A stretch of 64,000 nt of DNA from Armatimonas rosea (GTDB lineage Bacteria > Armatimonadota > Armatimonadia > Armatimonadales > Armatimonadaceae): the NCBI RefSeq assembly GCF_014202505.1, contig NZ_JACHGW010000004.1, positions 1 to 64,000 of the forward strand, read 5' to 3'. Position 1 is the first letter of the stretch. The number at the start of each line of letters is the position of its first letter. The translations under genes were made by a program, and so were the position numbers. Of this stretch, positions 1 to 64,000 are shown piece after piece. The notes beneath the pieces were generated by a model. It was not told where the DNA came from. It searched no databases and saw only the letters and a list, made by a program, of their open reading frames with translations.

Positions 1-12
1 CCTCATTCTATT

Positions 13-110
13 GGGGGTTTGGGTGGGGCGGGGGGGGGGGCGCCCGCGCTGCCCCCCGGGGGGGGGGGGGGGGGGCGCCCCCCCCGCGCGCGGGGGGGCC
101 CCCCCCCGAC
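13..110. other. G/C homopolymer stretch, probable assembly noise
   Basis: The first ~110 bases are almost only runs of G and C, including an unbroken G run around 58-75. Nothing coding, repeated or regulatory can be read in it. Such runs are typical of low-quality contig ends; I treat it as probable artefact. Confidence 0.6.
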
Positions 111-122
111 GCCCTAGTGCTT

Positions 123-2012
123 TTAGTTTGAGCTGGTAGCCCGTTTGAAGGCAGGGACGCCACCGACGATCGGGAGGGTGATCTGTGTGGCGTCCAGATC
201 GACCGTGAGCTTGGTGCCGGCCTTGGGCCAGAGCGTGAAGTCGTGGTCGCTGGAGAGGATCATGAGGCCGATCTTCTTACCGGCGGGGATGATCTGGTCG
301 TCGGGCTCTAGGTCGAAGGTCAGCGTGACAAACTCACCGGGCTTGAGGGGCGTGCCGGGAGTCATCGAGTGGTAGTCGCCGCCCTTGGTGAGGGACTTGT
401 AGTTCTGCGGGTCGGCCCAGCCGCGGGTGATGAGGTTCGCGGTCCCCATCGGCCCAGCGGTCCACGGGAGCTGCACCAGGTAGACCGAGAGATTCGCCGC
501 GGGCGCACTCGATGCCAGCTTGATCGTGATCCGTGCCGTCCCAGAGAGGTGAAGCGGGGCCGTGAGCTCGGGGGTGGCGTAGAGCAGGCGGTTGGGGGAG
601 TCCGGTGTCTGCACCAAGGCTGGGGCAGCGAGCTCGACATCGTCGAGGAGCGCTTCGGTCGCTTGCTTTGCGGGCTTGACGGGGCTCAGGGCACCCGTGG
701 TATTGCCACCCGTGGCGAGGAAGAGCGTGATCGGCTTGGCATCGGGGTTGGGGTAGTCGGCGTAGGCGGTGGGTGCCGGGCGGGGCGCGCCGGGCTCACG
801 CTCGCGGACGATGTAGGACTTGGGGCCTTTCTCGACCCCGTTCTCGACCCCGTAGAGGAAGCGGGAGAACCACTTGTTCATCAGCTCCAGGGGCGGATCG
901 CCGCCGTGGCCGCCCTGGTGGAAGTACTGCACCAGGGGGACGCGCCCCTTGATGGCCTGGCTGATGCGAACACTGTGCTCGGGGACGACATTCCAGTCGT
1001 TGAAGGCGTGGGCCATGAGGACGGCGCACTTGATGTTCTGGGTGAAGTTGAGCAGGTCGCGCTCGGCCCAGAAGGCGCTGTAGTCGCCGGTCTTGCGGTC
1101 CTGGTTCTGGGCAAAGAGGCCATCGCGGTAGATCCGATCGCCCACAGCGCGGTTGGCGGGATCGCCGCTATTGATAAAGTCGTAGAGGGAGTCGATGTCC
1201 TCCCCAAGATAGCCGCCGGGGCTGCGCACAAGGCCGTTGGTGCGGTAGTAGTGGTAGTACGACGTGTTCGGGGCGACCGGAATGATCGCCTCGAGGCCCT
1301 TCACCCCCGTGGTCGCGGCAGCGACGGGGATCGTGCCGTTGTACGATGTCCCGGTCATGCCGACTTTTCCCGTGCACCAGTCCGCCTTAATCTCCGTCTG
1401 GCCGTCGCGAGTCGTGTAGCCCTTCGCCCGCCCATTGAGCCAGTCGATCACCGCCTTGGGCGCGAGGCGCTCGGGTAGGCCACCGACGGTCGGGCTGCCC
1501 TGCGAGAGGCCTGTCCCTGGTGCCTCCGAGTGGACCACGGCAAACCCGCGCGGGACCCAGGTGGCGGCCAGGGAGCCTGAGACACTGGTCCGGTTGGGGT
1601 TAAAGGGGACATTGGGGTGGGCGGTCCGTTGCGGAGGATCGGTGCCCAGCTCCTGGTGGACATCCCAGTTCACGTCGAAGTTGCCCGAGGTCCCGGCAAA
1701 GTAGGGCGACGACTCGTAGATCACGGGGACCTTGAGCCCCTCTGTCTGGGTCTGGCGCTGCCGGATAACATCGACATGCACCCGGTCCCGCTTGCCGTCG
1801 TTGTCGGAGTCAAACTCGGTCTCCACCCAGAGGTGCTCCCGAATCCACTCGGTAGGCGTCGCAAAGGCCGGGACCACTTGCGCTTGGCCGTCGGCGAAGA
1901 GAGGTTTTGCCAGGGAGTTTTGGGCGTGGGCGGGGCCTGATAGCAGTGTGAGAGGGACGATGAGGCTTAGCAGAGAGCCAAGACGGAGGGACGAGGAGCG
2001 AGCGGTCGACAT
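123..2012 (-). CDS. Secreted CocE/NonD hydrolase, X-Pro dipeptidyl-peptidase (S15) family
   Basis: 629-residue alpha/beta hydrolase predicted to release X-Pro dipeptides or hydrolyse esters outside the cytoplasm. A Sec signal peptide ends near residue 30 (AHA|QN). The nucleophile is Ser223 in GTSYNG; Asp339 in AFNDWN and His369 in QGGHGG complete the triad. The last ~200 residues form the beta-rich C-terminal domain of the S15/CocE family. The ATG at 2012 lies 9 nt after a TATAAT, so the transcript should have almost no leader. It is a single gene, convergent with the low-quality window edge. CocE-type esterase activity is the main alternative to peptidase. Confidence 0.85.
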   Translation of the reverse strand: MSTARSSSLRLGSLLSLIVPLTLLSGPAHAQNSLAKPLFADGQAQVVPAFATPTEWIREHLWVETEFDSDNDGKRDRVHVDVIRQRQTQTEGLKVPVIYESSPYFAGTSGNFDVNWDVHQELGTDPPQRTAHPNVPFNPNRTSVSGSLAATWVPRGFAVVHSEAPGTGLSQGSPTVGGLPERLAPKAVIDWLNGRAKGYTTRDGQTEIKADWCTGKVGMTGTSYNGTIPVAAATTGVKGLEAIIPVAPNTSYYHYYRTNGLVRSPGGYLGEDIDSLYDFINSGDPANRAVGDRIYRDGLFAQNQDRKTGDYSAFWAERDLLNFTQNIKCAVLMAHAFNDWNVVPEHSVRISQAIKGRVPLVQYFHQGGHGGDPPLELMNKWFSRFLYGVENGVEKGPKSYIVREREPGAPRPAPTAYADYPNPDAKPITLFLATGGNTTGALSPVKPAKQATEALLDDVELAAPALVQTPDSPNRLLYATPELTAPLHLSGTARITIKLASSAPAANLSVYLVQLPWTAGPMGTANLITRGWADPQNYKSLTKGGDYHSMTPGTPLKPGEFVTLTFDLEPDDQIIPAGKKIGLMILSSDHDFTLWPKAGTKLTVDLDATQITLPIVGGVPAFKRATSSN

Positions 2013-2021
2013 GGTGCCCGA

Positions 2022-2027
2022 ATTATA
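2022..2027 (-). promoter_or_regulatory. -10 element (TATAAT), near-leaderless
   Basis: Perfect TATAAT on the minus strand ending 9 nt before the ATG at 2012; the expected transcript start is 2-3 nt before the start codon. Confidence 0.55.
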
Positions 2028-2045
2028 CAGTAAATCCGAGCGATT

Positions 2046-2795
2046 CTAGCGTACCCCGAGCCGTCGGTCCAGCCAGCGGAGCCACGAGGTCTTCTCTATG
2101 GTTGCCGTGATCGAGACGCGCTCCGCCGCAAGATTGAGTGCCAGGAGCAGAACCAGAACGGCTACCATTCCGACCAAAGGCAGGCTCTGCACCAGAAAGA
2201 CTCCCGCCAGCGCGCCCAAGAGGTTCGAGCCCGTGTCGCCGAGCATGGCGCTTGCCCGCGCATCAGCCCACCACTCGATGGCAAGCACGATCAGCAACGG
2301 CCAGAGGTCAAGAAACGAGCGGGGAGCGAGCACGAGCGCGGGCACGACTAAAAGACCGAAGCCAAACAGTGCCCGCCCCGGGCGCAGGTCGAGGAGGTTC
2401 ACGGTATTGGCTGAGAGCGCGATTACTCCTGCAGCGACCACGACCACGAGCCACTTGCCCGGAAACAGGAACCAGGCATAGCCCAAGGCGATCAGTCCAC
2501 CCCCGAAGAGCTTGAGAGCACCCGTCGTGGGCTTACCGGTGAACAGGCTCTTGAGGTGGCCGCGAAATCCTCCCACCGAGCGGTTGCCCCAGAGATCGTC
2601 GGCGAGGCCGAGTACCCCAAAAGCGATCGCCGGCCAGAGGAGCGGGTAGCAGGCGAGGGGGAGGAGAAAGCTCAGGCCGGACGCTGAGGGTATCGGCTTC
2701 TTCTGAAAGTTGGGGCGCACCAGCTTCAGCTCCGCGCAGAGCATCCGCGTAAAGACAGGACACAGAAGGGCGAGGGTCGCCGCGATCCAGATCAT
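2046..2795 (-). CDS. MraY/WecA-like polyprenyl-phosphate sugar-phosphate transferase (GT4)
   Basis: 249-residue integral membrane enzyme predicted to move a sugar-1-phosphate from a UDP-sugar to a polyprenyl phosphate. Family signatures are visible: GLADDLWG (Asp66-Asp67), SANTVNLLDLRPG (Asn133, Asp136) and AMLGDTGSN (Asp187). Hydrophobic segments cover most of the chain. It is shorter than MraY (~320 aa), as in the compact homologues found beside MctB/SteB genes. It overlaps the upstream GT2 gene by 4 nt, so translation is probably coupled. Sugar specificity cannot be read. Confidence 0.8.
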   Translation of the reverse strand: MIWIAATLALLCPVFTRMLCAELKLVRPNFQKKPIPSASGLSFLLPLACYPLLWPAIAFGVLGLADDLWGNRSVGGFRGHLKSLFTGKPTTGALKLFGGGLIALGYAWFLFPGKWLVVVVAAGVIALSANTVNLLDLRPGRALFGFGLLVVPALVLAPRSFLDLWPLLIVLAIEWWADARASAMLGDTGSNLLGALAGVFLVQSLPLVGMVAVLVLLLALNLAAERVSITATIEKTSWLRWLDRRLGVR

Positions 2796-3448
2796 CGGAG
2801 GAGCGCCTTTGCTACATCACGGAGCTGACGGAGCCGGTGGAGGCGGCCCGCGAGGTCGTTTTGCGTCACGCGGTGGTCCATGGTCGTGGGGACTTCGAGC
2901 ACGCGAAAGCCGGCCTTGAGGGCGGAGATATCCAGGCCCGTCTCGATCCCAAAGCCCTCCGCGAGCGGGAGGGCTGCCTCTAAGACCGCACGCTTGAGGC
3001 AACGCTGGCCCGAGAGCGGGGCTTGCATGGTCTTTCCCGTGGCGCGCTTCACTCCCCAGCGCGCGAGCCGCAGGACGATCCCCATCCCCCCGCCGCGCCC
3101 GGGGACCACGGGAAAGAGCGCGACCGTCATGTCGGCATCGCCTTGGAGGACGGGAGTGCTGAGCTTGCTGGCCTCCGCCGCGGTCGCTCCGAGGTCGGCG
3201 TCTAGGAGTAGGAGAAACTCGCTGGTTGTCGCTTGAAGACCTGCGGTGAGGGCCGCCGCCTTCCCGCCATTTTGCTTGAGGGTGAGCACTCGTGCCCCCG
3301 CTGCGGTCGCCCGGCGCGTGGTATCGTCGGTGGAGCCGTCGTCGATCACCAAAACGTCGTTTACATCGGGGAGGGCAAGGGCAACCGCGACCGTCGCGGT
3401 GATGCGCTCCGCTTCGTTGTAGGCGGGAATGAGGACGGTCAGGGTCAT
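2792..3448 (-). CDS. Family 2 glycosyltransferase
   Basis: 218-residue GT-A fold glycosyltransferase. It opens with the family's IPAYNEA motif, followed by VIDDGSTDDT and a DxD metal/nucleotide site in LLDADLGAT near residue 82-84. There is no membrane anchor, so it probably works at the inner face of the membrane with the GT4 transferase that follows it with a 4-nt overlap. It also overlaps the preceding MctB-like gene by 4 nt; the three form one operon. The order MctB/SteB - GT2 - GT4 recurs in several phyla and is linked there to envelope assembly. The acceptor is unknown. Confidence 0.85.
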   Translation of the reverse strand: MTLTVLIPAYNEAERITATVAVALALPDVNDVLVIDDGSTDDTTRRATAAGARVLTLKQNGGKAAALTAGLQATTSEFLLLLDADLGATAAEASKLSTPVLQGDADMTVALFPVVPGRGGGMGIVLRLARWGVKRATGKTMQAPLSGQRCLKRAVLEAALPLAEGFGIETGLDISALKAGFRVLEVPTTMDHRVTQNDLAGRLHRLRQLRDVAKALLR

Positions 3449-4158
3449 GGCTCGGGCGTCGGGGTGGGGGCTGGGGATGGTGTCGCGCGGGTCAGGGCAT
3501 CGAGCGGCGGGGTCTTGCTGTCGGCCTTAAGGCCAAAGCTTCCATTCTCTCCGTTCAGGGCCACGACCAGCGCCAGCCAGCCTGTCGCACGGTTGATACA
3601 GTCCACGGTGGCGTCTGCCTCTTTGCTCCAGTCGGGGACCAGCGTGACTTTGGTCTCGTAGAGCTCCACGGCGACCACACGGACTCCGGTCTGGTGGAGC
3701 GCCTTGACAAACGGCAGGTCGCGGCTCTGCGCGAGCTCCTCGCTCTCGCCGCCCGCCAGCACCACGAGCTTGGGGAGCCCACCGGTCCGCACCAGAACCT
3801 GCCAGTCGTTGTCGGAGAGCGCCTCGCGGGTCACGGTCGCACCGGCCAGCTCCAGGGCCTTCTGGGTCTCGTCCGCCGCCTCGCGTCCCACTCCGGTCTG
3901 GACCACGAGGACGCGCTGGTGGTCGAGGGCATCCTTTACGAGGAGGGGAACCGCCCCTTGGAGAGTGAGCTCGGTCTGCTCGCGCTCATGGGTCTCTTTG
4001 CGGAGCTCGGCGTAGTTGGCACTGAGCTTGTTCATCATCACGGTCTGGCGGTTGACCACGGTCGAGCCCACGAACGCCGTGCCGATGAGAATCCCAATCC
4101 CAAGCGCCAGAAAGACCGCTGCAAGAGAAGCAACATGGTAGCGAAAATCAGACGTCAC
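3445..4158 (-). CDS. MctB/SteB-like membrane protein (copper transporter family)
   Basis: 237 residues from a GTG at 4158. A single transmembrane helix (residues ~7-30, beginning FRYHVASLAAVF) is followed by a coiled-coil stretch and a C-terminal domain, the layout of the MctB family (Pfam copper transporter MctB). The longer reading frame begins inside the neighbouring gene, whereas the GTG is 6 nt after TACAAT, matching the leaderless pattern of this genome. In actinobacteria relatives are MctB (outer-membrane-associated copper handling) and SteB (cell envelope/sporulation, with SteA and a glycosyltransferase). The neighbours favour an envelope role here; that is inference. Confidence 0.7.
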   Translation of the reverse strand: MTSDFRYHVASLAAVFLALGIGILIGTAFVGSTVVNRQTVMMNKLSANYAELRKETHEREQTELTLQGAVPLLVKDALDHQRVLVVQTGVGREAADETQKALELAGATVTREALSDNDWQVLVRTGGLPKLVVLAGGESEELAQSRDLPFVKALHQTGVRVVAVELYETKVTLVPDWSKEADATVDCINRATGWLALVVALNGENGSFGLKADSKTPPLDALTRATPSPAPTPTPEP

Positions 4159-4164
4159 GCCGGT

Positions 4165-4170
4165 ATTGTA
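4165..4170 (-). promoter_or_regulatory. -10 element (TACAAT), leaderless
   Basis: TACAAT ends 6 nt before the GTG at 4158 that opens the MctB-like - GT2 - GT4 operon; the expected transcript start is the G of the start codon. Confidence 0.5.
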
Positions 4171-4189
4171 CCGTAGCCCGGACAACTGT

Positions 4190-4741
4190 CTAGAGCTCAA
4201 AGTAGCCTGAATCACGAATGCGCGCGTCGAGGAACTCCAGCAGTGCCTCCCTGCCATGTGTCGCCTCAAGCCAGGTGTCGGGCGGAGGGTAGGCTCCCTC
4301 CGTGTCGCACGTTCGCCAGCCATCCGCCTCCGTGGCCTCTACCTCCTCCATGAGGTAGGCGTAGAGGATTAACTGCGGGAGGCCCTCCGCGATCCCGTGG
4401 TAGAGGCCGTCCCTCCCGAAAAGCTCCCCCTGCTTGCTGTAGACAAAGCCGGTCTCTGCTTCCAAAAAGAGCGAGTCACCAAGGTGATAGCCTTCGCGCG
4501 AGCAGACCTGGTGCTGCTCGATGGCCAAGATCGTGACAGTCGTCGTCAAGTCTGGGCGAAGTACCTCCGAAAAAACTCCCTCACGAAGCGCACTGGGAAT
4601 GCCGGGCCAGCACAAAAACTCCTTCAGAGAGCGGGGGAGGCGGACGCTGTCAAGCTCCGTCTCCGAGTAAGAGCGCCAAGCCTTCTCGTTCCAGACAGAG
4701 CGCAGCTCCTCCGGAGTGGGAATCTCAGGGAGGAGCTGCAT
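4190..4741 (-). CDS. SUKH-like (SMI1/KNR4 superfamily) protein, putative
   Basis: 183 residues from the ATG at 4741; longer starts would run into the aldo/keto reductase gene, which ends at 4770. The block RLPRSLKEFLCWPG, the later GDSLFLEAETGFVYS and the acidic C-terminus resemble SUKH-4-type immunity proteins, which neutralise nucleic-acid-targeting polymorphic toxins. No toxin gene is adjacent, so an immunity role is unproven; an orphan immunity or general SMI1-like binding function is possible. The match is by eye and weak. Confidence 0.45.
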   Translation of the reverse strand: MQLLPEIPTPEELRSVWNEKAWRSYSETELDSVRLPRSLKEFLCWPGIPSALREGVFSEVLRPDLTTTVTILAIEQHQVCSREGYHLGDSLFLEAETGFVYSKQGELFGRDGLYHGIAEGLPQLILYAYLMEEVEATEADGWRTCDTEGAYPPPDTWLEATHGREALLEFLDARIRDSGYFEL

Positions 4742-4769
4742 GCCGTGGGGCAGGGGTAGGCTAGGTGGC

Positions 4770-5675
4770 CTACGCCAAGAGTGCATCGATCTGGGCGAGC
4801 TCGTCGTCGGTGAGGGGCCAGCTTGCGGCGGCGACATTGGCACGAACTTGCTCGGGCTTGGTGGCACCGGCGATCACCGATGAGACCGCGGACCTTGCGA
4901 GAAGCCACGAGAAGGCGAGCTCTAGGAGCGTGTGGCCGTGTGCCTCGGAGAAGGCAAGGAGCGCCTCGGCCTTGGTGAGGTTCTCGTCGGTGAGCCAGCG
5001 GGACTCAGCGTTGATGCGGGTGCCCTCGGGGAGCGGCTGGCCCTTGCGGTACTTGCCGGTGAGCATGCCGCTGGCGAGAGGGAAGTAGGGCAGGAGCCCG
5101 ACATGGGTGGCGGCGCACTCCGCGAGGACACTGTCGGTCTCCGGCTGGCGCGCAAAGAGGCTGTACTCGTTCTGGACACTGACAAACTGCGGCCCAATAC
5201 TCTCGGCGGCGGCACGGAGCTGCGCGACCGAGAAGTTGGAGCAGCCCAGCTCACGCACCTTGCCTTGGATCACCAGCTCCCGCAGCGCTCCCATCGTCTC
5301 CGCGATTGGCACGGTTTCGTCGGGGCGGTGGATCTGGTAGAGGTCGATGTAGTCGGTGCCAAGGCGCTGGAGGGAGTCGTCGCAGGCCTTGAAAATATAC
5401 TCGGGCCGCGCACCGCCCGGTCGGTCGTCGTCGATCTTGATCCCGAACTTGGTTGCGATTAGGATGTCTGCACGGCGCTTTCCGAGTGCCTGCCCGAGAA
5501 ATACCTCGCTATTGGTGCCGCCGTAGATATCGGCCGTGTCGAAGAAGTTGATGCCGGAGTCGAGCGCCGCGTCTACCACGAGCTGGGTCTGCGCCAGATC
5601 GCAGCGCATGCCGAAGTTATTGCAGCCCAGCCCCACCTCGGAGACTTGGAGCGAGCCAAGAGAGCGTGTTTTCAT
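4770..5675 (-). CDS. Aldo/keto reductase
   Basis: 301-residue (beta/alpha)8 NADP-dependent oxidoreductase. The catalytic tetrad is complete: Asp46 and Tyr51 in FFDTADIYG, Lys76 in ATKFG and His116 in YQIHRPD. The C-terminal SVIAGATKPEQVRANV stretch is the usual cofactor-phosphate binding region. The length is typical for the family. The ATG at 5675 follows a TATACC by 6 nt. The substrate cannot be predicted. The gene is divergent from mtaB. Confidence 0.92.
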   Translation of the reverse strand: MKTRSLGSLQVSEVGLGCNNFGMRCDLAQTQLVVDAALDSGINFFDTADIYGGTNSEVFLGQALGKRRADILIATKFGIKIDDDRPGGARPEYIFKACDDSLQRLGTDYIDLYQIHRPDETVPIAETMGALRELVIQGKVRELGCSNFSVAQLRAAAESIGPQFVSVQNEYSLFARQPETDSVLAECAATHVGLLPYFPLASGMLTGKYRKGQPLPEGTRINAESRWLTDENLTKAEALLAFSEAHGHTLLELAFSWLLARSAVSSVIAGATKPEQVRANVAAASWPLTDDELAQIDALLA

Positions 5676-5681
5676 GGAGAG

Positions 5682-5687
5682 GGTATA
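5682..5687 (-). promoter_or_regulatory. -10 element (TATACC), leaderless
   Basis: TATACC ends 6 nt before the ATG of the aldo/keto reductase, the same spacing seen before many genes in this window. Confidence 0.4.
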
Positions 5688-5700
5688 CCCGACTCCGCGA

Positions 5701-5706
5701 TATAAT
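5701..5706 (+). promoter_or_regulatory. -10 element (TATAAT) of mtaB
   Basis: Perfect TATAAT with no good -35. Transcription from here would give mtaB a leader of ~170 nt that includes the palindromic element at 5754-5867. Confidence 0.4.
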
Positions 5707-5753
5707 CGTTTTGCCCGAATGGAAATCCTCGACGGAGATCGGCGGGCTAGCCT

Positions 5754-5867
5754 GCACGGTAAACGTGCGGCTATGGGGCCTTCGGCCGCCTCCTCGTGCC
5801 TCGTCGGTAAATATTCGCCGAAGGCGCGGCGGAGGCACGACGCCCAATTGCCCCACGTTTACCGTGC
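5754..5867. repeat. Intergenic palindromic element, copy 1
   Basis: Ends are a perfect 14-bp inverted repeat (GCACGGTAAACGTG at 5754-5767 and its complement at 5854-5867). The inside holds a GGCTATGGGG...CGCCTCCTCG block shared with the element at 38321-38440. It sits in the predicted mtaB leader and would fold into a long hairpin in the RNA. No coding capacity is apparent. Confidence 0.7.
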
Positions 5868-5883
5868 GGGGAGAGAGAACATC

Positions 5884-7242
5884 ATGCCCGTTGCTGCCCT
5901 CACCACCCTAGGCTGTAAAGTCAACCAGTACGAGACCGAGAAGATCGCGGAAGAGTTTGCCGCCAATGGTTTTGTGCTCACTGATTTCGACGCCCCCGCC
6001 GATGTCTATGTGATCAACTCCTGCTCGGTGACCGCGGCGGCGGATAAGAAGTCCCGGTATCTGGCGCGCAAGGCGAGCCGGACCAATCCCAATGCGGTGG
6101 TGGTGATGACGGGCTGCCATAGCCAGCAGGTGCTCGATCACGGCGAGTGGGTCGAGGGCGCGACCCTGCTCGTGGACAACGAGGACAAGATGCGGGTGTT
6201 TGCCAAGGTGGTCGAGCACGCGCCGGAGATTCTGAGCTACTCGTCGTCGCCGGCCACGGTCCTGCCCGCGCGGGAGCGGCGCACGCGGGCGACGCTGAAG
6301 GTCCAAGACGGCTGCACGCACTTCTGCGGCTTCTGCCAGATTCCCTACACCCGAAAAGTGAAGGTCTCCCGGCACTGGGAGGACGTTGTCGCGGAGGCGC
6401 ATGCGCTGGCGGAGAGTGGGACGCGGGAGCTGGTGGTGACGGGGGTCTGTGTGGGGGCCTACGACGAAGCCACGGGGTCGGGTGGGCCGGACTTGGCGGA
6501 GCTTCTGCTGAAAGTGGCCGATGTGCCGGGGATTGCGCGGGTGCGCCTGAGCTCGATCCAGCCGATTGAGGTCAGCGATGCCCTGATCGATGCCTTTGCC
6601 ACGCACCCCAACCTCTGTCCGCACCTGCACCTGAGCTGCCAGAGCGGCGACGATACGATTCTCAAGGCAATGAACCGACCCTACGATGCCGCGTTCTACA
6701 AGGCCTTGGTCGCCAAGCTGCGCGCCGCCGTCCCGGATGTGGCGATCACTACGGATTTAATTGTGGGCTATCCGGGCGAGACGGAGGAGCTGCACCAGAA
6801 CACGCTCGACTTTGCACGTGCGGTCGGGTTTCAGAAGACCCACTGTTTTCGCTACTCGCCGCGGGACAAGACCTACGCCGCGACCTTGCCCGACGACATC
6901 CCCGATGAGGTCAAGAAGCGCCGCCACGCCGAGCTGCAGGCCGTGGTCGATGCCAGCAACCATGCCTTCACCGAGCGCTCTCTCGGGGAGACCGTGAGCG
7001 TTCTGGTCGAGCACCCCGAGGGCACGACCCTCACGGGCTACACGCCCAACTACATCAAGGTCCGTTTCTCAGGCCCGGTCGCGCTGTACGGCGAGCTCGT
7101 TCCGGTGCGCCTAGACTCCGTGGAGTCCGATGGGGGTGCTATTGGGACACTGGTCCTCCCCGAGCCGGAGCTCGCACGGATTCTCGCGCAAGCACCGCGC
7201 CCCAAGTTCCAAGCCCTGGAGATGATCGGAGCCACCCCATGA
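5884..7242 (+). CDS. mtaB: tRNA (N6-threonylcarbamoyladenosine37-C2)-methylthiotransferase MtaB
   Basis: 452 residues from the ATG at 5884. Radical SAM methylthiotransferase that converts t6A37 to ms2t6A37 in ANN-decoding tRNAs. The N-terminal UPF0004 domain carries the three auxiliary-cluster cysteines (TLGCKVNQYE, INSCSV, TGCHSQ). The radical SAM motif is CTHFCGFC, and a C-terminal TRAM-like region follows. The ~450-aa length and the opening LGCKVNQYE favour MtaB over MiaB or RimO. The reading frame extends upstream through the palindromic element, but homology starts at this ATG. It overlaps the next gene by 4 nt. Confidence 0.9.
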   Translation: MPVAALTTLGCKVNQYETEKIAEEFAANGFVLTDFDAPADVYVINSCSVTAAADKKSRYLARKASRTNPNAVVVMTGCHSQQVLDHGEWVEGATLLVDNEDKMRVFAKVVEHAPEILSYSSSPATVLPARERRTRATLKVQDGCTHFCGFCQIPYTRKVKVSRHWEDVVAEAHALAESGTRELVVTGVCVGAYDEATGSGGPDLAELLLKVADVPGIARVRLSSIQPIEVSDALIDAFATHPNLCPHLHLSCQSGDDTILKAMNRPYDAAFYKALVAKLRAAVPDVAITTDLIVGYPGETEELHQNTLDFARAVGFQKTHCFRYSPRDKTYAATLPDDIPDEVKKRRHAELQAVVDASNHAFTERSLGETVSVLVEHPEGTTLTGYTPNYIKVRFSGPVALYGELVPVRLDSVESDGGAIGTLVLPEPELARILAQAPRPKFQALEMIGATP

Positions 7243-7832
7243 CGGTTCACTACGACCTGAACGAAGACGACTGGCTGACCATGAACCTGCACTACATGGA
7301 GCAGTCCGGGCTCATCGAGAAGAACCAGAAGCGCTACCGGATGCTCATCACGCTCTGCGCGGTGGAGGTGGTTGCCTGCCTGCTGATTAAGTGGTACCTG
7401 CCGGCTCTATTCTTTGCCTCGGTCGGGGGGGCGCTTCTCTTCAATCTCACCCGAATCCCCGGGCTGCTACGCAAGCAGATCCAGCGCCAGACCAATCAAG
7501 GGGACTTTCGGGCACTCTTTGGCCACTACGAGCTCGCGCTCACGCCGCAGGGCATCAAGACCAAGGGGCCGATCTCGGAGAACCTCTACTACTGGAGCGC
7601 CGTGGAGCAGCTGATCGAGACGGAGACGCACTTTTTTATCCAATTTTCGTCGGCGGTGCGCATCACGATCCCCAAGCGTGCCTTCGCCACCCAGACCCAC
7701 GGTGCGGAGTTTCTGAAGCTGGCGGAGCACTACCGGCAGAATGTCACGGGGACGCCCATCCCGACCATGCAGCGCGGCGCGTGGTGGACCCAAGGCTCCC
7801 AGGTAGTCGAGGCGCAGCAACAGCGGCAGTAG
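7239..7832 (+). CDS. YcxB-like membrane protein
   Basis: 197 residues. Two hydrophobic helices (about 33-66) are followed by a soluble C-terminal part containing TPQGIKTKGPISENLYYWSA and IPKRAF, the arrangement of the YcxB-like family (PF14317-type). The function of that family is unknown. The ATG lies in the last codons of mtaB (4-nt overlap), so the two are probably cotranslated. Confidence 0.6.
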   Translation: MTVHYDLNEDDWLTMNLHYMEQSGLIEKNQKRYRMLITLCAVEVVACLLIKWYLPALFFASVGGALLFNLTRIPGLLRKQIQRQTNQGDFRALFGHYELALTPQGIKTKGPISENLYYWSAVEQLIETETHFFIQFSSAVRITIPKRAFATQTHGAEFLKLAEHYRQNVTGTPIPTMQRGAWWTQGSQVVEAQQQRQ

Positions 7833-7847
7833 GGAGCGGAAATCGGG

Positions 7848-7853
7848 TACCAT
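7848..7853 (+). promoter_or_regulatory. -10 element (TACCAT), leaderless
   Basis: TACCAT ends 6 nt before the GTG at 7860; weak hexamer but standard spacing for this window. Confidence 0.3.
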
Positions 7854-7859
7854 GCTCCC

Positions 7860-9824
7860 GTGCCAAAACGTCTCACCACAATCGATGATCTCCTGCGCTT
7901 CGCCGCCCCGTCTGAACCGCACCTCTCGCCCGATGGCAAGTGGGTCGCCTATCTCGTGAAGGGGGTCTGGGAAGCCAAGAACCGCTACATCACCCAGCTC
8001 TTTCTGGTCTCGACCGAGACGCCCGACGCCCAGCCTCTCCAGGTAACGCAAGGCGAGAACAGTGTCTCCCAGCACCACTGGCTCCCCGATAGCAAGAGCC
8101 TGGTCTTTGTGCGCAACGATAGCGCAAAATGCCCACAGATCTGGCAGCTGGAAGCAGGCTGGGGCGAGCCGTTCATCCTCACCTCGCTGCCCCAAGGGGC
8201 AATCGGGGAGATTTCGGTCTCACCAAAGTGGGGAGAGATTCTCTTCACCTTCCGTCCCGCTGACCAGGAGTGGAGCGAGAGCGCTGTCGAGGCACGTAAG
8301 AAAGAAAATAAGTCCGCTCCGCCGCGCGTGATCGAGCGCCTGCGCTGGCGACAAGAGGGGAGCGGCTGGCTTCCCAAGGCAACCTTTCAGCTGTACCTTT
8401 ATGAGCACCCGGAGCGTCCTCTCAAAGCAGGAAAACGAGATCGAGGAAGCCTTTGCTGGTCTCCAGAGAAAGAGGAACGGTTCGCGTTTACCGAAAATAT
8501 CGCCGACGATCCCGATCGCCAGCCGGGAGCTGTGGGGCTGTTTGTCTCGGGCAAGAAAACGCCGCTGGGGCCGCTGGGGCCAAAGAGCAACCTGAGCTGG
8601 TCGCCCGATGGGAAGTACATCGCCTACCTGGGCCACGATCACCCGGATGAGCTGTGGGGGACGTGGAATATGCATCTCTGGGTGGTCAACGTCGCAACGG
8701 GCAAGGCGCGTGATCTGACACCGGGCTGGGATGTGACTGCAGGGGACTTGGCGCTGGGCGAGGTCTACGGGCGCGGCGATATCGGGCCGGTCTGGGAGAG
8801 CGAGACCAGCCTGGTTTTTGTGGCGTCGGACAAGGGCGAGGTCGGGGTCTATCGGGTGGGGCTGGAGGGGGGAGTCCCTGAGAAACTCACCCCGGAGGGC
8901 TGCTCGGAGGTGGGCGTGAGCGTTGCGGCGGGAAAAATCGCGACCCTGCGCCTGACCAGCCAAGATGCCGGGGATATCTATGTCGATGGCAAGCGCCTCA
9001 CGCAGCACAATGACACCCTCACTCGGGAGGTCCGGTTTATCGAGCCGGTGGCGTTCTCGGTGGGGGACGTGCCCTGCTTTGCGCTGCTCCCGGAGGGCGA
9101 CGGCCCGCACCCGACCGTGCTCTACATCCACGGCGGCCCGCACCTGATGTACGGGCGCTGGCATCTCTTTCATGAGTACCAGGCGCTCGCGGCCGCAGGA
9201 TTTGCCGTGCTCTATCCCAACCCGCGTGGCTCCAAGGGCTACGGCGAGGCGTGGACGGGCGCGATCAAGGACAACTGGGGCGAGCCCGCTATGGCCGACT
9301 GCATGGCGGTAGTCGATCATGCCATCGCGCAAGGCTGGTCCGACCCGGAGCGCCTCGCGGTGATGGGCGGCAGCTACGGCGGCTACCTGACGGGCTGGAT
9401 TATCGGACACACGGACCGCTTTGCCTGCGCCATCGCCGAGCGGGGGGTCTACAACCTCCAGAGCTTCGGGGGGACGTCGGACTTTTGCCAGCAGGACCAC
9501 GGCTACTTTAGCTCCAACCACACCGACGATACCGAGAGCTTCCGGCGCAACTCGCCGATCACCTACGCCGGCAAGGTCAAGACCCCCGTCCTGATCGTCC
9601 ACAGCGAGGGCGACCTGCGCTGCCCGATCTCCCAAGGCGATGAGTACTTTAGAGCGGTCAAGCGCACCAACCCCGCAGAGACGCTCTACCTACGCTACGG
9701 CCCCGAAGCCAGCCACGAGCTCAGCCGCGGCGGCCCCCCGGACCTGCGCCTCGACAGGCAGAAGCGATTCCACGCCTACTTGAAGCAATACCTAACGAAG
9801 GACACGAGCATTGGAGAATCTTAA
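7860..9824 (+). CDS. S9 family peptidase (acylaminoacyl-peptidase/prolyl oligopeptidase type)
   Basis: 654 residues. The N-terminal ~390 residues form a beta-propeller with repeated LSPDGKWVAYL-type blades; the C-terminal part is an alpha/beta hydrolase. The nucleophile is Ser505 in GGSYGGY, with Asp in SEGDLRCP and His in EASHELSR near the end. There is no signal peptide, so it should act on oligopeptides in the cytoplasm. Translation starts at GTG 7860, 6 nt after a -10-like TACCAT. It overlaps the DinB-like gene by 14 nt. Confidence 0.88.
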   Translation: MPKRLTTIDDLLRFAAPSEPHLSPDGKWVAYLVKGVWEAKNRYITQLFLVSTETPDAQPLQVTQGENSVSQHHWLPDSKSLVFVRNDSAKCPQIWQLEAGWGEPFILTSLPQGAIGEISVSPKWGEILFTFRPADQEWSESAVEARKKENKSAPPRVIERLRWRQEGSGWLPKATFQLYLYEHPERPLKAGKRDRGSLCWSPEKEERFAFTENIADDPDRQPGAVGLFVSGKKTPLGPLGPKSNLSWSPDGKYIAYLGHDHPDELWGTWNMHLWVVNVATGKARDLTPGWDVTAGDLALGEVYGRGDIGPVWESETSLVFVASDKGEVGVYRVGLEGGVPEKLTPEGCSEVGVSVAAGKIATLRLTSQDAGDIYVDGKRLTQHNDTLTREVRFIEPVAFSVGDVPCFALLPEGDGPHPTVLYIHGGPHLMYGRWHLFHEYQALAAAGFAVLYPNPRGSKGYGEAWTGAIKDNWGEPAMADCMAVVDHAIAQGWSDPERLAVMGGSYGGYLTGWIIGHTDRFACAIAERGVYNLQSFGGTSDFCQQDHGYFSSNHTDDTESFRRNSPITYAGKVKTPVLIVHSEGDLRCPISQGDEYFRAVKRTNPAETLYLRYGPEASHELSRGGPPDLRLDRQKRFHAYLKQYLTKDTSIGES

Positions 9825-10293
9825 ACTCGCACTAAGAGGGCAGTACCATGCCGCGATGGACATGTTACGCGTCGCCCTGGAGGGATGCCCCGAGACAATC
9901 TGGAATAGCGGAACGCCGCCACGGCAGTTCTGGCGGCTGGCCTACCATGCGCTTTTCTATACGCATCTCTACCTGGAAGTCACCGAAGCGGACTTCCAGG
10001 CTTGGGAGAAACACCGCGATGAGGTGGAGAGCGATCAGGAGCGCGAGCGGCTCGATGCGACTCCGTACACTCGTGAAGAGCTTTTAGAGTACTGGGCGCT
10101 CGTAGACGCGCACATCGACACGCAGTTTGACAAAATTGACCTGAGCGCACCGGAGTGTGGGATTCCTTGGTACACGTTGCCGAAACTCGACCATGTGATC
10201 CTCAACCTTCGCCATCTCTCCGAGCACGGCGGGCAGCTACGGGACCGCGTGATGGAAGCGGGCGTAGACCAACGCTGGTTTACACGGCGGTGA
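9811..10293 (+). CDS. DinB-superfamily protein
   Basis: 160 residues, a four-helix DinB/YfiT-like fold. Putative metal-site histidines sit in AYHALFYTHLY and in NLRHLSEHGGQLR; this last motif is characteristic of DinB_2-type proteins. The start appears to be TTG at 9811, inside the end of the S9 peptidase gene. An internal ATG at 9856 would lose the first helix. The stop codon is 1 nt before the dif-like site that bounds the prophage. Family members include thiol transferases and many of unknown function. Confidence 0.75.
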   Translation: MENLKLALRGQYHAAMDMLRVALEGCPETIWNSGTPPRQFWRLAYHALFYTHLYLEVTEADFQAWEKHRDEVESDQERERLDATPYTREELLEYWALVDAHIDTQFDKIDLSAPECGIPWYTLPKLDHVILNLRHLSEHGGQLRDRVMEAGVDQRWFTRR

Positions 10294-10294
10294 T

Positions 10295-10322
10295 TTGAAA
10301 CATAATAAACATTATCATTTTC
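10295..10322 (-). other. dif-like site, left prophage boundary (attL)
   Basis: Read on the minus strand: XerC-type arm GAAAATGATAA, 6-bp spacer TGTTTA, XerD-type arm TTATGTTTCAA. The inner ATAA/TTATGTT positions match bacterial dif sites. The 18-bp core 10299-10316 is repeated exactly at 18160-18177. The XerD-type arm here belongs to the host side and the XerC-type arm to the phage side. Confidence 0.8.
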
Positions 10323-10408
10323 GTGTATTGATTTACGCGAATTTGGAGACGTGAAAAAAGCGGCCTGTTCTGTCCTCGAAAATCTTAGACGAGGTCAAAA
10401 AACGCGGA

Positions 10409-10447
10409 GGGGGAACGGTGCATCCCTGAGAAGAAAGCCGTTCCCCC
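10409..10447. other. Hairpin in phage intergenic region
   Basis: Perfect 10-bp inverted repeat GGGGGAACGG/CCGTTCCCCC around a 19-nt loop, between attL and the first phage gene. No U-tract follows, so an origin or packaging hairpin is more likely than a terminator. Function is inferred from position only. Confidence 0.5.
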
Positions 10448-10463
10448 AATGCCCTAGTAGGCA

Positions 10464-10700
10464 ATGGGCAATATATCACGTTTTCAGTTTCCCGCTAGCT
10501 CGGGTGCTTCTATCTGTGTTCTCGATGGTCATGAGTTCCCCCTGTCGTTCCTCGATGAAGAGCTGACGACACTCTCCAGCAGCTCCCCGGACGCTTCCCC
10601 GGTGGCACGCGCTCAGCGAAGCGGCGCGGCCACGGCGAAGCGCTCCGGGGCTTGTACTGTCTCCTTTGGCTCTTGCGGCCTGGTCTGGGGGTCGCTGTGA
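10464..10700 (+). CDS. Small phage protein of unknown function upstream of rep
   Basis: 78-residue frame starting MGNISRFQFPASSG, Ser/Ala-rich toward the end, without a recognised domain or membrane segment. Its TGA overlaps the likely GTG start of the replication gene (GTGA), the coupling pattern used elsewhere in this phage, which is the main reason for calling it. The ribosome binding site is poor (AGG only 2 nt from the ATG). It may instead be untranslated leader. Confidence 0.35.
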   Translation: MGNISRFQFPASSGASICVLDGHEFPLSFLDEELTTLSSSSPDASPVARAQRSGAATAKRSGACTVSFGSCGLVWGSL

Positions 10701-12013
10701 CATTGACAGGTGACTTCGATCCCTTCGGCGCTCAGAAGCGCAGGAAGAAGCGCGGAAGTACTCCAGCGGGTGAGCTTCTCGACACTCGGCAGGGTCTTGA
10801 GTCGAAGCTGTCGGGTATCTACCGACAGCAGGTGACTATCTCCGAGCTTACCGGCGAGGTCTCGACCAGTACCGAGGCGCTGAGAAAACGAGCGGGTGAG
10901 GCTTACCGCAAGGCGCATCTGTCGCCCCCGACTAGTAACACGGGGGCGATAACAGAAAAAAGCCCGAAGGGCTCCCCGAAGGGGCCAAAGGAAGTTATTC
11001 CCCTTGTGGACTGGGCTACAGTGACTTTTAAAGGGGATGACGCTTTAGACCTTGCCAAACTTCATTTTGGGGCCACTCTGGACTCTGAATGGGTGGTCAT
11101 GGAGCGTGGCGGCTACGGCTACTCTCAGAGTCTCAAGCGGGGGCAGGTGACTATCTACCACGGGGGGAACGTCAATCCCGATACGGTCTCTGTGGTGGTC
11201 TCTGGGCAGGGTTGCCGCCAACTGGAGGAGGAGGGGCTGATTGGTGGGCCTGATGTTCTTCTGCGTGGCGCTTCTGCCTGGGAAGCCTTCCTAGATGAGC
11301 TGGTGCGGGATGGTGCTACATTCGCCCGTCTCGACGTTGCCCTAGATGATCGCTCGGGGTTGCTGTCCATCACGGGGATGGAAGAGTCCTTCCGCTCTGG
11401 CGATTGCTCTACCAGGTTCCGTGATATGAGGGCTGAAGTGGGCTACACCTCCGAGGGGGTTACCACGGGTCACACGCTCTACTTTGGATCTCGACAATCG
11501 CTGATGTTTGTGAGGATCTACCACAAGGGTTTGGAGCAACTAGCACGGGGGAAGGCTGAGGGTGATCCTGAAGATTGGATCAGGTGCGAACTCCAGGCGC
11601 GAGACGAAAGAGCTGACGCGCTTGTAAACCAGATCATAAAACACGGTATGCGCTCGGTTGCCTCGGTTTTGTGGTCGTATCTGGACTTTAAAACGCCAGA
11701 ATCACGCGATAAATTTAAACTTTCCAGCGATAAATACAAACGTGAAACGGTTGATTGGTGGAAAATCTTTATAGATCGCGTGGAAAAGTCCCGTTTGGGG
11801 GTTGCTCCCAAAATTGTAGACGTTGAAAAAATGAAGCAGTGGGTAAAACGCCAAGTTGCTCCCACTCTTCACGTTATCGTTAATGCGTCGGCCTTGGGGT
11901 GGGATTTTATATCCTCCCTTGTCCTCGAAGGTGGCGAGAGGTTAAAGAGTCATCACATAAACGCCTTAGTGGCCTATAACAGCAAAGGAAAATACCAGCA
12001 ATGCAGAGCATAG
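10697..12013 (+). CDS. Phage replication initiation protein (Rep_trans/RstA type)
   Basis: 438 residues from GTG 10697, which has a GGGGG ribosome binding site; a TTG at 10652 would add 15 residues. The C-terminal two thirds carry the signatures of the Rep_trans rolling-circle initiators: RLDVALDD (211-218), YFGSRQSLMFVRIYHK (262-277) with the candidate nicking Tyr, and WIRCELQ (294-300). The N-terminal ~100 residues are basic and Lys/Ser-rich. The protein should nick the double-stranded replicative form to start plus-strand synthesis, as gpII and RstA do. Its end overlaps the ssDNA-binding protein gene by 13 nt. Confidence 0.85.
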   Translation: MTLTGDFDPFGAQKRRKKRGSTPAGELLDTRQGLESKLSGIYRQQVTISELTGEVSTSTEALRKRAGEAYRKAHLSPPTSNTGAITEKSPKGSPKGPKEVIPLVDWATVTFKGDDALDLAKLHFGATLDSEWVVMERGGYGYSQSLKRGQVTIYHGGNVNPDTVSVVVSGQGCRQLEEEGLIGGPDVLLRGASAWEAFLDELVRDGATFARLDVALDDRSGLLSITGMEESFRSGDCSTRFRDMRAEVGYTSEGVTTGHTLYFGSRQSLMFVRIYHKGLEQLARGKAEGDPEDWIRCELQARDERADALVNQIIKHGMRSVASVLWSYLDFKTPESRDKFKLSSDKYKRETVDWWKIFIDRVEKSRLGVAPKIVDVEKMKQWVKRQVAPTLHVIVNASALGWDFISSLVLEGGERLKSHHINALVAYNSKGKYQQCRA

Positions 12014-12360
12014 TGCTTGTGCTTCATAGCAAGAAAAACGATTTTAAGGGCCAGGACGGAAACCAGGTGAAGAGCTTGAAGCTGTCCTATATCCCGTGTG
12101 ATCCCCCTGAGAACTCGGAGGGGGAATGTGGTATCGCGGTGATCGAGGGCGAATCGCTTCCCTTCGACCAGGCGGTGCAGATCAAGGAGATTCCTGGCTT
12201 CTATGATCTTGAGTACGCTCCCACGCCGAAAAAGAATAAGTACGGGCGTACTGAGCAGGTGCTCATGCCTCGGCGTCTGTCGTTCCGAGCTGGGGCGGCT
12301 CAGAAGGTCGCGGAGCTTATCGCCTCGGGGAACTTGCCCGTAGGGGTCGGCAAGCCGTGA
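12001..12360 (+). CDS. Phage ssDNA-binding protein (gpV-like), putative
   Basis: 119 residues, no membrane segment, beta-strand-rich, with a charged mid-part (PTPKKNKYGRTEQV). Size and position directly after rep match gene V-type proteins that coat plus strands before extrusion. Sequence similarity to gpV is not evident by eye, so the call rests on synteny. It overlaps rep by 13 nt and the next small gene by 4 nt (GTGA). Confidence 0.55.
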   Translation: MQSIVLVLHSKKNDFKGQDGNQVKSLKLSYIPCDPPENSEGECGIAVIEGESLPFDQAVQIKEIPGFYDLEYAPTPKKNKYGRTEQVLMPRRLSFRAGAAQKVAELIASGNLPVGVGKP

Positions 12361-12509
12361 CGGAGGAGCAAGGGGGGCAGCTCGTTGCCCTGGTGGAAGC
12401 TCTTCGCCTGGAACTCGTTCGGGCTGAGGTCGTCCAGCGTTACGAGCTGCTTACCCTCTTTGTCCTGGCCTTTTGCGTCGTCTTCCTGGCGCTCCGGAGG
12501 GCTATCTGA
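12357..12509 (+). CDS. Phage small membrane protein (gVII/gIX position) 1
   Basis: 50 residues starting GTG inside the stop of the preceding gene. A charged amphipathic half (TEEQGGQLVALVEALRLELV) is followed by one membrane helix (ELLTLFVLAFCVVFLAL) and a basic RRAI end. Short overlapping single-helix proteins here correspond in position to the Ff tip proteins VII and IX. The frame overlaps the next gene by 1 nt (TGATG). Confidence 0.7.
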   Translation: MTEEQGGQLVALVEALRLELVRAEVVQRYELLTLFVLAFCVVFLALRRAI

Positions 12510-12625
12510 TGGTCATCCCGTCACTAGGCCATGCCTTGGCCTTGGGGTTCGTTGCCTACCTTGCGGCGGTGGGTGGTGCTACCCTGGTTATCTCGTTTTT
12601 GAGGAGGGGGACGGTTGATTTCTGA
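12509..12625 (+). CDS. Phage small membrane protein (gVII/gIX position) 2
   Basis: 38 residues: a hydrophobic helix (HALALGFVAYLAAVGGATLV) ending in a basic FLRRG anchor. Size is close to Ff proteins VII (33 aa) and IX (32 aa). Start ATG shares an A with the previous TGA; the end overlaps the next gene by 11 nt. Confidence 0.7.
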   Translation: MVIPSLGHALALGFVAYLAAVGGATLVISFLRRGTVDF

Positions 12626-12767
12626 CTTGTCTACACTCCTTGAAGATCACATTTTTTCCATCTTGCCGGATGGTTCTCTGTGGTCACAGTTTATCGGCTT
12701 GCTCGGTGCGGCGTTTGGTATTGCTGTACTAAGTAAGCTGGTTTCAAGCGCTCTAGGGAGGTCTTAG
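12615..12767 (+). CDS. Phage small membrane protein (gVII/gIX position) 3
   Basis: 50 residues from a TTG with a strong GAGGAGGGGG ribosome binding site. An acidic amphipathic N-terminus (ISDLSTLLEDHIF) is followed by a membrane helix (SQFIGLLGAAFGIAVLSKLV) and a short polar tail, like a small virion or assembly protein. No name can be assigned. Confidence 0.65.
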   Translation: MISDLSTLLEDHIFSILPDGSLWSQFIGLLGAAFGIAVLSKLVSSALGRS

Positions 12768-12804
12768 GACACTCTAGGCGAATCCCTGAAAGGGGGGTCG
12801 TGGG

Positions 12805-12990
12805 ATGATTGATTATCCTACGATTTTGGGAGGTGTCGTCTCTAGCATCTTCGGCTCTATTAACACGACTAACGCCATAACTGCGGCCCTAGTAGCGGCA
12901 ATACTTGGTGGTGACATCCTTATTAGGTGGTTGCGTCGTTGTTATGATGACTGGAGAGCGGATCGCGATCCCTCCTATGGTCGGTACTAA
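12805..12990 (+). CDS. Phage small membrane protein 4
   Basis: 61 residues with a ribosome binding site AGGGGGG 8 nt before the ATG. The hydrophobic middle (NAITAALVAAILGGDILI) is followed by a basic/aromatic tail (RWLRRCYDDW). Directly upstream of the major coat gene. Function unknown; a minor virion protein is likely. Confidence 0.7.
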   Translation: MIDYPTILGGVVSSIFGSINTTNAITAALVAAILGGDILIRWLRRCYDDWRADRDPSYGRY

Positions 12991-13010
12991 CTTGTTTGAA
13001 AGGTAAAACT

Positions 13011-13265
13011 ATGCAAAAAAATATTGCATCCCGTCGTTTCCTCATGCTTACCGCTCTGTGCGGTGGCCTTCTTACCCTGGCCTCTGGTGCTCATGCTCAG
13101 TCGTCCTCTCCGACGATTGATTACGGCGCTCTGGCTACGTCCACCAAGGACGGTGTGTTCTCGGCTCTGGGTGCGGGCGCTCCGGTGGCGTTCGCGGTCC
13201 TCGCCGGTATGCTCGGGCTTGGCGTCGTGTGGCGTCTGGTCAAGCGTGGCGCGAAGTCCGTTTAA
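13011..13265 (+). CDS. Phage major coat protein (gpVIII-like)
   Basis: 84-residue precursor from ATG 13011 (AAAGG ribosome binding site). The signal peptide ends AHA|QSSS near residue 30, leaving a mature protein of ~54 residues: a short polar N-terminus, a membrane helix (PVAFAVLAGMLGLGVVW) and a basic C-terminus (RLVKRGAKSV) to contact DNA. That is the classic pVIII plan. It is followed at once by a strong terminator, as in Ff phages, which should give it the most abundant transcript. Confidence 0.88.
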   Translation: MQKNIASRRFLMLTALCGGLLTLASGAHAQSSSPTIDYGALATSTKDGVFSALGAGAPVAFAVLAGMLGLGVVWRLVKRGAKSV

Positions 13266-13286
13266 CCTGGGCCTGGTCGCATAAAG

Positions 13287-13320
13287 AAGGGGGGCAGGGT
13301 GATTCTGCCTCCCTTTTTTT
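13287..13320 (+). terminator. Terminator after the major coat gene
   Basis: 11-bp stem AAGGGGGGCAG / CTGCCTCCCTT (one G-U pair), 7-nt loop, then a run of eight T. Ff phages have a terminator at exactly this place between gVIII and gIII. Confidence 0.85.
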
Positions 13321-13333
13321 TGGAGGTTTCCAT

Positions 13334-13471
13334 ATGTATGATTTAGTATGGCCCTATCTCTGGGCTGTTCTTGGTCAATGTTTGCCCTATTGCCTCGGTA
13401 TCCTCGTCGTCTGTCTTGCTCTTGGGTGGGGTATTGACACGATAAAAGGCTATGTGTCTAGGAGAAAGTAA
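13334..13471 (+). CDS. Phage small membrane protein 5
   Basis: 45 residues with a GGAGG ribosome binding site. It is nearly all one membrane helix (LPYCLGILVVCLALGWGI) ending in DTIKGYVSRRK. First gene after the coat terminator. Function unknown. Confidence 0.7.
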   Translation: MYDLVWPYLWAVLGQCLPYCLGILVVCLALGWGIDTIKGYVSRRK

Positions 13472-13473
13472 AA

Positions 13474-13638
13474 ATGAATAATAATTTTAATGTCCCTGAC
13501 TTTTCCGCGCCGATAAATTCTGCGTGGTCTCTCTTTATGGGCATAATTCAGCAGTTCTGGCCGTTCATTACTGGCATTTTGGCAATTGTGATCGGTATTG
13601 CCCTGGTGCGTACTATCCTGGATCGGGTGACAAAATGA
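13474..13638 (+). CDS. Phage small membrane protein 6
   Basis: 54 residues with an AGGAG ribosome binding site. An N-terminal Asn-rich segment (MNNNFNVPDFSAPINSAW) precedes a long hydrophobic helix (FWPFITGILAIVIGIALV) and a basic end. The stop overlaps the next start (ATGA), so it is coupled to the first adsorption protein. Confidence 0.7.
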   Translation: MNNNFNVPDFSAPINSAWSLFMGIIQQFWPFITGILAIVIGIALVRTILDRVTK

Positions 13639-14975
13639 GAATCTTTGTCCTGGCCTGTGTCCTGGCCTTGTGCGGGTCGGCCTGGGCGCAGGGCACCTAT
13701 CCTGAAAGCTCCCCTTTTGAGCCGGGGCTAGCCACTCAGGGGATCGGGTCAAACCCTAGTTCTTGGGCGGCTCCTTGGACGGGGCAGGATACTCCTCAAG
13801 GTGACCAGCGTGCCGGGTGGGGTGGCTATGGGAACATTGGGATTTATTACGGCTCTCCCCCTATTTCGGGCGGTCAATACGGCGGGATGGGTGTCCGGTT
13901 TTATTTCGAGCAAGACTATAAAGGCACTTCTTACGCGGGTGCACCGTTCAACGGTGTGTACAATTACGAGGAGCGTTCTTACTGGCTTAGTGATCCTGAA
14001 TGGGGGAATTACTGGCGCGTTGGTGGTGTCGGTGGTGGTGTTGGCATTGCTCCGAGTCTCGCTCTAAAACAGTTAGGCTGTCCTCCGGGTGTGTACGGGG
14101 CCTGGGTGGATGCCGTATCGAGTCGAAACGACGGTATAGCAGCTCAGGTGTATTTGTACGGTTGGTACTGTCCGATTCTTTACAAGGTCCTCGTGAAAGT
14201 CGTAGACCAGAACGGTACTCCTGTCGCTAACTGTAAGGTGACTCCTGCGGCCTGGTGTTCCATGTGGGCTCCTTACGGGTTCTATCCTGACGCATGGAAG
14301 CCGGGTATCACCAACTCTGCGGGGCAGGTTCTTCTGGTCTTCCCTGAAGCTGAGGGGAACGCCAACACTGTGCGGATCGAGGGCGCGCCGGGGCTCTATG
14401 GGGGAGGGGTCGCGGAAAATCCTTTCCATGCTACTGGGGCGCAGTGGAAGTCTCCAGGCCCGGCAGGAATGGCCGTTAAGGTCGTCGTGTATCAGTCAGG
14501 AGCTCGTCCCCAACTCAACGCGGATACAATGCCAACTCCTGAGCCTTCTCCCTCTCCTACTCCTTCGCCTGGTTCTGGCGGTACTGGTACTAGCTCGCCT
14601 GATTTCTGGTCGTCGCTGTGGGTTCCTGACGCGGCTAAACTTGAGCAGTTCCAATCACATGGGGACTTCTGGAAGAGCTGGGGGCCGTTCGGCCTGGTCG
14701 GGCAGGTGGCAGGGATTTGGAATAATGCGGCATTAGCGGTCTCGGATGACCATAAGTACGATGGTTTGGTTTTTCCCATTGTCGGGCCGTTGGGGTCATC
14801 CTCGATTGACTTGCGGCCTGAGCTGGGCTCAGGTGTTCCCGACTATCCCACCGGGGGGCGTGGGGGGCCTGGTGGGACGGTTTTGTCCGTGATCCGGGTA
14901 GGTGTCGGCCTGGTCGTCTGGTGCGCGGCATTGTTCGGGCTCTACAAAAAATTGCGGCCTGTCTTCGTTTCGTGA
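13635..14975 (+). CDS. Phage adsorption/minor coat protein 1 (gpIII-like)
   Basis: 446 residues from ATG 13635. A signal peptide ends SAWA|QGTYP. Then come a Gly/Tyr/Ser-rich globular head, an Ig-like domain (from VLVKVVDQNGTPVANCKV), a Pro/Ser/Thr linker (PTPEPSPSPTPSPG), a conserved C-domain (DFWKSWGPFGL) and a C-terminal membrane helix with basic end. This is the plan of pIII-type adsorption proteins displayed at the virion tip. The C-terminal third is clearly homologous to the next gene, the heads are not. Confidence 0.75.
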   Translation: MRIFVLACVLALCGSAWAQGTYPESSPFEPGLATQGIGSNPSSWAAPWTGQDTPQGDQRAGWGGYGNIGIYYGSPPISGGQYGGMGVRFYFEQDYKGTSYAGAPFNGVYNYEERSYWLSDPEWGNYWRVGGVGGGVGIAPSLALKQLGCPPGVYGAWVDAVSSRNDGIAAQVYLYGWYCPILYKVLVKVVDQNGTPVANCKVTPAAWCSMWAPYGFYPDAWKPGITNSAGQVLLVFPEAEGNANTVRIEGAPGLYGGGVAENPFHATGAQWKSPGPAGMAVKVVVYQSGARPQLNADTMPTPEPSPSPTPSPGSGGTGTSSPDFWSSLWVPDAAKLEQFQSHGDFWKSWGPFGLVGQVAGIWNNAALAVSDDHKYDGLVFPIVGPLGSSSIDLRPELGSGVPDYPTGGRGGPGGTVLSVIRVGVGLVVWCAALFGLYKKLRPVFVS

Positions 14976-14984
14976 GGTTCTACA

Positions 14985-16286
14985 ATGGCACGTTTTTTAC
15001 TTGGTTGGCGGTTGTTCCGGTTTCTACTCCTGGGGCTTGTCCTGGGGCTTTCTGGCGCGTCCTGGGCGCAACATGGCACATATCCTGACGGCTCACCCTG
15101 GGGGGAGGTTCCTTCTCCGTCTGGAACTGCTTCGGGGCCTGGGCAGTATCAGGGGGCCTCTCCTCCTCTCCCTGCGATCTCCACCAGGACGATGGGGGAC
15201 GGGCGTCCCGGAATGTATGCCCTGTCTAACTGTTATGAGTTCGTAGGTATGCCGCCTTTGGTTATTACTGACCCAGGCGGCGCGAATCTTGACCTGTATT
15301 TAACTAATTTATGGGATGGTAGTCATCCAACTAATAATATTTTGTACCAACAAACGGAATCGGCGCGATACGATGCCGCATCTTCTACTTGGAAACCTGG
15401 TTCGCCTCTTGGAATAAATTACGATGTTACTTTAGTATCTGGTAAATTCCCTCCGGGATATTACGATGCCCGCGCATCGCATCAAGACAGTAGGGGGAAC
15501 GGGAATCTAGGCTCTTACCGTGGTTGGTGGTGTCCTCAGCTCGTCCATATAAGGGTATATGTCCAGTTAGATGGTAAACCAGTTAAAAATTTCTCTGTTA
15601 ATCCTCGGGCGGTCTGTCCGGCTATGTCCACCGTCCCCGTTCCTGCATGGCAACGGGGTGTGACTGACGATTCCGGTTATGTTGATTTGCTTGTACCTGT
15701 CGGTATTCGTCTGGTTGTTGTGGTAGATGCTGACTCGCGGTATCTGTACGGTACTGCACAAGGTTTCTGGGACGTTCCTAGGGATCAAAATTTACCCGAT
15801 GGGTTCGCAGGAGGGCCAACTGGTGAAGTTGTCAAGGATTTCGTACTTACCTTGTCTCCTTCTTCTGTTCCCACATTCGGAGAAAAGTCTAGTTCTAATA
15901 GTTCAGACAATTATTCGGGCTTTTGGGCTGATTTATGGACTCCTGACGCCGAAAAACTAGAGCAGATGCATGGACACTTAGATTTTTGGAAGAGCTGGGG
16001 GCCGTTTGGGCTCTTTAACGGTTTTATAACTGTTTGGGGTGTTGCTACGTTCCCTAATGACGAATCTAAATACAATGGTCTTGTGTGGGAGTTCTCTGGT
16101 GTCCTGGGCGCATCCAAGCTAGATTTTAGGCCACTCAAGACAGAGGGCGCTCCTTATGCTGACGGGGGACGGGGTTCTCTCGGTGGGGGTGCGCTTGCTT
16201 TTGCGCGTGTCCTGGTCGGCCTGGTCGTCTGGGCGGGGGCGATCTTCGGGGTATATAAATACTTGTCGCCAAAATGGAAGGCTTAA
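14985..16286 (+). CDS. Phage adsorption/minor coat protein 2, paralogue of the previous gene
   Basis: 433 residues. The signal peptide ends SWA|QHGTYPDGSPW, close to the first paralogue. A different head follows, then the same Ig-like domain (VYVQLDGKPVKNFSV), a Ser/Asn linker, the shared FWADLWTPDAEKLEQ and DFWKSWGPFGL blocks, and a C-terminal membrane helix. From ~15290 the DNA is clearly AT-richer than the first paralogue, suggesting that this head was acquired by recombination. Two pIII-like proteins may bind different receptors or form one tip. Confidence 0.72.
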   Translation: MARFLLGWRLFRFLLLGLVLGLSGASWAQHGTYPDGSPWGEVPSPSGTASGPGQYQGASPPLPAISTRTMGDGRPGMYALSNCYEFVGMPPLVITDPGGANLDLYLTNLWDGSHPTNNILYQQTESARYDAASSTWKPGSPLGINYDVTLVSGKFPPGYYDARASHQDSRGNGNLGSYRGWWCPQLVHIRVYVQLDGKPVKNFSVNPRAVCPAMSTVPVPAWQRGVTDDSGYVDLLVPVGIRLVVVVDADSRYLYGTAQGFWDVPRDQNLPDGFAGGPTGEVVKDFVLTLSPSSVPTFGEKSSSNSSDNYSGFWADLWTPDAEKLEQMHGHLDFWKSWGPFGLFNGFITVWGVATFPNDESKYNGLVWEFSGVLGASKLDFRPLKTEGAPYADGGRGSLGGGALAFARVLVGLVVWAGAIFGVYKYLSPKWKA

Positions 16287-16287
16287 A

Positions 16288-16542
16288 ATGATAACTAATG
16301 CACTTTTGGACTTGCTTAACGCGTTCTTCTCTACCGTTCGTGGGTGGTTGCCTGCTTGGGATTGGCAATTACCATCGGGTGTAGTGGACGGAATTAAATA
16401 TGAGTTGTCAAGATGGGACGCAATTTTACCTATACATGAATTATTTCAAGTTGTCACGCTCACGTTTGCCCTTTGGGGGGCTCTTCTTGGCTATCGTGTC
16501 GTAAAATGGATAGTCGAGCAGGTTATATCTGTGATTCCGTAG
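16288..16542 (+). CDS. Phage gpVI-like minor coat/assembly protein
   Basis: 84 residues, 1 nt after the second adsorption protein. Amphipathic N-terminus, then a membrane helix (LFQVVTLTFALWGALLG) and a basic-hydrophobic C-terminus (YRVVKWIVEQVISVIP). Its place between gIII and gI-type genes is that of Ff gVI. It is shorter than Ff pVI (112 aa), so the name rests on position. Confidence 0.6.
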   Translation: MITNALLDLLNAFFSTVRGWLPAWDWQLPSGVVDGIKYELSRWDAILPIHELFQVVTLTFALWGALLGYRVVKWIVEQVISVIP

Positions 16543-16549
16543 GTGTAAA

Positions 16550-17503
16550 ATGTCTGTATTTGCTACTGTTGGCCTTGGTGGGCGGGGTAAAACTCTGTCC
16601 ACCGTGGCGCGTTTGTGGAAAAAGTACAAAGAAGGTCGGCCTATATGGTCAAATACTCCTTTAGTTGATTTGCGCCTTAAATTTGATAATTCGACGGGGA
16701 AATATGTCCCCTATGATCCTGAAACCTTCGGGGAAAGCTGGGCTGAGAATTATGTATACGATGTTGAAGGGGTTTTAAAAGCTCGTGACTGTGAATTATT
16801 ACTAGATGAATTAGGCGCATGGTTGCCAGCGGATGAACATAAAGATATTCCGCGATCTTTTCGCCGTTTAATTACTCAGGATAGGAGAAACGGTCTTAAT
16901 ATTTGGTGGACATATAGACATACTAGGGTATGGAACGAAATACGCGATAACACTTGCGAATATAGGTTCTGTTATAAATATACAATAGTGCCTACCATGC
17001 CCTCTCTCATACTCCAGCGGTCTTATGACGCGGATGATATGAAGGGGAAGCCGTTGTACTATTGGTTCTGGGTGGAGCCTAGTATCTTTGATCTGTACCA
17101 GACTTTCGCGGAGGTGGGCGATAGGACGGGAAAAGGCTACGGCCTGGGCGCTCTGGCGACAAAACGCGGCCTGGTCTTGCCCAACTGGGGGCCTCATGAT
17201 CTGACAATCTCGGTGCGGCCTGAGCAGTTGCGGTGCCTTCGTGAGAAGTTCCCGGAACGGTTCGCCGATAGAGAGCCATCCAAGTTTTTTCCTACTCTCG
17301 GCCTGTTGCGGGAGGAGCTGCCCGGCGGTGGTGTTCGATACTATCGGCCTGGTGATATAGGCGTTCCTGCGCCTCTTCCTGCCCTCGATCCGGGGGGGTG
17401 GGAGGTTCCTGCGCCTCTCGATCCCCCTTCCCATTCGTCTGGTGGTGGTGACTTCCGCGAGCTCCTGAAACGGGCGCGAGGTCTCGACCAGGCGGTAACT
17501 TAG
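16550..17503 (+). CDS. Zot/gpI-like phage assembly ATPase
   Basis: 317 residues. A Walker A-type loop GLGGRGKT (8-15) and Walker B CELLLDELGAW (81-91, acidic Asp86/Glu87) mark the Zot-like P-loop ATPase that drives filamentous phage extrusion at the inner membrane. RLITQDRRNGLNIWWTYRH is the conserved region after Walker B. Unlike gpI and Zot, I find no membrane helix in the C-terminal half, which is Pro-rich. The 5' half of the gene is AT-rich, the 3' half GC-rich. It is the last gene of the morphogenesis operon. Confidence 0.82.
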   Translation: MSVFATVGLGGRGKTLSTVARLWKKYKEGRPIWSNTPLVDLRLKFDNSTGKYVPYDPETFGESWAENYVYDVEGVLKARDCELLLDELGAWLPADEHKDIPRSFRRLITQDRRNGLNIWWTYRHTRVWNEIRDNTCEYRFCYKYTIVPTMPSLILQRSYDADDMKGKPLYYWFWVEPSIFDLYQTFAEVGDRTGKGYGLGALATKRGLVLPNWGPHDLTISVRPEQLRCLREKFPERFADREPSKFFPTLGLLREELPGGGVRYYRPGDIGVPAPLPALDPGGWEVPAPLDPPSHSSGGGDFRELLKRARGLDQAVT

Positions 17504-17602
17504 TGCGGTTTTTTTGTGTGTTCCCCCTCGATGCCGGGGGGGAGCTGCTCGGCGCACGGAATAGCAAAAAAATCCGCTTCCGATGGCCCGCAGGGCAGGA
17601 GG
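17504..17602. other. Phage intergenic region with hairpin
   Basis: Non-coding stretch after the ATPase gene. It holds a short stem TCCCCC/GGGGGA (17522-17543) lying between GCGGTTTTTTT and AAAAAAATCCGC, which are almost complementary. A second origin or a transcription stop are possible. I see no further signal. Confidence 0.35.
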
Positions 17603-17785
17603 TTATTTCCCGATCTTCCTCAGGGTTTTTTCTACAGCTAGTCTGCCCAGGATGGCAAAGAGCAGTACTGGTGCTCCTAGCTTGAAGGCGAAACCTAGCC
17701 CCCCGAAAAATGCGGATTGTGTCTCCTGGGTGTTCAGTACGGGTGCCTGTAGTTTGCTGGCTTTTATTGATTTGTCTGTTGGCAT
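17603..17785 (-). CDS. Small membrane protein on the opposite phage strand
   Basis: 60 residues: polar Lys/Ser/Gln N-terminus (MPTDKSIKASKLQAPV), one hydrophobic segment (FAFKLGAPVLLFAILGRLAV) and a basic end (EKTLRKIGK). It looks like a real single-pass protein, not shadow translation. A GGAAAA lies 9 nt upstream of the ATG. It would be the only phage gene on the minus strand; filamentous phages often encode regulators this way, but nothing here suggests DNA binding. Confidence 0.4.
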   Translation of the reverse strand: MPTDKSIKASKLQAPVLNTQETQSAFFGGLGFAFKLGAPVLLFAILGRLAVEKTLRKIGK

Positions 17786-17827
17786 GTATAAGTTTTTCCA
17801 TGCTTCCCCATGGAGTTGAGGTGTTTT

Positions 17828-18166
17828 GTGGCTCTCGTCGATTATCCGTGTGTTTGCACTTGTGGCACAGAGGTTAAGTGTGGGCGTCCGTCTCGGCGTT
17901 TTCGGCCTGGTCTTGGGACTTGTTGTGTCCGGTGTTACAATGGTTCTTGCGTGGGTGGCCCCGGATCAGGGACGCCAAAGTCTGCGGAAGATCGCTTGTC
18001 GGTCGTTTTTGCCTGTCGGATTACGGAGTCCGAGGCTGAGGCGCTCCGTGCCCTTTGTCGTCCTAAAGAGACTCTTGCTCAATGTGTCCGCCGAATTTTA
18101 CGGGCGGGACTTGACAAGACCGCCGAAGGTGTGGAGAATGTAAACAATTCGGGTGATGGAACATAA
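17828..18166 (+). CDS. Cys-rich zinc-ribbon-like plus ribbon-helix-helix phage regulator, putative
   Basis: 112 residues from GTG 17828 (GAGG ribosome binding site at 17818-17821). Part one is Cys-rich (CVCTCGTEVKCGR...RFRPG...CCVRC), resembling small zinc ribbons of the form CxCxCGxxVxxG...FxPG. Part two, after a Gly-rich joint, looks like a ribbon-helix-helix: strand LSVVFACR, then TESEAEALRALC and ETLAQCVRRILRAGLDK. A repressor or copy-control role is likely. The stop codon TAA lies inside the attachment site. A shorter product from GTG 17951 would contain only the second part. Confidence 0.5.
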   Translation: MALVDYPCVCTCGTEVKCGRPSRRFRPGLGTCCVRCYNGSCVGGPGSGTPKSAEDRLSVVFACRITESEAEALRALCRPKETLAQCVRRILRAGLDKTAEGVENVNNSGDGT

Positions 18167-18183
18167 TAAACATTATCGGACGT
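18156..18183 (-). other. dif-like site, right prophage boundary (attR)
   Basis: Read on the minus strand: XerC-type arm ACGTCCGATAA, spacer TGTTTA, XerD-type arm TTATGTTCCAT. Core 18160-18177 is identical to attL. Here the XerC-type arm is host DNA and the XerD-type arm is phage DNA. Joining this XerC arm with the XerD arm of attL rebuilds the empty chromosomal dif. Confidence 0.8.
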
Positions 18184-18191
18184 TGTGATTT

Positions 18192-18228
18192 TATCAAAAA
18201 CAAGGGCCCCGCACGCGTGTGCGGGGCC
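18192..18228 (-). terminator. Terminator of the small membrane protein gene
   Basis: Perfect 10-bp stem GGCCCCGCAC/GTGCGGGGCC (18205-18214 and 18219-18228) with a 4-nt loop. On the minus strand it is followed by CTTGTTTTTG. It ends the gene at 18252-18461 just before the prophage boundary. Confidence 0.75.
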
Positions 18229-18251
18229 TGAATTGTTGGTGTCAAGAAGGC

Positions 18252-18461
18252 TTAGGCTGCCTGCGGAACCTCGCTGAGCCGCTGCTCGATCTGCTTGACT
18301 TGGTCGTGACAGCGATCCAGAAGATCCTCAACTGTCTCCGAGGCGGACGCGACGCCCGCTTTCTTGCCGTGTGTCCAGATGATGTAGGCCGCTGTGGCTG
18401 CGGAAACCGTCGCTGCCACCACACCTACAACCCAAAAAGCTTTCTTATTGTCTGTCCTCAT
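18252..18461 (-). CDS. Small single-pass membrane protein
   Basis: 69 residues: a short basic N-terminus (MRTDNKKAF), one membrane helix (WVVGVVAATVSAATAAYIIW), then a helical charged tail with heptad-like spacing (VEDLLDRCHDQVKQIEQRL). This resembles YtxH-like small envelope proteins. A ribosome binding site AAGGGAG is present. It lies just outside the prophage and belongs to the host. Function unknown. Confidence 0.65.
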   Translation of the reverse strand: MRTDNKKAFWVVGVVAATVSAATAAYIIWTHGKKAGVASASETVEDLLDRCHDQVKQIEQRLSEVPQAA

Positions 18462-18575
18462 CGCCTGGTCTCCCTTTGAAGTTCGTCTTCAGTGTATCAT
18501 GAGCGTCCTGCGTGACCTCTGTGATATCCCTCATATCTTAGAAGCATTAGCTGCATTTTCGGTTCCCTGTTGGCG

Positions 18576-19352
18576 CTAGATAAGGCCATGTGCCCGAACT
18601 TTTTCCGCAAAGAGCCGCAAACCAGCCTCTTCACGCTCCCCAAGGTCGTAGACAATGGCGTGGGAGAAGTAAGCAGACGCTCGCTCCAGGCTCTCGCCGT
18701 GCTCACTGGCGCGCCGGGCGGCCACGAGCTCCAGGTGCGAGACGCCCCATTCCTTGGCCTTAAGAAGCTGTGCGCACAGCTCGGGGGTCAGGAGATCCGG
18801 GCGGCCGATCCAGAGCGCGAAGACAAACGGTAGCTGGGTCCAGTCTTTCCAGATCTCACCAAGATCGAGAGCGACCAGACCGGGATCGTAGTCGCGGTAG
18901 CCCTTGTCGCCGATCAGGAGCGCGGCATCGTGGTCGGCGAGCATCGTAGCGAGCTCCGGGGCCATCGGGGTGTACTCCGGGGTCAGCCCAAAGCGCTCCT
19001 CCAGCAGGATCTTGGTCAGAGTCACGGAGGTCAGCGACGAGGTATCCAGCGCGACTCGCTTGATCTTCTCCACGGGCACTTGGGAAAAGACGCGCACCGA
19101 GCGCACGGGGCCATCGCAGGCCACGGAGACTCCTGGCGCGTAGGTCAGCTGGGGACGCCGCACCCACGCGACAGCGGAGACAAGGCCCGCGGCGAAGTCG
19201 CCGGGCTCAAGGCGCGGGGCCAAGAGCGACGGCAGGATAAACTCAACACTCGCCCCCAGCGCCCTGCCTTCGTCGGTCTCGCTAAACCAGTCCGTGAGCG
19301 GGCGCGCATTGAGGTACGGAACGGAGCCCAGCTTAAAATTGAACGTGTTCAT
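18576..19352 (-). CDS. mqnA: Chorismate dehydratase MqnA (futalosine menaquinone pathway)
   Basis: 258 residues from ATG 19352. It catalyses dehydration of chorismate to 3-enolpyruvoyl-benzoate, the first step of the futalosine route to menaquinone. The periplasmic-binding-protein-like fold is shown by LGSVPYLNARPL at the N-terminus, VALDTSSLTSVTLTKILL and ALLIGDKGYRD. Two extra N-terminal codons groups (start 19370) are possible, but the inner ATG sits 6 nt after TACAAT. No other mqn gene is in the window. A TGAAC-GTTCA palindrome covers its start codon. Confidence 0.9.
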   Translation of the reverse strand: MNTFNFKLGSVPYLNARPLTDWFSETDEGRALGASVEFILPSLLAPRLEPGDFAAGLVSAVAWVRRPQLTYAPGVSVACDGPVRSVRVFSQVPVEKIKRVALDTSSLTSVTLTKILLEERFGLTPEYTPMAPELATMLADHDAALLIGDKGYRDYDPGLVALDLGEIWKDWTQLPFVFALWIGRPDLLTPELCAQLLKAKEWGVSHLELVAARRASEHGESLERASAYFSHAIVYDLGEREEAGLRLFAEKVRAHGLI

Positions 19353-19364
19353 AAAATAATTGTA
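19333..19364 (-). promoter_or_regulatory. mqnA promoter and operator-like palindrome
   Basis: TACAAT (19359-19364, with an upstream TG as in extended -10 promoters) ends 6 nt before the mqnA ATG. The 19-mer at 19333-19351 overlaps the start codon, contains a TGAAC-GTTCA palindrome and recurs exactly at 42068-42086. Confidence 0.5.
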
Positions 19365-19377
19365 CCACAATTGCGTG

Positions 19378-19383
19378 TATAAT
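19378..19383 (+). promoter_or_regulatory. -10 element (TATAAT), leaderless
   Basis: Perfect TATAAT ending 8 nt before the ATG at 19392 of the HEAT-repeat gene; divergent from and close to the mqnA promoter. Confidence 0.55.
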
Positions 19384-19391
19384 CTGTTGCA

Positions 19392-21164
19392 ATGAGCATG
19401 GATGTTTCGCCGACAGGCACAAAGTTTACTCCGCGCAAGGTCCTGGGCGGAGCTCTGCTGGCGCTGATTGGGTTTGGGGTGATCAACTTCGGGATTCAGA
19501 CCTACTTCACCCGGAGCCAGCTAGGTCTCGTCGCCAGCAAGGATGCGTCGTCGCAGGAGCAAGGGGTTACCCAGCTAATGGGCCGCAAGGTCCTCTTCGA
19601 CGCCCTCCAGGGCGGCGCTCCCCCCGAGACCCGGCTCGCGGCCATTGTGACCCTGCAGAAGATGTCCGACGGCGGCAAGAACAAGGACGCCTTCGAGCAG
19701 CTCCTCCAGATGTGCAAAGACCCCGACACAGAGTCTGCGGAGAAGAAGACCCACCCCGTGCGCGATGCCGCGCGCGCCGCGGTCGCCGCCGTCGGTGCCA
19801 CCTACGCCGAGCGCCTGCTCGATGCCGCCAAGGACCCGGACAGCAACATCCGCGACGGTGCCCGCGATGCGCTAAAGAAGATCGGTGCGCCGTTAAAAGA
19901 GCAGATGGCAAAGCGGCTCTCGGATGGCGGCCTGCGTGGGCCCATCGGCGATATCCTCACCAGTATCGGCCCGGATACGATCCCGCTCATCGTCCCCTAC
20001 CTCACCGATGAGAAGATCAAAGACGATGCCGGGGCCAAGATCACGCTGATCGAGACGCTCGGCAAGTTCAAGGTGGCGGAGGCGGCCACTCCCCTGCTGC
20101 CCTTTATCGACGACAAAGACCCCAATGTGCGCCGTGCGGTGATCACAAGCCTCGCCAATATTGGGGACCCCGTGGGCGCTCCCGTGCTGATCCAGGCACT
20201 CTCGAGCCCAGACACCGACGCCTCCGCGCGTGCGGCTGCCGCAGGGGCGCTGGGAGGAATCGGGACGCCCGAGGCCAATGCGGCGATGCTCAAGGCCCTC
20301 AGCGACTACGACACGTTTGTGGGGGTCGCGGCGGCGGCGGGTCTGCGCCGTGCGGGTGGCTCAGCCACGACCCAGCTCGCCCAAGCCCTCACCGACCCCA
20401 GCCCTTGGGTACGGAGCCTCGCGGCAGAGGCGGCGGGTGGTCAGCGCACCGCGACCCTCGCCACCAAGGCCCTCACCGACAGCGATCCCGCCGTCCGTGC
20501 CAAGGCCGCGGCTGCCCTTGGGGATGTCCTGTTCCGCGCCGCCGGGATTCGTCAGGCACTCGCCGCCCTTGCAAGCGCTGCGGACGACAAGGCCCGGGAT
20601 GCCGCTGTGACCGACCTGATCCGCTTTGGCGCAGAGCAGGAAACCAACGCCGTGGGCGCACCACCTGCAGCAAAGACCAGCCTGATCGCCTACTACACCG
20701 CCAAGCGCGATGCCGAGAAAGACGACAAGAAAAAAGCCCCCTGGGACAAGAAGATCGCCGCTCTCTCGGCCCCGAGCCTCGCCCCCGCGCTCGCCCAGCC
20801 CACCGAGTTTCTGCCCCTGATCACCGCGCTGAGCGATAAAGAAGGTGCCTCCGAGGCCGCAGCAATCGCACTGGGCAGACTGGGAACTGTCGCGGTCGAG
20901 GCGCTCAAGGCAAAGTTAGGAAGCGGAGACGATACCCTGGCGTACTATGCGTCCAAGGCCCTCGCAACAGTCGGCCGGGATGCCGTCCCCGGTCTCCTGC
21001 CACTGGCAACCGAGGGAAACCCCGCCGCCCGCTGGGCCGCGATCACCCTCGGCGAGATCCGCGACCCGAAAGCCGCTTCTGCGCTTGAGGCGCTCACTAA
21101 GTCCGCCAGCGAGGACACGGCCTTTGTTGCCCAGGCCGCTCTGTCCAAAGTCAAGCCGGGATAA
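19392..21164 (+). CDS. Membrane-anchored HEAT-repeat protein
   Basis: 590 residues. One N-terminal membrane helix (residues ~17-38, LGGALLALIGFGVINFG) is followed by at least ten HEAT/PBS-lyase-type repeats of ~30 residues, seen as recurring VRRAVITSLANIGDP and ARAAAAGALGGIG patterns. A charged insertion (KRDAEKDDKKKAPWDKK) interrupts them near residue 440. Such repeats form a curved scaffold for protein-protein contacts. The bulk is probably extracytoplasmic. No catalytic motif is seen. Confidence 0.8.
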   Translation: MSMDVSPTGTKFTPRKVLGGALLALIGFGVINFGIQTYFTRSQLGLVASKDASSQEQGVTQLMGRKVLFDALQGGAPPETRLAAIVTLQKMSDGGKNKDAFEQLLQMCKDPDTESAEKKTHPVRDAARAAVAAVGATYAERLLDAAKDPDSNIRDGARDALKKIGAPLKEQMAKRLSDGGLRGPIGDILTSIGPDTIPLIVPYLTDEKIKDDAGAKITLIETLGKFKVAEAATPLLPFIDDKDPNVRRAVITSLANIGDPVGAPVLIQALSSPDTDASARAAAAGALGGIGTPEANAAMLKALSDYDTFVGVAAAAGLRRAGGSATTQLAQALTDPSPWVRSLAAEAAGGQRTATLATKALTDSDPAVRAKAAAALGDVLFRAAGIRQALAALASAADDKARDAAVTDLIRFGAEQETNAVGAPPAAKTSLIAYYTAKRDAEKDDKKKAPWDKKIAALSAPSLAPALAQPTEFLPLITALSDKEGASEAAAIALGRLGTVAVEALKAKLGSGDDTLAYYASKALATVGRDAVPGLLPLATEGNPAARWAAITLGEIRDPKAASALEALTKSASEDTAFVAQAALSKVKPG

Positions 21165-21173
21165 TCCTGAACC

Positions 21174-21237
21174 GGACAAAGCGTGAGCCCCTAGGCTGGA
21201 CAAAGCGTGAGCCCCTAGGCTGGCCTAAGGGCTCACG
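21174..21237. terminator. Hairpin with a duplicated 5' arm
   Basis: Two tandem 24-bp units (21174-21197, 21198-21221) each contain CGTGAGCCCCTAGGC; the complementary arm GCCTAAGGGCTCACG follows once (21223-21237). Either unit can pair with it (15 bp, one mismatch). It lies between convergent genes and probably ends transcription on both strands, although the T-tract is poor. Confidence 0.55.
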
Positions 21238-21243
21238 TGTTCA

Positions 21244-21633
21244 CTATAACGAATAAAGTCTTCGGATCATATCGTACCAAAGCAGATAATGTGTTCCTTC
21301 ATCAAAAGGGATCTCGTAAGGGACGTTGTGATTCACAGCACAGTACTTTTCTGCAAATTTATTGCCGCTGATGTTTGCAAAGACTCTCGACTTCCCCATC
21401 ACTCCCGTACTCAATAGGAATTCAAAAATACGCGAGCAATCGCTATCGCTGGTAGTAGAGACATCATAGATAATGATATTGGTGACGACAAAATTCTCAC
21501 CGATAATATCCAGTGGATTTCCGTCATAGACAAAATCCCACTCTATTGGAAGGTTTCTTGCTATAGCTATAAGAAGAGCACGAATCTTCTTGAAGTCATG
21601 ACCGTAGTAAGAAACCGTGAGCGTATTTGCCAT
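21244..21633 (-). CDS. Hypothetical protein, AT-rich
   Basis: 129 residues with no family I recognise. Visible features are an N-terminal strand (TLTVSYYGHDF), a hydrophobic strand VVTNIIIYDVST and an aromatic C-terminus (HYLLWYDMIRRLYSL). Base composition is much lower in GC than both neighbours, suggesting recent transfer. It ends at the duplicated-arm hairpin. Confidence 0.5.
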   Translation of the reverse strand: MANTLTVSYYGHDFKKIRALLIAIARNLPIEWDFVYDGNPLDIIGENFVVTNIIIYDVSTTSDSDCSRIFEFLLSTGVMGKSRVFANISGNKFAEKYCAVNHNVPYEIPFDEGTHYLLWYDMIRRLYSL

Positions 21634-21640
21634 CTATCTA

Positions 21641-23977
21641 TTACCAAGGAAGCTCATCGGTGTAGGGAAGCCAGATATTCTTGACCTGGGTCGCGGCCCG
21701 GAGAAACGCATCGGGGCGGGGAAGCGTGCCGGGCTTGGGGCACCAGGTCCGCTTGAGATTCCCCACCGACGCGGCCTCGACAAGTGCAGGGTTCTCCCCA
21801 AAGTACCAGACACCATCGACATCATCGTGTTCCGCCAGGGTCTTTAGGAGCGCGTCACGCTCGCCGGTGACGATATTCACGACGCCACTCGGAACATCGC
21901 TGGTCTCCAGAACCTGGTAGAAGTCGGTCGCCGAGAGCGGGTGTGCTTCGGAGGGAACGGCGATCACGGCATTTCCCAGCGCGATCGCTGGGGCGACGGT
22001 GTTGATCAAGCCGAGTAGCGGCTGTGCGCTGGGACAGGCGATTCCGAGGACGCCAAGCGGCTCGGGCATCGCGAGGACCACACTTTTTTGCACGGTCCGG
22101 TGGACGGCACCGTCGTTTTTGTCTGCCCACGCCGCCCAGACAAAGAGGGACTGGAGCGCAGCATCCACCTCCGCGGTGCCATCTAGTCCCGTCTGCTGGG
22201 CGATTCGGGCGGCGAACTCGGTGGAGCGGTAGTTTAGGTTCTCGGCGAGGTAGTAGAGAATCTGAGCTCGGTTATGGCCACTGGTAGTGCCCCAGCCTGC
22301 GGACGCTGCTCGTGCCGCCTCGACAGCATTCCGCAGGTCCTTACGACTGCCCTCCCCCACTAAGCCAATAGACGTGCCGTCTGGCCCCAGAACGCGCCGG
22401 CTGTAGCCCGAGTCCGGGCGCGCTTGCTTTCCGCCGATATAGAGCTTCGCGGTCTGGTCGAGTGTGGGGGCTTCTTTCGTTGCAGAAGCACTGGCTTGGG
22501 AGCTCGGAACCACGACAGGCGTGCTCTCGACGAGATACTCCCAGAGGCCCTCGCGACCGCCCTCGCGGCCAAAGCCGGACTCACGGTAGCCACCAAAGCC
22601 CGCTGCCGCATCGAAGAGGTTGGTCCCGTTGATCCAGATCGTCCCCGCCTTCAGCTTCGGCGCGAGCTCCAAGCACTGATTCAGGCTCTCCGACCAGAGC
22701 GAGGCGGCGAGGCCATAGGGCGTGTTGTTGGCGAGCGCCACGGCCTCAGCAGGTGTCCGAAAACTCATCGCGACGAGCACGGGGCCGAAAATCTCTTGCT
22801 GTGCGACGACGGAGGCAGGGGCCACTCCAGTGAGGAGGGTCGGTGGGTAGAAGCAGCCGTTGGTCGGGCACGCTTGGGTCGTCTGGTAGAGAGTCGCCCC
22901 CTCCTCCACCCCGGCTTGGACAAGCTCGCTGATCCGCGCTAGCTGGACGGGCGCGACAATCGCCCCGATATCCGCGACTTTATCCATCGGGTCCCCGACA
23001 CGCAGGGTCTCCATGCGGCGCTTGAGCTTCTCGATAAAGCGAGCCTCGATACTCTCTTGCACCAACAAGCGGCTTCCCGCGCAGCAGACTTGGCCTTGGT
23101 TGAACCAGATCGCGTCCACGACCCCTTCCACGGCGGCGTCGAGGTCCGCATCCTCAAAGACCAGAAACGGAGACTTGCCTCCCAGCTCCAGGGTCAGCTT
23201 CTTGCCCGAGCCCGCGGTCGCCTTGCGAATCAAGCGCCCCACTTCGGTGGAGCCGGTAAAGGCAAGCTTGTCGATCTCGGGGTGCGCGACCAGAGCCGCG
23301 CCGGTGGTGCCATCGCCGGTGACGATATTCACGACTCCGTCGGGCAGGCCGACCTCCTGGCAGATCTCAGCAAAGAGTAGCGCCGTGAGCGAGGTGAACT
23401 CTGCCGGCTTGAGTACGACAGTCGAGCCGGTCGCGAGGGCGGGCGCGATCTTCCAGGCGAGCATCAGCAGCGGAAAGTTCCAAGGGATGATCTGCCCGCA
23501 AACCCCGACCCCCTCATAGCCCGGAAACTCGCTCTCCAGAAGGGTTGCCCAGCCCGCGTGGTGGTAGAAGTGGCGCGCGACCAAGGGAATATCGATATCG
23601 CGGGTCTCACGGATCGGCTTGCCATTGTCGAGGGTCTCTAGGACGGCAAAGAGGCGCGCGTGCTTCTGGACCTGGCGTGCCAGGGCGTAGAGATAGCGTG
23701 CCCGTCCCGCGCCGCCGAGGGCTCTCCAGGCAGGCAGGGCCGTGCGTGCCGCCGCGACAGCCGCCGCAATATCCTCCGCGCTCCCCTGGCTGAGCTGGGC
23801 GAGCTCGGTGCCCGTGGCGGGATTGTTCGTGGGGAAGGTCGCGGTGGGAGCTGTCCAGGCTCCCCCGATAAAGTGCCCAAAGCGGCTCTGGTGCTGGGAA
23901 AGCCAAGCAAGCGCCGGGGCCGCACTCTCCGGCGCGGGGCCGTAGTCCATGGTCTCAAAGATCTCCGCGACACTCAT
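21641..23977 (-). CDS. ALDH16-type double-domain aldehyde dehydrogenase
   Basis: 778 residues, two aldehyde dehydrogenase domains in one chain. Domain 1 (about 30-490) is complete: LELGGKSP with Glu264, GQVCCAGSR with catalytic Cys298, FTGSTEVGR for NAD binding and the motif QEIFGPV. Domain 2 (about 510-770) keeps the fold (RKDLRNAVEAARAASAGWG, SGVVNIVTGERD) but has no catalytic Cys motif. That asymmetric plan is the ALDH16 family, in which the second domain is structural. The aldehyde substrate is unknown. It overlaps the CBS gene by 4 nt. Confidence 0.85.
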   Translation of the reverse strand: MSVAEIFETMDYGPAPESAAPALAWLSQHQSRFGHFIGGAWTAPTATFPTNNPATGTELAQLSQGSAEDIAAAVAAARTALPAWRALGGAGRARYLYALARQVQKHARLFAVLETLDNGKPIRETRDIDIPLVARHFYHHAGWATLLESEFPGYEGVGVCGQIIPWNFPLLMLAWKIAPALATGSTVVLKPAEFTSLTALLFAEICQEVGLPDGVVNIVTGDGTTGAALVAHPEIDKLAFTGSTEVGRLIRKATAGSGKKLTLELGGKSPFLVFEDADLDAAVEGVVDAIWFNQGQVCCAGSRLLVQESIEARFIEKLKRRMETLRVGDPMDKVADIGAIVAPVQLARISELVQAGVEEGATLYQTTQACPTNGCFYPPTLLTGVAPASVVAQQEIFGPVLVAMSFRTPAEAVALANNTPYGLAASLWSESLNQCLELAPKLKAGTIWINGTNLFDAAAGFGGYRESGFGREGGREGLWEYLVESTPVVVPSSQASASATKEAPTLDQTAKLYIGGKQARPDSGYSRRVLGPDGTSIGLVGEGSRKDLRNAVEAARAASAGWGTTSGHNRAQILYYLAENLNYRSTEFAARIAQQTGLDGTAEVDAALQSLFVWAAWADKNDGAVHRTVQKSVVLAMPEPLGVLGIACPSAQPLLGLINTVAPAIALGNAVIAVPSEAHPLSATDFYQVLETSDVPSGVVNIVTGERDALLKTLAEHDDVDGVWYFGENPALVEAASVGNLKRTWCPKPGTLPRPDAFLRAATQVKNIWLPYTDELPW

Positions 23978-24423
23978 AGGGCAAAGACTGCCTTTAGCAG
24001 GTCCTCACGCGTCACAATCCCCACCAGCGCTCCAGAGTCGTCGACAACCGGGAGGCGGTTGATCTTTTTCTGGACGAGTAGCTGGGAGGCCTCGTGCAGG
24101 CTTGTTCTCTCCGTGATGGTGAGCACATTCTTGGTCATCACCTCGGAGACCGGGAGATCGGCTCCGAAGTGGTAGAGCCGCTGGAGAGTGTCCTCCGACA
24201 CCAGCAGGAGCCCAAAGACTGCCGTGCGGGGAAGGGCGGCGCGCTTGCGGGCCTCGTTGAGCAGGTCGGACTCGGAGAGCACCCCGACGAGCGCTCCGGT
24301 GGCATCGACGACAGGGGCACCGCTGATCCCCTTCTCGGAGAGAATCACCGCGGCCTCGCGGAGGGTCAGCGTACTGGGAATCGTCACGACCTCCCGGGTC
24401 ATGAGCGAAGAGATGGTTTCCAT
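23974..24423 (-). CDS. CBS-domain pair protein
   Basis: 149 residues with two CBS motifs (residues ~7-60 and ~90-148), recognisable by SEKGISGAPVVDATGALVGVLSESDLL and KKINRLPVVDDSGALVGIVTREDLL, shown here only as family landmarks. Such Bateman modules bind adenine nucleotides. No partner domain is fused; it may regulate the aldehyde dehydrogenase whose gene it overlaps by 4 nt. The ATG at 24423 is 6 nt after TAAAAT; a TTG two codons upstream is less likely. Confidence 0.85.
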   Translation of the reverse strand: METISSLMTREVVTIPSTLTLREAAVILSEKGISGAPVVDATGALVGVLSESDLLNEARKRAALPRTAVFGLLLVSEDTLQRLYHFGADLPVSEVMTKNVLTITERTSLHEASQLLVQKKINRLPVVDDSGALVGIVTREDLLKAVFAL

Positions 24424-24429
24424 AGGCAA

Positions 24430-24435
24430 ATTTTA
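24430..24435 (-). promoter_or_regulatory. -10 element (TAAAAT), leaderless
   Basis: TAAAAT ends 6 nt before the ATG at 24423 of the CBS - ALDH16 operon. Confidence 0.45.
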
Positions 24436-24466
24436 CCCCTCCTGACACCGAAATGCCGGGAGGGGC
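24435..24466 (-). terminator. Terminator after galactose mutarotase gene
   Basis: On the minus strand CCCCTCC...GGAGGGG (7-bp stem, ~16-nt loop) is followed by TAAAATTTG. It separates the mutarotase operon from the downstream CBS promoter, whose -10 lies at its foot. Confidence 0.45.
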
Positions 24467-24492
24467 GAAAAGAAGAACGAGCGGCTGTGAGC

Positions 24493-25575
24493 CTACTTCA
24501 CGAGAAAGGCATACTCGGTCTTGGTGCGGTAGGTCTGACCAGGCTGCAGGATCGTGTTGGGGAAGCTCTTCTGGTTCGGGGAGTCCGGGAAGTGCTGGGT
24601 CTCCAGGCAGAAGCCCGAGTACTGGACATACTTCCAGCCGCCCCGCCCGACAAGCGTGCCATCGAGGAAGTTTCCGGTGTAGAACTGGATCCCTGGCTGG
24701 TCGGTGCGCACCTCAAGGAGGCGGCCTGTGTTGTGGTCGTGGACCCGTGCGACTGTCGCGTAGCCCTTGGCCCCCGGCAGCAGGACATAGTTCAGGTCGT
24801 AGCCGATCGCCGGCTCTTTCCCCCCCGCAGCATTGATCCGATCCCCGATGATCGCGGGCTGGGTGAAGAAGTCGTAGGGCGTGTCGGTGACGGGCAGGAT
24901 CTTGCCGGTGGGCAGGAGATCGTCGTCGCCCTCCGTGTAGCTCTTCCCCGCGATATACAGCTCATGGTCGAGGATCGTCCCCGAGCCCTTGAGGTTGAAG
25001 TACGCGTGGTTGGTCAGGTTGATCGGACAGGGCTTGTCGGTTGTTGCCGCGTACTCCATCTTCACCGTGTTGGCCTCGGTCAGCGTGAAGATCACCGATG
25101 CATTGACATTGCCCGGGTAGCCTTCGTCGCCGTCTTTGCTCAGGTAGGTGAACTGCACCGCGGGGCCATCGGGGCGCGGGACGATCTGTGCCTTCCAGTT
25201 AACCCAGCACAGGGCCTTGCTCTCGCCGCCGTGCAGGTGGTTGGGTGGGTTGTTGGTCGCCAGCTTGTAGGTCTTGCCGCCAATGGTAAAGCGCCCCTTG
25301 CCAATCCGGTTGGCGTAGCGCCCGACGGTCGCACCCATGTAGGGTTGTGCAGGCTTGCCATTGAACTCGTAGGCCGCGATATTGTCAAAACCCAGACAGA
25401 CCTCGCCGAGCTTGCCCGACTTATCCGGTGCCATCACGGAGGTTAGGGTAGCCCCGTAGGTGATAATCTTTGCCGAGAGCCCATTCTTGTTGGTGAGGGT
25501 GTAGATATCTACCGGCTCACCACTCCTGAGCTTACCAAACGACGCTTTTGTCACGCCTGCCATCTCTTCATCCAT
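24493..25575 (-). CDS. galM: Galactose mutarotase (aldose 1-epimerase)
   Basis: 360 residues from ATG 25575 (AGGAAAGGA ribosome binding site; an upstream TTG is possible). Interconverts alpha- and beta-anomers of aldohexoses. The catalytic histidines are in NNPPNHLHGG and NHAYFNL, the catalytic Glu in GFCLETQHFPDSPN. YANRIGKGRF is another family landmark. The length is typical. It follows the 842-residue gene in the same operon, hinting at carbohydrate work for both. Confidence 0.9.
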   Translation of the reverse strand: MDEEMAGVTKASFGKLRSGEPVDIYTLTNKNGLSAKIITYGATLTSVMAPDKSGKLGEVCLGFDNIAAYEFNGKPAQPYMGATVGRYANRIGKGRFTIGGKTYKLATNNPPNHLHGGESKALCWVNWKAQIVPRPDGPAVQFTYLSKDGDEGYPGNVNASVIFTLTEANTVKMEYAATTDKPCPINLTNHAYFNLKGSGTILDHELYIAGKSYTEGDDDLLPTGKILPVTDTPYDFFTQPAIIGDRINAAGGKEPAIGYDLNYVLLPGAKGYATVARVHDHNTGRLLEVRTDQPGIQFYTGNFLDGTLVGRGGWKYVQYSGFCLETQHFPDSPNQKSFPNTILQPGQTYRTKTEYAFLVK

Positions 25576-25583
25576 TCCTTTCC

Positions 25584-28112
25584 TCAAATCTCTAGCACCA
25601 CAGTCGCTGTGGCCTCTAGAACGAGTACGCCGTTATTGTAGCCGACTTTTTTCGCCTTGCCCCGAATTTCTTCCGGTTCCTCCGAAAGTCCGGTGACAAG
25701 AATCGAGTACGCTCCCTCGGGCCAGCCCTCCAAACGCGCCTTCCGCGGCCCTGTCTTGGTAACCCGGCCCGGCGCGTGCACCAAGAGCCCTGGTGCCAGA
25801 AGCTCCCGGCTGTAGAGGGGCGTCCCCGAGACCCGCAACAGCGGAATCTGAACGGTCGCCGGGTTGATCGCCGGGTCGTTGCGAAGCTGGGCTACGACAT
25901 TAAACGAGTCCGGGAGCAGGCCCTGGCGCTCTTTGTCCGAGCCGGGTGGGTAGGACTGCTGGGCACCGCTGGCGACAATCCCCTCCGCGAGAGTCTTCCA
26001 GGGCGCGGAGGAAGGCAGGTGGCGTGCGAGGTCCAAGAGCGCGTCGGCGTAGACCAAGCCGCACCACTGCACCGGTAGCCCGATCCAGTTGGGGGCCACC
26101 CAGCCGGTCGCCCCTAGGACAGGAGTCGTGGCGTAGAGCCCCACCTCCTCCCCCGGATTGGGATGCACCAGGTACGTGAAGGGGACGCCGGTCCAGGCCC
26201 AGTGGTTTGCCATCTCCAGAAAGTACGGCTCGCCCGAGAGCTCAAAGGCCAGAGTCCCTGCCTTGACAAGGTAGGCCGATGCGAGGATATCCGGCGTGTG
26301 GAGGGGGACCTCCCAGGTCTGAGCACCGCGCGGCACGGTGTTCCTCCAGCGCTCGTGGGCTTGCTTGGTGCGCTCCAGCGCCGCCCGCAGCAGCGCCTTG
26401 TCTCCAGAGAGCATCGCCTGCTCCAGCGCGGAGGCCAAGATCGGCGCGACAAGGCCCGTGGCGCTCTTTTCAAAGTGTGTCGCGCCGTAGTCCACTTTTC
26501 CGGGCACGTAGGACACGGTCCCATCCGGCGCAAACCGAGCGAGTGCCTGCTCTGCCTGTGCCCTGGCCTTGGCGATCAGCTCCTGTCCTCCCCCCCGAGC
26601 CAGTGCCGGCCCGAGCGTCTGGACATGCCCGACGCCCCCCGTCTCCCCCTTCCCCACCCGTGCGGCTGCCTCTGCGGCGGCGGCGCGCAGGCGTGGCTCG
26701 CGGCGGCGTAGCCCGAGAGCCTCCAGGAGCATGGCGGCATCCGCGGCAGGCTGTGGGGGAAAGGTCCCTGGTAGCGCATGGCGGAACTCCCCACGCGCAC
26801 CACACCCCGAGTCGAGCCAGCCCCCCCCCGTGAGCGCGTCCCACTTGGGCTTTGGCACGGGCGGAAGCGGGTTGTCCCGGAGCCACGCCTCGACTGCGGG
26901 AAGCACCGAGCCCCCCACTCCCCCGTAGAGCGACGCCTTGATGACCAGAGGCTGGCCGGGTTTGAGCAGCACTCCTGCATGGGGTAAGACACTCCCATTG
27001 GGGCGTGGGCTTCCCGGGAAGAGCAGGCCCATGACATGCCCCCCCTGTGTCCCCATGCGCCGGTTGGGCGAGTCAAAGACCGGAGCGCAGTGCGGCGACT
27101 TCTCCCAGGCAAGCGCGAGCCAGGTGCCAGATTTTTGCTGCATCGCCATCAAGGGCAGGGTGAGCAGGTGGGAGTCGGGGACATGGCGAAGTGCCTGCGG
27201 GCCACGCAGGTCTGCCTCACTGCTACTAGTGTCGTGCTCGTCCAGGTACTCGACTCCACTCAGCAATGCCTGGCGGCGCTCCCCCACCAAAAGCAAGAGC
27301 GCCGGGACATGGGCCAGGTAGCGAGGCTGGTCGCACAGCAGGGTGGTGACCACTTGGATCCGATCGCCCTTCTCGGCCTGGAAGCGCTGCTCAAGGGTCC
27401 AGACGCCCCCATCGGGGTCCGCGGCGGCGGCACGGATCGCACTGCCGATCACGGTGGGAGTGGCCTTCTCGGACCAGCTCACCCACTGGAGCGGCTTGTC
27501 GGGCGCGGTCTGGTAGCCGAGGAGAAGCTGTGAGTACCCCAGCGCCAGCCCGGTGCCGTCCCAGAGCACCTCGAACGAGCCGATCCCCAGTGCATGGCGA
27601 ACCTTCAGCCGACCGCTGACCACCTCAAAGGCCGTGAGCGCGGGCGGGGCGACCGGCTCCCGCCATGTCGGCTCCGTCAGAGGAGTGCGGGGCTCCAGGG
27701 TGAGGCTTGCCAGAGTCGTGACAGCGCCCTTTGTTCCGGGAGGATCGAAGCGAAAGTGGACCTGCTCGCCCGTGAGGGCCGGAATCGCGATCCGAACGTC
27801 CTCCCAGCGCGCCGCCTTCACGGGAAACCGCACGGAGCTCTCTTCCGTGGCATAGGCAGGAGGCGAGAAAAAAAAGACCTGGGCCATCCCGCTCTGGGTT
27901 GCCTTCAGGCGCACGCGGAGCCAGAGTGGCTTCCCTGCGGGGGCCTTTGCCAGCGGGCTATGGACATAGGGATCGTCCCCGGTGGCAGCGATCACCAGCC
28001 CCTCCGGCGAGCTCGACAGGGCAGCGACATCGTGGGCACCAACCCAGCCATCACGGCCTGTGGGGGTGGTCAGGTCAAAGAGTGGCTTGCTTGCCTCTTG
28101 TGTGAGCATCAT
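25584..28112 (-). CDS. Large protein of unknown family, possibly glycoside-processing
   Basis: 842 residues without a signal peptide. The N-terminal ~170 residues look like a beta-sandwich carbohydrate-binding module (PLWLRVRLKATQSG, RWEDVRIAIPALTG). A second beta-rich part follows. From ~430 to ~730 helical repeats rich in Ala/Leu (PADAAMLLEALGLRRREPRLRAA) suggest an (alpha/alpha)6 toroid, the fold of several glycosidases and lyases. I cannot assign a CAZy family or catalytic residues. The neighbouring mutarotase supports a carbohydrate role; this is inference. Confidence 0.5.
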   Translation of the reverse strand: MMLTQEASKPLFDLTTPTGRDGWVGAHDVAALSSSPEGLVIAATGDDPYVHSPLAKAPAGKPLWLRVRLKATQSGMAQVFFFSPPAYATEESSVRFPVKAARWEDVRIAIPALTGEQVHFRFDPPGTKGAVTTLASLTLEPRTPLTEPTWREPVAPPALTAFEVVSGRLKVRHALGIGSFEVLWDGTGLALGYSQLLLGYQTAPDKPLQWVSWSEKATPTVIGSAIRAAAADPDGGVWTLEQRFQAEKGDRIQVVTTLLCDQPRYLAHVPALLLLVGERRQALLSGVEYLDEHDTSSSEADLRGPQALRHVPDSHLLTLPLMAMQQKSGTWLALAWEKSPHCAPVFDSPNRRMGTQGGHVMGLLFPGSPRPNGSVLPHAGVLLKPGQPLVIKASLYGGVGGSVLPAVEAWLRDNPLPPVPKPKWDALTGGGWLDSGCGARGEFRHALPGTFPPQPAADAAMLLEALGLRRREPRLRAAAAEAAARVGKGETGGVGHVQTLGPALARGGGQELIAKARAQAEQALARFAPDGTVSYVPGKVDYGATHFEKSATGLVAPILASALEQAMLSGDKALLRAALERTKQAHERWRNTVPRGAQTWEVPLHTPDILASAYLVKAGTLAFELSGEPYFLEMANHWAWTGVPFTYLVHPNPGEEVGLYATTPVLGATGWVAPNWIGLPVQWCGLVYADALLDLARHLPSSAPWKTLAEGIVASGAQQSYPPGSDKERQGLLPDSFNVVAQLRNDPAINPATVQIPLLRVSGTPLYSRELLAPGLLVHAPGRVTKTGPRKARLEGWPEGAYSILVTGLSEEPEEIRGKAKKVGYNNGVLVLEATATVVLEI

Positions 28113-28121
28113 AGGGCTAGT

Positions 28122-29846
<1,725 letters not shown>

Positions 29847-29868
29847 CTGGCTGGGTGCAGGCTCGCGC

Positions 29869-30471
29869 CTAGCCGCCCATCATCTTCATCTGCTGGTCGA
29901 TCTGCTGCTTGATCATCGGCTTGAACTTCTCCGGAGCCGCCGCCAGGACCTCGTCGCCGATCTTCTTGGCGATGGGCTTGATCTCGGCAAGCATCTTGGT
30001 CTGGATCGGCTTGATCTCTCCCTCGAGCTTCTTGGCATCTGGATCGGACTTCATCTTCGCCTGAAAGGCCTGCATCTTCTTGATGAAGGCCTGGCCCTTC
30101 GGTCCCTGCTGCTCCTCAGGCTTGATGGCCTGGCCCTCTTTTTGAAGAGCCTCGGCCTCGGCCTTGTACTTGGCCTGGAGCTTATCGGTCGTGGCCTTGT
30201 TCTTGGTCTGAGCGGCCTGGATCTGCGGCTGGTACTTCTTCTGAATGGCCTGAATCTGCGGCATGTACTTGGCTTGAATCGCCTGTGCCTTCGTGGTGAA
30301 GTCCTGGTAGGCCTTCTTGTCCGCCTCGGACATCGCGCCAGGTCCGGCAGGCTTCTGACCCCCGGCGGGAGCCTTTCCTGCCGCTGGCTTCTGGGCATGC
30401 GCTGGTGCAACCAGACTGACCGTTACCGCTAGTGAGAGAGCGGCAACCAGCCGCACCATCCATTGCTTCAT
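29869..30471 (-). CDS. Secreted Lys/Gln/Ala-rich coiled-coil protein
   Basis: 200 residues. A signal peptide ends AHA|QKPAAG near residue 26. The mature part begins with a Pro/Gly/Lys linker and continues as a long helix of imperfect repeats (IQAKYMPQIQAIQKKYQPQI and similar), predicted coiled coil, strongly basic. It looks like a small periplasmic helical protein. No family is recognised and no metal site is apparent. Confidence 0.6.
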   Translation of the reverse strand: MKQWMVRLVAALSLAVTVSLVAPAHAQKPAAGKAPAGGQKPAGPGAMSEADKKAYQDFTTKAQAIQAKYMPQIQAIQKKYQPQIQAAQTKNKATTDKLQAKYKAEAEALQKEGQAIKPEEQQGPKGQAFIKKMQAFQAKMKSDPDAKKLEGEIKPIQTKMLAEIKPIAKKIGDEVLAAAPEKFKPMIKQQIDQQMKMMGG

Positions 30472-30698
30472 AGTGACTTACTTCCTGACTTTCTTCGCTG
30501 TTTCGAACACATTACCGTGATTACGAAAGAGTTACTGCGATTGGTTCCCTCTCTGGGAAACAGGAGCTAGCTTACCCCGTTTCATCATCGGACGATACCC
30601 TGGGGTAGCATCACCCTAAATTTCCTAGTTGGGTGACGTGCTTAAAAGGTTTTTGCACGCATTATGTCGAACGAAGTGTACCAGAGGATTAGCAATTT
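30472..30698. other. Intergenic region between divergent genes
   Basis: 227 bp upstream of two divergent secreted-protein genes. It contains a hairpin TCACCCTAA/TTGGGTGA (30611-30636) and is relatively AT-rich. I find no convincing promoter pair, riboswitch or small gene. Confidence 0.3.
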
Positions 30699-33416
30699 AT
30701 GCACGTCGGCCGTGTTTTCCTGTGCTTCTTGTGCACTCTTTTACTTGTGGTTCGTGCCGCAGACGCCCAGCCGCCGGCCCGCTTGACAGCGACCGTGGAC
30801 CGGGCAGGGACGGTCACTATCCGGGTGGCAGCGAGCCAGCGGGTCTACGCGACCATCCGCCCAGGAATCTTTGAGGCACCCTGGCAGTTCCGCACCGCGG
30901 TTGCAGGAGCACAGCCCGGAACCGCCCGACTGCGTGCACGCACCGCCGGGGCGACAGTCGCAGTGACCTTTGACGCCAGCCTGGAGGCGACCTCCGACCG
31001 CAACCTCAAGCTCCGCTACACCCTCACCCCCGACAAAGAGATTAAGGTAAATAGTGTCCATGTCGCTCTCTTGACCCCTACCGATGAGTGGACAGAAGGC
31101 AGGGGCGTGCTGGCCGAGAGCGAGGCGCTCATCGAGGAGACGGCCCCCAAGTCCGCGACCCGGCTCTCCGGGACCGGGACACTGGTTCTGACACGACGCG
31201 GGGCGCGCCTCGCTGCCGAGGCCAAGGACCAGCCCGCCCTGCTCCAAGATAACCGCCCCTTCAACGCCAAGGAGCTGGAGCTTCGCTTTGGCAAGCAAAC
31301 CCCCGAGACCACAGGCCGTGTCTGGAAAGCGGGCGAGACCGAGACCTTTGAGCTCCTGATAAACCTTCCCTCTCCCACATCGCTGATTCGCGAGGAGCCG
31401 GTGACCATCACGGCGGGTGAGGACTGGATCCCGCTGGACGAGCCGAGCTTGGAGATCACTCCAGGGAGCGCGCTGGACTTCTCCACCCTCCTGGATGCCC
31501 CCGCCGGAAAGTACGGACGTGTTGTCTCCACGGGCGGGCACTTTGGGTTTGAGCGTGGCACCAAGCCCCAGCGTTTCTGGGGGGTGAACCTCTGCTTCGG
31601 GGCCAACTACCTCGAGAAGCCCGAGGCCGATGCCCTCGCCACACGCCTCGCACGCCTCGGCTACAACACCGTCCGCATCCACCACTTCGATGGCGAGGTT
31701 CTCGTGCCCGCGCAGCTCGACAAGCTGGACTACCTGATCGCCGCGCTCAAGAAGCAGGGCATCTACATCAAGACCGATCTCTTTGTCTCCCGACAGATCC
31801 CCGATACGATCGCGCTGGGAGACTTCAAGGCAGCCGTGCTGGTCTCCGAGCCCGCCTTTGCAAACTGGAGAGACTTCACCCGCACGCTCCTGACCCATGT
31901 CAATCCCTACACCCAGCTCGCCTGGAAGGACGAGCCCGCGATTGGCTGGCTGAGCGTCGTGAATGAGCCCAATCTGACCAATGGGTTTGCGACCTTCAAG
32001 CCCGAGCTCTACGCCCTGTTCGAGAAAGAGTGGCAAGCCTGGCGCAAGAGCCGGAGCCTCGCTCCTGCAGCCCTGCCTCGGCAGGTGGGCAACGATCGAG
32101 CGGGGCGCGAGGTGGGGGCGTTTCTCGCGATTCTCCATGAGCGAGGCTACGCCAAGATGAAGGCTGCGATTCGGGAGCTCGGCTGCAAGGCACTCCTGAC
32201 CGACCTGAATGGCTGGTCCGAGTCCCCCGCGTTCATGGCGGCCCGCACGAGCCTCGACTTTATCGACACCCACTTCTACTGGGACCATCCGCGTTTTCTG
32301 GAGAGCGACTGGAAGCTCCCCTCTGCGGGTCTCCAAGAAGGTGCCTCGGCGCTGGGGAGTGGTGGTGCGGGGCCGGGCGAGGTTGCGATGAGCCGACTCT
32401 TTGGCAAGCCCTTTACGGTGAGCGAGTTTAACTATTCTGCGCCCAATAACTACCGGGTCGAGGGGGGCTTGCTGGTCGGGGCCGCCGCCGCGGTGCAGGA
32501 CTGGGACGCGGTCTGGCGCTTTGCCTACGCCCACTCCCGAGAGGCCACCCTCGCGGCGAGCCCCCTGAGCTACTTCGACCTCGCCAGCGATCCCGCCGGG
32601 CTCCTCAGCGACCGGGCGGCCGTTCTGCTCTTTGTCCGTGGCGATGTCCGCCCCGCACCGGGCGCGATCAGCCGCTACCTGCGCCGCGACGAGCTCCTGA
32701 CCAAGCCTGAGCTGACACCGACGCCCGGCTTCGGCGAGCTTGCGCTTGTCACGCGCGTCGGTAGCTGGGTCGAGGATGCAAGCGGCCCGCTGGCTCCCCC
32801 CCGGCCCGCCGAGCTCCGCCTAACCAAGGGAGACTCCAAGGACGCTCTCGCGCAGCTCTTTCAGACCCGTCGGCTTCCTGAGACGAACCGCACCAACTTC
32901 GACACCCAAGAGCGGCAGTCGGAGACCAACGAGGTCTTTGTCAATGGCCAGTTTGGCTCGCTCCGCGTGGTGACACCACGGACCCTGGGGGGGATCTGCC
33001 CTGAGGGCGATGCGATCAAGTGTGGCCCCCTCCGTATCGATATCGAGGGTGCCAAGGCCGCCGTCTATGTGTCGTCGCTAGACGGCAAGCCGGTGGCGGA
33101 GAGTGGGCGGCTCCTTGTGGCACATATCACCGATGTCCAAAACACGGGGTTGCGCTACAGTGCCCCCGATCGGCAAGTGCTGGAGAGCTGGGGCACCCTC
33201 CCGCACCTAGTCCAGCGCGGCTTGGCAAACCTGACCCTGACGAGAAAACTTCCGGGGAAGGTGGAGGCCTGGCGGCTCGACACCACGGGCAAGCGTGTCG
33301 CGCCCCTCGCGGCAAAGCTCACTGGCACCGAGCTGAGCCTGCCGCTCTCGGTTCTCGGACCAGACGGAAAAGCGACGATATACTATGAGGTTGTGATCAA
33401 GGGAGCAACTCCTTGA
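30699..33416 (+). CDS. Secreted clan GH-A glycoside hydrolase (GH5-like)
   Basis: 905 residues. The signal peptide ends ADA|QPPAR near residue 24. A ~270-residue beta-rich N-terminal region precedes a TIM barrel from ~280 (GHFGFERG, FWGVNLCFGANY). The expected acid/base is Glu423 in VVNEPNL and the nucleophile Glu576 in TVSEFNYSAPN. A beta-sandwich C-terminus follows. These features are those of retaining clan A enzymes acting on beta-linked polysaccharide; the exact substrate is not readable. It is followed after 20 nt by fabI. Confidence 0.75.
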   Translation: MHVGRVFLCFLCTLLLVVRAADAQPPARLTATVDRAGTVTIRVAASQRVYATIRPGIFEAPWQFRTAVAGAQPGTARLRARTAGATVAVTFDASLEATSDRNLKLRYTLTPDKEIKVNSVHVALLTPTDEWTEGRGVLAESEALIEETAPKSATRLSGTGTLVLTRRGARLAAEAKDQPALLQDNRPFNAKELELRFGKQTPETTGRVWKAGETETFELLINLPSPTSLIREEPVTITAGEDWIPLDEPSLEITPGSALDFSTLLDAPAGKYGRVVSTGGHFGFERGTKPQRFWGVNLCFGANYLEKPEADALATRLARLGYNTVRIHHFDGEVLVPAQLDKLDYLIAALKKQGIYIKTDLFVSRQIPDTIALGDFKAAVLVSEPAFANWRDFTRTLLTHVNPYTQLAWKDEPAIGWLSVVNEPNLTNGFATFKPELYALFEKEWQAWRKSRSLAPAALPRQVGNDRAGREVGAFLAILHERGYAKMKAAIRELGCKALLTDLNGWSESPAFMAARTSLDFIDTHFYWDHPRFLESDWKLPSAGLQEGASALGSGGAGPGEVAMSRLFGKPFTVSEFNYSAPNNYRVEGGLLVGAAAAVQDWDAVWRFAYAHSREATLAASPLSYFDLASDPAGLLSDRAAVLLFVRGDVRPAPGAISRYLRRDELLTKPELTPTPGFGELALVTRVGSWVEDASGPLAPPRPAELRLTKGDSKDALAQLFQTRRLPETNRTNFDTQERQSETNEVFVNGQFGSLRVVTPRTLGGICPEGDAIKCGPLRIDIEGAKAAVYVSSLDGKPVAESGRLLVAHITDVQNTGLRYSAPDRQVLESWGTLPHLVQRGLANLTLTRKLPGKVEAWRLDTTGKRVAPLAAKLTGTELSLPLSVLGPDGKATIYYEVVIKGATP

Positions 33417-33436
33417 CAGGAACTGTGAGGTTTTGA

Positions 33437-34225
33437 ATGGGTTTTCTGGAAGGTAAGAAGGGGCTGATCTATGGAGTGCGCAACCAGCGCTCCATTGCAT
33501 GGGGCTGTGCGCAGTCGCTGGCGCGTGAGGGCGCGGAGCTGGCACTGACCTTTCTCGGGGAGCGTGAGGAGCAGGATGTCAAGAAGCTCTCCCCTGAGCT
33601 AGGTGATGCGGTCAAGCTGATCCACGGCTGCGATCTCACCCAGCCGGAGCAGGTGGAGTCGCTCCACGCCGCGATCAAGGAGAGCCTGGGCCAGCTGGAC
33701 TTCGTGATCCACGCAGTTGCCTTTGCCAAGAAAGAAGACCTGACCAATCCCTTTCTCGAGACGTCCGTGGAAGGCTTTGGCCTTGCCCTCAATGTCTCCG
33801 CCTATACCCTCGTGACCGCGGCGCGCGCCGCCGAGCCGCTCATGACTGAGGGCGGAAGCATCCTCACTCTGACCTACATCGGTGCCGATCGTGTAATCCC
33901 AAACTACAACGTCATGGGAGTCGCCAAGGCCGCCTTGGAGTCGTCGGTGCGGTACCTGGCCCATGAGCTCGGCCCCAAGAAGATCCGGGTCAATGCGATC
34001 TCCGCCGGCCCCGTGATGACCCTCTCGGCGCGTGGAATCTCAGGCTTTACCGGGATGTACAAGTCGGTTGCAGAGGTTGCCCCGCTGCGGAAGGCGACCG
34101 ATATCGACGAGGTCGGCGATACGGCGGCGTTTCTCTGCTCCCACCTGTCACGCGGGATCACGGGGGAGACGTTGTATGTGGACAGTGGGTACCACATCCT
34201 AGGAATGCTCACCGGAATGGAGTAG
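33437..34225 (+). CDS. fabI: Enoyl-[acyl-carrier-protein] reductase (NADH)
   Basis: 262 residues, last reductive step of each fatty acid elongation cycle. The family's NAD loop VRNQRSIAWG (14-23) is present, and the catalytic residues Tyr147, Tyr157 and Lys164 lie in TYIGADRVIPNYNVMGVAKA, the spacing of E. coli FabI. The C-terminus YVDSGYHILGM is also typical. It has a Shine-Dalgarno-like TGAGG 8 nt upstream. Confidence 0.95.
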   Translation: MGFLEGKKGLIYGVRNQRSIAWGCAQSLAREGAELALTFLGEREEQDVKKLSPELGDAVKLIHGCDLTQPEQVESLHAAIKESLGQLDFVIHAVAFAKKEDLTNPFLETSVEGFGLALNVSAYTLVTAARAAEPLMTEGGSILTLTYIGADRVIPNYNVMGVAKAALESSVRYLAHELGPKKIRVNAISAGPVMTLSARGISGFTGMYKSVAEVAPLRKATDIDEVGDTAAFLCSHLSRGITGETLYVDSGYHILGMLTGME

Positions 34226-34231
34226 TTCACC

Positions 34232-35011
34232 ATGCGCTTGCCCCGAGGTCCGTTTTTCTTATTCCTGCTCCTCCTTGCCGGCTGCGGCGGGGGTGGTGGC
34301 AGCGACGATCCCGGGGCAAGCTCGGTTGTGGCGGCGCGGGCAACCCTTGCCGCCGACTCCGCGCCCGAGGTGCTGGTCCAGTGGGCTGCACCGCTGGATA
34401 TCTCCGCGCAGCGCATTGTTGAGTACCATGTCTTCCGCGATGGCAACCGGGTGGGCGCGGTCGATAGAGACGGCAGAAGCTTCCGAGACACGACCGCAGA
34501 GGGGGCGTTTTCCTACCAGGAGGCCAGTGGCACCGCCCTGACACCGCGCACGGGCAACCATAGCGCGATCCGGCCCGGCAAGCGTGTCCGCTACCAGGTA
34601 CGGGTGCTCTTCCAGCGTATCGAGACCAGTGGGGCCACGAGCTACGCCGAGACCACGCTCAATGAGCCGGGAGTGGCCACGACGGCACTCGTGCGCCCGG
34701 CTCTCTCCAGCGCGACCCCCCAGGCGAGCGAGGCCCTCCTCCGATTCCCCAAGCTCGACGGCGCAAACCAGTACCAAGCTGAGCTCTCCGCCTACCCCGA
34801 TTTTCGCAGTAAGACCGTCCGCGGTCCTGTGCTGGTCACCAGCGGAGAGGGCCTCATCACCATCCCTTGGCCCGCCGACAGCACGCCAGGGAGCACGGTC
34901 TACTGCCGAATCGGCGCTCGCGCCACCAGCGATGCGAGCCCACCGTTCACCACCGACCCCAACGGCGACGACTACATCTACTCGGTAGCACAAACGATTG
35001 TGCGCCCCTAA
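34232..35011 (+). CDS. Lipoprotein with fibronectin III-like domains
   Basis: 259 residues. A lipobox LLLAGC gives Cys20 as the lipidated residue, followed by a flexible Gly-rich stretch. Two beta-sandwich domains are suggested by PEVLVQWAAPLD...YHVFRDG and by LRFPKLDGANQYQAEL, both fibronectin III-like patterns. Probably surface-exposed and structural or binding. It lies 6 nt after fabI and may be cotranscribed. No enzyme motif is seen. Confidence 0.6.
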   Translation: MRLPRGPFFLFLLLLAGCGGGGGSDDPGASSVVAARATLAADSAPEVLVQWAAPLDISAQRIVEYHVFRDGNRVGAVDRDGRSFRDTTAEGAFSYQEASGTALTPRTGNHSAIRPGKRVRYQVRVLFQRIETSGATSYAETTLNEPGVATTALVRPALSSATPQASEALLRFPKLDGANQYQAELSAYPDFRSKTVRGPVLVTSGEGLITIPWPADSTPGSTVYCRIGARATSDASPPFTTDPNGDDYIYSVAQTIVRP

Positions 35012-35046
35012 CCACGACGCGGTATACTCTGGGCAGGAAAATCGCC

Positions 35047-35256
35047 ATGCCTGACTCTCCAGATCAAACACAGAAAACACCGTCCGTAACCATCCCTGAG
35101 CACCACCCTTTAGATGAGATTATAGGGATTTTCAAGGACGAGCCACTCTGGGACGACCTGATGGAAGAAATCCGCAAGGGCCGCGAGCGCGCTTCCCGTG
35201 TCTCCTCGCAACCGAAGACACGTTCGTCGCCAAAGCGGGTTCCCACGAAAACGTGA
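35047..35256 (+). CDS. Antitoxin of a VapBC-like pair
   Basis: 69 residues from ATG 35047 with a CAGGAAA ribosome binding site and a TATACT ~20 nt upstream. Acidic core (LDEIIGIFKDEPLWDDLMEEIRK) followed by a basic Ser/Arg/Lys tail. It overlaps the PIN toxin gene by 4 nt. The composition and coupling fit a small antitoxin; the N-terminal DNA-binding class is not obvious. Confidence 0.65.
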   Translation: MPDSPDQTQKTPSVTIPEHHPLDEIIGIFKDEPLWDDLMEEIRKGRERASRVSSQPKTRSSPKRVPTKT

Positions 35257-35675
35257 TCCTCCTAGACACAGACACTGTCTCACTCCTACTGAGAACTCCA
35301 GAGAACTATCCTGATCTTGTCCAACGAATTCGCCAAACACCTGGAGATGATATCTACATCAGTGCCATTACGGTTGGAGAGGTAATGGAAGGAGCATTAG
35401 CATTGATACGCAGGCTCCAGCCCAGAGATCAAGAATCCTTAGGCTATAAGTTGCTTGTCGAGTATTTCCAGGCACTCCAGACGTTCGCCATTCTTCCTTA
35501 CGATTCTGAGGCTGAGTTACGCTTTCAAGAATTCCCAGCCCGAATCCGGCGGCTTGGACGCGGTGATTGTCAGATCGCGGCGATCGCTCTTCAAAACAAC
35601 GCAACGGTTATCACACGCAACCAACGCCACTTTTCGGAGATATCCGGACTTAAATTTGAGGACTGGACACAATAG
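35253..35675 (+). CDS. PIN-domain toxin (VapC-like)
   Basis: 140 residues from GTG. PIN acidic residues are visible in MILLDTDTVS (Asp5), in SAITVGEVMEG (Glu) and in LGRGDCQIAAIA (Asp), followed by ATVITRNQRHFSEI, the usual end of VapC-like ribonucleases. It should cleave RNA, typically tRNA or rRNA, and be held inactive by the upstream gene product. GC is lower than in the neighbours, suggesting acquisition. Confidence 0.82.
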   Translation: MILLDTDTVSLLLRTPENYPDLVQRIRQTPGDDIYISAITVGEVMEGALALIRRLQPRDQESLGYKLLVEYFQALQTFAILPYDSEAELRFQEFPARIRRLGRGDCQIAAIALQNNATVITRNQRHFSEISGLKFEDWTQ

Positions 35676-35678
35676 GCC

Positions 35679-37820
35679 TTGTCTGGTTCCCTCACACGTG
35701 TCTTTGGTAAAAATGGCCCGCTGGCCAAGCGGCTTCCGGGATTTGCGCCTCGAGCGGAGCAGACCGCACTCGCGGAGGCGATTGCAACCGGGCTCTCGGA
35801 GAGCCGCCCGTGTCTCGCCGAGGCCGGAACGGGTGTGGGAAAGAGCCTTGCCTATCTCGTCCCCCTCCTGCGCTGGCTGGAGAAGACCGACGGCCGCGCG
35901 GTGATCTCGACCCACACGCTCGGACTCCAGGGGCAGTTGATCGAGCGCGATATCCCGGCGGTGCTGGCCGCGCTGGAGTCCCCGATTGAGGCGGGCGTGC
36001 TCAAGGGGCGCCAGAACTTCCTCTGCTGGCAGGAGCTGGAGATCGCCTCGACCGAGCTCTGGACCTTTGGCGATCCCGTCTTTAAAAATATCCAGCGCTG
36101 GGCCAATGAGAGCGACTCGGGCGATGTGGCGGAGCTAGACTTTTCGTACCCCGGCTGGAGCGATATCGCCGCCCACCCCGACACCTGCCGCCACCGGGAG
36201 TGCCGCCACTACGACAAGTGTTTTTACTACAAGGCCCGCCGCAACGCCGAGAAGTGCCAGCTCCTTGTGGTCAATCACGCCCTCTTCTTCGCCGACCTGC
36301 GGCTCCAGCGCCAGGCACCGGGCGGCCCCACTCTGATTCCCACCTACGATGCCGTGGTCTTCGACGAAGCCCACCATGTGGATGATGTCGCCACCCGCGC
36401 CTTTGGGCTGGAGTGGGGCTCACGCCGGGTGCCGATCTTGCTGGCCCGGTGCAAGCGCCTGCCGCAGCTCAAGAGCCAGCACCTCGCCGCGATCGAGGCG
36501 ATCCACCAGCGCCTGCTCGATCCGTATCTGGGCGCGGCCAAGTACGAAGGCTTTATGCACGAGGTAGAGGCCCCCCAGTTTCGGGAGCTGCGTGACGCGG
36601 TCTGCACGGCGCTGGACGCGCTGGCCAAGGACCTCGTCAATATCGCCGAGACCACCACCAAGACCCAAGAGAAAGAGAAAGCGGTCGGACTTGCCAAGAC
36701 CGCCACGCGCCTCTCCACTGAGCTCTCCGCCTTCCACACCGAGCCGCAGGACGACTCCTATTTCCTCTGGTACCACAACCGCCAGCTCCGCGGCGGCGGT
36801 ATCCTCACCACCCTAGTACGCACCCCCTACGAGATCGCTCCGGCCCTGGAAGAGTCGCTCTACTCCCGGATCGAGCGGGTCAGCTTTGTCTCCGCCACCC
36901 TCGCCACGGGCGGCGGTTTTGAGAGCGCCGCCAAGCGCCTCGGCCTAGTAAGCGCCCCCAGCCCCGTCGCCCCCACCGAGCAAGTAAAGCCTGTGGACGA
37001 CGAAGACGACTTTCTCACGCCAACACCCTTAGCCTCCAGCAGTCACCCCCTTCGCCCCGACGAAGGAGGGTTTCAGGCGAAGGGGGTCGCGAGCGGTGCG
37101 AGCGGGGGGATGCCAGTGACCATCCACGCTCTCCAGAGTATCCAAGGATCGCCGTTTGACTACGAGCGCAACGGCCTGCTCTATGTCCCTCGCCACCTCG
37201 GTCCCCCCGCCAGCACCGACGAGTACGCGGACCGGATGCTCCTGGAGGTGCAGGCACTGATCAGCCTCGCCAAGGGCCGGACGTTTGTCTTGTTTACGTC
37301 GCACCGGATGCTCACGGTGGCCAAGGAGCAGCTCAAGGCCAGCCTCGGCTATCCCGTCTTTGCCCAAGGAGAGGCACCCAATGCCCGCCTCGTGGAGAGC
37401 TTTACGCAAGCAGGAAACGGGGTCTTGCTCGGGACGAGTAGCTTCTGGGAAGGAGTCGATGTCCCCGGTGAGGCGCTCTCGCTGGTGATTATGGACAAGC
37501 TCCCCTTCCCCACCCCGGACTCGCCGCCGCTGCGGGCGCGGGAGGAGCGCATCAAGAAGTCCGGTGGCGATGCCTTCAATGAGTTCAGTATGCCCGTCAC
37601 CGAGCTGCGCCTCAAGCAGGGCTTCGGGCGCCTCCTGCGCACCACCACCGACCGCGGCGTGGTCGCGATCCTAGACGCCCGGCTCTGGAGCAAGGCGTAC
37701 GGCCGCAAGCTCCTCGACGCCCTGCCCCCCTGCCCCCGCACCGATCAAATCAGCGCGGTCGCACAGTTCTTCGTCCCAGTCCCAAGTGACAGCGCCAGCG
37801 CGGCTCCTACAGGCAAGTAG
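35679..37820 (+). CDS. DinG/XPD-type ATP-dependent DNA helicase
   Basis: 713 residues from TTG 35679. Motif I AEAGTGVGKS and motif II VFDEAHHVDD flank four cysteines (CWQEL, CRHRECRHYDKC) expected to hold a 4Fe-4S cluster. Motifs V-VI are GTSSFWEGVDVPGE and QGFGRLLR. It should unwind DNA 5'-3' in repair. Residues ~447-475 (LASSSHPLRPDEGGFQAKG) are an extra segment encoded by a palindromic element, placed just before the conserved GSPFDYERN. The start is inferred from the TTG 3 nt after the PIN gene. Confidence 0.85.
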   Translation: MSGSLTRVFGKNGPLAKRLPGFAPRAEQTALAEAIATGLSESRPCLAEAGTGVGKSLAYLVPLLRWLEKTDGRAVISTHTLGLQGQLIERDIPAVLAALESPIEAGVLKGRQNFLCWQELEIASTELWTFGDPVFKNIQRWANESDSGDVAELDFSYPGWSDIAAHPDTCRHRECRHYDKCFYYKARRNAEKCQLLVVNHALFFADLRLQRQAPGGPTLIPTYDAVVFDEAHHVDDVATRAFGLEWGSRRVPILLARCKRLPQLKSQHLAAIEAIHQRLLDPYLGAAKYEGFMHEVEAPQFRELRDAVCTALDALAKDLVNIAETTTKTQEKEKAVGLAKTATRLSTELSAFHTEPQDDSYFLWYHNRQLRGGGILTTLVRTPYEIAPALEESLYSRIERVSFVSATLATGGGFESAAKRLGLVSAPSPVAPTEQVKPVDDEDDFLTPTPLASSSHPLRPDEGGFQAKGVASGASGGMPVTIHALQSIQGSPFDYERNGLLYVPRHLGPPASTDEYADRMLLEVQALISLAKGRTFVLFTSHRMLTVAKEQLKASLGYPVFAQGEAPNARLVESFTQAGNGVLLGTSSFWEGVDVPGEALSLVIMDKLPFPTPDSPPLRAREERIKKSGGDAFNEFSMPVTELRLKQGFGRLLRTTTDRGVVAILDARLWSKAYGRKLLDALPPCPRTDQISAVAQFFVPVPSDSASAAPTGK
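37046..37086. repeat. Palindromic element inside the DinG-like gene
   Basis: CCCCCTTCGCC (37046-37056) and its exact complement (37076-37086) around a 19-nt loop. The reading frame passes through and adds ~25-30 residues in a non-conserved loop. Confidence 0.55.
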
Positions 37821-37847
37821 GGGTTTGGGCCATGATCTAGCGTAGTC

Positions 37848-38306
37848 ATGCGAAAACGCTTCCTTGTCCTTCTCGCCGTTACGGCTCTTGTCCTTCGCTG
37901 TAACTACAGCCTCAAACAGGAGCCTGAGCACTTAAAACCTGAAGACATTATCGGCGTTTGGCAAGGTTCGTACTTTGGCGGCAATGAGACGTTTACCTTC
38001 AAGGGCGATGGGACGTTGGTTCAGGAGTTCACTCGCGATGGGAAATCTCTCTACAAAAGCTCTTCCCATTGGATGATTTTCACCGGGCAAGGTGACGGCA
38101 TGGATGGGGTCGAGGTCTCTGAGGGAGTCTATTGGTCTTGCGAGGGAAAGTACCCTCAGGTGTCTGCAACGTTCGAGAAGTACCAGCCCCTCACCATCCA
38201 CTACATGAACCGAGGGTATTTTGATGATAAGAAGATCCTCATGATCCGGGAAGATGACCTCTCCAATGGTTACTTCCTCTCGAAGGAAGGCCAGCCTACA
38301 CTATAA
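37848..38306 (+). CDS. Small secreted protein, lipocalin-like
   Basis: 152 residues. The N-terminal hydrophobic segment (RFLVLLAVTALVLRC) could be a signal peptide or a weak lipobox with Cys18. The rest, EDIIGVWQGSYFGGNETFTFKGDGTL, has the GxW start and strand pattern of small lipocalin-like beta barrels. Ligand unknown. GC is lower than in the flanking genes. Confidence 0.5.
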   Translation: MRKRFLVLLAVTALVLRCNYSLKQEPEHLKPEDIIGVWQGSYFGGNETFTFKGDGTLVQEFTRDGKSLYKSSSHWMIFTGQGDGMDGVEVSEGVYWSCEGKYPQVSATFEKYQPLTIHYMNRGYFDDKKILMIREDDLSNGYFLSKEGQPTL

Positions 38307-38320
38307 ATACCTCGCCCCCG

Positions 38321-38440
38321 ACGGTAAACCTCGGGGCTATGGGGCGCTTCGCGCCGCCTCCTCGTCCCTCGTCGGTAAAATTCCGAGCGGAGCGAGGCGG
38401 CGCGAAGCGCCCTATAGCCGGACGATCTCCGTCCTGGCTT
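38321..38440. repeat. Intergenic palindromic element, copy 2
   Basis: A 24-bp stem, one mismatch, joins 38335-38358 and 38396-38419. The block GGCTATGGGGC...CGCCTCCTCGT...CCTCGTCGGTAAA is shared with the element at 5754-5867, and ACGGAGATCG occurs in the flank of both (inverted here). It fills the gap before rlmN. Confidence 0.65.
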
Positions 38441-38462
38441 ACCGGATGATCTACTCCGGCAT

Positions 38463-38468
38463 GATAAT
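38463..38468 (+). promoter_or_regulatory. -10 element (GATAAT), leaderless
   Basis: GATAAT ends 8 nt before the rlmN ATG at 38477. Confidence 0.4.
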
Positions 38469-38476
38469 CTAAGGGC

Positions 38477-39583
38477 ATGACTCCCACCCTTGTCGGACTC
38501 GACACCGCAGAACTCACCGCTCTCCTCACTCAAAAAGGACTTCCGGGCTACCGGGGCAAGCAGCTTGCCAAGGGCATCTACACCCGCTTCGCCCGCGACT
38601 TCGATGCCTTCACCGACCTGCCCAAGGCTCTGCGCGAGCAGCTGGCAGCGGAGACCGTTATCGGACCCTGCACCGAGCGCAGTGTACAGAGCGCCCCGGA
38701 CGGCACGGAGAAGTATCTCCTGAACCTGCAAGATAGTGAGGTGATCGAGGCGGTCTATCTCCCCTACGATGATCGGACGTCGGTGTGTGTTTCGTCGCAG
38801 GTGGGCTGCCCGATGGCCTGCTCGTTCTGCGCCACCGGCACCGAGGGGCTGGCACGCAACCTGACCGCAGGGGAGATTGTCGATCAGCTCCTCTTCATGC
38901 AGGCCAAGCACCCCGAGCAGCGCATCTCGCACCTCGTGCTCATGGGCATGGGCGAGCCGCTCATCAACCTCCCCAATGTCCTCAAGGCCCTCAAGGTGCT
39001 CCACGACGAGGTCGGGCTCTCGTACCGAAACATGACGGTCTCGACAGTCGGGGTGGTGCCGGGGATGGAGAAGCTCGCCCAAGAGGACCTGCCTATCACG
39101 CTTGCGGTCTCGCTCCACGCGCCCAACAACGCCCTGCGCTCCGAGCTCGTGCCGCTCAATGAGAAGTACCCGATTGGTCGTCTGATGGAGGCTTGCCGCG
39201 ACTATGTGAACACCACCAAGCGGCGCATCACGTTTGAGTATGTCCTCATGGCCGGCATCAACGACACGGAGAAGGAGGCCCACGAGCTCGGCGAGCTCCT
39301 CAAGCGCCAGCCGCTCTGCGCCGTGAACACCATTCCCTACAACTCCACCGATGTCGCCGCCCGCTACCAGCGCCCCACCCCCGAGGCAGCGCGGCTCTTC
39401 CGAGAGATCGTGGCATCGTACGGGGTTACCATCACCCAGCGCTACGAAAAGGGCCACCGGATCGCTGCGGCGTGTGGGCAGCTCAAGCGCTCCGCCCTCA
39501 AGCCCGGCTCCGCCATGCGCCCGCTTCCTCTCTTCCAGACCCCGGTCGCCGACGTGATCTCAGACCCGGAGCAGGCCGCATGA
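38477..39583 (+). CDS. rlmN: 23S rRNA (A2503-C2)/tRNA (A37-C2) methyltransferase
   Basis: 368 residues. Radical SAM enzyme with CPMACSFC binding the 4Fe-4S cluster, LVLMGMGEPL, and the methyl-carrying Cys in AAACGQL near the C-terminus. It methylates A2503 of 23S rRNA and A37 of some tRNAs. The N-terminal KQLAKGIYTRF region is the accessory domain. It overlaps the next gene by 4 nt (ATGA). Confidence 0.95.
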   Translation: MTPTLVGLDTAELTALLTQKGLPGYRGKQLAKGIYTRFARDFDAFTDLPKALREQLAAETVIGPCTERSVQSAPDGTEKYLLNLQDSEVIEAVYLPYDDRTSVCVSSQVGCPMACSFCATGTEGLARNLTAGEIVDQLLFMQAKHPEQRISHLVLMGMGEPLINLPNVLKALKVLHDEVGLSYRNMTVSTVGVVPGMEKLAQEDLPITLAVSLHAPNNALRSELVPLNEKYPIGRLMEACRDYVNTTKRRITFEYVLMAGINDTEKEAHELGELLKRQPLCAVNTIPYNSTDVAARYQRPTPEAARLFREIVASYGVTITQRYEKGHRIAAACGQLKRSALKPGSAMRPLPLFQTPVADVISDPEQAA

Positions 39584-41238
39584 CCGCCGATGAGTGGCGT
39601 GAGAAGCTCGCCACTCTCCCTACCAAAGAGATAAATCGCCTGCTCAAGTCCGAGCCAGGCCTGACCGCGCAGATCAGCACGGGCTTCCGGCCTGGCCCGG
39701 AGACCCTCAAGAACCCGGTCGTCCTGCGCCGGCTCGCCGAGGCGCTTCCCAAGAACCCCAAGCTCGCCGAGGCACTCCAGAGCCAGGAGGCACCAGAGCC
39801 GGTCGAAGCCAAGCCGAAACCCCTGCCGCCACCGACGCAAGCCAAGGCCGAGCCGAGCGTGGAGCCGTCGGAGAAGCTGCAGACGAAGCTAAAAGAGCAG
39901 CGTGCTGCGCTCAAGGCCAAGGAAGCGCTCCTTGCCGAGCAGGCGCTTCGACTCGCGCAACTGGAGAAAGAGCGCGATGCCGCCCTCACGGAGCGTGACA
40001 GCGAGCGTAGGGCACGGGAGGCTGTCGAGGTGCGCTTGGAGCGGGAACTGCGGCGCAAGGCCCCCGAGCCGGTCGCTGCCGTGGTTGTCGCGCCACCCAC
40101 ACCACCCACACCACCACCAATCGTCCCACCGGACGACAAGGCTGAGTGGATGCCTGATGCCCTCAACCGCCTGCTGCTGCGCGGCCACGATGCGAGCGTC
40201 TTGGGGCTCTGCCGGGAGCTTCTCTCGGATAAGGACCTCCCGGTTGCGGCGCGTGCCGGTGTGCAGGGAGTCTATGCCATGGCGCTGGGGAGTTTAGGGG
40301 CTACCGATGCACCGGAGCAGTTTCGGGTCGCCACGGAGGCGTATCTGAGTGCCGGGCGTGTGCTCGATGCCGCCGAGACCCTGCTCCGCGCCTTTCCTCG
40401 CCCCAAGCCAAGCACTGCGGAGCGCGCCCTGCTCCAGCGGCTCCTCGCCCTAGCAGAGCGGCGCGGCGAGCTGGAGGCACTGGGCCGGAGCCTGGCTCGC
40501 CAGCGCCTCACCGAGCCGACGGGCTACCGGTGCCTGCTTACCGCGCTGGAGACAGTCGGGGGGCGCTACCCGAACCTCTTGCCCAGCCCGAGTGTCACCA
40601 AGCTCTCCCCCGATGAGCCGGTCGCGCTCCCCACGGCGTCGAAGCGCGCGGCCAGTGTGACGGCGCGTCAGTTGGTCAAGGCAATCGACGAAGGCGAGGT
40701 GGTGCTGATTACGCGGGTCCGCGCCGGGCTTCAGGAGCTCCGCGGCACCAACCCGCCCCTTGCCGACGCGCTCCACAACGCAGTTGGTGCCCTCTCCGAG
40801 CCCGCCCTCACGGTCTTGACCGCCAAGCGGATTCGTCCCATTGTCGTGGACGCGTCGAATGTTGCACGCCATGTCGCCGATCCCATGGCGGCGTTTATGA
40901 ACGCCAAGAAAAAACCGACCGGCTCCGCGGCACAGCTGCTCCAGGTCCGGGATTTTCTGCTACGGCATGGCTTCTTTCCGGTCTTGCTGATCGCCGATGC
41001 CAACCTGCGGCACATTGTCACCGAGAAGGCCCGCTACGACTCCCTTGTCGAGCGGCACATTGTCCGTGAGACCCTCTCCGGAACCAGCGCCGATGAGCTT
41101 CTCCTCACCGAGGCCCACGCGCACCAAGCGCCCCTGCTCACCAACGACCGCCTCGCCGACTGGGGCAAGCAAGCGGAGGGAGTCGAGCGGCTCGGGTTTA
41201 CGCTTCACTCGGGCGGGGTCGTGCTGCTTCCCTCTTGA
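39580..41238 (+). CDS. Coiled-coil protein with C-terminal PIN/NYN-type (Zc3h12a-like) RNase domain
   Basis: 552 residues from ATG 39580. Residues ~90-190 are a charged coiled coil (EKLQTKLKEQRAALKAKEALL) followed by a Pro-rich joint. A helical middle part follows. The last ~145 residues begin RPIVVDASNVARH and continue with LLIADANLRH, SADELLLTEA and LTNDRLADWG, the four acidic positions of Zc3h12a-type RNases. An RNA-cleaving role is likely. It is translationally coupled to rlmN. The 3' end overlaps the convergent TetR gene by 34 nt. Confidence 0.72.
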   Translation: MTADEWREKLATLPTKEINRLLKSEPGLTAQISTGFRPGPETLKNPVVLRRLAEALPKNPKLAEALQSQEAPEPVEAKPKPLPPPTQAKAEPSVEPSEKLQTKLKEQRAALKAKEALLAEQALRLAQLEKERDAALTERDSERRAREAVEVRLERELRRKAPEPVAAVVVAPPTPPTPPPIVPPDDKAEWMPDALNRLLLRGHDASVLGLCRELLSDKDLPVAARAGVQGVYAMALGSLGATDAPEQFRVATEAYLSAGRVLDAAETLLRAFPRPKPSTAERALLQRLLALAERRGELEALGRSLARQRLTEPTGYRCLLTALETVGGRYPNLLPSPSVTKLSPDEPVALPTASKRAASVTARQLVKAIDEGEVVLITRVRAGLQELRGTNPPLADALHNAVGALSEPALTVLTAKRIRPIVVDASNVARHVADPMAAFMNAKKKPTGSAAQLLQVRDFLLRHGFFPVLLIADANLRHIVTEKARYDSLVERHIVRETLSGTSADELLLTEAHAHQAPLLTNDRLADWGKQAEGVERLGFTLHSGGVVLLPS

Positions 41239-41933
41239 GGCGGCAGGGCGGGGTTGCCAAAGAGCGGCTCTAAAATCGCCCCGAGGCGCGCCGCCGACTG
41301 CGCCGCCCACGGGAGCCGCAGCGCAAGCCACATTCGCCCGAGCATCTCCTCGCCAAAGGCAAGTAAGTCCGCGGTCGCTTTCTGGTTGGGGGTTGGGTCC
41401 TGTGCCCAAAAAAGAACCAACAGGAGATGCCCCGTGTAGAGCAGGGTCGGGAGCTGCTGACGGATCGGGCCCTTGGGGACATCGTTTGCCCCCGCCACCA
41501 CCTCCTGAAAGACCCCATGGATCCGCCGTCGCCAGTGCGCCGCCCCCTCCCCGAGCACTTGGGTCGGGCTACCGGGAGTGAGCCCGGCCCCAAAGAGCGC
41601 GGTGAGAGTGGCACGGTGCGGCAGGAGCAGCGCGATATCCGCCCGCTCGATCGCCGCCCAGCGGCTCGCCAGCGAGCCGGGCGGCAACCGCTTCGCCTCG
41701 GTCGCCAGCTCCTCCACCAGCCGCTCGTAGAGGGCGAGGACCATCTCCTCTTTCGTGCGGAAGTAGCGGTACGCAAGCCCCAGCGAGCACTCGGCGCGCT
41801 CGGCGATCCCGCGCATGGTCGCGCCCTCGAATCCCTGCTCGGCAAAGAGCTCCAGCGCCGCGGCTAAGATCCGCTCGCGGGTGCGCTCCCCTTTGGAAAC
41901 CTTCTCGTTAACTGTGGTGGCTATCTCACTCAT
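41205..41933 (-). CDS. TetR-family transcriptional regulator
   Basis: 242 residues from ATG 41933 (an upstream start adds 18 residues). The N-terminal helix-turn-helix is RERILAAALELFAEQGFEGATMRGIAERA with recognition region CSLGLAYRYFRTKEEM, given as landmarks in two parts. The ligand domain resembles no specific subfamily. It is divergent from a membrane-protein gene; palindromes of TGAAC-GTTCA type lie right after the -10 of both, so it probably represses both. It may also control mqnA. Confidence 0.85.
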   Translation of the reverse strand: MSEIATTVNEKVSKGERTRERILAAALELFAEQGFEGATMRGIAERAECSLGLAYRYFRTKEEMVLALYERLVEELATEAKRLPPGSLASRWAAIERADIALLLPHRATLTALFGAGLTPGSPTQVLGEGAAHWRRRIHGVFQEVVAGANDVPKGPIRQQLPTLLYTGHLLLVLFWAQDPTPNQKATADLLAFGEEMLGRMWLALRLPWAAQSAARLGAILEPLFGNPALPPQEGSSTTPPE

Positions 41934-42018
41934 GGTTGTTTTCGGGCGCATTCGGGAGGGACGCTGGGTGATCAGCAGGACCCACAAATGCGCCTACGGA
42001 AGTTTTTGGATTGTTTTT

Positions 42019-42036
42019 TGAACTTTGTTCATTTTA
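42019..42036 (-). promoter_or_regulatory. tetR promoter -10 and operator-like palindrome
   Basis: On the minus strand TAAAAT (42031-42036) runs directly into TGAACAAAGTTCA (42019-42031), arms TGAAC/GTTCA with a 3-nt centre. Position suits autoregulation. Confidence 0.5.
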
Positions 42037-42040
42037 CCTC

Positions 42041-42087
42041 TTGACAGAGTTGATTGCCACGGATATATTAAAATTGAACGTGTTCAA
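42041..42087 (+). promoter_or_regulatory. Promoter and operator of the divergent membrane-protein gene
   Basis: TTGACA (42041-42046), 17-bp spacer, TATATT (42064-42069). The palindrome TTGAACGTGTTCAA (42074-42087) covers the expected start of transcription. 42068-42086 is identical to the sequence at the mqnA start. Confidence 0.7.
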
Positions 42088-42100
42088 AAATGTTTCGAGG

Positions 42101-42478
42101 ATGAATTTGAGGCCAATGCTACGCGCTGTAGGAGGAAGTTTTCTGGCAACCCTGATCGGCTGGAGTGTCGGCGCGGCTTGTTGGCTGGTGTGGGCACCCA
42201 TTGCCTTCTTCTACATGGGCTTTGTGATCCTTCCCCTCTGGCTCCTTGTGCTCCTGCCACTCTATCTCTTTCTGCCTCGAGAAAGTTTCCTCTGGCAGGC
42301 ACGCTTTGCCCTCCCCTTGGGAGCAGCGGCGGGTGGCTTGTTGGTAGCAGCCCTCCTTGCAGTTACTGGTGCGTGGAAGGAAGTTAATCTGTTCTTCCTG
42401 CTCGATGCTCTTACGGGCGCGATCACGGGGGGGACTGCCTGCTACGCTGCCACAAAAAACGTCAGCCGCTACCGGTAA
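42101..42478 (+). CDS. Small integral membrane protein controlled by TetR
   Basis: 125 residues from ATG 42101 (ATG 42116 is an alternative). About four hydrophobic helices: GSFLATLIGWSVGAACWLVW, FFYMGFVILPLWLLVLLPLY, LPLGAAAGGLLVAALLAV and LDALTGAITGGTACY. No family is recognised. The divergent TetR gene and shared operators suggest an inducible membrane function such as efflux or stress response. Confidence 0.6.
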   Translation: MNLRPMLRAVGGSFLATLIGWSVGAACWLVWAPIAFFYMGFVILPLWLLVLLPLYLFLPRESFLWQARFALPLGAAAGGLLVAALLAVTGAWKEVNLFFLLDALTGAITGGTACYAATKNVSRYR

Positions 42479-42483
42479 CGACT

Positions 42484-43371
42484 ATGAAACTCATCATCAC
42501 GGGCGGCTCGGGGTACTGCGGCAAACTTCTGACGGCGTTCTTTACGGAGCGTGGCGACCAGGTCGTGGTGGTCTCGCGGCAAAACGGGGGCTGGGCGCGG
42601 CTCGCGGAGCTCTTTAACGGGGCCGATGTGGTGATCAATCTGGCGGGGCGCTCGGTGAACTGCCGCTACACGGCGGACAACTGCGCGGCGATCTATGCCT
42701 CGCGCTTGGACACGACGCGGGCGGTGGGCGAGGCGATTGCGGCGTGCCCGAATCCGCCACGGGTCTGGCTCAACGCGTCCACGGCGACCATCTACCGCGA
42801 TGCACAGGACAGAGAGATGGACGAGGCAACGGGCGAGGTGGGAAAAGGCTTCTCCGTCGATGTGGCTACCCGCTGGGAGCAAGCGCTCGCGGATGCGCCA
42901 ATACCGCATACCCGGAAAGTGGCGCTGCGTGCGGCGATGGTGATGGGGCCAGGGAGCGACGGTGTCTTCGGCGCGTTTCTGGGGCTGACCAAGCTTGGGT
43001 TGGGTGGGCCGATGGCAGGCGGTGGACAGTTTGTGAGCTGGATTCATGCTACAGATTTTTGCCGCGCAATCGCCTTCCTGATCGAGCACGAGGAGCTCTC
43101 TGGTGCCGTCAACCTCGCCGCTCCCGAGCCGGTGACCAACCGCGTGTTCCTCACTGAGCTGCGCCGTGCCCTCAAGATGCCTATCGGGCTACCGTCGGCG
43201 CGCTGGATGCTGGAGCTCGGTGCCTACCTCCGCCAGACCGAGACCGAGCTTCTTCTCAAGAGCCGCCGTGTGGTTCCGGGCAGGCTCACCAAGGCGGGCT
43301 TTACCTTCACCTTCCCGACGTGGCGCGCCGCGGCACACGCGCTTGTCGGCGACAAGGTGGACGGAAATTAA
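42484..43371 (+). CDS. NAD-dependent epimerase/dehydratase-like protein (TIGR01777/SDR39U1 type)
   Basis: 295 residues. Rossmann start MKLIITGGSGYCGKLL, then NLAGRSVNCRYT and SRLDTTRAVGEAI, characteristic of the TIGR01777 (YfcH/SDR39U1) group, and FVSWIHATDFCRAI before the C-terminal domain. The catalytic Tyr typical of active SDRs (YxxxK) is not evident, as usual in this group. It could bind NADP in cell-division or envelope contexts; the function is unknown. Confidence 0.78.
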   Translation: MKLIITGGSGYCGKLLTAFFTERGDQVVVVSRQNGGWARLAELFNGADVVINLAGRSVNCRYTADNCAAIYASRLDTTRAVGEAIAACPNPPRVWLNASTATIYRDAQDREMDEATGEVGKGFSVDVATRWEQALADAPIPHTRKVALRAAMVMGPGSDGVFGAFLGLTKLGLGGPMAGGGQFVSWIHATDFCRAIAFLIEHEELSGAVNLAAPEPVTNRVFLTELRRALKMPIGLPSARWMLELGAYLRQTETELLLKSRRVVPGRLTKAGFTFTFPTWRAAAHALVGDKVDGN

Positions 43372-43417
43372 GCGGAACTTCTTAAACAGGCGTTTGTATC
43401 CTTATTAGTATCTTTGA

Positions 43418-43423
43418 TATACT
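43418..43423 (+). promoter_or_regulatory. -10 element (TATACT)
   Basis: TATACT ends 10 nt before the ATG at 43434; predicted leader is 3-4 nt. TTGTAT 18 bp upstream is a possible -35. Confidence 0.5.
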
Positions 43424-43433
43424 AAACCCTGCC

Positions 43434-45377
43434 ATGACCGAAACCGCCCCCCTCGAAGGAGACTGTCGGGAGGACGCTCTCTGCGCCCTTCGCACTCGCT
43501 TCCCGAACACCACCTTCCTGGCGCTCGGGCAGACCGCGCTCTGGGATGAGCCGACCAAGGCAACCCTGCGCCGCCGCCTCGACCACTTCTGGCCCGAGGC
43601 GAGCATCCTGGCGGGGGTCCACGACACCGACTACTTCGCCAAGCTCCATGGCTTCCACCAGCCCGGCGGCGAGGCGTTTGCGCTGGTCGGCCACGACGAT
43701 CACAAGACCCGTGCGCTCTGGTCGGCCGCTGGGGAGATGAGTCAGCTCTTTGGCTCCGAGGACGTGCCGACGCGTGATCTCTTGCTCCGCGAGGCAGGGG
43801 TCTCCCTCAAGAAAGCACTGGCCTTCGCCGACGATCCCGATGCACTCCTCTCGGAACTGACCATGGCGTGGGGCTGGACGGGCATTCTCCATGCGGGCTG
43901 GGAGCGCCAGATCTCCGCAGAGGTGAAGCTGGCCGAGATCCTCCCTACCCTCACGGAGCAGATTCGCTGGGCGACCGAGGGAAGTGCGGTGGGCCAGACC
44001 CTGATCGGCTGGGTCGAGGAGTTCTCCGCCGCGCACCCCGATGCCCTCCTTCCCTGTCTCTACCAGTACCTCCTGCCACGCCTCTACGAGCAGCTCTTGG
44101 GAGCCCTACCCCAGAACTTCGCCACCACGCGCACGACTACCCTCCTACGCTTCAACACCGAGACCTGCTCCCACCCCCGCTTCTGGCTGGTGCAAGCCTT
44201 CCTCGATCCTGCCACCCGCGCCCAAGCCCGTGAGGCCTACGATCTGGCGGTCGAGGGCGGCGAGCAGTACACCCTGGACCAGTTCGGCCCCGGTGCCCGC
44301 CCCTTTGATCTGGTCGTCCCCGGCCGTGGCCGTGGCACGCTCCGTGTCCGCGCCGATGGCTCGGTCTGGATCGATACGCCCGACCCGATCCACCTGCCTG
44401 GCGAGAAGGTCATCACGAGCGTCCGGCAGCTTGCCGAGCGGATAGAGAGTGCGCTCGGGCCGGACTGTGTGCTGATTGGCAAGGCAGTCGCGCTCTTGCC
44501 GATGCTGACGGCGGAGTGGGTTCTGGTCTTCCACGAGGGAGCGAGCGGCTACTCCTGGCGCTCGGCGCGGCTGATGGCGGAGCTGCGCCGCCTGCGGGTC
44601 TCGCACCCGACGCTTCGCCCGATCCTGCGCATCACCTACCACACCTGGGACAGCCTCAGCGCCGCGCCCGGTGTCCGCCTCACCCTCCCCGAGCACCTTA
44701 CCCAAGCACTCGGACGCCAGACACTCGATGCCGATGACTTTGCCGCGTGCTGGCGACGGGGCAGCGAGTGGGAGAGCCGCCGCCTCACCGAGCTAGCCGG
44801 TCTGCGCTCGCCCAAGTCGCTGCTGGCCTACCTGGAGCGGCACTGCCTGCTGATGAGCGCTGCGGAGTACGCCCGCGCCAACAACACCCTCCAGCTCCTC
44901 TGGGAGCAGGCCCGAACCCTGCGCGACCACGAGCGCTCTGTACTCACCGAGGTCCGCCAGCTCCGCGCAACATCGAACGCACTCGAGCATGCCAAGGGGG
45001 ACGACTTCCGTGCCCGTGGCTCGGTCCTTGACGATGCCGCCGTGCAGGAGCGCCGTGAGCGCTTCGATCTGCCGCTCGCCCAGAATCGCCGCCGGGTCCG
45101 CCAGCTTCTTCTCCAGGCCAAGCAGCTTCACCGCGAGCGGGTGATTATCGAGCGCTCCCCCCGCGCCCTCGCCGCCCGCACCACCCTGCGCCGGATCGAG
45201 GCCGAGGCGGAGATCGCCAAGGCACGCCTCGCTAAGAACGCACTCCAGACGGTCCACGGGCTCCCTCACACCGAGAAGCGCCCCTCCGCGTGGTGGTTCC
45301 CCCAGGTCGATCCCAGCGGCCGCTGGTTCAACCAAGTCGCCGATACCGCAGAGCTACGGCTCGAAGAGCTGGTGTGA
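43434..45377 (+). CDS. Hypothetical 647-residue protein coupled to dapF
   Basis: No family recognised. The first ~300 residues are helical and contain HDTDYFAKLHGF and GHDDHKTRALW, His/Asp-rich motifs that could bind metal. Residues ~300-470 look alpha/beta (FDLVVPGRGRGTLRVRADGSVW, VITSVRQLAERIESALGPDCV). The last ~170 residues form a charged coiled coil (RRRVRQLLLQAKQLHRERVIIERS). No signal peptide or membrane helix. It overlaps dapF by 4 nt (GTGA), so expression is tied to diaminopimelate synthesis; a cell wall link is only inference. Confidence 0.55.
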   Translation: MTETAPLEGDCREDALCALRTRFPNTTFLALGQTALWDEPTKATLRRRLDHFWPEASILAGVHDTDYFAKLHGFHQPGGEAFALVGHDDHKTRALWSAAGEMSQLFGSEDVPTRDLLLREAGVSLKKALAFADDPDALLSELTMAWGWTGILHAGWERQISAEVKLAEILPTLTEQIRWATEGSAVGQTLIGWVEEFSAAHPDALLPCLYQYLLPRLYEQLLGALPQNFATTRTTTLLRFNTETCSHPRFWLVQAFLDPATRAQAREAYDLAVEGGEQYTLDQFGPGARPFDLVVPGRGRGTLRVRADGSVWIDTPDPIHLPGEKVITSVRQLAERIESALGPDCVLIGKAVALLPMLTAEWVLVFHEGASGYSWRSARLMAELRRLRVSHPTLRPILRITYHTWDSLSAAPGVRLTLPEHLTQALGRQTLDADDFAACWRRGSEWESRRLTELAGLRSPKSLLAYLERHCLLMSAAEYARANNTLQLLWEQARTLRDHERSVLTEVRQLRATSNALEHAKGDDFRARGSVLDDAAVQERRERFDLPLAQNRRRVRQLLLQAKQLHRERVIIERSPRALAARTTLRRIEAEAEIAKARLAKNALQTVHGLPHTEKRPSAWWFPQVDPSGRWFNQVADTAELRLEELV

Positions 45378-46288
45378 TCGCCTTCACCAAGATGCAGGCG
45401 ATCGGCAACGACTTTGTCGTGATCGAGGAGCCGGAAAACATCGACCTCTCCGCGCTCGCCGCCAAGGTCTGTGATCGGCGCTTTGGGATCGGGGCCGATG
45501 GCATGCTGACTTACAAAGCGAACCCACCCGCCTCTCCGTTCGTCCCTCTCTCCGAGGCACCCTCCCTTGCGGCAAGGGAGGGCTGGGGTGGGTTCCGCTT
45601 CCGTATCTTCAACGCCGATGGCTCCGAGGACACGATGTGCGGCAACGGGCTACGCTGTGTCGTGCGGCTGGCCACGGAGCGAGGGCAGGTTCCCTTGACC
45701 GGGATCGCCCAGACGGCATCGGGGGAGGTTCCCTACGCTATCGACGGTACACAGATCACCCTCACGCTTCCCCCACCGCGCTTCGACTGTGATAGCATTC
45801 CTCTTGACCTTATAGCCTGGGGGGAACGCTTTCGGACCCTGTTCGATGGACGAAACCTGATGCCGGTTCCCGTCGCCGGGGGCTCGTTTGCGCTTAGCGC
45901 GGTCAACACGGGCTCCACCCACAGTGTCACGTTTCGTAGCAACTTGCCCAGTGACGAGGAGTTTCTCTCGTGGTCGCCGCGGGTGGAGAATAGCCCGGCA
46001 TTTCCCGAGAAGACCAGCCTGATGTGGGCCACGGTCTCGGGGAGCAATGCGCTGAAACTCCGTATCTGGGAGCGCGGGGTTGGGGAGACGCTCGGCTGTG
46101 GGACGGGAGCCTGCGCGGCCGCCGTGCTCGCCATTGTGGAGGGGAAGGCCAGCCCCGTTTTCCCCGTGGAGGTCACGTCGAAGGGCGGCACCGTGCAGGT
46201 TCGCTGGGATGGCGACGAGCGCTCGCCGATCTTGCTGATAGGTTCTGCAAACACTATATATAGCGGTACCTTGGACAGTTTTCTCTAA
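45374..46288 (+). CDS. dapF: Diaminopimelate epimerase
   Basis: 304 residues from GTG 45374. Interconverts LL- and meso-diaminopimelate for lysine and peptidoglycan. The catalytic pair is Cys89 (DTMCGNG) and the Cys in GETLGCGTGACA. Residues ~49-73 (ANPPASPFVPLSEAP and following) are an insertion between GADGMLTYK and FRFRIFNADGSE, which are almost adjacent in other DapF proteins; it is encoded by a palindromic element. The frame is intact. Confidence 0.9.
   Translation: MIAFTKMQAIGNDFVVIEEPENIDLSALAAKVCDRRFGIGADGMLTYKANPPASPFVPLSEAPSLAAREGWGGFRFRIFNADGSEDTMCGNGLRCVVRLATERGQVPLTGIAQTASGEVPYAIDGTQITLTLPPPRFDCDSIPLDLIAWGERFRTLFDGRNLMPVPVAGGSFALSAVNTGSTHSVTFRSNLPSDEEFLSWSPRVENSPAFPEKTSLMWATVSGSNALKLRIWERGVGETLGCGTGACAAAVLAIVEGKASPVFPVEVTSKGGTVQVRWDGDERSPILLIGSANTIYSGTLDSFL
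45520..45595. repeat. Palindromic element inserted in frame in dapF
   Basis: Outer arms GAACCCACCC (45520-45529) and complement (45586-45595); inner arms CCCTCCCTTGC (45560-45570) and complement (45572-45582). About 75 bp, a multiple of three, coding for ~25 extra residues. Confidence 0.7.
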
Positions 46289-46294
46289 GGACGG

Positions 46295-46300
46295 TAGAAT
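46295..46300 (+). promoter_or_regulatory. -10 element (TAGAAT), leaderless
   Basis: TAGAAT ends 6 nt before the GTG at 46307 of the LysR gene. Confidence 0.45.
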
Positions 46301-46306
46301 CCGTGC

Positions 46307-47188
46307 GTGGATCTCGATGCCCTTCGCCTCTTTGTTGATCTTGCAGAGACACGCTCCTTCTCCAAAACCGCAGGAAAACACTTCGTCTCCCAGTCCGCCG
46401 TGAGCCAGCGGGTGCGCTCCCTTGAAAAAGAGCTTGGTCACCGGCTGGTAGAGCGCGGGAAAGGCCGTCCCGGCGCGCACTTCACCGAGGCGGGCGAGCG
46501 CACCCTTAGCTATGCACGGGAGATCCTGGGTCGCGCCGATGCCCTCAAGCGTGAGCTGATAGACCTCGGGAGTGAGATTGGCGGTGCGCTCAATGTGGCG
46601 ACGGTCTACTCCATCGGGCTGCACGCACTCACCCCGTCGGTCTCGGACTTTCTGCGGCAGTTTCCCACGGTGAACCTGCACCTGGAGTACCTGCGCACCG
46701 ACCGCATCTACGAGGCGCTGCTGGCGGGGACCATTGACTGCGGAATTGTCGCCTGCCCGCGGGAGCGGGTGGGAATCACGGTCCTGCCCCTGCACTCCGA
46801 GCGCATGGTGGTCGCTCTCCCGGCGGGGCATATCCTGGCAAAGGAGAAAGTCATCCACGCCAGTGACCTCGCCGACCGGCCCTTTGTGGCCTTCGACGCC
46901 GACATCCCCACGCGGCTCCTGATCGACAGCTTCCTCGCCGAGCACAATGTCTCGGTGCGCATCACCCAGGCCTTCGACAATATCGAGACCATCAAGCGCG
47001 TGGTCGAGATTGGACTGGGGGTCAGCATCCTCCCCGAGCCGACCGTCGAGCGCGAGGCCCGCGATGGCACGATTATCGTCCGCCCCCTCGCCGATGGAGA
47101 GCTGACGCGCCCGACCGGGGTTCTCCTGCCCAAGGGCCGCACCCCGAGCCGTGCCCTAGAGCGCTTTCTCTCCGTGATTACCCCGTGA
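46307..47188 (+). CDS. LysR-family transcriptional regulator
   Basis: 293 residues from GTG. The winged helix-turn-helix (residues 1-60) is read from LRLFVDLAETRSFSKTA and SQSAVSQRVRSLEKELG; the periplasmic-binding-like effector domain follows from ~90. It resembles the CysL/YwfK branch. The target is unknown; its 3' end overlaps the convergent alanine racemase gene by 11 nt. Confidence 0.88.
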   Translation: MDLDALRLFVDLAETRSFSKTAGKHFVSQSAVSQRVRSLEKELGHRLVERGKGRPGAHFTEAGERTLSYAREILGRADALKRELIDLGSEIGGALNVATVYSIGLHALTPSVSDFLRQFPTVNLHLEYLRTDRIYEALLAGTIDCGIVACPRERVGITVLPLHSERMVVALPAGHILAKEKVIHASDLADRPFVAFDADIPTRLLIDSFLAEHNVSVRITQAFDNIETIKRVVEIGLGVSILPEPTVEREARDGTIIVRPLADGELTRPTGVLLPKGRTPSRALERFLSVITP

Positions 47189-48245
47189 CATAGTAGCGGG
47201 GCACGCGGCTATTGAGCAGGGTGGTTGGCTCGTGCGCCGTGGTCTCCGCCCACTGCGCCACCTCCTCCGCCGTGATCCCCTCCCCGATCAGGGTCACCGT
47301 CTCGCCCACCTCAACACCCGGAACATCGGTCACGTCAATCTGGCACTGGTCCATCGAGACCCGCCCCACGATCGGGCAGCGCACGCCCCGGACACTCACA
47401 AAGCCTTGGTTTCCCAGCCGCCGGAGCCAGCCGTCACCGTAGCCCGCCGGGACAGTCGCAATCACGGAGTCTCGCTCGAGGGTGTGGGTCCGTCCATAGC
47501 CCACGGTCGCCCCCGCCGGGAGTGGCTTTACCAGGGTCAGGCGCGCCTTCACGGTCATGGCCGGAACGACCGGGCACTGCTCCAGAGCACCCGGATAGGG
47601 CGCGATCCCGTAGAGAATAGCCCCTGCTCGGGGAAAGCCCTCGCCGGGCACCCGTAACATCCCCGGCGAGTTGCTCAGGGAACGCTCGCCCTGCCAGGTG
47701 CGGGTCGCCTCGGCAAAGGCCGCACACTGTGCGATTGTCGGTGCGAGCTCCGGCTCATCGGCGCTGGCAAAGTGGGTCGCAACACCGACAATCTCCACCT
47801 GGGGCGGGCAAGACGCGCGTAGCTGGGCGAGGGTCTCGCTGTCCATGCCCTCCCGCCCCATCCCGGAGTCGTGGACCAGAAAGCAGGGCGCGGGAAGGGG
47901 CGCGCCCTGTGCCGCGGTGGCGAAGGCCTGAAAGAACGCGGGGCTGGAGATAAAGGGAGTGAGGTGGGCACGCAGGCAGTCCTCCGCCTCTTCCGGGAGC
48001 AGGGCGCTGAGCGGGTAGATCGCCTCGGTAATCCCTGCCTTGCGCAGGCTCAGTCCCTCGTCGAGGGTCGCCACACACAGCCGCTGCGCGCCCGCCGCGA
48101 CACACGCACGGGCCACAGGGACGAGCCCATGGCCGTAGGCATTGGCCTTGACCACCGCAGCGACATCGCCGTAGCGGGCTGTCAGGAGACGAAAGTTAAG
48201 GGCGATGGCCTCCAGAGAGACCTCCGCCCAGACACGTGTACGCAC
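47178..48245 (-). CDS. alr: Alanine racemase
   Basis: 355 residues from GTG 48245, which follows a TAAGAT by 7 nt; a longer frame has low-complexity Arg-rich sequence and is unlikely. PLP enzyme making D-alanine for peptidoglycan. The PLP lysine is in AVVKANAYGHG; the catalytic Tyr is in VGYGRTH. RVSMDQCQIDVTDVP and the C-terminal PRYYV are family landmarks. Confidence 0.92.
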   Translation of the reverse strand: MRTRVWAEVSLEAIALNFRLLTARYGDVAAVVKANAYGHGLVPVARACVAAGAQRLCVATLDEGLSLRKAGITEAIYPLSALLPEEAEDCLRAHLTPFISSPAFFQAFATAAQGAPLPAPCFLVHDSGMGREGMDSETLAQLRASCPPQVEIVGVATHFASADEPELAPTIAQCAAFAEATRTWQGERSLSNSPGMLRVPGEGFPRAGAILYGIAPYPGALEQCPVVPAMTVKARLTLVKPLPAGATVGYGRTHTLERDSVIATVPAGYGDGWLRRLGNQGFVSVRGVRCPIVGRVSMDQCQIDVTDVPGVEVGETVTLIGEGITAEEVAQWAETTAHEPTTLLNSRVPRYYVTG

Positions 48246-48252
48246 AAGGGGT

Positions 48253-48258
48253 ATCTTA
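48253..48258 (-). promoter_or_regulatory. -10 element (TAAGAT), leaderless
   Basis: TAAGAT ends 7 nt before the GTG start of the alanine racemase gene. Confidence 0.4.
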
Positions 48259-48273
48259 CCCCGTATTGGGAGC

Positions 48274-49074
48274 CTAGTCCCGCTTCGCCACCGTGATCGG
48301 CTTCTTGCGCATCGCAAGCGCCACCGGCCGCTCCACATAGACCGCCAGCGCATTGGTGAGCTTGCGCCCCGGAGCCACGAGCGCCTTGCCGTCGAGGTAG
48401 AGCCCGGTCGAGGAGCCGCCGTCGTAGTTGAGCGCCTCCACCGCCCCTGCGGCCTTGAGCACCTTTGCCCACTCGGTCAGCGTGACAGGAGTCTTGGTGG
48501 CACAGAGGATAAGATCGCCGTTCTTGAGGACGCCCACACCGGCACGGGGGTCGGGTCTCTCCAGGAGCGGGCTAAAGCCAGACTTGCGCGGATTGACCAC
48601 GCTCTTGCCGTCTTTGAGCAGAGCAATCCCCCCCGCCAAGACGATATCGCTCTTGCCCCAGTCGGTGTGCCGGTCGATCCCATCGTTGCTGCGGATCGAC
48701 GCCACCCAGCCCTCGCCCTTCTTCACGTGGCGCAGACAGAGCGCCGCACCACGCCCCCCAAAGTGGACCAGCTTCTTGCCAATGACGATATCCCCCATCG
48801 GTTGGAGGCTCTTGGTATCGAAAAATGCCCCCGTGAGCACCACACGAGCGCCCCGTGTCGCCATCGACGCCAGGCTCTCGGAGCGTCCTACGCCGCCTTG
48901 AGCGAGCATCGGCTGGACGAGCACGCGATCGGAGTCCAGGCTGACCCGAACCACATGCACTGTCGCCCCACTGAGCACACGCACCTCTTGTTGGAGCGCC
49001 TGTGCCTCTGCATTGGCGACAGAGGCGGTTAGCCCCAAGAGACAGGTGAGAGACAGTAAAAATAGGGTCTTCAT
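48274..49074 (-). CDS. Secreted phosphodiester glycosidase (NAGPA domain)
   Basis: 266 residues from ATG 49074; a longer frame adds 16 unlikely residues. Signal peptide ends ANA|EAQAL near residue 22. The NAGPA domain is recognised by VLTGAFFDTKSLQPMG, GIALLKDGK and NYDGGSSTGLYLDGK. Family members hydrolyse sugar phosphodiesters, e.g. in exopolysaccharide or wall polymers. It follows the racemase in divergent-free order on the same strand, 28 nt upstream of it, and may be cotranscribed. Confidence 0.78.
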   Translation of the reverse strand: MKTLFLLSLTCLLGLTASVANAEAQALQQEVRVLSGATVHVVRVSLDSDRVLVQPMLAQGGVGRSESLASMATRGARVVLTGAFFDTKSLQPMGDIVIGKKLVHFGGRGAALCLRHVKKGEGWVASIRSNDGIDRHTDWGKSDIVLAGGIALLKDGKSVVNPRKSGFSPLLERPDPRAGVGVLKNGDLILCATKTPVTLTEWAKVLKAAGAVEALNYDGGSSTGLYLDGKALVAPGRKLTNALAVYVERPVALAMRKKPITVAKRD

Positions 49075-49167
49075 GGTGTACAGAAATCTTCGGCCCGACC
49101 CAAGGCCCATTCCACCGCGCATTTACCAGGATTGGCCCTGACCTGATTACCAGTTTTCCGCTTCTGG

Positions 49168-49173
49168 TAAAAT
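49168..49173 (+). promoter_or_regulatory. -10 element (TAAAAT), leaderless
   Basis: TAAAAT ends 7 nt before the ATG at 49181. Confidence 0.45.
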
Positions 49174-49180
49174 AGGCCTG

Positions 49181-49981
49181 ATGTACAATCAGCAGTCTCG
49201 GCCCCAGCTTCCGCGCCTCAGCTCACGCGACACCCCCCTCACGATCATCCTCATCGGAGCCAGTGCCCTCACTTTTCTGCTGGACTTCTTTCTGCGCGGC
49301 GACTGGCTGATTCGTGGCCTCGCCCTGACTGCCGAGAGCCTCCACTTTCCCTGGACCGTGGTGACGTGGCCGCTGCTGGGAACGGGGCTCTTGGGGACGA
49401 TCTTCACGGGGCTGTGGGTCTGGACCCTGGGCGGAAGCATGGAGCGCGCCTGGGGCACCGAGCGCCTGCTCAAGTTCTTCCTCGCCACGACCCTGGTGAC
49501 CAGCCTGACGGTACTGCCGGTGCTCCTCCTGCTGGGCACGCGGGGGGCTGTCTTTGCCGGACTCAGTATCGGCTTCTCCCCAGTGGCGCTGGCCTGGTGC
49601 TGGATCAACCGGCGGGAGACGATTCTCTTTAACTTTATCTTTCCCATCCCGGCGCTCTGGATCGCGGCCCTGACCGCGGCCTTTGTGTTCTTTGGGACAG
49701 CATCGGCGCTGGGCAATCCCTTTGCCGGCTTCGCGGGCCTGAGCGGGTGCGCGGCAGCGTGGTGGTGGGTGCGCGGCGGGCAGGAGTGGGCGGAGAAGCG
49801 CTTTGGCAAGCACAAAAATACCCCGAACCTGCGCTTTGCGGACCTAGACAAGGACATCCGTGGGGCCCGCCCTACCAACAACCCGTTTAAGAAGGCACGT
49901 GAGGAGCGCGAGCGCCAGGAGAGGGATAAGAAAATCGCCGAGATGTTCCGAAACTCAGGCTACAAGGATGAGCAAGAATGA
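49181..49981 (+). CDS. Rhomboid-like membrane protein without the catalytic serine motif
   Basis: 266 residues, about six membrane helices between residues 20 and 190, then a charged cytoplasmic tail (KKAREERERQERDKKIAEMF). The GSMERAWGTERLLKFF loop resembles the conserved GxxxE/W-R region of rhomboid relatives. Where rhomboids have GxSG, this protein reads FAGLSIGFSP, so it is probably an inactive relative. It overlaps the PAP2 gene by 4 nt. Confidence 0.6.
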   Translation: MYNQQSRPQLPRLSSRDTPLTIILIGASALTFLLDFFLRGDWLIRGLALTAESLHFPWTVVTWPLLGTGLLGTIFTGLWVWTLGGSMERAWGTERLLKFFLATTLVTSLTVLPVLLLLGTRGAVFAGLSIGFSPVALAWCWINRRETILFNFIFPIPALWIAALTAAFVFFGTASALGNPFAGFAGLSGCAAAWWWVRGGQEWAEKRFGKHKNTPNLRFADLDKDIRGARPTNNPFKKAREERERQERDKKIAEMFRNSGYKDEQE

Positions 49982-50730
49982 GTCTGGCTAGGCGGCTTGC
50001 CGCAGCGGCCGGGGCGACTGCGGCAGCGTTTCTCGGAAGAAAAGCCGCACGTAAGCTCCTGCCCCTGGTCGAGGTCGCGATCACGCCCGTGGCGCTGGGG
50101 GCGGCGGTCTCGGCGGGGGCGGTGGCCCTGTTCTTTAATATCGCCGACGATATCCGGGGGCAGGATGGGGTCTGGCGCTTCGACCACGATGGTCTCAACC
50201 TAGCGGAGTCCCTGCGCACCCCCGAACGAACGGCGCTGATGCGGACGGTATCGGATCTTGCGCGCCCGGATATTATGTCTGCCCTCGGGGCCGCGAGCAT
50301 GATTATCGCCTGGCGGAGCAAGAAGTGGCGCAACGAGGCGGTCTTGATGGCGGTGGTGCTCTCGGGCGGCGGTGCGATTATCGGGACGATCAAGTACCGG
50401 GTCGGGCGGCAGCGTCCCAACCTGGTCGAGGCGCTCGCGGTCGAGGAGACCTTCTCGTTTCCGTCGGGCCACTCGTTTATCGCGCTGTGCTTCTACGGAA
50501 CCCTGGCCTACTGGTGGATGAAGGGCAAGCCTCTCAAGCAGCGGCTCTGGATCGCGACCCTGGCGACCAAGTTTATCGCCCTGATCGGAGCGAGCCGTGT
50601 CTACCTGGGAGTCCACTACCCCAGCGATGTCCTGGCAGGCTACGCCGCGGCGGTTCCCTGGCTCACGGCGTGCCTCACCGCCTACGAAAAGTACGAGCGA
50701 CAGGTCGCTCTGCTGGAGTCTCGGGACTAG
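49978..50730 (+). CDS. PAP2-family phosphatase
   Basis: 250 residues, membrane-bound. The three-part PAP2 signature is complete: KYRVGRQRP (~139-147), FPSGHS (~163-168) and SRVYLGVHYPSDVLAG (~203-218). Such enzymes dephosphorylate undecaprenyl diphosphate, phosphatidate or similar lipids on the outer face. It has an extra N-terminal ~90 residues. Coupled to the rhomboid-like gene and followed after 3 nt by the RbsD/FucU gene. Confidence 0.88.
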   Translation: MSLARRLAAAAGATAAAFLGRKAARKLLPLVEVAITPVALGAAVSAGAVALFFNIADDIRGQDGVWRFDHDGLNLAESLRTPERTALMRTVSDLARPDIMSALGAASMIIAWRSKKWRNEAVLMAVVLSGGGAIIGTIKYRVGRQRPNLVEALAVEETFSFPSGHSFIALCFYGTLAYWWMKGKPLKQRLWIATLATKFIALIGASRVYLGVHYPSDVLAGYAAAVPWLTACLTAYEKYERQVALLESRD

Positions 50731-50733
50731 CCA

Positions 50734-51186
50734 ATGCTCAGCACACGCCTCCTCCACCCCGAGATCCTCCGTGCCCTGGCGATGGCGGGCCACCGTGCGA
50801 AGGTGCTCATCACCGACGGTAACTACCCGCACAGCACGAAGTCCAACCCCGCCGCGACGCGGGTCTTTCTGAACCTCGCACCGGGAACGGTAAAGGTCAC
50901 CGAGGTGCTCGCGGCCCTTACGAGTGTCATCCCCATTGAGAGTGCCGAGGTGATGCAGTCCGAAGATGGCACCGAGCCCCCGATCTGGTCGGGGTTTTGC
51001 GCCCTGCTCCCCGAGCTCGCCCTCACCGAGCGCCCCCTCCCCGCGTTCTATACCGCCGCCCTCGCCCCCGATGTCGCACTCCTGATCGCGACCGGCGAGC
51101 AGCAGCCCTACGCCAATCTCCTCCTCACCATCGGTGTCCTCTGGCCCGAGGACTCGGCCCACGACAAAGCCGCAATTGTAAAATAG
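50734..51186 (+). CDS. RbsD/FucU-family sugar mutarotase
   Basis: 150 residues. His in AMAGHRAKVLITDGNYPH and the C-terminal PYANLLLTIG are typical of D-ribose pyranase/L-fucose mutarotase proteins, which interconvert sugar anomers. No sugar transporter or kinase is nearby, so the sugar is unknown. Last gene of a three-gene run. Confidence 0.82.
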   Translation: MLSTRLLHPEILRALAMAGHRAKVLITDGNYPHSTKSNPAATRVFLNLAPGTVKVTEVLAALTSVIPIESAEVMQSEDGTEPPIWSGFCALLPELALTERPLPAFYTAALAPDVALLIATGEQQPYANLLLTIGVLWPEDSAHDKAAIVK

Positions 51187-51279
51187 CCCGTTTTTTTCGG
51201 GCAGTGCGAGGGGTTGAAAATCCCTCGCCTTCGTTCGCCCCACCGCTTGTAGGACATGCGCCCATTTTTTCGTCTTGCC

Positions 51280-51308
51280 TTGACAGCGCGTCTGTCTTTC
51301 GATAAACT
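51280..51308 (+). promoter_or_regulatory. Promoter of the ferritin-like gene
   Basis: TTGACA (51280-51285), 17-bp spacer, TAAACT (51303-51308). The expected leader is ~30 nt, one of the few non-leaderless host promoters here. Confidence 0.65.
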
Positions 51309-51344
51309 TTGCAAAACAAAGTACTTTGATTAAGGCTGTTAAAA

Positions 51345-52088
51345 ATGCAAGACTGGCTCGACTACTTCCAGGCACGACGTGCGACCCGCCCCCACTTTTC
51401 GTTTACGCCACCGGCGCTCTCTCGCATGACCGAGCAGGCGCTCGTGCACTCGCTGCGCCGCTTTGAGCTTGGGGAGTCCGGTGATGGCAACCGCCTCAAG
51501 GCGCATGCCGCCGCCCTTGGGGAGCCCGCCTATGAACAAGCGATCGCTCTCTTTATCCAGGAGGAGCAAGACCACGCACGGTGGCTTGGAGAGCTACTCG
51601 CGACCCTCAATGTCTCCCCGCTAACCTGGCACTGGAGCGATGCCCTCTTTGTTTGGTTGCGGCGGCGGATGGGGCTCAAGACGGAGCTCTGTGTGTTACT
51701 GGTAGCGGAGATGATCGCCAAGCGCTACTACGCCGCCCTCCGCGCTGGGATCCCCGACGAAGAGTGCCAGCGGCTCTTCGCGCAGATCTGTCTCGATGAG
51801 GAGGGGCATCTCGCGTTTCATACAGCCTACCTCACCGAGGCCTTTCGGCCATGGTCAGCCCCCGCGTGCCTCATGATCTGGCTCCTGTGGTGGGGCTTCT
51901 ACCGGGCCGCCTGCCTTGCGGTCCTGCTCGACCACCGCGCCATCTTAAAAGCGACCGGTGTCTCTCCCGCGCGGTTCTGGAGCGATACGGGGCGCATCTT
52001 TGCCGGAATCTCGGGGCAGATCTTCGGGGGTGAGGGAGTGGCCGTCTGCACGGGCACTCCCCACCTACCGGAGCCTCAGTCGATATAG
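51345..52088 (+). CDS. Ferritin-like di-iron protein
   Basis: 247 residues. Helix motifs QEEQDHARW (Glu73/74, His77), VAEMIAKRYY (Glu122) and CLDEEGHLAFH (Glu152/153, His155) supply the ligands of a di-iron four-helix bundle. A hydrophobic C-terminal stretch (CLMIWLLWWGFYRAACLAVLL) suggests membrane association. An oxidase or iron-binding role is likely. The end overlaps the convergent PSD1 gene by 13 nt. Confidence 0.7.
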   Translation: MQDWLDYFQARRATRPHFSFTPPALSRMTEQALVHSLRRFELGESGDGNRLKAHAAALGEPAYEQAIALFIQEEQDHARWLGELLATLNVSPLTWHWSDALFVWLRRRMGLKTELCVLLVAEMIAKRYYAALRAGIPDEECQRLFAQICLDEEGHLAFHTAYLTEAFRPWSAPACLMIWLLWWGFYRAACLAVLLDHRAILKATGVSPARFWSDTGRIFAGISGQIFGGEGVAVCTGTPHLPEPQSI

Positions 52089-54937
52089 AGGAACTCGTTG
52101 GTCATCAGGAGCGCTTGGGCATAGCGCTCCCACTTGCTCAGAGGCACCGGGGGAGCGGGAGGCGGCCCGCCAAAGTCGCGTTCGGCGCGCCAGGCCTGGC
52201 GCTTGGCCCCCGTGAGGGTGACCGCAGGTGCCCAGGCAAACCCGTCGGTGTTCTCGTTGGTGCGGCAGTCCACCACAAAATCGAGCGTGTCGCCCCGCTT
52301 GACCTCGACCGCGGTGAGCTTTGTCTCCGCCTGGCTCTTCTGGGCGATCCACTCCCCCAGCACGCCGTTGCGCGAGTGCACAATCCGCCCCCGCACCCCA
52401 TCACCCACGGCTCCAGGGTGGTTGAGGGTCCCACTCACATTCACCGTGCCCTCGAGCGGGCTCACCCAGCGGCGGATCACCTGGTGCTTCGGGTCGCCGG
52501 GGTGTCCGCCCTCGCGGCTCAGGAACACCCAGCCATCGACAGGGTCCGGGAGCTTTGTCCCCACTCGCCACTGGCCGTCGATAAAGGCCTTGAACTCATG
52601 AAACGCCGCGGTCCGTCCTTGGGCATCATCGACCAGCCCCCAGCCGTAGCGCCATGCTCCACCACTCTGCGAGTCCGCCTTGAGCGCGGCCTTGTCGGGG
52701 GCGATGAGATACGAAAGCGCCAGATCCAGCTCCGCCTTGGTGGGAGTCCGGCCCAGGAGCCGCTTGTAGAGAACCACCACCTTCTCGGTCTCGTCCTTGC
52801 CCGTCACCGCGCTTGCCAAGGCGCGTGCCTGATCGGCGGCGAGCGGCGAGTTCATCAGGAAGAGCGCTTGCTGGGGCACGATGGTCTTGAAGCGCTGGGG
52901 GCTGCTCTGATCGGGCGTGGCAAAGTCCAGGGTCTTGAAGATTCCGGGGAGGTTCTGGCGCTCGATAAAGCCGTAGACCGCACGGCGCTTGGTGTAGCTT
53001 CCCGTCCAGAGCTCCTCACTCTTGCCGCCCACCTTACTCATGTCCAGCGTCCCTGCCGCCAAGAGCAGGCTATCGCGCAGCTGCTCCATCTCCAAGCGCC
53101 GCCGGTTCTGTCGCCCGTAGAGCCGGTTCTCTGGGTCTTTGAGAAACGCGGCCTCGGTGGCATCGCTGCTCTGCATCCAAGTCGCCGAGAGCAGGATCTT
53201 CTTATGGAGCTTCTTGAGGCTCCAGCCCTCTTCCATCAGGCTAGACGCTAGCCAGTCCAGCAGCTCCGGGTGGGTGGGTTTCTCCCCTTGACGTCCAAAG
53301 TCCGACGGCGTCCGTACGATCCCGGTGCCAAAGTGCAGGAGCCAGATACGGTTTGCGATCACACGGGCAGTGAGGGGGTTGTTCTTGTCCGTGATCGCTT
53401 TGGCGAGCTCCAGCCTCCCCCCCGTGGGGAACTCGGGCTGGTTGTCCCCCGCGACACAAGTCAGGAAGTGGCGTGGGGCGGGATCGCCGGGACTGCCAGG
53501 ATTTCCTCGCTTGAAGACCACGCCCGGCCGCGGGTTTCCCTCACGCAGGGCATGGGCAAACTCAGGCTTGGGGGGATAGCTCCCCTTGAGCGTCTCCATG
53601 GTCTTGTCAAGCTCCGCCAGCCGGTCTCTCTTGGCGGGATCGAACGACGGTAAGAGAGCCGTGCGCTGCGCGTCGTTGGGGAGCTCATTCTCCCGGAAGC
53701 CCTGGAGAGTTTTCTGTAGCTCCGGTGTCGCGGTCCCTGCCTTCACGGTCTCCCGCAGGCGCTTGACCTCGCTACGAAGGGTCGCCTCTCGCTCGTTCTT
53801 GGCCGCTTGGAACTTTCCATCGTGCTGCTCGTACGGTTCGCGGACCGCCTTGGGGGAGATCGCTGGCTCGTACTCGTCGCTAGAGGCAAAGATCGCGTAG
53901 AGCCCGTAGTAGTCCTTGGCGGGGATGGGATCGAACTTATGGTCGTGGCAGCGCGCACAGGCGACCGTCATGGCCTGCATCCCACGCATCGTCACATCAA
54001 TCCGGTCGTCGATGATGTCGTGGAGGTTATTGATAAAGCGCCGCCCAAGGGTCAGATACCCCAGTGCCGCCAGATGATGCCGGTCGTCGCCCTGCACCAA
54101 CCGGTCCGCCGCGAGCTGGTACTGCAAGAACTGATCGTAGGGCAGGTCCTCGTTGAACGACTGGATCAGCCAGTCACGGTAGGTGTAGGCATGGTAGTAG
54201 TTGCGGTCGTCGGTGAAGACATAGCCCTTGGTATCGGAGTACCGGGCGATATCCATCCAGAAGCGCGCCATCCGCTCCCCGTAGCGGGGCGATGCCAGGA
54301 GTCGGTCTACTGCCTGCCCCCAAGCATCGGGTGCCTTATCGGCCACGAAAGTGGCGATCTCATCGGCGCTGGGCGGCAGGCCCGTGAGCTCGTAGCTCGC
54401 CCGGCGCAAGAGGGTTCGTCGGTCGGCGTAGGCAGTGGGTTTCTGCTTCGCCCCTTCCAGCCGCGCAAGGACGAAGTTATCGATGCTGTTTCGCGGCCAG
54501 GCCTTAAGTACGACTGCCGGTGGCGTAGGCTTCTTGAGTGGCTCCAGCGACCAGAGCTTTCCGCCTACCATTCCCTTGAGCTCCGGCCAGGGTGCGCCGG
54601 CCTTGGCCCAGCCCTCGATCGCCGAGATCTTCTCCGGTGCGAGCACCGCGTTGCCCTGCGGCATGCGCGGCTTCCCCCCCTCGCCCTTGACACGTTTGAC
54701 GATCTCCGCGGCCATAGCGGGCGTGACGGGAGCATCGAGCCGCAGGCCGCCGAGCGCGTTGTCCTTGCTATGACAACCGAGGCACGACGCCACAAAAGTC
54801 GGGCGGACCTGGGTCTCAAAGAGCTGGACGACCTCAGGGCTGGCGGGGGCGGGTTTGGCCTTGTCCTGGGAGAGTGCGGGCAGGAGCGCGGTCGCAGCCA
54901 GCCCCAGTGCGGCAAGAATTCCGGCAAGTCGTTGCAT
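52076..54937 (-). CDS. PSD1 cytochrome-domain protein (DUF1549/DUF1553)
   Basis: 953 residues from ATG 54937, 6 nt after TATAAT. Signal peptide ends ALS|QDKAK. A c-type heme motif CLGCH near residue 60 marks the planctomycete cytochrome C-like domain; DUF1549 follows (RRASYELTGLPPSADEI, RFWMDIARYSDTKGY), then DUF1553 (RVIANRIWLLHFGTGIV, LMNSPLAADQARALA). The C-terminal part is beta-sandwich, possibly a binding module. Such proteins are abundant in Planctomycetes and Verrucomicrobia and tied to polysaccharide degradation. Exported; electron partner unknown. Confidence 0.88.
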   Translation of the reverse strand: MQRLAGILAALGLAATALLPALSQDKAKPAPASPEVVQLFETQVRPTFVASCLGCHSKDNALGGLRLDAPVTPAMAAEIVKRVKGEGGKPRMPQGNAVLAPEKISAIEGWAKAGAPWPELKGMVGGKLWSLEPLKKPTPPAVVLKAWPRNSIDNFVLARLEGAKQKPTAYADRRTLLRRASYELTGLPPSADEIATFVADKAPDAWGQAVDRLLASPRYGERMARFWMDIARYSDTKGYVFTDDRNYYHAYTYRDWLIQSFNEDLPYDQFLQYQLAADRLVQGDDRHHLAALGYLTLGRRFINNLHDIIDDRIDVTMRGMQAMTVACARCHDHKFDPIPAKDYYGLYAIFASSDEYEPAISPKAVREPYEQHDGKFQAAKNEREATLRSEVKRLRETVKAGTATPELQKTLQGFRENELPNDAQRTALLPSFDPAKRDRLAELDKTMETLKGSYPPKPEFAHALREGNPRPGVVFKRGNPGSPGDPAPRHFLTCVAGDNQPEFPTGGRLELAKAITDKNNPLTARVIANRIWLLHFGTGIVRTPSDFGRQGEKPTHPELLDWLASSLMEEGWSLKKLHKKILLSATWMQSSDATEAAFLKDPENRLYGRQNRRRLEMEQLRDSLLLAAGTLDMSKVGGKSEELWTGSYTKRRAVYGFIERQNLPGIFKTLDFATPDQSSPQRFKTIVPQQALFLMNSPLAADQARALASAVTGKDETEKVVVLYKRLLGRTPTKAELDLALSYLIAPDKAALKADSQSGGAWRYGWGLVDDAQGRTAAFHEFKAFIDGQWRVGTKLPDPVDGWVFLSREGGHPGDPKHQVIRRWVSPLEGTVNVSGTLNHPGAVGDGVRGRIVHSRNGVLGEWIAQKSQAETKLTAVEVKRGDTLDFVVDCRTNENTDGFAWAPAVTLTGAKRQAWRAERDFGGPPPAPPVPLSKWERYAQALLMTNEFLYID

Positions 54938-54943
54938 GCCAGG

Positions 54944-54949
54944 ATTATA
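54944..54949 (-). promoter_or_regulatory. -10 element (TATAAT), leaderless
   Basis: Perfect TATAAT ending 6 nt before the ATG at 54937. Confidence 0.55.
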
Positions 54950-55002
54950 CCGTTTTGTCCCGCGGTTAGGGGCGCTCCCGTTCACCCAGAGGGTACCCGG
55001 GA

Positions 55003-55096
55003 GCGTCAACGAGCCTGCGGCTGGGAAGGGCTTCACCCATAGGGCTCACTTATGGCCGAAGGCCTTTGCGGCGGAGCCTGCGACGCCCGTTGACGC
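55003..55096. repeat. Intergenic palindromic element, diverged copy 3
   Basis: Ends are a 9-bp inverted repeat GCGTCAACG/CGTTGACGC. The inside has GCCGAAGGC...GCGGCGGAG...CGACGCCC, similar to the right half of the element at 5754-5867. It fills the gap before rluD. Confidence 0.45.
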
Positions 55097-55115
55097 CCCG
55101 CTCTAACCGGGGCGA

Positions 55116-56036
55116 TCAGCTGGGATGGTTGCGGCGGTAGGCGGCGAGGATTCCGCGCATGTAGCCGGGAAGCGGTGCCTCAAACGAGAGCTCCTCGCCC
55201 GTGCGGGGGTGGGTGAACTCCAGCTTGCAGGCATGGAGCGCCTGGCCCTTGGTCTCGATATCGAGCTTGCGTAGGCCACCGTAGACCGAGTCACCCACAA
55301 CCGGATAGCCCGCAAACTGGCAGTGGACACGAATCTGGTGCGTGCGCCCGGTCCGTAGCCGGCACTGGATCAGGGTCATCGGCCCCAGCCGCTCTAGCAC
55401 ATGGACCTCCGTGGCGGCATCCCGGCCCTCGCCGGGCTCGCTGATCGCCATCTTGTGCCGGTCGCCGGGGTGGCGGTCGATGGGCGCTTCGATCACGGCA
55501 TCGTCGAAGTGGGGACTCCCCCAGACGAGGGCCACATAGGTCCGCTTGGCGCTCCGGTCCTGGATCTGCTCCTGGAGCTTGCGGTGCGCGACATCGTTCT
55601 TGGCGACCACGAGCAGGCCCGATGTGTCCTTGTCCAGTCGGTGGACTATTCCCGGACGCTCCTCCCCCCCGATCCCAGAGAGCTTCCCTTTGCAGTGAGC
55701 GAGTAGCGCATGCACGAGTGTCCCTGTGCGCGCGCCGGGCGCAGGATGCACCACCATTCCCTTGGCCTTGTTGACGACCAAGAGATCGTCGTCCTCGTAG
55801 ACAATCGTCAGCGGAATCGCCTCAGGAACCAGCTCCGTGGGCTTGACCGGCGGCGGGGTCACGGCAATCGTGTCCCCGACTTGGGTCTTGTAGGAAACCT
55901 TAACCGCTTTCCCATTGACCAGCACCGCGCCCTCGTCGATCCAGCGCGCCGCCTGTGCCCGTGAGACCTCAGGAAGATGTGCGGCGAGAAACGCATCGAG
56001 TCGTCCCCCCGCTTCTGCAACCACTAACTCAATCAT
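55116..56036 (-). CDS. rluD: 23S rRNA pseudouridine synthase, RluD type
   Basis: 306 residues. N-terminal S4 RNA-binding domain (RLDAFLAAHLPEVSRAQAARWI), catalytic Asp in GIVHRLDKDTSG and CRLRTGRTHQIRVH near the end. It modifies uridines in helix 69 of 23S rRNA in E. coli. Downstream of lspA - lgt - SUMF1 with a 4-nt overlap; the ileS-lspA-rluD linkage is common in bacteria. Confidence 0.9.
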   Translation of the reverse strand: MIELVVAEAGGRLDAFLAAHLPEVSRAQAARWIDEGAVLVNGKAVKVSYKTQVGDTIAVTPPPVKPTELVPEAIPLTIVYEDDDLLVVNKAKGMVVHPAPGARTGTLVHALLAHCKGKLSGIGGEERPGIVHRLDKDTSGLLVVAKNDVAHRKLQEQIQDRSAKRTYVALVWGSPHFDDAVIEAPIDRHPGDRHKMAISEPGEGRDAATEVHVLERLGPMTLIQCRLRTGRTHQIRVHCQFAGYPVVGDSVYGGLRKLDIETKGQALHACKLEFTHPRTGEELSFEAPLPGYMRGILAAYRRNHPS

Positions 56037-56833
56037 AATGCCCTTTCAAGAGGCGAATCCGGAAGAAATACCCCGCGAAATCCGAGGTTGGTAAAGGTCG
56101 AGTGCGGCAAGAATCGGCTACGATGGGCGCAGTGGAACCAGTCTTCCCCCGACGTATCCCAGGCCCCTCCCCGCGCGACACGGTGGGTGCCGTCCTCTGG
56201 CCCATGCGGGTTGCTTGCCTTGCAGTGCTGGTAGTATCCTGCCTCGTACCAGTCCTGGCACCACTCCCACACCAATCCTGCCATGTCTAAAACACCGTAG
56301 GGAGACGCCCCAGTGGGGTACGAACCAACAGGGACGGTTCCGTTGCCCCTTCCAAAGCCGTGCGTGCTAAAACGCAGCGCCGTGGGGATAAAGCTGTCCC
56401 CCCAAGGAAACCGCTGGCCTGTCTCACCACGCGCCGCTTTTTCCCACTGGGCCTCGGTTGGGAGCAGGAGCCCCGCCCAAGAGCAGTAGGCAAGCGCATC
56501 CCGGTGGTTGACCTTTACCATAGGGTGCCCTTCTTTCCCGTCCCACTTCCCCCCCCAACCGAACCCCCCAGGAGGCTTGGGCATCTCCCCAGGCTGGCTG
56601 GCTTGCGACGACTGAAAATTGGGATTCTCGCGCACAAACTCCTGGTACATCGCCACAGTCACCGGCGTTTTTCCGATCTGAAACTCCGCAAGCGTGATCG
56701 TTTGCCGAGGGGCCTGATCGTCACGGGTATCGTCCCCACGCAGAAACGCACCCGCCGGAATCGTAACCCGCTGGGCGTGGTACTCGTCGCGTGTTCGTGG
56801 CGGCACAAACCCGGTACCACGGCTCTTGGGCAC
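56033..56833 (-). CDS. SUMF1/formylglycine-generating-enzyme-like protein
   Basis: 266 residues from GTG 56833, with AAGGGGG 9 nt upstream and the lgt stop just before it; the longer frame would overlap lgt. The FGE-sulfatase domain spans nearly all: RVTIPAGAFLRGDD, LPTEAQWEKAARGE, GLVWEWCQDWYE and RVARGGAWDTSGEDWFHCAHRSRF. Only one Cys lies at the usual two-Cys active site, so formylglycine formation is doubtful; many relatives bind or modify other substrates. It sits within a conserved lipoprotein/ribosome operon. Confidence 0.75.
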   Translation of the reverse strand: MPKSRGTGFVPPRTRDEYHAQRVTIPAGAFLRGDDTRDDQAPRQTITLAEFQIGKTPVTVAMYQEFVRENPNFQSSQASQPGEMPKPPGGFGWGGKWDGKEGHPMVKVNHRDALAYCSWAGLLLPTEAQWEKAARGETGQRFPWGDSFIPTALRFSTHGFGRGNGTVPVGSYPTGASPYGVLDMAGLVWEWCQDWYEAGYYQHCKASNPHGPEDGTHRVARGGAWDTSGEDWFHCAHRSRFLPHSTFTNLGFRGVFLPDSPLERAL

Positions 56834-56837
56834 TGGG

Positions 56838-57605
56838 TTACGCCCCCTTAAGTGCGTTCTTCTTTGCCAGCACCAGACCAAGCACGATGCCGACGAGCGA
56901 GACGAAGAGACTGGCCCACTGACCGGTCGAGAGGCCAGCCTTCACCGACTCCGTGCCAGACTGCTCGCGCCAGACCTCGACAATAAACCGCACGATGCCA
57001 TAGAGGACCATGAAGGCGCAGATGATCTGCCCCCGGAACGTGCGGTGCTTCTCCAGCAAGACCAAGATACCAAACGCAATCGCGACTCCAATGGCTTCGT
57101 AGATCTGGGTGGGATGCACTCCGATAATCTGCGTGTGCTCGTCGGGGTAGAAGTTCATCTTCCAGGGCAGGTCGCACTTGTGGCCGTAGCAGCAGCCGTT
57201 GAGGAGGCAGCCGATACGCCCAAAGAACATCCCAATCGCCAGCGACGGTGCCGCGGTGTCGATGGCATCCCAGGGGTTCATGCCTTTTTTCTTGCAGACC
57301 AGGATGCCCACCAGGACGCCCCCGATCAGGCCGCCGAAGCTGGTCATTCCCCCCTGCCAGACCGCCCCAATACTCAGGAGATCACTCTTGTAGGTATCAA
57401 GATTCTGGAGGATATAGCCAAGCCGCCCGCCTAAGACGCCGCCAAAGAGGCCGGCCAGCGACGCGTCCCAGTAGTCCTCAGACTTGAGGCCGTAGCGCGG
57501 GGCGACACTCGCGGCGCGCCACGCGGCCATGAGGAAGGCGATCATCAGGAGCAGGCCCCACGAGCGCAGGGGGAAGCTCCCGATATGAAAAAGAACAGGA
57601 AGCAT
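56838..57605 (-). CDS. lgt: Phosphatidylglycerol-prolipoprotein diacylglyceryl transferase
   Basis: 255 residues, about seven membrane helices. It attaches diacylglycerol to the lipobox Cys of prolipoproteins. GGVLGGRLGYIL, MTSFGGLIGGVL, FGRIGCLLNGCCYG and HPTQIYEAIG are family signatures. It follows lspA with a 1-nt overlap, so both lipoprotein-processing enzymes are made together. Confidence 0.95.
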   Translation of the reverse strand: MLPVLFHIGSFPLRSWGLLLMIAFLMAAWRAASVAPRYGLKSEDYWDASLAGLFGGVLGGRLGYILQNLDTYKSDLLSIGAVWQGGMTSFGGLIGGVLVGILVCKKKGMNPWDAIDTAAPSLAIGMFFGRIGCLLNGCCYGHKCDLPWKMNFYPDEHTQIIGVHPTQIYEAIGVAIAFGILVLLEKHRTFRGQIICAFMVLYGIVRFIVEVWREQSGTESVKAGLSTGQWASLFVSLVGIVLGLVLAKKNALKGA

Positions 57606-58120
57606 TAGCTCTCCTCCCCGACAGGAGCCGCAGGTGATGGTGTTGGCGTCGCCGTCGGCTCGCTCAGCAGGAAGCTACGCACGGCGAGGAGGCAGATTCC
57701 AATCGTGATAGCCATATCGGCGACATTGAAGATCGCAAAGTTGATAGCGCGAAAGTCGAGAAAGTCGGTTACGAGGCCCGTGCGGAGCCGATCAATGAGG
57801 TTGCCGAGCGCGCCACCTAGGGGCAGTGCCAACGCGATCCCACTGAAGCGATCTAGCCCGCCTTTTGCCCGCCGCTCCGTCACCACAATCCCCGCCATGA
57901 TAATCACCGAAGCGAAGATGATGAGCCAGGTTTTCTTCTCCAGCATCGAGAAGGCGATCCCATCGTTCTGGACATGGGTCAGGTGAAAGACCCCCGGCCA
58001 GAGGGGCACGGTGGTGTGGAGGGGGATCTGTGCCTTGACAACCGCTTTAACGGCTTGATCGGCGACGGCAATAGCGCCTGCCAGGAGATAGAACCAGGCA
58101 GGCGCGAGGCGTTTTGGCAT
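57605..58120 (-). CDS. lspA: Lipoprotein signal peptidase
   Basis: 171 residues, four membrane helices, aspartic peptidase that removes prolipoprotein signal peptides. The catalytic Asp residues are in GGALGNLIDRL and FNVADMAI. The NDGIAFSML motif is also present. A Pro/Thr/Ser-rich C-terminal tail is unusual. The ATG follows TATAAT by 8 nt, giving the operon its own leaderless promoter besides readthrough from ileS. Confidence 0.95.
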   Translation of the reverse strand: MPKRLAPAWFYLLAGAIAVADQAVKAVVKAQIPLHTTVPLWPGVFHLTHVQNDGIAFSMLEKKTWLIIFASVIIMAGIVVTERRAKGGLDRFSGIALALPLGGALGNLIDRLRTGLVTDFLDFRAINFAIFNVADMAITIGICLLAVRSFLLSEPTATPTPSPAAPVGEES

Positions 58121-58128
58121 AACGCGTT

Positions 58129-58134
58129 ATTATA
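58129..58134 (-). promoter_or_regulatory. -10 element (TATAAT), leaderless
   Basis: Perfect TATAAT, overlapping the ileS stop region, ending 8 nt before the lspA ATG. Confidence 0.5.
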
Positions 58135-60934
58135 CCGTTCCGTCGGGCGTGATCGTTCCGCGGCGCACTAGCTCCCGAACGATGGCCGCCTGCGGGGCGG
58201 AGATCTCCGGAAACTCCGGGTCGCTGCCGACATCCTCCCGGATAAACCAGGAGCGCATGCACTTCTTGCCCGGAGCAGGTGAGACCGTCACCGAGAGCGC
58301 ATCACCCGATGTCAGAGTGAGCTTGGCGACCATGAGGCACTCCGCCACAAGCGCATCGTCGCCCGCCAAGAGCGCCGCCAGGTTGGCATCCAGCGTCACC
58401 TCGGCGTGGGCCTCGGTGGACTTGGAGATCAGGCCCTCGGTCGATTCCTTGGCCTTGCGGGCGGCGGCCAGCGCCTCACGGAACGGCTCCAGCTTGAGGT
58501 TGAAGGCATCGCGCACGGCAAGAATCGCCTCGAAGCGTGCCTCAAGAGCAGCCTCCGCCGTGCCCGGCGTGGGCCAGTCGGCGAGGTGGACGCTCTCGGC
58601 CTTGCCTTCCCAGCTCGGCAGAAACTCCCAGGCTTCGTCGGCGGTGTGTACCAGCACCGGCGCGAGCATGGTGATCAGTGCCGTGGCGACTTCGAGCATC
58701 GCGGTCTGCGACGAGCGGCGCTTGGGGTCCTCGGGGAGGAGCGTGTAGAGGCGGTCCTTGAGGACATCCAAGTAGAAGCCCGAGAGCTCCGTGTTGCAGA
58801 AGCCGATCAGTGCCTGAGTCGCCTTGTAGAATGCGTACTCGTCGTAGGCCGCCGTCACGTCGGTCACCACACCCGAGAGCTTGGAGAGAATCCAGGCATC
58901 GAGTGGGTCAAGCGCATCGGCGGCGACACGGTCGGTGTCGGGGTTGAAGTCCGCGAGGTTGCCCAGGAGGAAGCGCAGGGTGTTGCGCAGCTTGCGGTAG
59001 CTATCGGCGAGCTGCTCCAGGATTCCCTTGCCCAGGCGCGTGTCCTCGGTGAAGTCGATCGAGCCCACCCAGAGCCGGAGCACGTCCGCGCCTAGCTCAT
59101 CGATCACCCCGAGCGGGTCGACCGTGTTGCCCTTGGACTTGCTCATCTTGATCCCACGCTCATCGACCGTGAAGCCGTTGGTCACCACCGCCTTGTAGGG
59201 CGGTGTCCCCCGGAGCGCGGAGGCGATCATCAGCGATGAGTTAAACCACCCGCGGTGCTGGTCGCTGCCCTCCAGGTAGAGGTCCGCCGGCCAGCGCAGG
59301 CCGGGCCAGACACCGGAGTCCAGCACGGCAAAGCTGGTCGAGCCCGAGTCGAACCAGACATCCAGGACATCTTTCTCTTTCTCAAAGTCCTTGGCCGCGA
59401 CCCCGTTGTAGGTGAAGCCTTCGGGCAAGATCGCCTCAGGAGCCGTGTTGTACCACCCCTCGACACCGTCCTTACGGATCACCGCGACGGCCGCATCGAA
59501 CGCCACCTCGTCCATCACTGCCTCGCCGTTGGCATAGAACAGCGCGATGGGGACGCCCCAGTGGCGCTGGCGGGAGACTGTCCAGTCCGGCCGACCGGCG
59601 ACCGCCGCCGTGATGCGGTTCTCCGCTTGCGCCGGGTACCACGCCACGTTCTTGATCCCATCGAGCGCTTTTTGGCGCAGCCCATCGTGCTCCACCGAGA
59701 CAAACCACTGGACTGTCGCGCGGAACAAAAGCGGCTTGTAGGGCGCGCGCGGCGAGTGCGGGTAGCTGTGGGTGAAGTTGTAGCTCCCCAGCAGCGCCCC
59801 TACCTCGGCTAGGCGCTCCGGGATCGCCTTGTTGGCCTCATCGGTGCTCAGGCCCACAAACGGCCCTGCTTCGTCGGTGTAGCGCCCCCGGCCATCCACG
59901 GGCGAGAGCACCGGCAGGCCGTACTTCATTCCTGTGACATAGTCATCGGCACCGTGGCCGGGCGCGGTGTGGACGATACCGGTTCCGGTGTCGGTGGTGA
60001 CATAGGTCGCCAGCACGCCCACAGAGTCTCGGTCCAGCTCAGGAAGCGGGTGACGGAAGCGTGCCCCTTCGAAGCTCGCGCCCTTGCGGGTCTCCAGCAC
60101 CGTGACTGCGCCGAGATTACAGGCCGTCGCCGTGGCCTCCAGTAGCTCGCCCAAGAGCACCAGCTTGCCCGCGTTCTCGGTCTCCACCACGACATAGTCA
60201 AAGTCCGGGTGGAACGCCAGGGCTAGGTTGGCAGGGATGGTCCACGGAGTCGTGGTCCAGATCACGGCGCGCAGGCCCGGCTCGGCGAGGCTCTCAAAGC
60301 CCACATAGATCGCCGGGCTCACGTGGTCCTTGTACTCCGCCTCGGTGTTGGCGAGCGCGGTCTCGTTGGCGCTGTCCCAGAGCACGGGCTTGAGGCCGCG
60401 GTAGACATAGCCCTTGCGCGCCATCTCCAGAAACGTCTCGACGATCTTCGCCTCGAACGCGGGGGCCATGGTGAGGTAGGGATTGTCCCAGTCGCCACGG
60501 ATTCCCAGGCGCTGAAACTGCGTCTTTTGTGTCGCCACCCACTCGGCGGCGTAGGTGCGGCAGCGTGCCCGGAGCGTGTCGGGGGTCCAGGACTCTTTCT
60601 TCTCCCGGAACTCCTTCATCACCTGCACCTCGATCGGCAGCCCATGGTTGTCCCAGCCCGGCACATAGGGCGACTGGTAGCCCGCCATGGTCTTGTAGCG
60701 GGTGACGATATCCTTGAGGGTTTTATTTAGCGCATGCCCAAGGTGGATATTGCCATTGGAGTACGGGGGGCCGTCGTGGAGCAAGAACTGCCCCTTCGGT
60801 GCGGGCTTGTCGAGCGATTTCTGGTAGAGGTCGAGTGACTTCCAGCGTGCCTGAAAGAGTGGCTCGCGGCTCGGGAGGTCGGCGCGCATCGGGAACTCCG
60901 TCTGCGGCAGGTTAAGTGTCTTTGAGTAGTCCAT
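58130..60934 (-). CDS. ileS: Isoleucyl-tRNA synthetase
   Basis: 934 residues. Class I synthetase with HLGHALNK (HIGH) after YSNGNI, the CP1 editing domain (TTPWTIPANLAL, GHGADDYVTG) and KMSKSKG. The C-terminal zinc finger of type 1 IleRS is degenerate: KKCMRSWFIREDVGSDP keeps one Cys, and the distal pair is absent (ISAPQAAIV). The gene is preceded by a ~187-nt leader with a putative Ile-rich leader peptide and followed by lspA. Confidence 0.95.
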   Translation of the reverse strand: MDYSKTLNLPQTEFPMRADLPSREPLFQARWKSLDLYQKSLDKPAPKGQFLLHDGPPYSNGNIHLGHALNKTLKDIVTRYKTMAGYQSPYVPGWDNHGLPIEVQVMKEFREKKESWTPDTLRARCRTYAAEWVATQKTQFQRLGIRGDWDNPYLTMAPAFEAKIVETFLEMARKGYVYRGLKPVLWDSANETALANTEAEYKDHVSPAIYVGFESLAEPGLRAVIWTTTPWTIPANLALAFHPDFDYVVVETENAGKLVLLGELLEATATACNLGAVTVLETRKGASFEGARFRHPLPELDRDSVGVLATYVTTDTGTGIVHTAPGHGADDYVTGMKYGLPVLSPVDGRGRYTDEAGPFVGLSTDEANKAIPERLAEVGALLGSYNFTHSYPHSPRAPYKPLLFRATVQWFVSVEHDGLRQKALDGIKNVAWYPAQAENRITAAVAGRPDWTVSRQRHWGVPIALFYANGEAVMDEVAFDAAVAVIRKDGVEGWYNTAPEAILPEGFTYNGVAAKDFEKEKDVLDVWFDSGSTSFAVLDSGVWPGLRWPADLYLEGSDQHRGWFNSSLMIASALRGTPPYKAVVTNGFTVDERGIKMSKSKGNTVDPLGVIDELGADVLRLWVGSIDFTEDTRLGKGILEQLADSYRKLRNTLRFLLGNLADFNPDTDRVAADALDPLDAWILSKLSGVVTDVTAAYDEYAFYKATQALIGFCNTELSGFYLDVLKDRLYTLLPEDPKRRSSQTAMLEVATALITMLAPVLVHTADEAWEFLPSWEGKAESVHLADWPTPGTAEAALEARFEAILAVRDAFNLKLEPFREALAAARKAKESTEGLISKSTEAHAEVTLDANLAALLAGDDALVAECLMVAKLTLTSGDALSVTVSPAPGKKCMRSWFIREDVGSDPEFPEISAPQAAIVRELVRRGTITPDGTV

Positions 60935-60974
60935 AGTCTTGAAATAACGAAACGGTCACGGGGTCGGCGGCGGA

Positions 60975-61074
60975 GACAAAACAACAGCGCCCCTGGAAGC
61001 AAACACCACGATTCGCCGAACCCTGGGACGAGCGACACTGCCCGTCCCGAACCGTGTGTTGCTCAGGAGCGCTG
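60975..61074 (-). promoter_or_regulatory. Putative ileS attenuator stem
   Basis: On the minus strand CAGCGCTCCTG (61064-61074, the last codons of the leader peptide) can pair with CAGGGGCGCTG (60985-60995, one G-U), followed by TTGTTTTGTC. Nested arms GCAACACACGGTTCG and CGAATCGTGGTGTTTGC, and the inner GGGACG/CGTCCC, extend it to one long hairpin. A ribosome halted at the Ile codons would cover the 5' arm. Confidence 0.5.
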
Positions 61075-61116
61075 GATAATCTGGGCGATTCCGCCACAGC
61101 GAGAGAAGTACTGCAT
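61063..61116 (-). CDS. Putative ileS leader peptide
   Basis: 17 residues, MQYFSRCGGIAQIIQRS, with Ile at positions 10, 13 and 14 (codons ATC, ATT, ATC). The ATG is ~6 nt after the predicted transcript start. The last codons form the 5' arm of the terminator-like stem. Too short to prove by sequence alone; the case rests on the Ile content, its place before ileS and the overlap with the stem. Confidence 0.5.
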   Translation of the reverse strand: MQYFSRCGGIAQIIQRS

Positions 61117-61128
61117 ACGCTAGGGGCT

Positions 61129-61158
61129 ATTATACTACCCCCGGCTACGTGCTGCCAA
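61129..61158 (-). promoter_or_regulatory. ileS promoter
   Basis: TTGGCA (61153-61158), 18-bp spacer, TATAAT (61129-61134). Predicted start ~61122, which gives a leader of ~187 nt before the ileS ATG, exceptional in this window. Confidence 0.6.
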
Positions 61159-61722
61159 CACCATGACCATCAGGCCCAGAAGCGCGAGTTTTTCTTCGTC
61201 GGGCGAGAGGTCCGCGTGCTTTTCCAGCTCGAACTTGCTCTCAAAGAGCGACGGCTTCTTCACCAGGCGCAGGACCTTGGTATCGCCGCGCTTGACTAGA
61301 TAGGCGGGGTGAAAGAGAAAGGCGGTTGCGAGGCCAATGATAGGAATCTCCCCGACAACATGGTCGATCACCTTGATCCACGGGTTTTCTTCGTCGATGG
61401 CAAGGGTCGCGTTCTCCATTCCCACGGGGCGAATCTGGTAGTCGATGTTCCAGATCGACTTCCAGCCGTTACAGGTCACGGTTCCCAGCTCTTTGTTTGT
61501 CGCGGCTTCCACGAAGGTGTAGACCGGGGAGAGAGCGATCGCCTTGTTGGACTCAATATGATAGAGCGGCTCGGTCTGTCCGGAGTCGGTGAAGATCGTG
61601 ATCTTCTCTTTCCAGGAGAACTTGCGCTTGAGATAGCACACGGTGTTGCCAGACGCATCCGTGACCGTGAGCTGGCTAAGAAGCGCAAGCAGCTTAAACG
61701 AAACTGTCAGAGGGTAGTTCAT
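61135..61722 (-). CDS. LURP-one/Tubby-like (scramblase-fold) protein
   Basis: 195 residues. The order MNYPLTVSFKLLALLSQLTVTD, NTVCYLKRKFSWKEKITIFTD and YQIRPVGMENATLAIDEENPW matches the beta-barrel around a hydrophobic helix seen in LURP-one-related proteins, shown here as separate landmarks. The C-terminal LALLGLMVMVLAARSRG may insert in the membrane. Function unknown. It overlaps the upstream S9 peptidase gene by 4 nt. Confidence 0.6.
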   Translation of the reverse strand: MNYPLTVSFKLLALLSQLTVTDASGNTVCYLKRKFSWKEKITIFTDSGQTEPLYHIESNKAIALSPVYTFVEAATNKELGTVTCNGWKSIWNIDYQIRPVGMENATLAIDEENPWIKVIDHVVGEIPIIGLATAFLFHPAYLVKRGDTKVLRLVKKPSLFESKFELEKHADLSPDEEKLALLGLMVMVLAARSRG

Positions 61723-64000
61723 GGGGTCTTACTTTCCGGGCGGGTGTAGAAGGGGCGCAGATCACGGGCACCGCGCTCGGTGTACGGGACGCCGGTCTTC
61801 ATCCAGTCGGGGCGGGGTGCGTTTAGGAGATAGTGGTCGAAGAACTCGGCCAGGTGGACGGTCCAGTGCTTCATCATGTCCCGGTTGGTCAGGCCGTGGC
61901 CCTCGCCGTTGTAGTTGAACATGAAGGCTTCCTTACCGAGGCGGCGCATGGCGGAGAAAAACTCGATTCCCTGGGTCCACGGCACCGCGCCATCGGCATC
62001 GTTGTGCATCGAGAGATACGGGGTCTGGACCTTATCCACCCAGAAGATCGGGGAGTTCTCGATGTACTTGAGCGGGTCGGTCCAGGGCGGCCCACCGATA
62101 CGGCTCTGGGTGCGCTCGTACTGGAAGGCGCGGCTCATGCCACTCTCGTAGCGAATCCCGCCGTAGGCACTCACCATGTTGGAGACCGCCGCCCCCGCCT
62201 CGACCGCGCGGAAGAGGTTGGTTCGGGTGATCATGTAGGTGATCTCATAGGCGCCCCAGCTGTGTCCCTGAATCCCGATGCGCTTCTCGTCGATATAGCC
62301 ACGCCGCAGCACTTCCTGCACCGCGGGCACGACACACTTCATCGCGGACTCGCCGGGGTAGCCCGTGCGGTAGGTGATATCGGGGCGCAGGACGATATAG
62401 CCGTTGCTGACATAGCGGCTAACATTGATATTGGTGCCAACTCCGGGACGGACATAGTTATGAAGCTGGTCGGCCATGCGCTCGTAGATATAGACCATCA
62501 GGGGGTACTTTTTATTGGGGTCGAAGTTGTCCGGGAGCGTGAGAACCGCCGGGAGCTTCTGCCCATCACCGGTGGTGTAGGTAATCAGATCGCTCTTGCC
62601 CCAGACAAAGTCTTTTTGCTGCGGGTTGGCATCGGTGATGCGCTCCGCCTGGGGAATCTTGGCCACGCTGGGCGCGAGCCAGAGATCGGGGAACTGGTCG
62701 AAGCGCTCGCGGGTGAAGAGCACGGTCTCGGCATCGCGCGCCTTTGTCGGTGGCCCAAACGAGCAGTCGTCCATCAGGAGCTTGCTGGGGCGCCCACTTC
62801 GGAGCGAAGGGAGCTGCCAGTAGCCCTCGGCCCGGCTGGCGAGGTCGTTGACGGTGAAGAGGATGGGCTTGTCGGTGGGAACGGCGGGCTTCTCGGGATC
62901 AAACCCAACACGGCTCATGCGGAAGACAAGCCCTGCTTTTCGACCACCGGTTACTTGACGCGCGTCGCCATTCTCCGGGTTCACCTCCCAGAGATCGAAC
63001 TTATCGTAGACCAGGATCGACTTATCGCCCTCGGTCCAACCTGCCGACCCGTACGGCGGAGGCGGGGCCGGATGGTCGTCGTCTTCGTCCCAGAGCGCCT
63101 GCGGAACCTTCTCGCCCAGATTGACGACCTTCTCGCTGTTCACCCCCCGGCAGAGCCAGGTTCGCCGCGCTTGGTCCCACCAGACAAGATACTTCTCGGT
63201 CGGCGAGAGCAGCACCGCGCCCCCAGCCTTGGTGAGCACTTTCTTGCGCTCCCCAGACTCGATATCCACGAGGTAGACATCGTCGTAGCTCTGGTCCCAC
63301 GACGTCAGCTGCTGGTAGGGCTTGGCATCCCGCCCGAGTGTCCAGCGCTTGGTCTCATCGCCCACAAACACGGTCGGTAGGTCTGGCCCCGAGAGCACGG
63401 TGAGCTTCTTACTCTTCAAGCTCAGCAGTGCCGGGTAGCTGGGGCGTGCCCCCGCGCGGAGCTTCTGCATGGTCTGGAGCAGGCCGTCCCCCGACGACCA
63501 GATATCCACGGCCAGCGGCTCGACCGGGTCCTTGGGCTTCGGCGCGGGCTTTGGTGCCAGCGAGAGGCTCAAGCGGCTCCCGTCCTTGGAGAACCGCGCG
63601 CTGCTACCGTCGGCGAGCTGCCAGCCCGCAGGCACACCGGGCGACCTCTCGGTCAGCAGCTCCGTGGCCTTGCCCTCCCCCACTCGCCAGTGCCAGAGGC
63701 TACTTACTCGTTCGCGCACCGGAGCGGGAGGGATCGTCGGAGCCGCCGCGGGCGGCTGTGGCGCAGGTGCGCCGGTTGAGGCGGGCGTCGGTGCGGCGGC
63801 GGCAGGAGCCTTTGGCGTTCGGACAAAGACCAGCTGCTCCCCGGCATCGTCCCAGGCGATCCCCCGCAGCTCCGACGGCCCTGCGCTCACCGCCACATCG
63901 CCGACCTTGCCCAGCTCTCGGACAAAGAGCCCGTCTTTGGTGTCGTCTTTGCTATCCACCGAGTAGGCCAGCCGGGTACCCGCCTTGTTCCATACAAACT
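61719..64000 (-). CDS. S9 family peptidase (prolyl oligopeptidase type), 5' end outside the window
   Basis: The frame stays open to the last base (..FVWNKAGTRLAYSVDSKDD), so the start is outside. About 760 residues are visible. The beta-propeller carries a Pro/Ala-rich insert (PKAPAAAAPTPASTG) near the window edge. The C-terminal hydrolase domain has Ser in QGHSWGAYE, Asp in HNDADGAVPW and His in GEGHGLTNRD. It may be exported, since relatives with this layout usually have a signal peptide, but that part is missing. Confidence 0.88.
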   Translation of the reverse strand, partial: FVWNKAGTRLAYSVDSKDDTKDGLFVRELGKVGDVAVSAGPSELRGIAWDDAGEQLVFVRTPKAPAAAAPTPASTGAPAPQPPAAAPTIPPAPVRERVSSLWHWRVGEGKATELLTERSPGVPAGWQLADGSSARFSKDGSRLSLSLAPKPAPKPKDPVEPLAVDIWSSGDGLLQTMQKLRAGARPSYPALLSLKSKKLTVLSGPDLPTVFVGDETKRWTLGRDAKPYQQLTSWDQSYDDVYLVDIESGERKKVLTKAGGAVLLSPTEKYLVWWDQARRTWLCRGVNSEKVVNLGEKVPQALWDEDDDHPAPPPPYGSAGWTEGDKSILVYDKFDLWEVNPENGDARQVTGGRKAGLVFRMSRVGFDPEKPAVPTDKPILFTVNDLASRAEGYWQLPSLRSGRPSKLLMDDCSFGPPTKARDAETVLFTRERFDQFPDLWLAPSVAKIPQAERITDANPQQKDFVWGKSDLITYTTGDGQKLPAVLTLPDNFDPNKKYPLMVYIYERMADQLHNYVRPGVGTNINVSRYVSNGYIVLRPDITYRTGYPGESAMKCVVPAVQEVLRRGYIDEKRIGIQGHSWGAYEITYMITRTNLFRAVEAGAAVSNMVSAYGGIRYESGMSRAFQYERTQSRIGGPPWTDPLKYIENSPIFWVDKVQTPYLSMHNDADGAVPWTQGIEFFSAMRRLGKEAFMFNYNGEGHGLTNRDMMKHWTVHLAEFFDHYLLNAPRPDWMKTGVPYTERGARDLRPFYTRPESKTP

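Follow-up and report, generated by a model that had tools for sequence, protein, structure and literature searches.

Does a single regulator link a small membrane protein with menaquinone synthesis? The question is raised by an exact 19-mer, TTAAAATTGAACGTGTTCA, found twice in the window (the whole stretch of 64,000 nucleotides analysed here), at 42068-42086 between a tetR gene and its divergent neighbour, and at 19333-19351 over the start of mqnA. The first-pass annotation had reported both copies and considered such a match improbable by chance. Both are present, no further copy occurs in the window at up to three mismatches, and none was found in 100 shuffles, so the 19-mer is not expected by chance. 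All other exact 19-mer repeats of the window are tandem, hairpin or low-complexity sequence, or coding sequence shared by paralogues. The palindromic pattern TGAAC-N2/3-GTTCA has three occurrences in the window, where 0.07 would be expected.

The window contains other repeats as well. TGRAACATAATAAACATTATC is found at 10296-10316 and 18157-18177, two AT-rich stretches separated by 7.9 kb, each at the end of a gene or close to it; a 24-bp unit is exactly duplicated in tandem at 21174-21221, just downstream of a HEAT-repeat gene; and an inverted repeat with arms of 26 nt, 96% complementary and spaced by 33 nt, spans 38335-38419.

Architecture of the tetR and mqnA loci

The tetR gene (41205..41933, reverse strand) encodes a protein of 242 amino acids that scores over the cut-off for PF00440 (E 3e-16), and its predicted structure (pLDDT 90) is all-helical and matches TetR proteins. 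Divergent from it are a small membrane protein of 125 amino acids and no known family (42101..42478, forward strand), and an NAD-dependent epimerase with a DUF1731 domain (42484..43371, forward strand; PF01370 and PF08338). The best start of the former is the ATG at 42101, with in-frame GTG (42080) and TTG (42074) as alternatives. A promoter scan identified a strong promoter for the divergent gene (TTGACA-17-TATATT, 42041..42069, forward strand), and a weak one for tetR (GTGGCA-18-TAAAAT, 42031..42060, reverse strand).

A predicted operator with the N3 spacing, TGAACTTTGTTCA (42019..42031), abuts the TAAAAT of the tetR promoter (42036-42031), just as the annotation had it. The predicted N2 operator, TTGAACGTGTTCAA (42074..42087), overlaps the shared 19-mer; the TATATT of the divergent promoter ends 5 nt before its TGAAC, and it spans the expected transcription start of that gene. 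It had been placed over the start of the divergent gene, which holds for the expected transcription start but not clearly for the start codon. Genome G001 conserves the N3 site; its divergent promoter is near-identical over the stretch bounded by the N3 and N2 sites, with differing DNA on either side.

The mqnA gene (18576..19352, reverse strand; PF02621, E 9e-50) belongs to the futalosine pathway of menaquinone synthesis. Its predicted operator, TGAACGTGTTCA, lies over the gene start at 19340-19351, within the second copy of the 19-mer; it begins in the ATG codon (ATG AAC ACG TTC A..) and is partly coding. The annotation had set it over the mqnA start and shortly after a -10 element. It does stand 7 nt after a -10-like TACAAT (19359..19364, reverse strand), which was read from the sequence, but the promoter scan gave no full sigma-70-like promoter on the mqnA strand. 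In G001 the arms of the palindrome are kept, although the codon between them specifies Ala there instead of Thr, and the N-terminal residues encoded at the palindrome are missing from other family members. Only 39 bp (19353-19391) separate mqnA from the divergent HEAT-repeat gene (19392-21164), and the predicted operator could act on that gene as well.

Conservation of the motif at tetR orthologues

Armatimonadota, Chloroflexi (both Anaerolineae-type and Ktedonobacteria), Rubrobacter and others harbour orthologues of this TetR, which share 34-92% identity with it. The motif noted by the annotation, with either spacer, recurs at them across phyla: an exact TGAAC-N2-GTTCA or TGAAC-N3-GTTCA is found upstream of tetR in 29 of the 34 orthologous loci, where I estimate the chance of a single 10-base match of this kind in a region of this length at below 0.1%. 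By sequence, these loci therefore carry a palindromic site in the regulator's own promoter, as befits the TetR family. The exact N2 form, TGAACNNGTTCA, is present in 21 of the 34, and eight Ktedonobacteria-type loci possess the exact N3 form, TGAACNNNGTTCA, alone, while the genus of the window has one site of either form. Spacers of 0, 1, 4, 5 and 6 bases were also tried at the 34 loci, and none is present. The LexA box of Gram-positive bacteria is GAAC-N4-GTTC, and a LexA reading was rejected on this spacing.

A TetR matrix was built from 26 tetR-promoter sites, taken from other genomes only. Applied to the window, it ranks the mqnA site first (25.1 bits) and the tetR N2 site second (24.7 bits), with the next match at 7.8 bits. 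The tetR N3 site scores -4.6 bits with this N2-type matrix and seemed inconsistent with the N2 consensus, but this doubt is removed by the Ktedonobacteria loci, which carry N3.

The partner adjacent to tetR varies by lineage, and is often a membrane protein. In Ktedonobacteria the neighbours are a YndJ protein and a DUF1731-type epimerase related to that of the window, and in Anaerolineae-type loci they are small tandem membrane proteins. The same operator at the Chloroflexi and Rubrobacter orthologues suggests an old regulator.

Comparison with known TetR-family regulators

The best match of the tetR product among solved structures is SCO4850 of Streptomyces coelicolor (PDB 3c07), both by sequence (E 9e-36) and by predicted fold (TM 0.80 by query length); in the papers searched, SCO4850 appears in expression studies only. 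Because the lipid-binding proteins KstR and FadR are only more distant fold matches, a hydrophobic ligand for TetR is a guess.

KstR of mycobacteria is a TetR-family repressor of lipid and cholesterol genes, with the motif TnnAACnnGTTnnA and sites such as GGAACGTGTTCT (PMC1995591). The resemblance includes the operator core AACNNGTT with N2 spacing, some KstR sites being nearly identical to those described here, the predicted autoregulation from a divergent promoter, and the fold family. In contrast, the targets here are quinone and membrane genes, and N3 sites occur too. With the KstR model NF033703 of NCBIfam, the tetR product scores 39.4 bits against a cut-off of 280. By its predicted operators it would thus work like KstR, but it is not KstR.

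Copies of the motif across the genome

The 6.33-Mb genome was scanned with sequence patterns rather than the matrix. TGAAC-N2/3-GTTCA is found in eight places, versus five for a reversed control pattern: at mqnA, twice at tetR, at an mqnE-like gene, at menG/ubiE (followed by a polyprenyl synthase gene), at sdhC, at a DCC1-like gene, and inside a phosphoglycerate-mutase-like gene. The last of these (L010) was set aside as an operator, since it lies within coding sequence. The mqnE-like gene encodes a radical SAM protein whose closest model is aminofutalosine synthase MqnE, as judged from a fragment, and the match of the DCC1-like gene falls below the Pfam cut-off. With one flanking base per side (KTGAACNNGTTCAM), exact matches are confined to mqnE, the DCC gene, sdhC, tetR and menG. 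One mismatch raises the count to 36, versus 31 for the control. The one-mismatch sites number 31, of which that of mqnA lies at a promoter and the remaining 30 are in open frames, mostly far from the start.

At mqnE, the DCC gene and tetR the site begins 3-5 nt past the -10, and at menG 17 nt past it. The weakest case is sdhC, whose site is well upstream of its promoter. The motif is thus rare, with its strong copies at promoters and additional copies on menaquinone genes, and the scattering unrelated to promoters that would have spoken against the annotation's proposal did not occur. The annotation had missed this wider set, which comprises mqnE, menG, the DCC-family gene and probably sdhC, as well as mqnC and ubiA in relatives.

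Overlap with Rex

Rex is a repressor that senses NADH/NAD+, with the operator consensus TTGTGAAN4TTCACAA (PMC8376106). Both TTGTGAACATGTTCACAA (menG) and TTGTGAACAAGTTCACAA (mqnE) match this consensus perfectly, and Rex was for this reason tested as a rival. A rex gene is present in 28 of the 31 genomes, including that of the window. With a Rex matrix, mqnC (20.7), mqnE (23.9) and menG (23.2) score as Rex sites, while mqnA and the tetR N2 site (both -1.7) do not. In the genome of the window, mqnC is consequently Rex-only, mqnE and menG can be read by both proteins, and mqnA, tetR, sdhC and the DCC gene are TetR-only (Rex scores below 0); ubiA possesses neither type of site.

Most genomes of the family carry Rex-type sites at mqnE, menG and mqnC, with TetR present or absent, and these genes are thus probably a Rex regulon predating the TetR sites; in a sister family, Rex-type sites are found at menG and rex. 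Like the TetR proposed here, Rex controls respiratory genes from positions after the -10, and two sites here fit both motifs; the Rex protein, however, is unrelated to TetR, and its motif is not matched at mqnA or tetR. The papers searched, among which the main comparative-genomics work on Rex was not covered, describe no case of Rex acting on menaquinone genes.

The conservation of Rex-type operators at futalosine-pathway menaquinone genes across an Armatimonadota order (including L214; G000, C6:13392), independent of TetR, is an observation in its own right, and one that the annotation had missed.

Association with the presence of TetR

The promoters of mqnA, mqnC, mqnE, menG and ubiA were compared across the family, using a TetR matrix built without the test genomes, and counting as a site any score of 10 bits or more (in shuffled 280-bp pieces the 99th percentile is 1.3 bits and the maximum 10.1). 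Sites are present at 12 of 20 promoters in genomes with TetR, and at 0 of 26 in genomes without it (Fisher 3e-6), although the species are not independent, since the positives are two genera grouping together with low tree support, and some of the genomes lacking TetR are incomplete assemblies.

The targets differ between genomes. The TetR-only site at mqnA is found in G000 and G001, and a dual site at mqnC in G002 and G008. These two also have a TetR-type site at mqnE, with a separate, adjoining Rex site in G008, and in G002 the motif is found upstream of menG and ubiA too, the latter a TetR-type site. In the sister family, TetR-containing genomes carry the motif at tetR only, and at none of the tested quinone genes; the menaquinone link is therefore not general to this TetR, and could have been added later, within one Armatimonadota family. 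As the positive genera group together, the link has perhaps a single origin. The difference in target genes between them suggests several gains of sites, and a turnover in which binding to the pathway would be maintained while individual sites move.

Proposed regulation and alternatives

I consider it probable, from these comparisons, that the tetR product is an autoregulated repressor that overlaps a Rex-controlled menaquinone regulon, and whose targets include the divergent gene, mqnA, mqnE, menG, the DCC gene and probably sdhC. The annotation's proposal of one regulator for the membrane protein and menaquinone synthesis is thus supported, and it would be extended by the further quinone-gene sites and by Rex as a second layer. 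A TetR dimer would bind TGAAC-N2/3-GTTCA, and the two sites at the tetR locus would block both the tetR promoter and that of the membrane protein and epimerase, by steric repression at the transcription start. In the genus of the window, TetR would also bind the mqnA start and the promoters of mqnE, menG, the DCC-family gene and probably sdhC, such that part of menaquinone synthesis would be repressed until a ligand, probably hydrophobic, releases the protein. This TetR layer would overlap the older control by Rex, leaving mqnC to Rex, mqnE and menG to both, and mqnA to TetR. What the computations show is the sites themselves, their conservation at tetR across phyla, their location in promoters, and that they depend on tetR being present; binding by TetR, repression rather than activation, the class of the ligand, and competition with Rex are what I infer.

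It is unlikely, in my view, that control by TetR extends no further than its own gene and the neighbour, with the menaquinone-gene sites belonging to Rex (repressing at low NADH/NAD+) and resembling the TetR motif by coincidence of overlapping consensus. Such a reading would account for the wide occurrence of rex, for Rex-type sites after the -10 of mqnE, menG and mqnC irrespective of TetR, and for the perfect Rex sites at mqnE and menG. It does not account for mqnA and the tetR N2 site, at about 25 bits with the TetR matrix, nor for the lack of GAACNNGTTC cores at all 26 quinone-gene promoters tested in genomes of the family without TetR. Furthermore, the mqnC Rex sites of the genus keep the normal consensus, and Rex specificity has thus not shifted there. 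Rex as sole owner of the sites was therefore rejected for mqnA and tetR, and kept for mqnC.

That the mqnA match is a coding coincidence of the codons AAC ACG TTC, rather than an operator, is very improbable: the site does sit at the start of the frame, where a full promoter was not found on the strand, but the exact 19-bp match includes the AT flanks, the arms survive the Thr to Ala change in G001, other family members do without those N-terminal residues, and similar sites recur at mqnE and menG. Just as little weight is given to activation of the quinone genes by TetR, or to another regulator of the same specificity. Function is deduced here from sequence, the genome encodes other TetR proteins, and the sdhC site, upstream of its promoter, is compatible with activation; against this, the tetR, mqnE and DCC sites occupy a repressor position, and the sites follow the presence of this TetR across genomes.

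Returning to the autoregulated TetR repressor, its regulon would be new and the regulator itself of a known kind; what is unusual is the dual-readable operators. The papers searched describe no regulator, of the TetR family or otherwise, that acts on transcription of the futalosine pathway to menaquinone, and nothing was found on TetR operators in Armatimonadota. If true, the proposal would name a regulator for this pathway, with its DNA code and targets, and would illustrate clearly how two unrelated repressors can have operators in common within one pathway. More tentatively, and at close to even odds, TetR may have been taking over, gene by gene, a menaquinone regulon that belongs to Rex in related genera, by way of operators that at first read both ways (TTGTGAACNNGTTCACAA) and then become TetR-only. 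One pathway would then answer two signals, NADH/NAD+ and a membrane- or quinone-linked ligand.

Additional sites in relatives

A second palindrome, CATAACNGTTATCG, is located near the TetR site at sdhC (G000, L011:1530-1543) and at ubiA (G002, L221:973-986); all other genes of the 357 loci lack it. In G002, which possesses TetR, a pair of TetR-type sites separated by about 45 bp lies close to a gene with sequence resemblance to RNase Z (L122, C641). Lastly, GTGAACGTGTTCAC is present at L237 (G018, C584:2112), where it lies upstream of small membrane proteins, rich in glycine and arranged in tandem. The G018 genome is 69% complete and has no close orthologue of TetR; tandem proteins of a similar kind adjoin tetR in the Anaerolineae-type loci.
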